Part shown: positions 1 through 38,311 of the stretch, piece after piece
Layout: each line of letters begins with the position of its first letter
Position numbering within the stretch: the stretch's first letter is position 1
Origin: Thomasclavelia saccharogumia DSM 17460
GTDB lineage: Bacteria > Bacillota_I > Bacilli_A > Erysipelotrichales > Coprobacillaceae
Direction: 5' to 3'
Length of the DNA: 38,311 nt
Assembly: GCF_000686665.1 (NCBI RefSeq)
Contig: NZ_JMLH01000028.1
Coordinates: 1-38,311, forward strand
Program-made: the position numbers and the translations under genes
The notes under the pieces: model-generated
Databases searched by the model: none
Seen by the model: the letters and a program-made list of their open reading frames with translations, nothing else
Told to the model about the DNA's origin: nothing

Positions 1-190
1 GATAATCTCTGAAGTGGTCTTCGTTAATATCAAAAAGATTGTCATAATTAATGAAATCAAGAAAACGAGCGATACCGTCCATATAATTGATAATAGTTTT
101 ATCGGCAAGGTTTTTTAAATCGAGAGCGATCCTAACATCATTAAGGATAGGAAATTGTTTGATTTTGTCATTTATAGATTTAGTATTCAT
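1..190 (-). CDS. Tyrosine recombinase/integrase, N-terminal part (runs off left edge)
   Basis: Only the first 63 codons lie in the window. The start ATG is at 188-190 on the minus strand, preceded by an AAAGGA ribosome binding site about 11 bases upstream. The visible residues (NTKSINDKIKQFP, then ALDLKNLADKTIINYMDGI, then RFLDFI) have the alpha-helical pattern of the SAM-like, core-binding domain of phage-type integrases, where the LAxKTIxxYxxxIxxFLxF stretch is characteristic. The catalytic R-H-R-Y domain would lie beyond the window. Its substrate sites are unknown; no attachment site was recognised here. It could belong to a transposon, integron-like unit or phage remnant. Confidence 0.6.
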   Translation of the reverse strand, partial: MNTKSINDKIKQFPILNDVRIALDLKNLADKTIINYMDGIARFLDFINYDNLFDINEDHFRDY

Positions 191-209
191 AATTAATCAG
201 TCCTTTCTG

Positions 210-736
210 TTATAAAATGACAACTAAATTATAAATAAAAAAAGCCATCATAAGAAAGATGGCAAACAAAAAAATATAGAAAACATAAAGAAAGAATTGA
301 GCTAACGCGTAGCGTTTTAGTACAATATAACTGTACTCAATTTTCCATACCATTTTGCAGAATTTACAGCATTCGTGGTTTTTATTGTTAAATATCCCCA
401 TAAAATCATTAAACATTCTTTAATTATTAATAAAATTAAAAGTCCCCACATCCATTGAAAACGTGTTGTTAAACAACATATTAGAGCTAATTGTGTTAAT
501 TTATCAGCAATTGGATCTAATACTTTTCCAAGATCAGATACCATATTGATTTTTCTTGCAATCTTTCCATCAATAATATCAGTAATTCCCGAAAGAGCTA
601 CGATTATAGCAGCTGCTGTATAATCACAAGAACAACAATATAACCAAATAATTATTGGTATAAGTATGATTCGAAATAAACTGATCATATTTGGAATTGT
701 TAAAATATTTTCTTTTTGAAATCTTTTATCTTTCAT
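210..736 (-). pseudogene. CDP-alcohol phosphatidyltransferase (PgsA-like), frameshifted
   Basis: Enzymes of this family transfer a phosphatidyl group from CDP-diacylglycerol to an alcohol such as glycerol-3-phosphate in the membrane. The first frame starts at an ATG at 734-736 behind an AGAGG site and contains the complete signature DGKIARK...G(x3)DPIAD, i.e. DG(x2)AR(x8)G(x3)D(x3)D. It stops at 317 right after STVILY. A second frame continues across that stop: KRYALAQFF followed by a strongly hydrophobic helix, ending at 210. Joined, the product would be about 175 residues, the normal family length, with the last transmembrane helix restored. One missing base near 320 (TTGTACTAAAACG) explains the break. 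Real inactivation or a sequencing error cannot be separated from one sequence. The active-site motif is intact, so a C-terminally truncated protein could still be made. Confidence 0.65.
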
Positions 737-943
737 AGTTACCTCTGTTATCCTCAAAAAAAATAATCTCATTTAAAACCGCTCTTCCAGCAATAAAATA
801 ATCAATTTTTATTTTTCTTTGCAAAATCCAGGTATCTACAGCAAATCACCCAGAAATACTTAAAAACTCCATAAAAACAAGATTAAAAATACTATTTATA
901 GTTCAAAATATATACTATTCTAAAAATTATCAGGCCTTCTCTT

Positions 944-1179
944 TTAGATAAATTTCACTCTTAATTCTTTATATAAAAGAAGATCGTATAAACCTAACCT
1001 CAATCTAAACATTTCCATCGCTACCAAAACATCTTTAGCCATCTGCGCCATTACAGTCGCCATTTCTTTATCAATATTTTGTATTTCTGATAAAAATCAT
1101 TATTTATTGCAATATAGGAAGTAACATTTATACTTCCTGTTAAAACTCCAATATCTATAACGCCAATTTTCAATATCAT
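944..1179 (-). pseudogene. Degraded ORF, start resembling the Ppx/GppA phosphatase fold
   Basis: Immediately after the flippase stop codon (TAA directly followed by ATG), with the GAGGAG at the flippase gene's end as ribosome binding site, an open frame begins with LKIGVIDIG, reminiscent of the N terminus of actin-fold exopolyphosphatases (MKIxVIDIGSN). It stops after about 35 codons. A second frame downstream encodes IDKEMATVMAQMAKDVLV and continues to a stop at 944. The two pieces look like the ends of one gene with the middle deleted. The Ppx/GppA assignment rests on nine residues and is weak. The remaining stretch up to 772 shows no gene. Confidence 0.3.
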
Positions 1180-2160
1180 TTACTCCTCTTTTTCTTTCAA
1201 TTCCTTAGTCATATCTTTTTTCACATTTAAAAACATAGCTAAACTTATAACAAAAGGAAAAAAATAATCTGCAATACGATATAATACCAAAGCTGATGAA
1301 GCATTGATACGTCCAATAAAAGGTGTAAACAACATAATAAAAGAAGCTTCAGTAGGACCAACACCAATAACATTTGGTAAAATACCAATCAATAAAAGCA
1401 TCAGTGATGCAAGAATTCGTGTTTTTTCATAAGATAAATCTGTGATTCCAAGCATCATCATACATACATATGGAATAGAAAAATTCCAACTTAATTTCAA
1501 TAAATTCACTATTGTTACATTGATGCAGCATATCCGATTCCTAAGAATTTTTTTTGACACATCATATAAAGCTTCTAAATAACTCGTCCAAGTATGTTTT
1601 CGTTGATTCCATTTATCACTATTAGGTAACATTTGCATAAACATCAAAAACAATTGTTGAATCCTTTTCCAAGTACATAACAATAACATCCCAATGATAA
1701 AAATTGCATATACAATAAATCCTAAATAGATATATTTCATAAGCTCAGGAATCGTTTCTTTTAACCATTGATTATGAAAAACAAATGCCAAAAATGAATA
1801 AATAAACACTGATATTTTATGAAATACACATTCCAAAAGCAGCGTTCCAATTCCTGTTCCTAAATCTATACCTTGTCGATAAAGAAAATAACTTTGTATT
1901 GGAATTGTCCCAGTAGTAGAAGTTGAAACATTAGCAAAAATACCAAGGAGTATCACTTTTAATGCCTGAATGAATTTCAAATTAGGAAACTGAAATATAA
2001 TCATTATATAATAAGAAAAAGCATCTAATAATATATACCCTATTGACATTACCATAATGAAAAGCAATTCAAAAACTGATATTTTACTTACATATTTTAT
2101 AATCCCTCGATAATCTTTATGAAATACAAAATATATTAAAACCAATAAAAAGATAATCAA
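1180..2160 (-). CDS. Lysylphosphatidylglycerol-synthase-type flippase (UPF0104/MprF TM domain), start region disrupted
   Basis: An integral membrane protein of the LPG_synthase_TM family, the membrane half of MprF that flips modified lipids. Many predicted helices are visible. The conserved C-terminal part GVGPTEASFIMLFTPF followed by SALVLYRIADYFFP matches the family's GGxGxxE...LLYR pattern. No soluble GNAT-like aminoacyl-transferase domain is attached, so it is a stand-alone flippase-like protein of roughly 330 residues. The coordinates use the TTG at 2158-2160. The best ribosome binding site (AGAGGTGA) instead serves an ATG at 2202, whose frame hits TGA after five codons (MDKQT-stop) and then continues KKFLLKILLIIFLLV, a fitting N terminus. 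An ATG at 2188 is one base out of frame across a 7-A tract. Either a TGG-to-TGA change or a one-base tract change explains this. It is divergent from the TetR gene. Confidence 0.75.
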   Translation of the reverse strand: MIIFLLVLIYFVFHKDYRGIIKYVSKISVFELLFIMVMSIGYILLDAFSYYIMIIFQFPNLKFIQALKVILLGIFANVSTSTTGTIPIQSYFLYRQGIDLGTGIGTLLLECVFHKISVFIYSFLAFVFHNQWLKETIPELMKYIYLGFIVYAIFIIGMLLLCTWKRIQQLFLMFMQMLPNSDKWNQRKHTWTSYLEALYDVSKKILRNRICCINVTIVNLLKLSWNFSIPYVCMMMLGITDLSYEKTRILASLMLLLIGILPNVIGVGPTEASFIMLFTPFIGRINASSALVLYRIADYFFPFVISLAMFLNVKKDMTKELKEKEE

Positions 2161-2216
2161 AAGTATTTTTAATAAAAATTTTTTTCATGTTTGTTTATCC
2201 ATGATTACTCACCTCT

Positions 2217-2266
2217 GCTATCTTCTGTATAAGACTCTCTTGCTATCTTCTGTATAAGACTCTCTT
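2217..2266. repeat. Perfect 25-bp tandem duplication containing an operator-like dyad
   Basis: Two identical 25-bp units (2217-2241 and 2242-2266) sit between the divergent flippase and TetR genes. Each contains the imperfect dyad TCTGTATAAGA, which matches its own reverse complement at 9 of 11 positions. The two dyad centres are therefore 25 bp apart. Position and symmetry suggest a duplicated TetR binding site; binding itself is not shown. Confidence 0.75.
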
Positions 2267-2326
2267 GCTTGTAGAAACTTAAGTTTTATGATAAAATTAT
2301 TTAAATTACTGGAAAGGAATAAAAAT

Positions 2327-2884
2327 ATGAATCGTACTGAAATAGCTATTATTAATTCTTTTTGGCAACTATTAGAAGAAAAACCATATAATAAAATTAC
2401 AGTCAAAAATATTGTTGACCTCTGTCAAATAAATCGAAATACATTTTATTATCATTTTCAAAGTATCCCTGAACTGCTAGAACGTGTTCTTAAACAAGAA
2501 GCAGATGATATCATTAAAAATCATAATCAATTTGAATCAGTAGTTGATTGCTTGACTCCTGTTATTCAAAGCTGTCTTTCAAGAAGAAAAGCATTTCTTA
2601 ACATATATCATTCCGTAGAACGTGATATTTTCTTAAATAGTTTAGATCGACTGACTTTGTATTTTGTTGAAAAATATATAAATGTACTCACTGAAGATCT
2701 ACCCATTCAACCTCATGATAAAAGTTTACTTATCCGATTTTATAAGAGTGCATTAGTTGGCATTTTTTTAGATTGGTTAGATAAAAATATGAGTTATGAT
2801 TTTGTTGAAGCTTTTTCTCGTATTTCTAATTTATTTGCTGGATCAAGTGATAGAGCTTTAATTAGATCAACCATTAAAAAATAA
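2327..2884 (+). CDS. TetR/AcrR-family transcriptional regulator
   Basis: A 185-residue DNA-binding repressor. The N-terminal helix-turn-helix is plain: AIINSFWQLLEEKPYNKITV, then KNIVDLCQINRNTFYYHF, the canonical TetR pattern ending in the YYHF recognition-helix motif. The C-terminal part is an all-helical ligand/dimer domain like the TetR_C set found with DhaS-type regulators. I use the ATG at 2327 because AAAGGAAT lies six bases upstream; an earlier in-frame start at 2288 has no such site. A plausible promoter, TTGCTT with TATGAT about 16 bp on, lies between the tandem repeat and the start. It is divergent from the flippase gene and probably controls it and itself through the 25-bp repeats. 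The ligand is unknown. Confidence 0.85.
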   Translation: MNRTEIAIINSFWQLLEEKPYNKITVKNIVDLCQINRNTFYYHFQSIPELLERVLKQEADDIIKNHNQFESVVDCLTPVIQSCLSRRKAFLNIYHSVERDIFLNSLDRLTLYFVEKYINVLTEDLPIQPHDKSLLIRFYKSALVGIFLDWLDKNMSYDFVEAFSRISNLFAGSSDRALIRSTIKK

Positions 2885-3039
2885 TTTTTTTACTTATTCC
2901 CATTCCAAAACTCTTAAACCAATTCTAAATTTCAATTGATCATAATGAATTTTTTCATCAAAAAATATACTTTGAACCATTTATAACCATTCTGATAATT
3001 TTTTATCATCAAGAATACTACTGTACTACTTTGATGATA

Positions 3040-3278
3040 TTCCTCTGTTTTTTCATTTGTTCAATTTCTCTTTTTTTCCAGTTCTTAGTTTCACTTAGCT
3101 TTGCAAACATATCCAAACGTCCTCCATCTATCACCAATAAAGGTTTAATATATAAGATAGATTCCATTGCAGCATTGGCAGGAATAACTCGTCATTTTTT
3201 TTCAAATAATCTAATGTTTCTACTTCTACATAAATGATAAGCTATTTTTTTATATTTCTTTGATTTCTTTTGCTCCAT
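3040..3278 (-). pseudogene. DegV-family fatty-acid-binding protein remnant
   Basis: DegV proteins (for example FakB) bind a fatty acid. Translation of the minus strand gives VETLDYLKK in one frame, and after a frameshift/TGA RVIPANAAMESILYIKPLLV, then IDGGRLDMFAKLSETKNWKK. This matches the DegV consensus (E)TLxYLKKGGRIxxxxAxxxxxLxIKPIL. The N-terminal half and the C-terminal end are missing and an in-frame TGA interrupts the core, so it is a relic. Its presence next to a phosphatidyltransferase and a flippase adds to a lipid-related neighbourhood. The overlapping plus-strand open frame at 3031-3237 is its shadow. Confidence 0.6.
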
Positions 3279-3345
3279 TTTAAAAATTTCCTCTATCAGT
3301 TACACTTGCAATTCTTATTTTTCTCATCATTTCTTCGATAAAACT

Positions 3346-3380
3346 ATAGCAATTGCAGTCAATAAAACCACAATTGCTAT
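3346..3380 (-). terminator. Hairpin downstream of the radical SAM gene
   Basis: ATAGCAATTG (3346-3355) pairs perfectly with CAATTGCTAT (3371-3380) around a 15-base loop, 10 bases after the radical SAM stop codon. On the minus strand it is followed by AGTTTTATC, a weak T-run. It is a possible terminator or 3' stability hairpin. Confidence 0.5.
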
Positions 3381-3389
3381 ATTGACATG

Positions 3390-4733
3390 TTATTTTTTAT
3401 TTTGGCTTTCTTTCCATAATTTATCTGCCACAGGTTTCCAATGAGCTGCATATTTATCACATTTCGCACATAAATGTTCTACATCCTCTGGAGATTGTAA
3501 ATCTGTCGAATGGGCTTTAGTTTTTGCAACCATTGCTCTTAACTTTTCTGGATTTTCAAGCATAGGACAAGGTCTCAGCATATTTTCATTGAAGGGCTGA
3601 TTGTCATGGTAAGCCATCATCATTGGTGATTGTAGTGCTTCTAATAAAGTCTTTTCCCGAATATTAGAATCAGAATAATGAATAAATACACATGGATCAA
3701 CATCACCATGAGCATTAATATGTAAATAACGTCTTCCTCCGGCAATACATCCTCCAACATATTCTGCATCATTTTGAAAATCCATCGCAAACAATGGTTT
3801 TGTTGCACGATAGTGACGAATACGTTGATATGTTTCAGTTCTTTGTTCAGAAGTTGGCATTAAATCAGGTGAAGCATCATTTCCTACTGGCATATAATGG
3901 AAATACCAAATAAAATAAGCACCTAAATCAATCAACTTATCGAAAAATTCTTCAGAAGTAATAGAATCAAAATTAGCACTTGTGTAACAAGAAGATATAC
4001 CATAAATCAATTTCTTACGGTGAAGTAATTCAATAGCTTCAATCACTTTATTGTATACGCCCTCGCCACGTCGACCATCTGTAGCTGTCTCAAATCCTTC
4101 AAGTGAAATAGCTGGAACAAAATTACCAACACGTAACATTTCATTTGCAAATTCTTCATCAATCAATGTTGCATTTGTAAAACATAAAAAGATGCAGTCA
4201 TTATGTTTTTCGCAAATCTTAATTAAATCTTTTTTTCTTACAAGTGGTTCCCCACCTGTATAAATATACATATAAATTCCTAACTGTTTACCTTGTTGAA
4301 TAATACTGTCTATTTCATCAATTGATAAATTCAATTTATTTCCATACTCGGCAGCCCAGCAACCTGTACAGTGTAAATTACAAGCTGATGTAGGATCTAA
4401 TAAAATTGTCCAGGGAATATTACAGCCATATTTTTTACGAAGTTCTTCTTGCTTCGACCATCCTGAAAGAGCTGAATTAACAAAAAAGTTGACAGCTGCT
4501 GTTTTCATTACATGTGGATCAACATCATATATAATACGTCTAATAAAACTATAATATGGATGGTTGGGATCAGTTATTGCTTCTCTTATCATAGCCCGTT
4601 GTGATTCAAATCCATTACCTGCAAATTTATCAGCCCAATCCATGATCTTGAGTAAGTTTTTTTCAGGATCTTTATATAAATAGTTAAACGCTTGTTCTAA
4701 ACCAAATTTTTTTATTGTTGTGGATACATTCAT
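3390..4733 (-). CDS. Radical SAM enzyme with SPASM-type C-terminal cluster domain
   Basis: A 447-residue radical S-adenosylmethionine enzyme. After a helical N-terminal extension of about 105 residues comes the cluster motif CNLHCTGC (C118, C122, C125), then the SAM-binding YTGGEPL and the barrel strands. Near the C terminus GGCIAGGRRYLHINAHGDVD, PC and then CPM...CAKC supply extra cysteines of a SPASM-like auxiliary cluster domain. The start has an AAGGAGGT site eight bases upstream. It follows the DUF308 gene by 26 bp and is probably cotranscribed with it. No peptide substrate gene is adjacent, while membrane-lipid genes are nearby, so a small-molecule or lipid substrate is as likely as a peptide. 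The substrate is not identifiable from sequence. Confidence 0.85.
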   Translation of the reverse strand: MNVSTTIKKFGLEQAFNYLYKDPEKNLLKIMDWADKFAGNGFESQRAMIREAITDPNHPYYSFIRRIIYDVDPHVMKTAAVNFFVNSALSGWSKQEELRKKYGCNIPWTILLDPTSACNLHCTGCWAAEYGNKLNLSIDEIDSIIQQGKQLGIYMYIYTGGEPLVRKKDLIKICEKHNDCIFLCFTNATLIDEEFANEMLRVGNFVPAISLEGFETATDGRRGEGVYNKVIEAIELLHRKKLIYGISSCYTSANFDSITSEEFFDKLIDLGAYFIWYFHYMPVGNDASPDLMPTSEQRTETYQRIRHYRATKPLFAMDFQNDAEYVGGCIAGGRRYLHINAHGDVDPCVFIHYSDSNIREKTLLEALQSPMMMAYHDNQPFNENMLRPCPMLENPEKLRAMVAKTKAHSTDLQSPEDVEHLCAKCDKYAAHWKPVADKLWKESQNKK

Positions 4734-4759
4734 AACATTAACCTCCTTATATCCATTTC

Positions 4760-5320
4760 CTAATCATTTCCCTTATCGTTTAATTGTACATCTTTTTTTA
4801 CTGTATAATGTATAACACATTGATTCATAAGTCCCTCACATAATAAAGTACATCCTGTGATAATACGGGATACCATTTCATTTTTGAAGGGTTCTACTAT
4901 AACTAAAATACCAAATACTCCCGTTAGAATAGAAATTCCTAAAATATACTTCCATGTTTCTAATCCAAACTCCTTTGCATCACGAGATGTCTGTATTTTA
5001 AGAAAACTATCTAAAAGTACTAAGGCCCCTAGTGCCATTGATAAATAATTAATAATTTGTTCGTTTCTTACTAAGACGATGATACCTAAAGCAATAAGAA
5101 ACATGCCGCATCCTAAATCATATTGAAATGCAAGATTATATAAATCATTTGACAAGTATCCAATGACCTTAATAACACCATAAACAATAAAAATAATTCC
5201 ACCGATATTACATAATATTAATGATGGTATATCAGATATCATCACATAAACTATTCCCGCAATATAGAATACCATTGACATGAGAATATATCCATATCGT
5301 GCTATTTGGAGTTTTTTCAA
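4760..5320 (-). CDS. DUF308/HdeD-like membrane protein
   Basis: A polytopic membrane protein of 186 residues with about six helices in three pairs (for example ILMSMVFYIAGIVYVMIS and LGCGMFLIALGIIVLV), the pattern of the DUF308/HdeD family, some members of which affect acid resistance. The start is set by the ribosome binding site: AAAGGAG lies directly against the ATG at 5329, which is too close, but nine bases from an in-frame TTG at 5318-5320, giving MKKLQIARYGYI. The gene precedes the radical SAM gene in the same direction (26-bp gap), so the two products may work together at the membrane. The role is unknown. Confidence 0.75.
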   Translation of the reverse strand: MKKLQIARYGYILMSMVFYIAGIVYVMISDIPSLILCNIGGIIFIVYGVIKVIGYLSNDLYNLAFQYDLGCGMFLIALGIIVLVRNEQIINYLSMALGALVLLDSFLKIQTSRDAKEFGLETWKYILGISILTGVFGILVIVEPFKNEMVSRIITGCTLLCEGLMNQCVIHYTVKKDVQLNDKGND

Positions 5321-5424
5321 TATAATCATCTCCTTTCATTTTGATTATTTTTAAAGCAATGAATCTTGATAAGTTTAATAGAATACTTATTAAATACATG
5401 CAGCAGACTTTTTAATAATCATAT

Positions 5425-5532
5425 TTATAAATTAAAAATTATTACGATTCCTATTATCGTTAATATCGCAATTATGATAGGGCTTTTCTTACAAAACTTT
5501 ACATTATATTCATACTCATTCCCTCCTATCAT
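5425..5532 (-). CDS. Possible 35-residue single-TM small protein
   Basis: A short frame beginning MIGGNEYEYNVKFCKK and ending in a hydrophobic stretch IIIAILTIIGIVIIF followed by NL. It lies 105 bp upstream of the DUF308 gene on the same strand. A strong AGGAGG lies inside the reading frame and would better serve a different, 4-codon frame, so start and expression are doubtful. It may be a remnant of a small membrane protein gene. Confidence 0.25.
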   Translation of the reverse strand: MIGGNEYEYNVKFCKKSPIIIAILTIIGIVIIFNL

Positions 5533-5889
5533 TTTTCTATTTTCATTTTATTCCTTTTTATTTAAATGAAAATAGACACCTTTCGTGCTAATGCCTAATT
5601 TTTATGCACATGCAAGTTAGATGTCTAGGCACTCATCATACAAATGTCTAAAAACAATCCTATTTTGTCTATATTATATTTATTATTTTTAGAATTTGTA
5701 TCGTGATTTACTGGCAGCAAATAGATTATAGCTGTGATAATTTATTTAAAATACTCATCTTTCCAATATTTGATAATAAAATACAATCAAAGTATTTAAA
5801 CAATCACAATACTAGTTTTTATACAAAGATATACTAGAAATAAAATTATAAAGATGCTCAAATTATGCATACAAGCCATGATAATAATC
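5533..5889. other. Intergenic stretch without a recognisable gene
   Basis: AT-rich DNA with stops in all frames. I see no RNA gene or convincing regulatory structure. It probably holds further debris of the transposase remnant to the right, but no residue-level match could be made. Confidence 0.4.
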
Positions 5890-6335
5890 AAAATCTTTAT
5901 CGATAATTCAAAATGATGTTTTAAGTAAAATAATAGAAGAATTGTCAAAAACAATACCAACATCAACAAATCTATGACTCATTGCTTCACTAAGATATTT
6001 ATTCAAATATTTCACATATCTTCTAATATAGTTTTGTGACCAGGTTGAATAGTCGAAACACTTTGATTGACAGCTCTAAAACCATCCATATGCCAGATTC
6101 ACTGCAATTTCTTTACATAAATTGATTCCAAAAATAGTATTGATAAAAAGCACTATGGGATCGATACTTGCTCTGCCTCAAAAAAGTTTTTAGCAGCTTT
6201 AAGCTTTATAACCTCATGATTAAGCAAAACAAGCTCATCAATAGCACTTAAAATAATAATATGATCACATTTATATTTACTGTCATTACTATTTCTATTA
6301 TCTTCAAATACGTGTACCCTTATATCATATCTTGA
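5890..6335 (-). pseudogene. IS1182-type transposase remnant
   Basis: On the minus strand several frames in order give HEVIKLKAAKNFFEAE, then SIDPIVLF and IFGINLCKEIAVNLAYGWF, then STWSQNYIRRYVKYLNKYLS and SHRFVDVGIVFDNSS. These follow the N-terminal half of IS1182-family DDE transposases (S(I/V)DP(V/I)VLFK...YLFGIxS, EIxVNxAYRWFLG, THSTFSQNYxRR, HGxVDxxxVFxDST). At least three frameshifts and the loss of the C-terminal catalytic part make it dead. Terminal inverted repeats were not found. Confidence 0.6.
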
Positions 6336-6356
6336 TTTTTTACCTTAAATAAAAAA

Positions 6357-6390
6357 GACTGTTGATAAATAAAAATATTTACCAACAGCC
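6357..6390 (-). terminator. Terminator of the DAP operon
   Basis: Read on the minus strand, GGCTGTTGGTAAATA and its partner TTTATCAACAGTC form a hairpin (a slightly imperfect stem) followed by TTTTTT, 25 bp after the aminotransferase stop codon. Confidence 0.8.
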
Positions 6391-6414
6391 TAAAAATTCT
6401 TATTAAATAAAAAT

Positions 6415-7602
6415 CTAACTATTCACTTCTTCAATTACTTCTGTAAAGATTTTTATCATTTCATCAACATCTTTTTCTTCGATGATAAATGGTGGCAGCA
6501 TTCTGATTACATTACTACCTGCCGTAATTAAAACCAAACCTTTATCCAAAGCTTTTTGAATATATGGCTTGATAGGATGCACAAATTCCAATCCAATCAT
6601 CAAACCTAACCCACGACGTTCTTTAATACAATCATACTTTTCTACTAGTTCATCCAGCTTAGCAATCAAATACTCACTAATGTCCTGGACATGTTCCAAC
6701 ATTTTTTTCTCTTCAATAATTTTAAAAACAGTTTTACAAGCACATCCGGCCATCGGATTACCACCATAAGTAGAACCATGATCACCAGGTTTTAAAGCCG
6801 AACCAACTTTTTCATTGGCAACAAAGGCTCCCATTGGAAAACCAGCTCCGATTCCTTTAGCTAAACAAACAACATCCGGCATGATTCCGTATTGGAAATA
6901 AGTCATGATCGTTCCTGTTCTCCCCATACCACATTGAACTTCATCAAGAATCATGACAATGTCATGCTCATCACAAAGATTTCTAATTCCCTGCATGAAT
7001 TCTTGAGAACAAACATGAATCCCGCCTTCACCTTGAACCGGTTCTAAGATGATTGCTGCTGTCCGTGGTGTAATTAATTTTTTTACTGATTCTAAATCAT
7101 TGATTTCACCATATTTAACACCTGCAATCAATGGTCCAAAAGCTGTTTGATAGGCTGGTGTCCCCGTTAAGGTAACAGAACCTGTAGAACGGCCATGAAA
7201 AGAATGTTTCAAACTAATGATTTCACTATCAGCTTTACCATGTTTTTCATAATAATATTTGCGGGCCAACTTCAAAGCTCCCTCTGTCGCTTCTGTTCCA
7301 CTATTAGTAAAAAATACTTGATCTAATTTAGTCGCTTTAATTACCGCTTCAGCTGCTTCAATAGCTTCTACACTATTAAAATAATTAGAAATATGCATTA
7401 AACGATGCACCTGCTTAGCTAATGCATCAGTATAAGGCTGATAATCATAGCCAAATGAATTAACTCCTATTCCCGAATAAAAATCTAAATATTTTTTTCC
7501 ATTAACATCATAAAGATAAACACCTTTACCATGATCAAAAGTAACATCAAATCTACCATAAGCTTTCATTAAAGCCTTATTAGCTCTATCATAATAATTC
7601 AT
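6415..7602 (-). CDS. Class III PLP aminotransferase, probably N-acetyl-LL-diaminopimelate aminotransferase
   Basis: A 395-residue aminotransferase of the acetylornithine (ArgD) type. Visible motifs are NSGTEATEGALKLAR (phosphate-binding region), HSFHGRSTGSVTLTG, ILEPVQGEGG, ILDEVQCGMGRTG and the PLP-lysine segment LAKGIGAGFPMGA. By sequence alone ArgD would be an equal call. The context decides: it is the last gene of dapF-dapH-deacetylase, two bases after the deacetylase stop, and no arginine genes are present. It therefore most likely converts N-acetyl-2-amino-6-oxopimelate to N-acetyl-LL-diaminopimelate using glutamate. Bifunctional use in arginine synthesis is possible. Confidence 0.8.
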   Translation of the reverse strand: MNYYDRANKALMKAYGRFDVTFDHGKGVYLYDVNGKKYLDFYSGIGVNSFGYDYQPYTDALAKQVHRLMHISNYFNSVEAIEAAEAVIKATKLDQVFFTNSGTEATEGALKLARKYYYEKHGKADSEIISLKHSFHGRSTGSVTLTGTPAYQTAFGPLIAGVKYGEINDLESVKKLITPRTAAIILEPVQGEGGIHVCSQEFMQGIRNLCDEHDIVMILDEVQCGMGRTGTIMTYFQYGIMPDVVCLAKGIGAGFPMGAFVANEKVGSALKPGDHGSTYGGNPMAGCACKTVFKIIEEKKMLEHVQDISEYLIAKLDELVEKYDCIKERRGLGLMIGLEFVHPIKPYIQKALDKGLVLITAGSNVIRMLPPFIIEEKDVDEMIKIFTEVIEEVNS

Positions 7603-7604
7603 TT

Positions 7605-8735
7605 TTAATCCCCCAATTTAATCTTTGACGCTAGACAGTAATATAATTCCACTGCCTGCATCAAGACTTCTTCATTAAAATTAAATGTCTCTGTATGCAA
7701 ACCACTTGAATACTTAGCCGTTTTAGTTCCGACATAAAAGAAAATTCCCGGAACTTCCCTTTGATAGAAAGCAAAATCTTCAGCCAGCATCAATGGTTCT
7801 TTTAATTCTTCATAATTCTTACCAGCCAAAGCAGCAAACTGTCGATACAAATCATAATCATTTAAAACCGGTGGATACATCGGTGGACAGCTAAATTCAA
7901 TTTTACAGCCATAACTTTCTTCCATTCCATGATTGATAGCCTGCATCGTATCTACGATCTTCTTAAATACCGCTTCACTATAGGTTCTAACAGTCCCTTT
8001 AAATGTTGTTTTATCAGCGACAATATTTCTTACTGTTCCGCCATTGATTTCACCAATATTGATGACGCAGCTTTCAACTGGTGAAATAACTCGAGAAATA
8101 ATATTTTGATACTGACAAATAATTGAACTAGCGATCACAATTGCATCTACTCCTAAATGATATAATCCCGCATGAGCGCTTTTACCAATAACCGTAACAT
8201 CAAGTTCACCATTTTGAGCCATTAAAGGTCCTGGACGACAAGCAATTTTACCTTCATCGATCGTCGGCATTAAATGGAGTCCAAAAATAGCTTTTACCTG
8301 ATATTTATCTAATATTCCTTCTTTAACTAGCAGCTTAGCCCCTCCAGGAGCTTCTTCAGCTGGCTGAAAAATTAATAAGATATTATGATTAAAAGAACTA
8401 GGCTGATCTTTTAACTTTTTAGCCAGTCCTAAAAGGGCCGCCATATGTCCATCATGACCACAGGCATGCATATAACCCTCATGTTTAGAAGCAAAACAAC
8501 AATTTGTTTGTTCTTTTATTTTTAAAGCATCAATATCACTACGGAAAGCTAGAGTCTGATCATAACCGTTATCAATATATACTAAAACACCTGTTTCTAA
8601 TATTGAAATTGGCTGATAACCCATTTTGATCAGTTCCGTTTTAAGATAATTAGAAGTTTTATACTCTTGTAAACCCAGCTCAGGGATCTGATGTAATTCC
8701 TGACGCCATTTTTTTATTTGCTCTAAAGCGTCCAT
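7605..8735 (-). CDS. N-acetyldiaminopimelate deacetylase (M20 amidohydrolase)
   Basis: A 376-residue M20/hippurate-hydrolase-like metallopeptidase that would release acetate from N-acetyl-LL-diaminopimelate to give LL-DAP. Metal and catalytic motifs are present: AFRSDIDAL, HACGHDGHMAALLG, FQPAEEAPGGA (catalytic Glu pair), GLHLMP and the late LAEDFAFY. The start ATG has TAGGAGA upstream. It lies nine bases after dapH and two before the aminotransferase. The family also contains hippurate and indole-acetyl-amino-acid hydrolases, but the operon makes the DAP role clear. Confidence 0.88.
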   Translation of the reverse strand: MDALEQIKKWRQELHQIPELGLQEYKTSNYLKTELIKMGYQPISILETGVLVYIDNGYDQTLAFRSDIDALKIKEQTNCCFASKHEGYMHACGHDGHMAALLGLAKKLKDQPSSFNHNILLIFQPAEEAPGGAKLLVKEGILDKYQVKAIFGLHLMPTIDEGKIACRPGPLMAQNGELDVTVIGKSAHAGLYHLGVDAIVIASSIICQYQNIISRVISPVESCVINIGEINGGTVRNIVADKTTFKGTVRTYSEAVFKKIVDTMQAINHGMEESYGCKIEFSCPPMYPPVLNDYDLYRQFAALAGKNYEELKEPLMLAEDFAFYQREVPGIFFYVGTKTAKYSSGLHTETFNFNEEVLMQAVELYYCLASKIKLGD

Positions 8736-8744
8736 ATCTATCTC

Positions 8745-9449
8745 CTAAAGTTTTCTTAAATCATCCATTAATTGAGTTTTGCCCTCAGTTTTTTCATCTT
8801 TTTTCTCTTTAATGATTCTAGCCGGATTCCCTACCACAACAGCACCAGCAGGAACATCTTCAGTGACGATCGATCCCGCTCCAACAACAGCACCTTTACC
8901 AATATGAACTCCTTCAATAACTACGGCATTAGCTCCAATCAAAACATCATCTTCTAAAATTACTGGAGTTGCACTAGGTGGTTCAATAACTCCAGCTAAA
9001 ACTGCTCCTGCCCCAACGTGACAATGCTTTCCAACTTCAACACGGCCACCAAGAACAGCACCCATATCGATCATTGTTCCTTCACCAATTTTAACACCGA
9101 TATTAATTACTGCCCCCATCATAATAACAGCATTATCACCAATTGTTACGTGTTCTCTAATAAAAGCCCCTGGTTCAATACGAGCATTAATATTTGTCAT
9201 ATCTAATAGTGGAATTGCACTATTACGACGATCTTGTTCTAAATATGAATCTGTGATCATTTCTTTATTTGCTTCCATATAAGCTTTAATAGCATCTAAA
9301 TCACCAATACAGACTTTACTTTCATTACCACCAAACATTTTAAACTCTGTCGCTTCGGGTAAATTTTTACCTTTCAAATACACTTTTACTGGTGTTTGCT
9401 TTTTAGCATCGCCAATAAATTTAATAATTTCTTCTGCACTATTTAACAT
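8745..9449 (-). CDS. dapH: Tetrahydrodipicolinate N-acetyltransferase
   Basis: A 234-residue left-handed beta-helix acyltransferase that transfers acetyl from acetyl-CoA to tetrahydrodipicolinate. The N-terminal helical domain includes VKVYLKGK, followed by the conserved [20 protein letters not shown] and then hexapeptide repeats ([34 protein letters not shown]) up to about residue 210, ending ALVVGNP-like ([13 protein letters not shown]). Length and order match DapH of Firmicutes. The ATG is preceded by AAAGGAGAG. It is the second gene of the operon, 15 bp after dapF. Confidence 0.92.
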
Positions 9450-9464
9450 ATTTTCTCTCCTTTT

Positions 9465-10298
9465 CTATATTTCAATTGTTCCTTCAAATACATTAACAGC
9501 TGGTCCTGACATCATGATCGTACCATTAATATATTCAATTTCTAAACAACCGCCTAATAATTCAACTGTAACTTTATCTTTAGTATAGTTATTCAAATAA
9601 CTAGCATACATCACAGCACAAGCTCCTGTACCACAGGCCATGGTTTCACCAGAACCACGTTCCCAAACACGCATTTTTACATAATGATCATTAACCACTT
9701 TCACAAATTCCGTATTAACACTTTCAGGAAATAATTCATGATGTTCAAAAACAGGACCGATTTTCTCTAAATCCAAAGTCTCTAAATCATCTACAAATGT
9801 TACTGTATGCGGATTCCCCATGGAAATCGTTGTTAAAGGATAATCATGATCACCGATCGTTACTACCTCATTGATCATCGTTTCACTATCATAAGTACAT
9901 GGAACATCTTTACATGTCAATATTGGTTTACCCATATCAACTTTGGCACCCACACATTTATCATCTTTAAACAACAATTCTACTACTCTTAGTCCTGATT
10001 TAGTTTCCACTTTCAATACACGTTTATCACTTAATTGATGATCATAAATAAATTTCGCAAAACAGCGGATACCATTACCACACATCATTGCTTCACTGCC
10101 ATCAAGATTAAACATTCTCATTTTAAAATCATATTTATCCGATGGCAAAATCACGATCATACCATCACTGCCAATTCCAAAATGGCGATCACTGATCTTC
10201 ATGATAAATTCTTTGTCCATGGGAATTTCCTGGTTTATCCCATCAAAATATATGTAATCATTACCAAGGCCTTCCATTTTTGTAAAATGTAACTGCAT
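9465..10298 (-). CDS. dapF: Diaminopimelate epimerase
   Basis: A 277-residue epimerase converting LL-DAP to meso-DAP for lysine and peptidoglycan. The two catalytic cysteines lie in MMCGNGIRCF (C73) and METMACGTGACA-like GSGETMACGTGAC (C222). FTKMEGLGNDY at the N terminus is the family hallmark. I use the ATG at 10298, eight residues before that motif, because AAAAGGAGGGG lies just upstream; an upstream in-frame start at 10337 would add 13 atypical residues. It is the first gene of the four-gene DAP operon, behind a strong promoter. Confidence 0.93.
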   Translation of the reverse strand: MQLHFTKMEGLGNDYIYFDGINQEIPMDKEFIMKISDRHFGIGSDGMIVILPSDKYDFKMRMFNLDGSEAMMCGNGIRCFAKFIYDHQLSDKRVLKVETKSGLRVVELLFKDDKCVGAKVDMGKPILTCKDVPCTYDSETMINEVVTIGDHDYPLTTISMGNPHTVTFVDDLETLDLEKIGPVFEHHELFPESVNTEFVKVVNDHYVKMRVWERGSGETMACGTGACAVMYASYLNNYTKDKVTVELLGGCLEIEYINGTIMMSGPAVNVFEGTIEI

Positions 10299-10327
10299 AA
10301 TTCCCCTCCTTTTCATGTATTTACAAG

Positions 10328-10356
10328 ATTTTATCAAAACAATGACTTTTTTTCAA
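10328..10356 (-). promoter_or_regulatory. Sigma-A promoter of the DAP operon
   Basis: TTGAAA (10351-10356) and TAAAAT (10328-10333) with a 17-bp spacer, about 30 bp before the dapF start. The leader is too short for a lysine riboswitch. Confidence 0.75.
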
Positions 10357-10383
10357 TTCTTAGATAACATTTTAGTTAAATAA

Positions 10384-10410
10384 AATATGGGGAATTATTA
10401 ATCCCCATAT
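10384..10410 (-). terminator. Terminator after the lipoprotein gene
   Basis: ATATGGGGA and TTCCCCATAT form a strong hairpin; on the minus strand TTTTATTT follows. It closes the transcript of the 10466-13112 genes and separates it from the DAP operon. Confidence 0.8.
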
Positions 10411-10465
10411 CAAAATCATTTATTTACCACAAATCATTAAAACTATAAACAACTCATCAACTATC

Positions 10466-11626
10466 CTAATAAGCACCAATAATCTTTTTATTTCCTTTTA
10501 TATAATCAGATTTTAAAATAAAGCCATGTTTCATTTCATCATCTTCTAAATATGCTATATAATAATAATTCTTCGCATCTCCAAATATGACTACATTTTC
10601 GATTTTATTCATGCTTATTTTTTTAGATTCTGCTGTTTTTAGATCCAGTGCATAATATTGATCAGTTCCTTCTTCTTGATATATCCATTCATCTTCACTT
10701 AAAATTAGATATTCTTTTGTTGTTGCTATGATTTCAGTTTTATAATCTGGTAAAGTATATTTTGAAATTGTATAGATTTTTTCACTATTAAAATCATCTG
10801 CTATTAAATTTTGAGCTTCTAGTGCTAAGAAGACATCTTCATTTAGTTGTCCTTTAATAATATATTTATCCTTCAAAACAGCTATTAATTCTCTTGTTTT
10901 TAGATCATATACATAGTTTTCGTTATTTTCATTAACATCTTTAAAATTTGTTCCATCAAAATAGTTGTCAAAATAAGTATAATTTAAATAAATCTTATTT
11001 TCATCAGCAGCAATAATTTTTAAGGAATTATTAAAATTATTTTTAGACTCCGTTAATTTTTCCTCTTTACCACTTTTTAAATCAATCGCTAAAAGATAAC
11101 AATTATGTTTTGGTTCTTTAACTATTGCGCCACTTTCCGATTCGCTAAAAACAACTTCATCAATTGCAAAATAAGCTATCTCTTTAATCACTGCAAATGA
11201 TAAGATCATAGTACTATTTATTTTAACGATTTCTTTTTGATTACTTCGATCTAAATTTGATTCAATCAACGAATATCTTTTTTCTATATCATCATTTTTA
11301 ATAATCACATATAATTTATTATTACAAACAAAACCAGTACCTGAGCCAATATAAGCTTCTGAATCTTCTTTTAATTCTGTTTCCATTTTACAATTAGCTC
11401 TACTGCATACAAGAACATCTTTTTTACTTTCATAATCAAAAAAATATAAATATCCACTATTATTAGTATGATAAAAGCCATCATCCGTTGAAAATTCTAA
11501 TGCTCCAAACTGTTCATATACTTGCACATTATCATCATTTGAATTTTCCGTATTTGTACTACAGCCACTTATAAAGAAAACAAATAAAAGTATTATAATC
11601 GTAATTTTTTTAACTGAATCAAACAT
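10466..11626 (-). CDS. Lipoprotein with beta-propeller-like repeats, last gene of unit A
   Basis: A 386-residue exported lipoprotein: hydrophobic signal and lipobox FISGC with the lipid-bearing Cys at residue 22. The rest is beta-rich with repeated patterns such as YLYFFDYESKKDVLVC, YLLAIDLKSGKEEKLTES, YVYDLKTRELIAVLKD and YYALDLKTAESKK, each suggesting one blade of a propeller, as in DUF5050/YncE-like surface proteins. The start codon is one base after the solute-binding-protein stop (TAA-A-ATG), so the pair is translationally coupled. Two truncated copies lie at 14310-14690 and 15664-15872. No enzymatic motif is seen. A sensing, ligand-binding or producer-immunity role at the surface is possible but unproven. 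Confidence 0.7.
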   Translation of the reverse strand: MFDSVKKITIIILLFVFFISGCSTNTENSNDDNVQVYEQFGALEFSTDDGFYHTNNSGYLYFFDYESKKDVLVCSRANCKMETELKEDSEAYIGSGTGFVCNNKLYVIIKNDDIEKRYSLIESNLDRSNQKEIVKINSTMILSFAVIKEIAYFAIDEVVFSESESGAIVKEPKHNCYLLAIDLKSGKEEKLTESKNNFNNSLKIIAADENKIYLNYTYFDNYFDGTNFKDVNENNENYVYDLKTRELIAVLKDKYIIKGQLNEDVFLALEAQNLIADDFNSEKIYTISKYTLPDYKTEIIATTKEYLILSEDEWIYQEEGTDQYYALDLKTAESKKISMNKIENVVIFGDAKNYYYIAYLEDDEMKHGFILKSDYIKGNKKIIGAY

Positions 11627-11627
11627 T

Positions 11628-13112
11628 TTATTTCCCTTCCTTTAACCATTTTTGATATTGGCGATTGGCTTCATCAACTATTTTTTGCATTCCAGCATCA
11701 TCAAGCTCTTCATTTAAACCTTTTAAAAAAGTATCTAAATCATATATTTTATTTGTCCATTCACTATCTGTCAAAGTATTAAAGTATGCTGATAGTATAT
11801 CATTTGTTGTTGCAATTTCCGCAATTACAGGATCAGCATCAAACCTAAAACCCTTAGGAAAATTATCGCCATATGTTGAATAAAACCAATTTGAGTAAGC
11901 AACTTTATCATCTTCTTCATAAATAGAAGAATAAGTAATTTTTGGATTTGTATACTGATATCCTGATATTCGTAAACCAAGACTTGATGTAGTTACTGTA
12001 ATACGATTATTTTCATCAAGTTCATAATCCTGTCCTTCAGTTCCATATTGAATTAAATTAGCTATATCTTTATCTGTAAATAATTTTAAAAGAAAATCTT
12101 TTGCATTTTCAACATTTTCTGACCAAGATGCAATTGCTGTTTTATTATCGCCCCAATATAATTCCATATCTGGTATAGATCCATCTGGCACTACGATATA
12201 ATCTTTTGATGATTCTGATAAATATGTAAATTTATCATATCTGCTGATACTTTTTTCAGGTAACTTAACAAATGGGACAACACTCTCATCATCGTCTAAA
12301 TTTATTAGATCCTGCTGTTTTAAAGAAAGCCACTGATTCAATACATCTTTATACTCTTTTGATTTACTTAATGAAATAAATCCTTCATCTTTTTTCCATG
12401 CTAAATTATTTGTTGGAGGAACTGTCCATAGTCCTGTCTTTCCAACACTAAAGCCCATCTCTTTAACAGGTTTTTCGTTAGTTTCTTTTTTTACTTTATT
12501 CAATAAATCGATATTATCAAATAAATTACTTTCAATATTTTCGGGATTTATTCCATATTCATCTAAGATCTCTTTTTGATACATAATGCCAAATGTAGAA
12601 GGAACATTACTTGAGATTCCATATAATTTGTTATCTATTTTTGATAATTCAAAATCATAATCAGTTAAAAATTTTTCTAAAACCTTCCCATTTTCCTCTT
12701 TCCAGTCATCTAAATCCATAAGTAATTCATTGTCAACCGCACATTTATATGTATTATTCCATTCTGTTAATTTATCTCCTTCTACTTTTGGAAGTATTGT
12801 TATAACATCTGTTTGTTGTCTACTTTTTTTAAGTTCTGTTAACTCCACAATCTGATTATTCTCTCCATTATTACTAAAAGGAATAATTTTTACTTGATAC
12901 TGCACCCCTTTTTCTTTTAATAATTCATTAAGGGGCTTTTCCCAAATTTCAATCATTTCAGCTGTCATCTCTTTATAATTACCAATAGCAGCAATTCTCC
13001 AAACAACAGTTTTAGTATCAATATTTGTCTTTTTTGTACATCCCATTATTTGAAAACATAATACAAAACTTAAAAATATTAATATTTTCTTCATTCTATT
13101 TCTCTTTGTCAT
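11628..13112 (-). CDS. Extracellular solute-binding-protein-like lipoprotein, copy 1
   Basis: A 494-residue lipoprotein (lipobox FQIMGC, Cys25) with the fold pattern of family 1 ABC solute-binding proteins: KTVVWRIAAIGNYKEM, a central KLYGISSNVPSTFGIMYQKE, and C-terminal WSENVENAKDFLLKLFTDKD, the motif that follows hinge helices in sugar-binding members. No sugar permease gene is nearby, so a classical import role is doubtful. The ATG at 13112 has AAGGG upstream; an earlier TTG at 13133 has no site. A close paralogue lies at 15874-17394. Upstream in the same direction are a 2-TM protein and thioredoxin remnant, downstream the coupled lipoprotein. Confidence 0.75.
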   Translation of the reverse strand: MTKRNRMKKILIFLSFVLCFQIMGCTKKTNIDTKTVVWRIAAIGNYKEMTAEMIEIWEKPLNELLKEKGVQYQVKIIPFSNNGENNQIVELTELKKSRQQTDVITILPKVEGDKLTEWNNTYKCAVDNELLMDLDDWKEENGKVLEKFLTDYDFELSKIDNKLYGISSNVPSTFGIMYQKEILDEYGINPENIESNLFDNIDLLNKVKKETNEKPVKEMGFSVGKTGLWTVPPTNNLAWKKDEGFISLSKSKEYKDVLNQWLSLKQQDLINLDDDESVVPFVKLPEKSISRYDKFTYLSESSKDYIVVPDGSIPDMELYWGDNKTAIASWSENVENAKDFLLKLFTDKDIANLIQYGTEGQDYELDENNRITVTTSSLGLRISGYQYTNPKITYSSIYEEDDKVAYSNWFYSTYGDNFPKGFRFDADPVIAEIATTNDILSAYFNTLTDSEWTNKIYDLDTFLKGLNEELDDAGMQKIVDEANRQYQKWLKEGK

Positions 13113-13163
13113 AATCGTATTTCCCTTTTTCAAATTATTTTTAAAAACTTAATTAATATTAAA

Positions 13164-13184
13164 GAGCTGACTTTTGATCAGCCC
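13164..13184 (-). terminator. Hairpin between the 2-TM gene and SBP copy 1
   Basis: GGGCTGA and TCAGCTC (one G-T pair) pair around a 7-base loop and are followed by TTTAATATT on the minus strand. It would partly stop transcription before the solute-binding-protein gene. Similar GGGCTG hairpins lie at 14718-14743 and 18724-18756, consistent with duplicated units. Confidence 0.5.
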
Positions 13185-13192
13185 TTTATATT

Positions 13193-13458
13193 TCAAATCA
13201 AGCTAAACAACTCAATAACTATACCTATTGAACAAGCAATATATATCATGGCTATTAACGCATAAACTATCTTTTTAGTTTTAGAAAAATTATCTTTTAT
13301 ATACCACATATGTACTAGTCTTTCTATAAAAAACAGTAAACTGAAACAAATAAATATTATTCTATTTCTTTCTAGGAAGAAAAAGGGGATCAATACAATA
13401 TAAACAAATGCTATTTTTGAAAAAAACTATCAAACTTTAAAAAATTTTCTCTATTCAT
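13193..13458 (-). pseudogene. Small 2-TM protein, unit A copy, frameshifted in a 7-T tract
   Basis: The start ATG (13456-13458) has AAAAGGAGA upstream and gives MNRENFLKFDSFF before a stop. From the 7-base homopolymer (A7 on the plus strand at 13420-13426) the other frame continues SKIAFVYIVLIPFFFLERNR, then IIFICFSLLFFIERLVHMWY and a second hydrophobic helix ending ELFSLI. With eight bases in the tract the whole gene is open, about 88 residues with two or three helices. The paralogue at 19427-19689 has the same gene order and its own one-base tract error. The family is not recognised. Position beside a secreted precursor suggests immunity or export assistance. Confidence 0.6.
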
Positions 13459-13576
13459 AATTTTCTCCTTTTCTGTCTATCTTCATTGATTAGACACATT
13501 CATTTCAATTTATGATATGACCAAGTAATTCATTATTCATGTTTCCCTCGGTTAATAACAAATCTTATTTTCACCC

Positions 13577-13850
13577 TCACTTCGCAAAAAATTCTTTTAA
13601 TTCACTAGATAATTCTTCTCAATTCAATAAATGTCAACTTCATCATCATTTTATTATTGTCATATTAACTTTAATATTATATAAAAACATTTTTCTTCCT
13701 TAACTAAAGGATTTATTTTTAAGCATGATAAACGATCTGTCATTAAAAAAATACATATCTATTTACTATTTGTCACGTTTTGTTTGCTTGAATAAACCAG
13801 CAATTATTACCACCACCAATATCCCTTTTTTAATTTCAAATTATTTTCTT
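13577..13850 (-). pseudogene. Thioredoxin-like lipoprotein remnant, unit A
   Basis: Fragments align with the intact copy at 19692-20144: KKGILVVVIIAG (signal), FLMTDRLSCLKINPLVKEE (against FSMTDCPLCLEIYPLVKEE) and EELSSELKEFFAK at the end. Frameshifts, a lost first active-site cysteine and a missing middle show it is inactive. It keeps the position expected for the first gene of unit A. Confidence 0.6.
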
Positions 13851-13941
13851 TTTTACTATCACTCATTCCCGTTGTCCCAAAATATAATAACTACACATTA
13901 CTTACAATAATAAGTAAAAAACATAACAAAAAGAAATTTTT

Positions 13942-14306
13942 TTGATGCCTCAAATTCATATTTGATTACTTTCTTATCATTTCTTTAATTTATTTTCCCT
14001 CCTTACCTATCTGATGAAATTAAAACTATTTAACGTTACCATAACTTATTTACATAATAAACAGAAGCATCATTTCTTTTAGCTGCTTTTCTTACCTTTA
14101 CTATAACATAATAAATAATGATATTGTTCATTTCCCCATTTAATGGTTTGATATCCAATCGAACGGTCGTAATTTTTAAAAATTATCTTATTAATATGAT
14201 TTATATTGATTTAAAAATAACTGATAAAATGCTTAAAATAAAAACTAATTAGATATCTAGCATAATATTTGATACTAAATGAGAAACAATTAAAAATTTT
14301 ATTTTA
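13942..14306. repeat. Long direct repeat, copy 1 (promoter P1 + LytTR fragment)
   Basis: About 365 bp closely matching 15301-15664 by eye, with only scattered differences. From left to right it holds a leader with an AAGGAGG site, promoter P1, and on the plus strand a short piece of the LytTR gene (ATTTAAAAATAACTGATAAA aligns with 21247 onward). The rest of the regulator is deleted. It is a duplication scar from the head region of the locus around 20.5-21.4 kb. Confidence 0.8.
14100..14167 (-). promoter_or_regulatory. LytTR-type promoter P1
   Basis: On the minus strand ACCGTT (14162-14167) and ACCATT (14142-14147) form a direct repeat of 20-bp period, then 36 bp, then the -10 box TATAGT (14100-14105) inside TTATAGTAAAG. 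There is no good -35 element, as expected for an activator-dependent promoter. It drives unit A. Confidence 0.7.
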
Positions 14307-14309
14307 TTA

Positions 14310-14690
14310 ATCATAGTATGACTACTAATAAAAGCGGATCATATTCATTTTTTCATCTTTTAAATGACTTATATAATGATTTCTTGCGTTTTATGATCTA
14401 GATATATCCACTTTTCATTATTAAAAATTAATTATTTATTTTGGTACATAACTGTGAAAAATTTTTCACTATTTGCTTCTTTTTCATTTATATACTTTGT
14501 TTCAACTGTCAATAATGTATCTCTCACAAGTTGTCCTTTCACAATATCTCTATCATCTAATATTGATGTGATTTTTTAGAATTAAATATCATACCCATAA
14601 TTTTCATTAACATCTTTAAAATTTGTTTACTCAAAATAAATATAATTTAAATAAATCCTATTTTCATCAGCTGCAATAATCTTTTATCAC
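14310..14690 (-). pseudogene. Lipoprotein fragment, unit B (middle part of a 10466-type gene)
   Basis: DNA at 14590-14690 matches the region 10915-11030 of the intact lipoprotein gene (TTTTCATTAACATCTTTAAA is shared). The part further left keeps FNNEKWIYLDHKTQEI, equivalent to the SEDEWIYQEE...LDLKTAE stretch. Frame breaks and missing ends show decay. It joins the LytTR fragment of repeat copy 1 directly at about 14306, marking a duplication junction. Confidence 0.55.
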
Positions 14691-14717
14691 TAATTGATAA
14701 AAGATAATCTCAGTAAA

Positions 14718-14743
14718 AAAAGCTGTAAACAAATCGTTACAGC
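14718..14743 (-). terminator. Terminator after the 65-residue TM gene
   Basis: AGCTGTAA(C) and its partner TTTACAGCT form a hairpin followed by TTTTTTT on the minus strand, 35 bp after the stop of the 65-residue gene. Confidence 0.8.
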
Positions 14744-14777
14744 TCATAAGATTCTAAATACTTTTCACACTTTTAAA

Positions 14778-14975
14778 TTAAATTTTAATTTTATTTTTGA
14801 TTTTAATAACTATTCTTTTTATTAAAGAGTAATTTAAAATTATAATTATTCCAATCATTAAAATAAAAGCAAGCCAGTTATTGATAGCATTATTTTCATA
14901 TAAATAACGTATAAGGATAATGAAAATAAAGGAGAATACTAGCAATAATATATTTAAAATATTATTTTTTTTCAT
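14778..14975 (-). CDS. 65-residue two-helix membrane protein, candidate immunity protein
   Basis: An intact small gene with a strong AAAGGAGG site. Two hydrophobic helices (ILNILLLVFSFIFIILIRYL and WLAFILMIGIIIILNYSLI) are linked by a short polar loop and followed by a very basic tail (KRIVIKIKNKIKI). It sits directly after the decayed secreted precursor gene at 15007-15252 and before a terminator. This is the position and architecture of bacteriocin immunity proteins. No family is recognised, and it does not resemble the 66-88-residue protein in units A and C. It remains intact while its neighbours decay. Confidence 0.65.
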   Translation of the reverse strand: MKKNNILNILLLVFSFIFIILIRYLYENNAINNWLAFILMIGIIIILNYSLIKRIVIKIKNKIKI

Positions 14976-15006
14976 TTACACAACCTCCTTTACATCTTTA
15001 ATAATA

Positions 15007-15252
15007 TTATAATGGCACTACTTTATATTCCCAATATCCAGTATTACAAGGTCCTGAATGTCTTGGCTCACACCCTGGAATATAACCCTGAATAAATCTA
15101 CCAGTCAGCTCATAACGTGCCTTTGGTTTTGCTGATGTTCCTAACATTTTTAAAACAACTCTACTTTGCAACAACATTAATAGGGGTGTTAGTAATGATC
15201 AATGAACATCTAGTGAGTAAACAGCTAATACTTGAGATATGTGTTTTAACAT
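15007..15252 (-). pseudogene. Second secreted Cys-motif precursor, unit B, frameshifted
   Basis: Starting at an ATG at 15250-15252, MLKHISQVLAVYSL, then in a second frame SLIITNTPINVVAK, and in a third MLGTSAKPKARYELTGRF, IQGYIPGCEPRHSGPC and NTGYWEYKVVPL to the stop. Joined, this gives about 80 residues: a signal peptide ending near VVAK and a mature part of about 45. GYIPGCEPRHS is identical to the 177-residue precursor at 18817. The last frame alone (15007-15177) is open and could encode 56 residues without a signal. Two indels inactivate export. Confidence 0.6.
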
Positions 15253-15300
15253 AATTTCTATCTTTTCTATCTAACTTCATTAATTAGCTCATAATGCTTT

Positions 15301-15664
15301 TTGATACTTCAAATTCATATTTGATTACTTTCTTATCATTTCTTTAATTTATTTTCCCTCCTTACCTATCTGATGAAATTAAAACTATTTAACGTTACCA
15401 TAACTTATTCATATAATAAACAGAAGCATCATTTCTTTTAGCTGCTTTTCTTACTTTACTATAACATAATAAATAAAGATATTGTTCATTTCCCCATTTA
15501 ATGGTTTGATATCCAATCGAACGGTCATAACTTTTAAAAATCATCTTATTAATATGATTTATATTGATTTAAAAATAACTGGTGAAATGCTTGAAATAAA
15601 AACTGATTAGATATTTATCATAATATTTGATACTAAATGAGAGACAATTAAAAATTTTATTTTA
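15301..15664. repeat. Long direct repeat, copy 2 (promoter P2 + LytTR fragment)
   Basis: Near-identical partner of 13942-14306. Its LytTR fragment (plus strand, about 15558-15664) keeps GGTGAAATGCTTGAAATAAA, identical to the true regulator gene at 21262 onward, but has no start and has internal deletions. It ends where the truncated lipoprotein gene of unit C begins. Confidence 0.8.
15458..15525 (-). promoter_or_regulatory. LytTR-type promoter P2
   Basis: ACCGTT (15520-15525), ACCATT (15500-15505), 36 bp, TATAGT (15458-15463), all on the minus strand. Same layout as P1, facing unit B. Confidence 0.7.
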
Positions 15665-15872
15665 ATTCTGCTTCCATTTTATAATTAGCTTTACTGCATA
15701 CAACTTTCATAATCAAAAAAATATAAATAACCACTATTCTTTGTATGATAAAAGCCATCTTTCATTGAAAATTCTAATGTTCCAAACTGTTCATATATAT
15801 TTGTACTACAGCCACCTATAAAAACAATGCTCAAGACCATAAAAATGATGATTTTTTTAATTTATGCTACAT
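15664..15872 (-). pseudogene. Lipoprotein N-terminal fragment, unit C
   Basis: Follows the second solute-binding-protein gene just as the intact lipoprotein follows copy 1. The signal region, a Cys-Ser/Thr-like lipobox area and FGTLEFS-like, YLYFFDYES-like segments are recognisable. The start codon is followed by TAG and the gene is cut after about 68 codons by the LytTR repeat. Not functional. Confidence 0.6.
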
Positions 15873-15873
15873 C

Positions 15874-17394
15874 TTATTCAGCTTCTTTTAACCACTCCTG
15901 GTATTGGTGATTGGCTTCATCAACTATCTTTTGCATTCCGGCTTTATCTAATTCTCTATTCATATCTTTTAAGAATATATCTAGATCTTTTATTTCTAAT
16001 TTAGCTATTTTATTCATCCATTCACTTTCTTGAAATTCATCAATGAAATCTCCTGTCATTATTTTATTAGTAGCATTAATTTCATTTAAAACTGGAATTG
16101 GATCAAATCTGAAGCCTTTAGGAAAATTATCACCATATGTTGAATAAAACCAGTTAGAGTAACTGACTTTATCATCTTCTTCAAAATCTGAAGAATAAGT
16201 GATTTTAGGGTTTGTAAACTGATATCCAAATATAGCTAATCCACTGTTTTTAGTAGTTACAGTAATATGATTGTCTTCATCAAGGGTGTAATCCTGATCC
16301 TTAATACCATATTGAATAAGATTTGCAATATCCTTATCTGTAAATAATTTCAAAAGAAAATCTTCGGCATTTTCAACATTTTCTGACCAAGATGCAATTG
16401 ACGTTTTATTATCTCCCCAATACAATTCCATATTTGGTGTAGATTGATTAGGGATAATAACAAAATCATCTTTTGTCTCTGGCATAGAGCGAGAAGCCAT
16501 ATTGACTTCAAATGGATCTCGTTTACTCATTGTGGATGCTGTAACAAAAGGAACAACGCCGTTTTTAGAAAGATCCTGATCAAGCAAACCCTGCTGTTTT
16601 AATGACGAATAATTAGCTAATAAATTTTTATACTCCGTTGATCGACTCAAAGAAATAAAACCTTCACCTTTTTTCCATGCCAAATTATTTGTTGGGGGTA
16701 CGACCCATAAGCCTGTCACACTAGTATCAAATCCTATAAATTGAATTGGAATATTCCCATTATTTTTCTTTGCCTGTATCAACAATTCATTATTATCAAA
16801 TATATTCCCCTTAATATCTTCTATATTAATTCCGTATTCATCTAACATCTTTTTATTATACATAAAACCATTAGTAGTAGGAACATGACTTGAAATGCCA
16901 TATAACTTATTATCAATTTTTGAGAGTTCAAAATCATAGGGCACTAATACTTTTTCTAATATTTCTTTATTTTTTTCTTTCCATTCATCTAAATTCATAA
17001 GCAGTTTATTATCAACTGTACATTTATATGTATTATTCCAAGGCTCCACTTCCGTATCGTTATAAGATGCAAAGATCATTGATACAAGATCGGTTTGTTT
17101 ACCATCTTTTTTTAATTCCTTTAATTCATTTATTTTATTATCTGTTTCTTGAGTATTAAAAGTCATGATTTTAACTTGATAAGCTGCTCCCTTTTCCTTT
17201 AATAATTCATTAAGAGGTTCCTCCCATGTTTCAATTAATCCATCACCTAAAGAAGCCATACTACCAGGATCTTCAATCCTCCATACGACCGTTTTCTTAT
17301 CTATATTATCTGTTCTTGTATTATTATTTTGTGTACAAGCTGTTATTTGCAGGCACAATAATAAAGTTAAAATAAATAGTAATCGTTTCCTCAT
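15874..17394 (-). CDS. Extracellular solute-binding-protein-like lipoprotein, copy 2
   Basis: A 506-residue paralogue of the 11628-13112 protein. Lipobox LQITAC with Cys20; KTVVWRIEDPGSMASLGDG at the mature N terminus; shared blocks include NKLYGISSHVPTT, PPTNNLAWKKGEGFISLSRS, ELYWGDNKTSIASWSENVEN and YSNWFYSTYGDNFPKGFRFD. AAAGGGAGG precedes the ATG. The two copies are very similar at the C terminus and more different around residues 25-90 and 290-320, where ligand specificity might lie. Its partner lipoprotein is truncated, and an IS1595 remnant separates it from the rest of unit C. Confidence 0.75.
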   Translation of the reverse strand: MRKRLLFILTLLLCLQITACTQNNNTRTDNIDKKTVVWRIEDPGSMASLGDGLIETWEEPLNELLKEKGAAYQVKIMTFNTQETDNKINELKELKKDGKQTDLVSMIFASYNDTEVEPWNNTYKCTVDNKLLMNLDEWKEKNKEILEKVLVPYDFELSKIDNKLYGISSHVPTTNGFMYNKKMLDEYGINIEDIKGNIFDNNELLIQAKKNNGNIPIQFIGFDTSVTGLWVVPPTNNLAWKKGEGFISLSRSTEYKNLLANYSSLKQQGLLDQDLSKNGVVPFVTASTMSKRDPFEVNMASRSMPETKDDFVIIPNQSTPNMELYWGDNKTSIASWSENVENAEDFLLKLFTDKDIANLIQYGIKDQDYTLDEDNHITVTTKNSGLAIFGYQFTNPKITYSSDFEEDDKVSYSNWFYSTYGDNFPKGFRFDPIPVLNEINATNKIMTGDFIDEFQESEWMNKIAKLEIKDLDIFLKDMNRELDKAGMQKIVDEANHQYQEWLKEAE

Positions 17395-17599
17395 TATTTC
17401 ATCCTCCCTTTCATTATAATAATTTTATATTAATAACTATCTCTCTTCATCCTCTTTAGAATGAATGTTTCCCTAAATATTTGTATATAACATCTAACCA
17501 TCTTTTAATTTCTAAAGGACATGAAAAAATAAAAGTTTTCTTGAATCCCCATAAACCACAGGTTATATATTTTTTGATTTTAACACTGCTTTTTAGGGG

Positions 17600-18375
17600 C
17601 AACATACAAAACGTAGAAATCATGAATTTTCCTTTTGATGTACAATTAATATAGTTACATTAGATGGAGGATATGTCTTATAAAATTCTTAAATCTAAAA
17701 AATGTCTTTATATGAAATGGCCTGGCGATTTTTCTTGCAATAAATGCCAATGCCATAAATACTGGCTCATTAAACGTGTTAGTAAAACTAAAGTATCTTA
17801 TGTCTTAGAATGTAAAAAATATCATAAGCTGCATTCTCTACTATCTGATACTATTTTTCAAAGCTACAGGCTCGATCTTTATAAGCTTCTTTTAGATATA
17901 TTCCTTATTTCAATAAAAACAAGAGAATAAGTGCGATAACTTTAATGTTTCATCTAGATGCTACCTATAAATTTACCTTATTATTAGAAACAAAAAGCAG
18001 AATACTTATGTCATTAAGTAATTCACAAAAACTGCTTGAAAGTTCATTTTATGAGGCTATGGTGAAAAAGGATTCAATATTCTCAAAAAACAGATTCAGG
18101 TCAAAATGAAAAAATCAACTATAACGAACCTGATTATAGATTGAAATGGTTGAATACCATCATCGGCAATATTAAAACAATATAACAAGTATATATCATG
18201 GTATAACAAAACGAGAAATGCCGTTATTTATGAATGAGCAAGAATACCGTTTTAACCATAGATATACAGGCAAACATATGATGGACAAAGTGAAAGAATA
18301 CATCCAGAGATCATTCCTTACTAGTCATAAACAGATAGTATATATTTTGAATGTATCAACCTGTTGATTATGGAT
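17600..18375 (+). pseudogene. IS1595-type transposase remnant
   Basis: The first frame (from 17664) has the zinc-ribbon start WPGDFSCNKCQCHKYW of IS1595/ISXO2 transposases. After a frameshift RISAITLMFHLDATYK and LETKSRILMSLS follow the helix-turn-helix part, and near the end NEPDYRLKWLNTIIGNIKT, YHGITKREMPLFMNEQEYRF and NHRYTG match the conserved C terminus (TWxxGTHHGVSxxxLxxYLxEFxFRFNRR). Much of the catalytic core is deleted. It interrupts unit C between the precursor and the solute-binding-protein gene. Terminal repeats were not identified. Confidence 0.65.
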
Positions 18376-18816
18376 ATTCAAGAAAATTTTTAAATTTCAC
18401 ATTAAACAATCATTAATTTAATTAAATGATAAGATAAATTGAAATTTATTATACTTCTCCATATAAAACTTAAAAATAACAATATTCTTTATTATTATAT
18501 TTTCTTCTATAATTTAGGCTACTACAAATATCACATTCCTAAAACTTTTTACAATAAGACATATCACTTTAATCAACATACTCACTATTTTTACATCTTA
18601 TATTTTACCATACTGTTAAACTTCAGTTTATAGAATACCTTTTTTGGCTAACAGTTAGTAGTGCAAAACTATCAGAATAATCTTTCACCATCTAGTTTTA
18701 TATCATATATATCAAATCATCAAAGGGCTGTTTATTTTTTATAACAGCTCTCGTATATTGCATTTCTGACAAAATTTAATTTTTAATATATTTAGGAATG
18801 TATATTTCATTTTTAA
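18376..18816. other. Gene-free AT-rich stretch with one hairpin
   Basis: No convincing gene in either strand; the 64-residue plus-strand frame at 18439-18633 is low-complexity. A hairpin at about 18724-18756 (GGGCTGTT pairing with AACAGCTC) resembles the GGGCTG hairpins after the other small genes and may end the precursor transcript, although its T-run is weak. Confidence 0.4.
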
Positions 18817-19350
18817 TTATGCTATTTTTGTATAAGTTGTTCTAAAGCATCCTTCTGAATGTCTTGGCTCACATCCTGGAATATATCCACGAGTAACCTG
18901 CCATGTTCCAGTATATTTTTTGCCATTATACATATACCATCCATTAACTAACTCTAACCCAATATATCTAGCTATGCTTGCACAACTATACCCTGTTAAA
19001 GCTTCAATAACATCACATACACCTAATGAAAATTTATAAGTGCCTCTTCCTGATGAAGCTAAAGGTACAATTCCATTTTCATTCATCTGTGCGGTCATTA
19101 AATTAATATCTCTTTCTTCAACTTCTTTATATAATTGTTCCAATAAAGCAGGATCAGCATCTTTTAAGACAAGAGTAAATTCAATTAGTTCACCATTTTC
19201 ATCATAAACTGGATCAATCATTTCAGTTTCATATTGATGTCTAAACTCTTTTGCTTCTACTGGTATACTAAATCCAAACATTCCAATAACCATAGCAACA
19301 GCAACTAATAAAATTACAAAAGATTGATATAGCTTTAAATAACTTCTCAT
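18817..19350 (-). CDS. Secreted cysteine-containing precursor with GYIPGCEPRHS motif (putative bacteriocin or signal protein)
   Basis: A 177-residue exported protein. Residues 1-33 form a Sec-type signal (basic start, hydrophobic core FVILLVAVAMVIGMFGFSIP, cleavage after VEA). An acidic, helix-prone segment (about 34-90) resembles a propeptide. After LASSGRG (98-104) comes a mature-like part with four cysteines (C112, C123, C160, C168), enough for two disulfides, ending with GYIPGCEPRHSEGC. The strong AAGGAGG site and intact frame argue for expression. It lies downstream of the thioredoxin-like lipoprotein and the 2-TM gene under promoter P3. The motif recurs in the decayed gene at 15007-15252. 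I do not recognise the family. A bacteriocin is the leading guess, with a secreted signal or surface protein as alternatives. Confidence 0.7.
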   Translation of the reverse strand: MRSYLKLYQSFVILLVAVAMVIGMFGFSIPVEAKEFRHQYETEMIDPVYDENGELIEFTLVLKDADPALLEQLYKEVEERDINLMTAQMNENGIVPLASSGRGTYKFSLGVCDVIEALTGYSCASIARYIGLELVNGWYMYNGKKYTGTWQVTRGYIPGCEPRHSEGCFRTTYTKIA

Positions 19351-19426
19351 ATTATCCTCCTTTTCTCCGCATTTTAAATCTATGCGGTAATAAGCTTGGC
19401 TGTTTTAATACATTCCAAATATAGAA

Positions 19427-19689
19427 TTAAATTAAGCCAAATAATTCAATAGCCCCATATATTGAAGAAACAATATAAAGTATAGCCACTAATGGGTAAA
19501 ATATTTTTTTGTCTTTGAAAAATCATCTTCCATATAGCACATATAAAATAATCTTTCTATAAAAAACAGTAAACTAAAACAAATAAATGTTATTCTATTT
19601 CTTTCCTGAAAGAAATAGGGAATTAATATAATATAGATAAATGCTATTTTTTTAAATTTATGAAATTTTAAATAATTTTCTTTTTTCAT
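19427..19689 (-). pseudogene. Small 2-TM protein, unit C copy, C terminus frameshifted in a 7-A tract
   Basis: Begins two bases after the thioredoxin gene stop, with AAAGGA inside that gene's end. The first frame (to 19489) gives MKKENYLKFHKFKKIAFIYI and the conserved FFQERNRITFICFSLLFFIE, then stops after DDFSKTKKYFTH. Across a 7-base tract (T7 on the plus strand, 19504-19510) the other frame continues KIFYPLVAILYIVSSIYGAI and ELFGLI, matching the C terminus of the unit A copy. Eight bases would give the full length of about 87 residues. The 66-residue truncated form may still be made. Function unknown; immunity or accessory role inferred from position. Confidence 0.6.
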
Positions 19690-19691
19690 TA

Positions 19692-20144
19692 CTATTTTTC
19701 CTTTAAAAAGTCTTTTAATTCACTGGATAATTCTTCTATCTCTTGATCATAGTTCGATGGAAACCTAGAAACCTCATCTCCATTTTTAGTTTTTATAATC
19801 GTTGGAGTTACCCTAACATTATATCTAATGCATATTTCTTGGAGTTCTTCGCTTGTATAAATTTTATTATCTAACATTTTCTTTATATCAAAATAATACA
19901 CTTTATCATCATATTTTTTTATTTCTTCTTTGACTAAAGGATATATTTCTAAACATAACGGACAATCTGTCATTGAAAAATATACATATCCATTTACTAT
20001 TTTTTCAAGTTCCCCCTTTTCATTTAATTCTATTATTTCATTATCTTTATTTGCCTCATTTTGTTTATTTTGTTTATTTGAATTACAACCAACAACCATC
20101 AGCATCAACAATACTAAAACAAACCAATTTCTTTTAAGTTTCAT
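19692..20144 (-). CDS. Thioredoxin-fold lipoprotein (bacteriocin-accessory thiol oxidoreductase type)
   Basis: A 150-residue lipoprotein with lipobox MVVGC (Cys20), an Asn/Lys-rich linker, and a thioredoxin fold. The active site is DCPLC (C61, C64) after the strand YVYFSMT, with the cis-proline loop RYNVRVTPTIIKTKNGDE. Such proteins (for example those encoded with pediocin-like bacteriocins) form or repair disulfides in exported peptides on the outside of the cell. GGAGGGG lies upstream of the start. It is the first gene behind P3 and is coupled to the 2-TM gene. A partner with four cysteines, the secreted precursor, is the third gene, which supports a folding role. Confidence 0.8.
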   Translation of the reverse strand: MKLKRNWFVLVLLMLMVVGCNSNKQNKQNEANKDNEIIELNEKGELEKIVNGYVYFSMTDCPLCLEIYPLVKEEIKKYDDKVYYFDIKKMLDNKIYTSEELQEICIRYNVRVTPTIIKTKNGDEVSRFPSNYDQEIEELSSELKDFLKEK

Positions 20145-20380
20145 TTGTTTTCCCCTCCATTTTAAGTTATTAATAAAGAATATTTAAACTATCTAATAAT
20201 TAATTTATTTTTATTAACTCTCTTTTCTATAATGATAGATATAATATATAGCTGTTAAATATTATCCAATAATAGACCTATAAGCAAAAATTCATAACAA
20301 AAATAAATTTTTTCATTATAACTATATAAGCTAAACATATCATCCTATTGACATCAATTATTCTTATTACCTTTACACAA

Positions 20381-20455
20381 TTAATCATGTGTAATACTTT
20401 TTATTAATTTAATAAAAATAATGTTATCATACTCCATTAATCTTGATATAAACAT
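20381..20455 (-). CDS. Possible 24-residue leader peptide in the P3 leader
   Basis: In the roughly 450-bp leader between P3 and the thioredoxin gene, GGAAGGGAG precedes an ATG at 20455 that opens a 24-codon frame starting MFISRLMEYDNIIFIKLIKS. Its stop lies inside a hairpin (TTACACA pairing with TGTGTAA, about 20372-20394). It could be a leader peptide, a small signal, or chance. The rest of the leader shows no gene. Confidence 0.3.
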   Translation of the reverse strand: MFISRLMEYDNIIFIKLIKSITHD

Positions 20456-20591
20456 TTTCACTCCCTTCCTATCTATTTAATTAATGAAACATGTTTTATT
20501 AATTACCAAAATTATTTAATTCTATATTTATATAATGAAAATTTCTCCTAATATATTATTAATTTTTATTACTATCTCTTTTCTTATCTTT

Positions 20592-20659
20592 ACTATAACA
20601 CAATAAAATAAGCTATTATTGATTTCCCTATTTAATGGTTAAATTTCCCATTAAATGGT
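20592..20659 (-). promoter_or_regulatory. LytTR-type promoter P3
   Basis: On the minus strand ACCATT (20654-20659) and ACCATT (20634-20639), 20-bp period, then 36 bp, then TATAGT (20592-20597) within TTATAGTAAAG. It drives the unit C genes. Confidence 0.72.
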
Positions 20660-20816
20660 AGTATCTTATATAAAATATAATATTTACATCTACTATAAGA
20701 AACAAATTATTAAATATTAATATAGTATAGGTGTTTTAGAACAGTCTTATTATTATAATTAAATACATTAATTTTCTGATTTTAAAAGTTATTTATTTAA
20801 AAATATTATCTTTTAT

Positions 20817-20845
20817 TTTACTCTTATTTGATTTAATGCTATTAT
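20817..20845 (+). promoter_or_regulatory. Promoter of the LytTR regulator gene
   Basis: TTTACT (20817-20822), 17 bp, TATTAT (20840-20845), about 50 bp before the regulator start. It looks like an ordinary sigma-A promoter without a LytTR box. Confidence 0.5.
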
Positions 20846-20898
20846 ATAAGGGGAACGGAATTTTAATAATATAAAGAGAGATTGAGGGATAAAGAAAA

Positions 20899-21564
20899 AT
20901 GATTACTGTGGGAATAATAGATGATGAACAAATATTTTGTGATAAAATAAAAAATATATTATTATTAGAGTTTGATTGTCTTAGAACATTTACATATAAC
21001 TCAATAAATGAAATTGATCAAGATTTTGATTTTATGATCTTGAATATTGATATGCCAGATTATGATGGGATCGATTATGCAAAAGCTAATGAAGATAAAA
21101 AAATAATTTTTGTGACTAGTCATAATCATCGTTATAAAGAAGCATTTGGACCTAATGTCTATGGTTTTGTCAGTAAAAATAATTTAGAAGATGAACTAGT
21201 TGAAAGTGTTGCAAAGATGCTTACAAGAATCAAAAATCAACATCATATTGATTTAAAAATAGATGGTGAAATGCTTGAAATAAAAACTGATAGTATAATC
21301 TATTGTATGTATTTAGGTGATATGAATATTGCGGTAATATTTGATGATAGACAAGCAATAATCAAAAATAAAACTTTAAAAAGTTTATTAAGAGTTTTGG
21401 GAAATGATTTTATTTGTATTAATCGTAGCGTGATCATTAATAAAAAGAAGATTTTAAAAATATTTAATAATCAGCTTTGTTTAAAAGAAGTTAATTGTTT
21501 GTTTGAAATCAGTCGTCGTAAAAAGAGTTTAGTATTAAAAGCTTTTTATGAAAAAAACTTTTAA
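20899..21564 (+). CDS. LytTR-family response regulator with Asn at the phospho-acceptor position
   Basis: A 221-residue regulator: receiver domain (about 1-112) followed by a LytTR DNA-binding domain (about 116-215; IDLKIDGEMLEIKTDSIIYC, FICINRSVIINKKKILKI). The receiver keeps the acidic pair in GIIDDEQ and the switch lysine in GFVSKNN, but the strand that normally reads LDI has ILNIDMP, so Asn49 replaces the Asp that accepts phosphate. No histidine kinase gene is nearby. It probably activates the four ACCRTT promoters, one of which (P4) starts two bases after its own stop codon. Activity may depend on protein level or a bound partner rather than phosphorylation. Confidence 0.85.
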   Translation: MITVGIIDDEQIFCDKIKNILLLEFDCLRTFTYNSINEIDQDFDFMILNIDMPDYDGIDYAKANEDKKIIFVTSHNHRYKEAFGPNVYGFVSKNNLEDELVESVAKMLTRIKNQHHIDLKIDGEMLEIKTDSIIYCMYLGDMNIAVIFDDRQAIIKNKTLKSLLRVLGNDFICINRSVIINKKKILKIFNNQLCLKEVNCLFEISRRKKSLVLKAFYEKNF

Positions 21565-21565
21565 T

Positions 21566-21633
21566 ACCGTTTAATTGGATATCTAACCATTAAAAGGGAA
21601 AACTAATAATTTTTCCTTTTTTTATGCTATAGT
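21566..21633 (+). promoter_or_regulatory. LytTR-type promoter P4 of the ABC transporter genes
   Basis: ACCGTT (21566-21571) and ACCATT (21586-21591), 20-bp period, 36 bp, then TATAGT (21628-21633), 32 bp before the ATPase start. Its inner part (TTGGATATC) is shared with P1 and P2, although it faces the other way. Confidence 0.75.
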
Positions 21634-21665
21634 GAAAATAAATTAGTTAGATATGGAGGTAGACT

Positions 21666-22541
21666 ATGAAATTAGAAATCCAACAGCTGACAAAATCATA
21701 TGGCAGTTTATTAGCTCTAAATGACATCAATCTCACTCTGACCCCAGGAATTTATGCTCTACTAGGATCTAATGGTGCTGGTAAGTCGACCCTTATTAAT
21801 TTATTAACTGGCAATTTAAAACCAAATAAAGGAAAGATCTTATATAATGGTAAAAATATTAATGATTTAAAAAAAGATTATCGAGCTATTTTAGGTTATA
21901 TGCCTCAGCAGCAGGAATTATATGAACAATTTAATGCCTATCGGTTTTTAAATTATATGGCTGCTTTAAAGGGGATGGATGCTAAAACAGCTAAGATAGA
22001 AATCGAAAATGTTTTAAAAATAGTAAATTTACAGGATGATGCGCATCGTCTTTTAGGACAATATTCAGGTGGAATGAAGCAAAGAATCCTTATTGCCCAG
22101 GCAATCATGAATCAACCCAAAATCATCATTTTAGATGAACCTACAGCTGGGCTTGATCCTAAAGAACGGATTCGAATCAGAAATATTATTTCTAAAATAG
22201 CAAGAGAAAAAATCGTTTTATTTGCTACACATGTAGTATCTGATATTGAACATATCGCTAAAGAAGTCATTCTTATAAAAAACGGCAAACTGTTAGACCA
22301 TTGCTCACCATTAGAATTTTGTAAAACTATCCAAGGAAAAGTCTTTGAGTTATCGATTCAGGAAGAGGAATTAAAAAAAGTACAAGGTGAATTTCTTATC
22401 AGCAATATTTCACAACAGGCAAATGGTTTATTAGTACGGATTTTAGCGAATCAAAAACCTCTTCAATATCAATATATTGAAGCTGTTGCAAATCTTGAAG
22501 ATGTCTATTTATATTATTTCAGTGATGAAATGAAGGACTAA
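21666..22541 (+). CDS. ABC transporter ATP-binding protein
   Basis: A 291-residue ATPase with Walker A GSNGAGKST, Q-loop region YMPQQQELYEQ, signature YSGGMKQRILIAQA, Walker B IIILDEPTAGLDP and H-loop ATHVVSD. It is of the type that pairs with ABC-2 permeases for peptide, antibiotic or bacteriocin export and immunity. GGAGG precedes the start. The permease follows after four bases. It is controlled by P4 together with the precursor units, which suggests transport of, or protection against, the secreted peptide. Confidence 0.9.
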   Translation: MKLEIQQLTKSYGSLLALNDINLTLTPGIYALLGSNGAGKSTLINLLTGNLKPNKGKILYNGKNINDLKKDYRAILGYMPQQQELYEQFNAYRFLNYMAALKGMDAKTAKIEIENVLKIVNLQDDAHRLLGQYSGGMKQRILIAQAIMNQPKIIILDEPTAGLDPKERIRIRNIISKIAREKIVLFATHVVSDIEHIAKEVILIKNGKLLDHCSPLEFCKTIQGKVFELSIQEEELKKVQGEFLISNISQQANGLLVRILANQKPLQYQYIEAVANLEDVYLYYFSDEMKD

Positions 22542-22545
22542 TATA

Positions 22546-24786
22546 ATGTCAATATTTTTGCAAGAATTCTATAAAATCTTTAAAAATAAAACATGTATCC
22601 TGATACTTATTATTGCCCTTTTATTAAATATCGGTCTATTATTAGCAACTAATCCTAATAAATATTATAGTAGTGCTGCTTATCAAAAAAGCTACAATAA
22701 AATCAGTAGTTTAAATGATGAACAAAAAGGTGAATATATTGATGAATATTATCAAGCTGTGATGTCTAATAATATTGATAATTATAAATATACGAATAGT
22801 TTTATGGGAGAAATGGAACTATTTAATAACTATCGTAATCAATGGAAAACATTAACTTCTTATCCTGAACTACGCATTGCAATAAAACAAAGTGCTCAAG
22901 AATCAAAAATAGCTATTTTTAAAAATCAAAGTGATTTTCAAAAAAGGGATGCCAGCAAAACCATAAATGATTATCAGTCATTAGATGATGTAAAACTAAC
23001 TTTTACTAATGTTAAAGCATTTGAAAATATTATCGATTTTATTCCTACTGATCTTTTAGCACTGATATTTATTTTCTTTATTATCAGTACCCTTCTCATC
23101 TATGAAAAAGAACACCAGCTTTTCTTTTTATTAAAATCCACTAAAGAAGGGCGAACCGGCTTGATTCGTGCTAAAACTTCTGTCATTCTCTTTACAACGA
23201 TTTTAACAGTATTATTATTTTGGGGCAGCAATATCTTTATAAATTACTTAAAATATGGTTCCATTCCTTTATCAGTAAGTATTCAATCAATTACTAGTTT
23301 CACAACTTCTACATTAGCTATTTCATCTGGACAATACTTACTTATATTCTTTTTATCAAAAATATGTATTTACTCATTATTAGCAATGATATTTTTATTC
23401 ATAACATTAATATCAAAAAGAACGATTGAAATATATATTTTAACTATTCTTTTATTAGGCTTAGCGCTTACTTTCTATTTAGCAATACCCGCCAGTTCAA
23501 ACTTCAGCCTTTTAAAACATATCAATATTATTCCTTATCTCCTTGTCAATCCCATCTATCAAAATTATTTAAATCTTAATATTCTCAGTTATCCTATTAA
23601 TATTATAAATATCTTTTGGTTTATTACGATCATCTTATTGTTGTTATTTATATTTTTAAATATCTATTTATTTTCTAAAAATAAAACTGCCGATACTTTA
23701 AAATCATTTCATTTAAATAGAAAAAAAAGATTCAAAACAAATGTAAGTATCTTTTACCATGAATGTTATAAATTATTTATCATCCAAAAAGGACTTATCA
23801 TATTAGTGCTATTTAGTATTGCTGTTTCATGGTTTACAATCAATCTAAACTATGATGTCACAACTGATGAATATTATTATCAAAATTATATGAAGATATT
23901 AGAAGGTCCCTATGATCAAGAAAAACAAAAAATCATTGAAAAAGAAACACTTCGTTTTGAAGAACTCCATCAACAAAACTTGCAGGCTGAAAATGATTTT
24001 CAGTCTGGTAAAATCTCAGAAAACGAAAAAAATGCAATTACCAACTACATTTCAGGTCAACTAATTAGTGAACATGCTTTTCAAAAAGTTTTAGAACGTG
24101 TAGATTATATAGTGAAACATCCCAACTACCCAATTATTTATGAAACTGGATATTTAGAATTATTTGCTAAAAGCTATACTGGCTATAAAACAGATTTTAC
24201 TTTAAGTTTATTTTTAACTCTAACTATTATTATTCTATTTACCCCATTGATTGCAAATGAATATTCTTCAGGCATGATACAGCTGATCAATGTCCAAAAA
24301 AGCGGCCAAAAAGAAGTATTTAAAGAAAAATGGAAAGTATGTTTTATTATTACGACCTTATGCACTTTTATTACCTATATTCCACAATTATTTATCCTCT
24401 TACAACGTTACGGTTTAACTTATCTATTTACCTCTAATCAAGCCATTCCTGAATTAGCCAAAACAAATTTTTCTATGCCCCTAATTTGTCAAATTATTTT
24501 ACTTTATGGCTTAAGATTATCTATGGCTTATATCACAGCAAGATTTACTTTTATAATTTCTCAAATACTAAAAAACACTTATCTTGCTTTATTATTACTT
24601 TGCAGTATCTTTGTTTTACCTCTAGGAATTGGAATCATTGATATTTCATTTATAAATTATATATCTTTAAATAGTTTATTTTCTGGAAATTTTATTATCA
24701 ATGAATTTTCTTTCTTCTATATAGTTATCTTATTTATTATTGTATTTATTATTTTATATAAAGGCAAAAAACGAAATCTATTTTAA
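22546..24786 (+). CDS. Large ABC-2-type permease, two fused halves
   Basis: A 746-residue membrane protein made of two similar halves. Each begins with a short cytosolic stretch and a helix (ILILIIALLLNIGLLLATN; LIILVLFSIAVSWFTI), then a Lys/Gln-rich extracellular region of 100-140 residues, then a bundle of about five helices. The second half contains the ABC-2 motif LFTPLIANEYSSGMIQLI. A single chain could thus form a complete permease with the ATPase dimer. Long extracellular domains are typical of transporters that handle peptides at the membrane surface, including bacteriocin exporters and self-protection systems. No peptidase domain for leader removal is present, so the Sec-type signal of the precursor fits an immunity role better than export. 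Confidence 0.8.
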   Translation: MSIFLQEFYKIFKNKTCILILIIALLLNIGLLLATNPNKYYSSAAYQKSYNKISSLNDEQKGEYIDEYYQAVMSNNIDNYKYTNSFMGEMELFNNYRNQWKTLTSYPELRIAIKQSAQESKIAIFKNQSDFQKRDASKTINDYQSLDDVKLTFTNVKAFENIIDFIPTDLLALIFIFFIISTLLIYEKEHQLFFLLKSTKEGRTGLIRAKTSVILFTTILTVLLFWGSNIFINYLKYGSIPLSVSIQSITSFTTSTLAISSGQYLLIFFLSKICIYSLLAMIFLFITLISKRTIEIYILTILLLGLALTFYLAIPASSNFSLLKHINIIPYLLVNPIYQNYLNLNILSYPINIINIFWFITIILLLLFIFLNIYLFSKNKTADTLKSFHLNRKKRFKTNVSIFYHECYKLFIIQKGLIILVLFSIAVSWFTINLNYDVTTDEYYYQNYMKILEGPYDQEKQKIIEKETLRFEELHQQNLQAENDFQSGKISENEKNAITNYISGQLISEHAFQKVLERVDYIVKHPNYPIIYETGYLELFAKSYTGYKTDFTLSLFLTLTIIILFTPLIANEYSSGMIQLINVQKSGQKEVFKEKWKVCFIITTLCTFITYIPQLFILLQRYGLTYLFTSNQAIPELAKTNFSMPLICQIILLYGLRLSMAYITARFTFIISQILKNTYLALLLLCSIFVLPLGIGIIDISFINYISLNSLFSGNFIINEFSFFYIVILFIIVFIILYKGKKRNLF

Positions 24787-24804
24787 AAGATTTCGTTTTT
24801 ATAA
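24768..24804 (+). terminator. Terminator of the ABC transporter operon
   Basis: AAACGAAATCT and AGATTTCGTTT form a hairpin that spans the permease stop codon and ends in TTTTT. Confidence 0.85.
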
Positions 24805-24871
24805 TAAGATCACTTAGTTCAATGTTATGACTAATATCATTATTACATTCATATAATATAGTGGTGATAGC

Positions 24872-24958
24872 ATGAAATATATGTTTAAAAAAATAAACCA
24901 GGTTCTTTCGATCATTCTTTCAATGATCATCTTTATGATTATTTGTTATTGGCTGTAA
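24872..24958 (+). CDS. 28-residue single-TM small protein
   Basis: MKYMFKKINQVLSIIL continues into a hydrophobic helix ending IICYWL. GGTGATAGC precedes the ATG and TATAAT lies about 15 bp before that. A basic start plus one helix is typical of short membrane peptides or type I toxins. The gene is intact but too short for family assignment. Confidence 0.4.
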   Translation: MKYMFKKINQVLSIILSMIIFMIICYWL

Positions 24959-25020
24959 TGATGCATTTTAGATGTTAAATAGTTTTTAAACTGCTATAAT
25001 GTTTTTGAGGTGATAATAAA

Positions 25021-25299
25021 ATGGAAGATTTTAACAATGTTCAAGTAAAAGTAAAAAATGGTTATATGGATGAAGAGGAAATTCAAGCATATATAAAATA
25101 TTTGGAAAATAAGTTTCCTAACGAAACATTAAAATCTCTTACAATTTCAATTGATGGAGATGAAGTTGATTTGGATTATGTTTTCCAGCCCCAAAATTTT
25201 GAAAGAATCAGAAGAATCACAGGTTATTTAGTTGGAACACTTGATCGTTTTAATGATGCTAAAGCAGCTGAAGAAAAAGATCGTGTCAAACATGCATAA
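25021..25299 (+). CDS. Small protein resembling the C terminus of anaerobic ribonucleotide reductase (NrdD)
   Basis: A 92-residue protein, start set by GAGGTGATAATAA-ATG behind a TATAAT box. The second half, FERIRRITGYLVGTLDRFND, then AKAAEEKDRVKH, matches the last residues of class III ribonucleotide reductases, where RxTGYLxGTxxRxNxAKxxExxDRVxH follows the zinc ribbon and glycyl radical. No glycyl-radical motif or cysteines are present. Stand-alone homologues occur in anaerobic Firmicutes, often simply called NrdD. The function is unknown; it may bind or regulate the reductase. Confidence 0.7.
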   Translation: MEDFNNVQVKVKNGYMDEEEIQAYIKYLENKFPNETLKSLTISIDGDEVDLDYVFQPQNFERIRRITGYLVGTLDRFNDAKAAEEKDRVKHA

Positions 25300-25324
25300 A
25301 AAAACTACGAAATGTAGTTTTTTT
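25298..25324. terminator. Bidirectional terminator
   Basis: AAAAAAACTAC and GTAGTTTTTTT pair around GAAAT between the converging NrdD-like and GNAT genes and can act on both strands. Confidence 0.85.
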
Positions 25325-25796
25325 ATTTTCCTAATTTTTTTAATGTTTCTCCAGTAATTCGATATCCTGTCCAATCATCCATTGCTTTAGCACCTAATGA
25401 TAAATAAAAATCAATACTTGGCTGATTCCAATCTAAACAGCACCATTCTAAGCGACCACATTTTCGTTCAACTGCTATTTTAGCCAGCTGTTTAAACAAA
25501 GCTTTACCATAACCTTTGCCACGATGTTCAGGTTTGATATATAAATCCTCCAAATATATCCCTGAGCGTCCTAAAAAAGTCGAAAAATTATGGAAGAACA
25601 AAGCAAAACCAATCTCTTTTCCATCTATCAAAGCAAAAATTACTTCAGCTTTCTTTTTTACAAATAACCACTCATTCAATAATTCTTCAGTAGCAATAAC
25701 TTCATCAAGCATCTGTTCATACTTTGCTAATTCCTTAATAAAATATAAGATCAATGCTGTATCATTACTATTAGCATATCTAAATGTTAATTCCAT
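25323..25796 (-). CDS. GNAT acetyltransferase, diamine/polyamine type
   Basis: A 157-residue acetyltransferase. The acetyl-CoA loop is PEHRGKGYGKALF; the preceding strand YLEDLYIKP and the following GRLEWCCLDWNQPSIDFYLS with GAKAMDDWTGYRI match spermidine/spermine or thialysine N-acetyltransferases of the SSAT group. I use the ATG at 25796, eight bases after AAAGGAT. Substrate is likely a polyamine or diamine, by family only. Confidence 0.8.
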   Translation of the reverse strand: MELTFRYANSNDTALILYFIKELAKYEQMLDEVIATEELLNEWLFVKKKAEVIFALIDGKEIGFALFFHNFSTFLGRSGIYLEDLYIKPEHRGKGYGKALFKQLAKIAVERKCGRLEWCCLDWNQPSIDFYLSLGAKAMDDWTGYRITGETLKKLGK

Positions 25797-25853
25797 CACA
25801 TCATATCCTTTCATTCACTTATACTGTACCATTAATTTATTTCTTTAACAATA

Positions 25854-25877
25854 ATGGATAGGCATTAGCCTATCCAT
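25854..25877 (-). terminator. Terminator of the MarR-ABC operon
   Basis: ATGGATAGGC and GCCTATCCAT form a perfect 10-bp hairpin with an ATTA loop just after the last ABC gene. The T-run (TATTGTT) is imperfect. Confidence 0.7.
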
Positions 25878-25880
25878 ATC

Positions 25881-27743
25881 TTAATCTAATTCTAAACCAC
25901 CTGTATATAACTGATAATAAGTTCCTTTTTCTTTTATTAACTTATCATGATCACCACGTTCAATGATTCTTCCTTGATCAAGAACCATGATCACATCAGA
26001 ATTTTTGATCGTTGATAAACGATGGGCAATTACAAATACAGTACGCCCTTCCATTAATTTATCCATTCCACTTTGAACGATACTTTCAGTACGTGTATCA
26101 ATGCTTGATGTTGCTTCATCCAAAATCAATACTGGCGGGTTAGCGACTGCTGCTCTAGCAATTGCCAATAACTGACACTGACCCTGAGATAAACTTGAAC
26201 CATCACCGCTAAGAACTGTTTGATACCCATGTTCTAAATGCATGATAAATTCATGAGCATTAGCTAGCTTAGCTGCAGCAATACATTCTTCATCAGTTGC
26301 ATCTAGTTTTCCATAACGAATGTTATCCATGATCGTTCCAGTAAATAAATGCGTATCTTGTAATACAATTCCTAAAGATCTTCTTAAATCAGCTTTTTTA
26401 ATTAATTTGATATCAATACCATCATAAGTAATCGATCCTTTTTGGATATCATAGAAACGATTAATTAAATTAGTGATCGTTGTCTTACCAGCTCCTGTAG
26501 CCCCAACGAAAGCAAGCTTTTCACCAGGTTTAGCAAATAAGTTCATATCATATAAAATTGTCTTATTATCATTATAACCAAAGGTTACATCATGAAAACG
26601 AACATCTCCGGCTAAACGAACATATTCAATTGAACCATCAGGACGTTTATGTTCCCAAGCCCAGATACCGGTGCGGTAATTTACTGGTGATAAAGTTCCA
26701 TCTTCATTTTCTTTAGCATCTACTAAAGTAACATGACCTTCATCGACTTCAATTTCTTCATCCATTAAAGCAAAGATTCTTTCAGCCCCAGCTAAAGCCA
26801 TTAAAACCATATTGATTTGCTGGGAAATCTGACTAATCGGCTGATTGAATGAGCGGTTTAATTGTAAGAAGGAAGCAAGGGTTCCTACGGTTAGATCCAT
26901 ATAACCATTGATTGCTAAGACACCACCAACAACCGCTACTAAGACATAACTTACATATCCTAAATTTCCAATCAAAGGCATTAAAATATTAGCATATTTA
27001 TTAGCTTCATAAGCACTCTCAAACAATTCTTCATTAACTTTATCAAAGTCGATCTTTGCTTCTTCTTCATGAGTAAAGACTTTAACAACCTTTTGTCCTT
27101 CCATCATTTCTTCAATAAAACCATTAACTTTACCTAAATTAGTTTGTTGAGCGAAGAAATACTTACCACTTTTACCAGTTACATGTTTAGAAACAGCAAG
27201 CATCACACAAACCATAATAACACTAATGATCGTAAGTGGTATACTCATCACCAGCATCGAAACAAAAACACAAATGATCGTCGTTGCCGAAACAATTACT
27301 TGGGGTATACTTTGTGAGATCATTTGTCTTAAAGTATCCGTATCATTAGTATAAATAGACATAATATCACCATGATTATGGGTATCAAAATAACGAATTG
27401 GTAATTGTTCCATATGTTCAAACATTGTATCCCTAATTTCCTTTAATGAACCTTGAGATACATTAATTAATAATTTATTAAATGTATAGGTAGCAATAAC
27501 ACCAATTGCATATATAGCAGCCATTTTTAAAATAGCATTTAGTAACGGATTAAAATCCGGGTTAGCTGTATAAAGATAAGGAGTAATATAATCATCAATT
27601 AAACTCTTAATAAAGATTGATCCCATAACACTAGCTACACTACTAATAATAATTAACAAAAGTATTATTATACAAGCGTTACGATGTCTAGAAATAACAA
27701 AATCGAATAATCTTTTCATTGTTTTTCCACGATTATTATTCAC
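25881..27743 (-). CDS. Heterodimeric ABC exporter, subunit with consensus Walker B
   Basis: A 620-residue half-transporter: six-helix membrane domain then ATPase. Walker A GATGAGKTTITNLI, Walker B VLILDEATSSIDT (catalytic Glu present), H-loop IAHRLST. The signature is SLSQGQCQLLAIARAA, i.e. LSQGQ rather than LSGGQ. An insert of about 55 residues precedes the Walker A (ENEDGTLSPVNYRTGIWAWE). The GTG start at 27743 is chosen because GGGAGG lies eight bases upstream; it overlaps the previous gene by 8 bp. Paired with the next subunit it resembles LmrCD/BmrCD-type drug or lipid exporters. Confidence 0.9.
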   Translation of the reverse strand: MNNNRGKTMKRLFDFVISRHRNACIIILLLIIISSVASVMGSIFIKSLIDDYITPYLYTANPDFNPLLNAILKMAAIYAIGVIATYTFNKLLINVSQGSLKEIRDTMFEHMEQLPIRYFDTHNHGDIMSIYTNDTDTLRQMISQSIPQVIVSATTIICVFVSMLVMSIPLTIISVIMVCVMLAVSKHVTGKSGKYFFAQQTNLGKVNGFIEEMMEGQKVVKVFTHEEEAKIDFDKVNEELFESAYEANKYANILMPLIGNLGYVSYVLVAVVGGVLAINGYMDLTVGTLASFLQLNRSFNQPISQISQQINMVLMALAGAERIFALMDEEIEVDEGHVTLVDAKENEDGTLSPVNYRTGIWAWEHKRPDGSIEYVRLAGDVRFHDVTFGYNDNKTILYDMNLFAKPGEKLAFVGATGAGKTTITNLINRFYDIQKGSITYDGIDIKLIKKADLRRSLGIVLQDTHLFTGTIMDNIRYGKLDATDEECIAAAKLANAHEFIMHLEHGYQTVLSGDGSSLSQGQCQLLAIARAAVANPPVLILDEATSSIDTRTESIVQSGMDKLMEGRTVFVIAHRLSTIKNSDVIMVLDQGRIIERGDHDKLIKEKGTYYQLYTGGLELD

Positions 27744-29469
27744 TTAAAGTTCCTCCCTTCTTTTGGGTTTCAAAAATTTCACGATAAATATCACTAGTTT
27801 CTAATAATTCATCATTAGTACCCATAGCACTAATTTTTCCATCATCTAAGACAATAATTAAATCAGCATCTTCAACCGAACTAATACGTTGCGCGATAAT
27901 CAGCTTAGTAGTTCCAGGAATAACTTCTTTAAAAGCTTTACGAATCAAAGCATCTGTTTTAGTATCAACAGCACTAGTAGAATCATCAAGAATCAAGATC
28001 TTTGGCTTTTTAAGCAAAGCTCTAGCTATACATAATCTTTGCTTCTGTCCCCCTGATACATTCGTTCCTCCTTGTTCAATATAAGTATCGTATTTATCTG
28101 GAAAACGCTGAATGAATTCATCAGCCTGAGCCAGCTTACAAGCTTCCATAATTTCTTCGTCAGTAGCATTTTTATTACCCCAGCGAAGATTTTCTTTGAT
28201 TGTTCCAGAAAATAAGACATTCTTTTGTAATACCATAGCAACTTCATTTCGTAATGTTTCCAAGTCATAATTACGGACATTTTTACCGCCAACAAGTACC
28301 TCACCACAAGTCGTATCGTACAATCTTGGAATCAATTGCACAAAAGTTGACTTAGCACTACCTGTTCCCCCAATGATTCCAACAGTCTGTCCTGATTTAA
28401 TGTGCACATTAATATCTCTTAAACTAATTTCTTCTTCATCATCATAATATGAAAAGCTTACATTATTAAAATCAATTGAACCATCTTTAATTTCATAATC
28501 AGGCTTTTCTGGATTATGCAGCGTTGATTTTTCATTTATTACTTCACAAATACGCTGTGCTGAAGCAATTGACATAACTACCATAACAAAAACCATTGAA
28601 AACATCATCAAACTCATTAAAATCATCATCACATAAGTAAATAAACTAGTGAGCTCACCGGTAGTTAAACTGCCACCAACAATTAAATGTGCTCCAACCC
28701 AGGAAATTCCAATAATGCATGCATATACTGTCAATTGCATTAATGGCTGATTAAAAACTAAATAATTTTCAGCTTTTACGAATAATCTATATATTAAAGA
28801 TGATGTCTTTTTAAACTTTTCATCTTCGTAATCACCACGAACATAAGCTTTAACAACTCTAATTCCATTAACATTTTCCTGAACCGAAGCATTTAAATCA
28901 TCATAAGTATTAAACACCTTTTTAAAATAAGGATGAGCCCGTGTCATAAAAAACGTTAATACAATTCCTAAAAAGATAATTGCAATCACAAATACAAAGG
29001 CAATTTTAACATTGATCGTAAAAGCCATGACCATCGCAGAGATCATCATTAATGGTGCTCTAATACATGCTCTAATAATCATTTGAAAAGCATTTTGAAC
29101 ATTTGTTACATCGGTCATCATACGAGTAACTAAACCAGCTGTCGAGTATTTATCAATATTTGCAAAAGAGAAATCCTGAATATTGTAATACATTGCTTTT
29201 CTTAAATTTTTAGCAAATCCTGTTGAAGCTTTAGCTGCGTATTTTCCTGCTAGACTTCCAGCTGCTAAAGAAACAAAAGATGCTAATAATGTTATAATTC
29301 CTAATTTAACGACCATATTCATGTCTCTTACAGATATCCCTTGATCGATGATCATGGACATTAAAAACGGAATTAAAACTTCTAAAATAACCTCTATAAT
29401 AACTAATAACGGTGTTAAAATAGTAGCTGTTTTGTACTCTTTAATTTGAGCTATAAGTGTTTTTAACAT
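27736..29469 (-). CDS. Heterodimeric ABC exporter, subunit with degenerate catalytic site
   Basis: A 577-residue half-transporter: membrane domain about 1-310, then ATPase. Walker A reads GGTGSAKST, with Ala where most ABC proteins have Gly before the Lys. The signature NVSGGQKQRLCIARAL is consensus, and Walker B ends LILDDSTSAVDT with Asp replacing the catalytic Glu. H-loop His is replaced by Gln (IIAQRIS). These changes are typical of the inactive site in asymmetric exporters. GAGGAGG precedes the ATG. It is the second gene after MarR, and substrates are unknown. Confidence 0.9.
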   Translation of the reverse strand: MLKTLIAQIKEYKTATILTPLLVIIEVILEVLIPFLMSMIIDQGISVRDMNMVVKLGIITLLASFVSLAAGSLAGKYAAKASTGFAKNLRKAMYYNIQDFSFANIDKYSTAGLVTRMMTDVTNVQNAFQMIIRACIRAPLMMISAMVMAFTINVKIAFVFVIAIIFLGIVLTFFMTRAHPYFKKVFNTYDDLNASVQENVNGIRVVKAYVRGDYEDEKFKKTSSLIYRLFVKAENYLVFNQPLMQLTVYACIIGISWVGAHLIVGGSLTTGELTSLFTYVMMILMSLMMFSMVFVMVVMSIASAQRICEVINEKSTLHNPEKPDYEIKDGSIDFNNVSFSYYDDEEEISLRDINVHIKSGQTVGIIGGTGSAKSTFVQLIPRLYDTTCGEVLVGGKNVRNYDLETLRNEVAMVLQKNVLFSGTIKENLRWGNKNATDEEIMEACKLAQADEFIQRFPDKYDTYIEQGGTNVSGGQKQRLCIARALLKKPKILILDDSTSAVDTKTDALIRKAFKEVIPGTTKLIIAQRISSVEDADLIIVLDDGKISAMGTNDELLETSDIYREIFETQKKGGTLSE

Positions 29470-29517
29470 TTACATACCTCCTCGTATATGGTGTACTATG
29501 AATTGAATCAAAATATA

Positions 29518-29946
29518 TTAAGAAGCATTTCTTAATATTCTTATTAGATATTCGTTTAATCTATCTATTTCTTCTGGAGTTAAAGAACTAATCAGCTGTT
29601 CTTCTGCTTCTTTAAAAGTTTTTTGAATTTCCTTATCTAATTCAATAGCTTTTTTAGTAACTTCAATATATCTAATTCTCGCATCATGTTTACAAGTCAC
29701 CCGTTTAATTAATCCTTTTGCTTCTAAACGGTTTAAGATTCCAGTTACTGTAGGATTCGAAATATCTAATATTCTTTCAAGATCTTTTTGATTTAATTTT
29801 TCATTTTTTTCTCGAGCTTTAAACAAACTAACTAATGTAAAAGTTTGTGCAGCTGTTAAACCAAAATGTTCAAATTTTTTATTTAAATACTGTTCATGAA
29901 GAATATGAACTTGTTTAATTAAAAATCCAGTTTTTTTATTAGGCAT
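29518..29946 (-). CDS. MarR-family transcriptional regulator
   Basis: A 142-residue winged-helix regulator: helices around FGLTAAQTFTLVSLFKARE, recognition part LNQKDLERILDISNPTVTGI and wing KGLIKRVTCKHDARIRYIEV. GGAGG precedes the ATG. It is the first gene of an operon with the two ABC subunits, a very common arrangement in Firmicutes in which MarR represses the operon until a toxic compound binds. A palindrome overlaps the transcription start (next entry). Confidence 0.88.
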   Translation of the reverse strand: MPNKKTGFLIKQVHILHEQYLNKKFEHFGLTAAQTFTLVSLFKAREKNEKLNQKDLERILDISNPTVTGILNRLEAKGLIKRVTCKHDARIRYIEVTKKAIELDKEIQKTFKEAEEQLISSLTPEEIDRLNEYLIRILRNAS

Positions 29947-29965
29947 TGTATACCTCCTTAAATAG

Positions 29966-30007
29966 ATAGCATGCTATATATTATATTCATAATGAACAAA
30001 ATGTCAA
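29966..30007 (-). promoter_or_regulatory. MarR operon promoter with operator palindrome
   Basis: TTGACA (30002-30007), 16 bp, TATAAT (29980-29985), followed at once by the perfect palindrome ATAGCATGCTAT (29966-29977). The position over the likely transcription start suits repression by the MarR protein. Confidence 0.75.
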
Positions 30008-30020
30008 CCTTTAAATAAAA

Positions 30021-30042
30021 GAAAAAGAATCCTAAGATTCTT
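30021..30042 (-). terminator. Terminator of the nitroreductase gene
   Basis: AAGAATC and GATTCTT pair across the stop codon and are followed by TTTCTTTT on the minus strand. Confidence 0.75.
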
Positions 30043-30793
30043 CATCGTCTTTTCCCCATTGTTCAAACCATAATTTAGATGAGCGGGTCATCTCCTCAAT
30101 AAACGGATTAGTCCATTTACGGTTATAAATATCATCAATATATCCCTTACCACCACTTGTTTTATTAGCTTTAATTGCGCGATCATCAAACATTGCAACT
30201 AATTTTTCTGATGAAAATCTTTCATATTTATCAGTACTTACAATAAATTTAGAATCAAAGCGTACTGGTTTTGGTCTTCTTTTTTGTTGATCAGTAGGAT
30301 ATCCCATCACTAACATGGCAACAGGTGCACAATATTGTGGTAAATTTAATAACTCCCGATGATATTCATACTGTTCAATGATATCACCAATAAAACAGCT
30401 GCCGATTCCCATACTTTCACCAGCAACAACAGCATTTTGTGCTGCAATCAGCGCATCACTATAAGCCAATAAAAAGTCGCCATAAGACGGTTCTCTGACC
30501 TTTTCATTACCATGATAATATTTAAATGCATCATACCATTTTTGGTAATCGGCAACAAAAATCAATATTAATGGTGCTTTTGCAATAAATGGCTGATTAT
30601 CACAAGATTTAGCCAGTTTATCTTTAATTTCTTGATCCTGTATATCGATAATTGAATATAAAGTCATATTTCCAGCTGTTGGTGCTTGAATAGCTGACTC
30701 CAATATTAACTGTTTTTTTTCTGGTTCAATTTCTTTGTCTTTATAAACCCTAACCGATTTTCGTTCAAATAATTCTTTAATTGTACTATTCAT
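30032..30793 (-). CDS. NADPH-dependent nitroreductase/FMN oxidoreductase
   Basis: A 253-residue flavin enzyme of the NfsA/Frp group. The FMN-binding N terminus is ERKSVRVYKDKEIEPE, followed by AIQAPTAGNMTLYSIIDIQD. The helix AQNAVVAGESMGIGSCFIGD and VAMLVMGYPTDQQKRRPKP are typical of the larger NfsA-type members. AAGGAGGAG precedes the ATG. It reduces nitroaromatics or quinones in family members; the natural substrate is unknown. Confidence 0.85.
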   Translation of the reverse strand: MNSTIKELFERKSVRVYKDKEIEPEKKQLILESAIQAPTAGNMTLYSIIDIQDQEIKDKLAKSCDNQPFIAKAPLILIFVADYQKWYDAFKYYHGNEKVREPSYGDFLLAYSDALIAAQNAVVAGESMGIGSCFIGDIIEQYEYHRELLNLPQYCAPVAMLVMGYPTDQQKRRPKPVRFDSKFIVSTDKYERFSSEKLVAMFDDRAIKANKTSGGKGYIDDIYNRKWTNPFIEEMTRSSKLWFEQWGKDDEES

Positions 30794-30822
30794 ATTGCTC
30801 CTCCTTGTAAATATTATACAAG

Positions 30823-32455
<1,633 letters not shown>

Positions 32456-32553
32456 TTATTAAAGTCATATTATTATGTCATAAAGTCATGATTAAATCAA
32501 TATAATTTATTATTTCACTTAATTTTAAGCAAATAAAATTTGATATATGTAAA

Positions 32554-32580
32554 AGATGTCATATTTTTAATATAACATCT
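32554..32580 (-). terminator. Terminator of the cotJ operon
   Basis: AGATGT(TATATT) pairs with (AATATG)ACATCT; TTTAC follows on the minus strand just after the cotJC stop. Confidence 0.6.
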
Positions 32581-32589
32581 CTTTTATAT

Positions 32590-33204
32590 TTAATTACATC
32601 TTTTTTTACCATTTGTAAATGCGGGATTATATTTATAATAATTTTGTGAATCTAAACGTTTTTTCACTAATTCTAAAGCTTCTGCAAATCTTTGATAATG
32701 AACGATTTCCCGTTCTCTTAAAAAACGAATTGGTTTTCTAACTTCTTCATTATCAACAAGCGCCAAAATGTTATCATAAGTCGTCCGCGCCTTTTGTTCA
32801 GCTGCCATGTCTTCAGTTAAATCTGTAATCGGATCACCTTTAGACTGGAAGTATGCAGCTGTAAATGGTACATTGCTGGCACCTTGAGGATAGATTCCTA
32901 ACGTATGATCAACAAAATATTTATCAAATCCTTGAGCCTTGATTTCATCAATCGTTAAATCTGTAGTTAATTGATATAAAATAGCACTAATGATCTCAAC
33001 GTGAGCTAGTTCTTCAGTCCCAATGTCCGTCAACAATGCTTGTATTTCTGGATAAGGCATCGTATAACGCTGTGAGATATATCTAAGGGCTGCAGCCAAT
33101 TCACCATCAGGACCACCCAATTGATCGATGATTACGGCAGCAGCTTTAGCATCAGGCTTTGTAATATTTACTGGATATTGCAAGCGTTTTTCATACAACC
33201 ACAT
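32590..33204 (-). CDS. cotJC: Spore coat protein CotJC / manganese catalase family
   Basis: A 204-residue member of the manganese catalase fold. The N terminus MWLYEKRLQYPVNI is diagnostic for CotJC. Metal-ligand motifs are GGPDGELAAALRYISQRY, IGTEELAHVEIISAI and the late REREIVHYQRF, supplying the Glu/His set of a di-manganese site. GGAAGGTGAC precedes the ATG. It overlaps cotJB by 37 bp. It is a spore coat component in B. subtilis; it may also remove peroxide during sporulation. Confidence 0.93.
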   Translation of the reverse strand: MWLYEKRLQYPVNITKPDAKAAAVIIDQLGGPDGELAAALRYISQRYTMPYPEIQALLTDIGTEELAHVEIISAILYQLTTDLTIDEIKAQGFDKYFVDHTLGIYPQGASNVPFTAAYFQSKGDPITDLTEDMAAEQKARTTYDNILALVDNEEVRKPIRFLREREIVHYQRFAEALELVKKRLDSQNYYKYNPAFTNGKKRCN

Positions 33205-33449
33205 TTTCTGTCACCTTCCCATGGCCAAGGAGCCTTTAAATAACCGTTTTGGTAAGCATCTAATTCCCGATTAGTTAAAACATTTCCCTGTTTACGATAT
33301 TCTTTTTTAGCGTTGTTCAAACGTGTTGCGGCTTCATTAAAATATCTCATTGCTTCTTCATCACAAGGATGGGTATCTAAAAATAATGAAGCTTCTTGAA
33401 CAGCAAAATCCAGCATCATGATTTGCATTAATAAATCATTGTTATTCAT
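33168..33449 (-). CDS. cotJB: Spore coat protein CotJB
   Basis: A 93-residue protein with the CotJB pattern: MQIMMLDFAVQEASLFLDTH, helical AMRYFNEAATRLNNAKKEY and the C-terminal PWPWEG near the end. It starts one base into the cotJA stop (TAATG overlap) and overlaps cotJC, so translation of the three is coupled. It is made in the mother cell and assembles with CotJC. Confidence 0.9.
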   Translation of the reverse strand: MNNNDLLMQIMMLDFAVQEASLFLDTHPCDEEAMRYFNEAATRLNNAKKEYRKQGNVLTNRELDAYQNGYLKAPWPWEGDRKCGCMKNACNIQ

Positions 33450-33580
33450 TATTGAAGCTCACCCCATGGTAAGTCCAATTCTTCAAAGATCGTTCCTGTA
33501 TGAAAAGCTTTCATAATAGGATATATTTTTCTAAACTTTTGATATTTGATCGATGAAATCGCTAATTCCAATTTATTCAT
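33449..33580 (-). CDS. cotJA: Spore coat-associated protein CotJA (short)
   Basis: A 43-residue protein starting MNKLELAISSIKYQKFRKIY with AAGGAGG upstream, then AFHTGTIFEELDLPWGELQ. The (A/E)xxxGTIFxELxxPW core is the CotJA hallmark. It is shorter than B. subtilis CotJA (82 residues) but about the size of clostridial versions. It completes the cotJABC order, which supports a spore-forming host. Confidence 0.85.
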   Translation of the reverse strand: MNKLELAISSIKYQKFRKIYPIMKAFHTGTIFEELDLPWGELQ

Positions 33581-33637
33581 TTTATTCCTCCTTCTACTCT
33601 ACCATATGAATAAAATTAGATTTAGCCTGGGTTATTA

Positions 33638-34042
33638 TCATCCCTTAAAAATGATTAATTTACTAAAAATATAATTCATGATGATCACTAAAACATTAGA
33701 AGCAATTTTAACTATCAAATCATTAAAACCTAACCAGGTACAAAATACCACCATAATTATTAAATCAAGTAATCCCGTCGTTAAACGACAACCTACAAAA
33801 CGAGTAAATTCAATTAAAATCTCTTTAAATTTATTTCTACTAGAATTAAATACCCATATCTTATTAGTAACATATGCAAAAAGCACTGATAAAGCCCAAG
33901 CAATTATCGTACTTAAAGAAACAGCCAGCTTAAATCCATGTCCACATATATAATATACGATTATATTAACAAATGTCGTTCCAGCACCAAACACTAAATA
34001 TAAGATCACTTCTCGATATTTTTGATAATATTTATTGATCAT
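33638..34042 (-). CDS. GtrA-family membrane protein (lipid-linked sugar flippase type)
   Basis: About 134 residues with four helices: LYLVFGAGTTFVNIIVYYIC, LSTIIAWALSVLFAYVTNKI, then WVFNSS, the GtrA hallmark, and FTRFVGCRLTTGLLDLIIMV. GtrA proteins are thought to flip undecaprenyl-phosphate sugars. I prefer the ATG at 34042 because AGGTGA lies five bases upstream, over a GTG at 34051 with no site. It overlaps the glycosyltransferase gene. Confidence 0.85.
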   Translation of the reverse strand: MINKYYQKYREVILYLVFGAGTTFVNIIVYYICGHGFKLAVSLSTIIAWALSVLFAYVTNKIWVFNSSRNKFKEILIEFTRFVGCRLTTGLLDLIIMVVFCTWLGFNDLIVKIASNVLVIIMNYIFSKLIIFKG

Positions 34043-34988
34043 TCGTTTCACCTAACCAGTTTGCAACATGATAACGTGGACGTCTTTTAACTTCGATATA
34101 TACTTTACCAACATATTCACCAATCAAACCAATTCCAAACAACTGTACGCCGCTTAAAAACCATATCGAAATCATCAATGAGGCCCAGCCTGCGACACTA
34201 TGACCGCTTATGTAAGAAAATAACGTGTAGATGATTGCTAAAATAGAACAAAACATAATTATAAGTCCTAATAATAAAATCATTGTGATTGGTTTTATAC
34301 TAAAAGAAGTTATTCCATCAAAAGCAAATGAAAGCATCTTTTTTAATGGATACTTTGATTCTCCAGCCATTCTTTCTTTACGCGAATAATATACACAATC
34401 AGTATTTAAGCCAAGTAACGTAACCATTCCTCTTAAAAATAAATTTCTTTCTGGGTATTCTTTCAAAAACTGTAAAGCGCGTTTGTCCAGTAAACGAAAA
34501 TCAGCATGATTATAAACAGACTTCACTCCTAAAAAGTGCATTACGCGATAGAAAGACTGGGCAGTAACTCGTTTAAATACAGTATCACTGCTGCGATCAT
34601 CTCTAACACCATAAACAATATTACAGCCTTGATAATATTTATCTATCATTTGTTCAATCACATTAATATCATCTTGAAGATCGGCATCTATTGATATTGC
34701 CATATCACATTTATCACTTACATGATGCAATCCTGCAAGTAACGCATTTTGATGTCCGACATTACCTGCTAAATTTAACCCTTGTAAATGCTTAAAAAGC
34801 TTAAAATTATCTTCAATAATCTGCCAGGTATTATCTTTACTACCATCATTTACATAAATAACATAACTTTCTTTAGCTATTTTTCCTTTTTCAATCAATG
34901 ATATAATTAACTGTTCTAATTGTTTGATTGTCGTTGCAAGAACTTCTTGTTCATTGTAACAAGGTACCACGATTGCTAATGTATCCAT
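34032..34988 (-). CDS. GtrB-like glycosyltransferase family 2, membrane-anchored
   Basis: A 318-residue enzyme that attaches a sugar from a nucleotide sugar to undecaprenyl phosphate. GT2 motifs are IVVPCYNEQEVL, YVNDGSKDNTW, ISIDADLQDD (metal-binding DxD type) and FRLLDKRAL; two C-terminal helices follow (ITMILLLGLIIMFCSILAII). AGAAGGG precedes the ATG. It is the middle gene of the GT-C/GtrB/GtrA cassette, overlapping both neighbours. Confidence 0.9.
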   Translation of the reverse strand: MDTLAIVVPCYNEQEVLATTIKQLEQLIISLIEKGKIAKESYVIYVNDGSKDNTWQIIEDNFKLFKHLQGLNLAGNVGHQNALLAGLHHVSDKCDMAISIDADLQDDINVIEQMIDKYYQGCNIVYGVRDDRSSDTVFKRVTAQSFYRVMHFLGVKSVYNHADFRLLDKRALQFLKEYPERNLFLRGMVTLLGLNTDCVYYSRKERMAGESKYPLKKMLSFAFDGITSFSIKPITMILLLGLIIMFCSILAIIYTLFSYISGHSVAGWASLMISIWFLSGVQLFGIGLIGEYVGKVYIEVKRRPRYHVANWLGETNDQ

Positions 34989-36508
34989 AATAATTTTCCC
35001 TTCTTTATCATTTTTTCATAAAATATTATTCCATCTAAAACTAAAATATTAAATACTGGTAAAAAATTCACCAAATACTTTGGTTTAGATTCCCAAATCA
35101 ATAAAAATAACATTAAGCCAAATAATAAAATTCTAAGAAAACTTAATAAATCTAATTTTTCTTTTCTAAAACCACTAACCATTGATAACATAAGCATTAC
35201 TAAAATAAAAATATTATAACTATTCGCTAAATATATCGTTTTATTTATATATTTTCCATCTTTTGCTAATAAATTATAGCCCAATGAATCTATATTTAAT
35301 GGTTTACGAGCTAATAAGGAAACAGAGTAATATGTTCCATCACCATAAGTATAATTTATTTTAGTTCCCAAATGTTTAATTAAACCACTAAAACCATAAT
35401 CATTTAATCTTTTATCAATCATTTTAATTGCTGCTTCCTGCTTAGCCTCTTTTCCAATGATCGACTTAGAGTAATTATAATCTTGACGATTAAATCCTCC
35501 TGTTTTATTTAGGGCCATCATTATCCAATGAACATACGGTAAAGCCTCTGCTTCATAATCTAAATCATTAAAAAGACCTGTGCTATCGATCATCTTATTA
35601 TATGCAGTCATCGAAGTAACAAATGAAACCCCTACCAAACCAATAATAACTAGCTTTTTTATCCCTTTATTTGTAAATAAATAATGTAAAATAACAGCGA
35701 CTAACAAGATCAAGATCGTTGCTTTTAATTCAAAGCCAATTAACGCACAAATACCAATCAACACCGCTTCAACATATTTTTCTTTAACCTTAGTAGTTTG
35801 ATTCATTTTTATATATAATAAAACAATCAACGAACCCCAAATCATCGGATATGTGTCAGTATAAAAGATTGGCACATAAGTATAGATAGGCAAACAAAAC
35901 ATGGTTAAAATCATATACATAATAACCATATTACGATTAAACAATCTTTTTACACTAAAATAATTAATTACTAGTGGGATATCAATCATCAATATATTAA
36001 CAAGACAGCTTGCAGTTACATAATCACTAATATGAAAACAGCCTAAAATCTTATATATTCCTGTCAACATTAATAACATTAAGTTATTATTTGTATAAGT
36101 ACTAAAATAAGAGATATTAGTAATTTGACTTTTCCCCGTCGCTAACCGAATAGCTTCACGATGAACTACACCAAAATCCCAGCTTGGCTCAACTTTAACA
36201 GCATAAACACTATATAATTGCAACCCTCCAATTACGATCGCAATAATAGTTATAATCAAGTAATATTTCTTTTTATCTTCTAAATCGATCTGCTTTATTT
36301 TTTTATACAAAAAATACATTAAAACAAAAACTAAGATAATCATTACAGGAACAATAAGTATATTGTATTTATTATCCAAATTATAAGAACTAAAGTAGAC
36401 ACCCCCGATCCAAAAATAAATCATAACTGTCACAATTACACACAGCAATAAAACAGTTCCTAAACAATGTCCCAATTTATTTATCACTATAGATAGTTTT
36501 TCATTCAT
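34976..36508 (-). CDS. Polytopic glycosyltransferase-like membrane protein (GT-C type)
   Basis: A 510-residue protein with about 12 helices. The extracellular loop after helix 2 begins VEPSWDFGVVHREAIRLATG, where an Asp in the first loop is the usual metal/acceptor site of GT-C enzymes. The C-terminal WESKPKYLVNFLPVFNILVL resembles polyprenyl-phosphate-sugar-using transferases of the PMT/ArnT group. Together with GtrB and GtrA it forms a Gtr-like cassette that would add a sugar to a cell-surface acceptor, perhaps a teichoic acid. Acceptor and sugar cannot be read from sequence. GGGAG precedes the ATG. Confidence 0.75.
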   Translation of the reverse strand: MNEKLSIVINKLGHCLGTVLLLCVIVTVMIYFWIGGVYFSSYNLDNKYNILIVPVMIILVFVLMYFLYKKIKQIDLEDKKKYYLIITIIAIVIGGLQLYSVYAVKVEPSWDFGVVHREAIRLATGKSQITNISYFSTYTNNNLMLLMLTGIYKILGCFHISDYVTASCLVNILMIDIPLVINYFSVKRLFNRNMVIMYMILTMFCLPIYTYVPIFYTDTYPMIWGSLIVLLYIKMNQTTKVKEKYVEAVLIGICALIGFELKATILILLVAVILHYLFTNKGIKKLVIIGLVGVSFVTSMTAYNKMIDSTGLFNDLDYEAEALPYVHWIMMALNKTGGFNRQDYNYSKSIIGKEAKQEAAIKMIDKRLNDYGFSGLIKHLGTKINYTYGDGTYYSVSLLARKPLNIDSLGYNLLAKDGKYINKTIYLANSYNIFILVMLMLSMVSGFRKEKLDLLSFLRILLFGLMLFLLIWESKPKYLVNFLPVFNILVLDGIIFYEKMIKKGKLLWIH

Positions 36509-36648
36509 GATTACACTCCCTTAGTTATAAAACATACGTTGTTTATTATAAACCATGATTTATACTCATTCAATAATAAAAATCTTATGATTTTCTTAAG
36601 ATTTTTTTTACGACAAACATCTATTTTTTAAAACATTTTATTTTTTTA

Positions 36649-36677
36649 TTTACAAGTTTACAAAGTTATGTTATTAT
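36649..36677 (+). promoter_or_regulatory. tRNA-Trp promoter
   Basis: TTTACA (36649-36654), 17 bp, TATTAT (36672-36677), 18 bp before the mature tRNA. Confidence 0.6.
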
Positions 36678-36695
36678 AGTAAAGCAGTTGGAAAT

Positions 36696-36769
36696 AGAGG
36701 TATAGTTCAATGGTAGAATACCGGTCTCCAAAACCGTTGATGTGGGTTCGACTCCTACTACCTCTGCCA
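36696..36769 (+). tRNA. tRNA-Trp (CCA anticodon)
   Basis: A 7-bp acceptor stem AGAGGTA/TACCTCT with encoded CCA at 36767-36769. The anticodon loop is CTCCAAA with CCA at 36728-36730, closed by CGGT/ACCG. The T-arm GTGGG-TTCGACT-CCTAC is standard. CCA reads only UGG, which does not support UGA being read as tryptophan in this organism. Confidence 0.95.
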
Positions 36770-36780
36770 GGATATAAATA

Positions 36781-36803
36781 AACGGCTTAAATAGCCGTTT
36801 TTT
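36781..36803 (+). terminator. Terminator of tRNA-Trp
   Basis: AACGGCT and AGCCGTT pair around TAAAT, followed by TTTTT. Confidence 0.85.
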
Positions 36804-36810
36804 ATTTATC

Positions 36811-36845
36811 AAAAAAACTAACAGATATTCGCTGTTAGTTTTTTT
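36811..36845. terminator. Bidirectional terminator
   Basis: AAAAAACTAACAG and CTGTTAGTTTTTT form a long hairpin between the tRNA and the converging oxidoreductase gene, with A- and T-runs usable on both strands. Confidence 0.8.
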
Positions 36846-36866
36846 AATATAATTTTTTTTAAACCA

Positions 36867-37985
<1,119 letters not shown>

Positions 37986-38008
37986 TCACAGTATAAATAA
38001 CAGTACTC

Positions 38009-38051
38009 AAAAAAGCATAACCTTTTTCTAGTCAAATTCGTTATGCTTTTT
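38009..38051 (-). terminator. Hairpin at the end of the IS66 gene
   Basis: AAAAAGCATAAC and GTTATGCTTTTT pair around the IS66 transposase stop codon; a T-run follows on the minus strand. Confidence 0.7.
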
Positions 38052-38311
38052 CATTTGTTCAATTGTATATGGCTTACCTTCGAGTGCTGCTTCTATCAGT
38101 CTATAACTTCCTATCCCATGTCTATGTCCTGTTTCAATGTAGCTCTTGATCCTTGCAAAGTATTGCGCACTCTTCATATTGTTGAATTGCCCTGATACCT
38201 TCATCTTTGTCTTGCTTGACCTCAATCCTCTTTCGGCTGTGTTATTAGTAAATGGTATTTCATCATTCAATGTCCACATTAGATAGTTTTCTTTGTATTC
38301 CTCTAGCCTTT
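38028..38311 (-). CDS. IS66-family transposase, C-terminal part (runs off right edge)
   Basis: The open frame continues to the window edge (RLEEYKENYLMWTLNDE upstream of the first Met). The sequence IPFTNNTAERGLRSSKTKMK, then VSGQF, is the conserved IS66 TnpC end (IPFTNNxAERxLRxxKxKxKxSG), including the last catalytic Glu, followed by FARIKSYIETGHRHGI and a short tail. It is the 3' end of an IS66-type element whose remainder lies outside the window. Confidence 0.85.
   Translation of the reverse strand, partial: RLEEYKENYLMWTLNDEIPFTNNTAERGLRSSKTKMKVSGQFNNMKSAQYFARIKSYIETGHRHGIGSYRLIEAALEGKPYTIEQMKKHNEFD

Follow-up and report, generated by a model that had tools for sequence, protein, structure and literature searches.

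Aspartate-less receivers are common, and their control is largely open. A LytTR regulator gene of Thomasclavelia saccharogumia DSM 17460 raises this question in a defined setting: what governs a response regulator that carries Asn where the phospho-acceptor Asp is expected and has no kinase gene beside it? The gene lies in a 38,311-nt stretch of DNA that we analysed as a whole (the window). A first-pass annotation of the same DNA had proposed control without phosphorylation, by protein level, ligand or partner, or a locked conformation.

The acceptor position of the receiver

The regulator and its parts are as follows.

20899..21564, + strand: response regulator, 221 aa (ORF, Pfam, alignment, AlphaFold2 model)
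Residues ~1-112 and ~113-221 of this regulator: receiver domain and LytTR DNA-binding domain, respectively
21043-21045, + strand: codon 49, AAT (Asn); GAT or GAC (Asp) in paralogues

The start codon is preceded by a good ribosome-binding site, and both domains exceeded the curated Pfam cut-offs: Response_reg (PF00072) at residues 5-104 (E 3.9e-9; 37.1 bits vs a cut-off of 30.2) and LytTR (PF04397) at residues 125-212 (E 2.2e-6; 28.2 bits vs 22.6). The first-pass annotation had matched the strand ILNIDMP to LDI(D/x)MP, with Asn49 in place of the acceptor Asp, and had called for an alignment to establish the identity of the column. Alignment with ~50 relatives set FMILNIDMP against LLDIDMP regulators and placed Asn49 in the phospho-acceptor column, confirming the substitution. 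Asp51 falls at the variable x position (ILN-I-DMP vs LLD-I-DMP), where D, E, N, G, T or other residues occur. An AlphaFold2 model built from a 25-sequence alignment (mean pLDDT 90.2, pTM 0.59) reproduced the canonical geometry, in which N49 closes beta3 (45-49), T73 closes beta4 (69-73) and K93 follows beta5 (87-92), with Asp51 in the loop after beta3. The variable column and the loop position together rule out Asp51 as the true acceptor.

The acidic pair (D8/D9) and switch Lys (K93) are present, as had been reported, along with the Y/T coupling pair T73/F90, and the alignment shows strong conservation of the part of the receiver near the dimer surface. In a Foldseek search, the best match of the regulator was full-length ComE (4cbv, E 2.7e-13), and its LytTR domain resembled AgrA (TM 0.8). 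A receiver recognised by profile (PF00072) with a non-Asp acceptor, located by alignment and model, places the protein, by sequence, among the aspartate-less receivers (ALRs). The substitution had been called unusual. It is a minority type, but Asn is the second commonest acceptor substitution among ALRs (16%; PMC4395418) and about five acceptor losses were found among 44 related genes; by its frequency, the regulator therefore belongs to an already known kind.

Distribution of Asn49 and of partner kinases

Orthologues keeping Asn, which the first-pass annotation had proposed to look for, were found within a genus set of nine genomes (Thomasclavelia group). Three other species-level genomes carry them, at 67-95% identity: a MAG (L014/L001, 78%), T. 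cocleata (L015/L002, 67%) and VE202-01 (L022/L004, 95%). The VE202-01 copy is frameshifted at ~codon 129, likely an assembly error because the neighbouring ABC and SBP genes are also broken there. All three intact window-type genes use AAT. Since orthologues in other genomes carry it, Asn49 is neither confined to this strain nor a product of base calling, and sequencing error is ruled out as its source.

Maximum-likelihood analysis of 44 relatives gave a tree that groups the four Asn genes with one Ser gene in a single clade (support 99/98), nested among Asp genes. The tree shows a single Asp-to-Asn change at the acceptor, dating to the common ancestor of a clade that four species-level genomes carry. 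Parsimony placed about five Asp losses in the whole tree, never beside a kinase. The others gave Asn in L031 and L044/L052, and Glu in L010/L034/L037 and L027; the acidic pair is also altered in L031, L010, L034, L037, L044 and L052, and unaltered in L027.

Pairwise dN/dS of the window gene was 0.17 (YN00) to 0.23 (NG86) against L062 and 0.14 to 0.23 against L063, values (~0.14-0.23) by which the regulator gene is estimated to be under purifying selection. The receiver and the DNA-binding domain each gave 0.18-0.26, and the receiver is therefore maintained though its usual phosphorylation site is gone. In the alignment, the orthologue L063 has Ala in place of the coupling-pair Thr, a hint that the phosphate chemistry may be drifting.

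The reported lack of an adjacent kinase gene held up: by ORF list and Pfam, there is none anywhere close to the regulator within the 38,311-nt window. Sister species show an arrangement like that of AgrA/AgrC/AgrB quorum-sensing modules: a HATPase_c_5 kinase directly follows the closest Asp-bearing homologue (G002, G003 and G007, the G007 kinase being split over two contigs) and, in G003, AgrB precedes it. In G005, a similar gene begins after the Asp homologue and is truncated where the contig ends. Compared with such modules, the window regulator lacks the kinase, the peptide processing gene and the acceptor Asp. When the G003 kinase, of the ancestral partner type, was used as query, G000, G001, G006 and G008 yielded no orthologue; the one match in G000 (C26, 30% identical) lies beside its own regulator, and G004 had just two distant matches (30% and 29%). 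The cognate histidine kinase of a two-component system was thus found neither next to the regulator nor, as an orthologue of the sister-species kinase, elsewhere in its genome.

We also considered whether a spare agr-type kinase could act in trans. Each of the four strong HATPase_c_5 genes of the genome lies near a LytTR gene of its own, adjoining it at C32, C26 and C5 and ~3 kb away at C33, which rules out such a spare among the strong matches, though weaker HATPase matches also occur. A kinase from another family may act on the regulator in trans.

In the five genomes that hold the kinase-less clade, the Asp paralogues (C2 in T. saccharogumia) likewise have no kinase next to them, and because of this, kinase loss probably preceded acceptor loss in the lineage. 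Across the genus, a kinase adjoins 0 of 11 acceptor-less genes vs 10 of 17 assessable Asp genes (Fisher test, p 0.0016, relatedness ignored). Among phylogenetically independent pairs, ~4 of 5 pointed in the same direction and 0 against, at a sample size for which significance is unreachable. The same kinase-loss pattern was seen when acceptor-less L044/L052 were compared with their kinase-bearing relatives L040/L041.

Predicted target promoters and neighbouring genes

The regulator is flanked by two operons, each behind a direct repeat, and the window also holds two decayed copies of the regulator promoter.

21666..22541, + strand: ABC transporter ATP-binding protein, probable target (Pfam/NCBIfam)
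22546..24786, + strand: membrane protein of 746 aa, probably the ABC permease partner (ORF; no family match)
19692..20144, - strand: thioredoxin-like lipoprotein; best NCBIfam match PedC/BrcD bacteriocin disulfide isomerase
19489..19689, - strand: 66-aa putative membrane protein (ORF)
18817..19350, - strand: 177-aa secreted precursor-like protein, candidate bacteriocin, C-terminal GYIPGCEPRHSEGCF (ORF)
21566..21594, + strand: LytTR direct repeat ACCGTTTAA-11-ACCATTAAA, oriented towards the ABC transporter operon
21628-21633, + strand: TATAGT of the extended -10 TGCTATAGT, downstream of the 21566-21594 repeat
20631..20659, - strand: LytTR direct repeat ACCATTTAA-11-ACCATTAAA, oriented towards the divergent bacteriocin-like operon
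20597-20592, - strand: TATAGT of the extended -10 TGTTATAGT, downstream of the 20631-20659 repeat
14086..14307, unstranded: decayed copy of the promoter and a portion of the gene of the regulator; its box, 14139-14167 (-), is intact
15444..15665, unstranded: second decayed copy of the same promoter and part of the gene; its box, 15497-15525 (-), is intact

Both repeats flanking the regulator have a 20-bp period. The pattern ACCRTTNRA-N11-ACCRTTNRA had 34 exact matches in the nine genomes vs 0 for a reversed control; 33 lie in the five genomes holding the kinase-less clade and one, isolated, in G003, with no exact match in G002, G005 or G007. Most sites read with their flanks (26 of 33 distinct sites) are followed by TGNTATA[AG]T, with the TATA hexamer starting 32-34 nt after the box; the chance level of this motif is ~0.011 per 60-nt stretch. 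Direct repeats upstream of the -10 of neighbouring promoters are the arrangement of AgrA/ComE-type LytTR regulators, and the predicted boxes have it. From this box-to-promoter geometry, we infer that the regulator is an activator. The second half-site differs by subtype, being mostly ACCATTAAA beside N/S regulators and ACCGTTAGA beside Asp regulators; this difference suggests that the two have separate regulons. No box was found that reads into the regulator gene itself. Unlinked boxes at C14 (T. saccharogumia), C118 (G004) and C128 (G006) precede genes for related CEPRHS-motif peptides.

The description of the gene as a bacteriocin-type regulator is plausible, although the homology behind it is weak: the thioredoxin-like lipoprotein scored 26 bits against the PedC/BrcD bacteriocin maturation family (NCBIfam cut-off 120), and the 177-aa protein, with its signal peptide-like start and Cys-containing C-terminus, matched no family in Pfam or NCBIfam. 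A literature search found nothing specific on Thomasclavelia bacteriocins. As read from these genes, the bacteriocin context is at most suggestive. The 746-aa membrane protein is conserved beside the ATPase in the L062 and L063 loci.

Several further features of the locus were observed. Identity between the regulator and its G006 orthologue L062 is only 78%, and the adjoining ABC ATPase, thioredoxin-like and 177-aa proteins are 97-98% identical, a gap that suggests rapid divergence or replacement of the regulator gene. Scattered relatives of the 177-aa precursor, sharing a CEPRHSG motif, occur at 15007-15177 of the window, L077 8136-8387 and L085 849-1379; they are truncated in the window and C14 and longer, apparently intact (176 aa), in G006 C128, and a LytTR box precedes the copies at C14 and C128. 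Two related lipoproteins (11628-13133 and 15874-17394) resemble solute-binding proteins, with DUF3502 in the one scanned, and were apparently duplicated within the locus. The decayed copies at 14086-14307 and 15444-15665 are ~95% alike, a sign of repeated duplication.

Probable control without phosphorylation and its alternatives

The reading that we favour, with a probability of roughly 0.6, is that the gene encodes an orphan aspartate-less LytTR activator of the AgrA/ComE type that works without phosphorylation. The regulator would dimerise through its conserved receiver and, with residue 49 unphosphorylated, activate the ABC transporter and bacteriocin-like promoters; its output would be set mainly by the amount made and possibly tuned by a ligand or partner. 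That part of the first-pass proposal which dispenses with phosphate is well supported, if indirectly, by the fixed Asn, the missing kinase, purifying selection and the retained target boxes; among level, ligand, partner and a locked state, sequence does not discriminate. As a counterpoint, D8, D9, T73 and K93 are all kept, more than phosphate-free working strictly needs, an objection that the loss of Thr in L063 weakens.

Two characterised regulators offer precedents. The ALR archetype, RitR of Streptococcus pneumoniae, is likewise an orphan with Asn at the acceptor position (Asn53), mutation of which had no effect on DNA binding (PMC4395418). The acidic pair of RitR is altered (Lys10) and its output domain is of another kind, whereas the window regulator has D8/D9 intact and a LytTR output; the Y/T coupling residues are mostly kept across the ALR class, as they are here (PMC4395418). 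Streptococcal ComE (4cbv; PMC12323615) shares the architecture of receiver plus LytTR domain and controls bacteriocin. Natural ComE keeps its Asp and has a kinase, ComD, but it works without phosphorylation when the Asp is replaced, and S. mutans ComE D60A still activates its own bacteriocin promoter (PMC12323615).

It is unlikely, in our estimate, that the Asn form is instead locked inactive and damps an Asp paralogue, either through competition for boxes or by pairing with it in mixed dimers. A suitable partner exists in the same genome (C2:17389-18048; 53% identical, with near-identical boxes), and the conserved dimer surface would serve such pairing. The half-sites, however, differ between the N/S and Asp subtypes, and the box is placed where an activator would sit.

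Control by a ligand or membrane partner, as in the LytTR Regulatory Systems (LRS), or with the transporter as sensor, seems rather improbable. HdrRM and BrsRM are kinase-less systems with bacteriocin gene targets and direct repeats upstream of an extended -10, and the S. mutans HdrR promoter matches the window promoter in layout, a direct repeat upstream of an identical TGCTATAGT (PMC6193735). Small membrane proteins and an ABC permease adjoin the window regulator as well. LRS regulators, though, have no receiver and are encoded together with a membrane inhibitor in an operon that regulates itself (PMC6193735); the window regulator has a receiver and no box reading into its own gene, and so falls outside this class.

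Decay into a non-functional duplicate is a poor explanation: other copies have indeed decayed (C107, and 14086-14307 and 15444-15665 in the window), but this one has an intact frame and intact boxes, dN/dS is ~0.2 for each domain, and two species have orthologues that are intact. Least probable is deamidation of Asn49 to Asp in the retained active site, making the protein phosphorylatable after synthesis, for although the window protein retains the acidic pair, Thr and Lys, and Asn-to-Asp reversion in a receiver has been reported (cited in PMC4395418), no partner kinase was found, Thr is lost in L063 and a sister copy has Ser at the acceptor.

Of greater interest than the single proposed phosphate-free activator is the recurrence, within one bacterial family, of kinase loss coupled to acceptor loss. 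Tentatively, and with somewhat less than even confidence, we propose that agr-type LytTR regulators of gut Erysipelotrichales have repeatedly taken one irreversible route: genes for the kinase and the signalling peptide disappear, the regulator keeps its place next to secreted-peptide and ABC-transporter genes, and its acceptor Asp then changes to Asn, Ser or Glu, giving phosphate-free activator families with diverged boxes of their own. One genus holds the Asn form, kinase-less Asp paralogues, kinase-bearing Asp homologues and recognisable target boxes, and therefore provides a natural series in which to ask whether the kinase is lost before the acceptor and what role a leftover receiver plays.

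A second kinase-less group was also observed in the genus (L080 314-958, on C12 of the T. saccharogumia genome; L089; L090), with a Glu acceptor and an altered acidic pair. Asp relatives of the Glu-acceptor group, L025 and L026, have an adjoining kinase.
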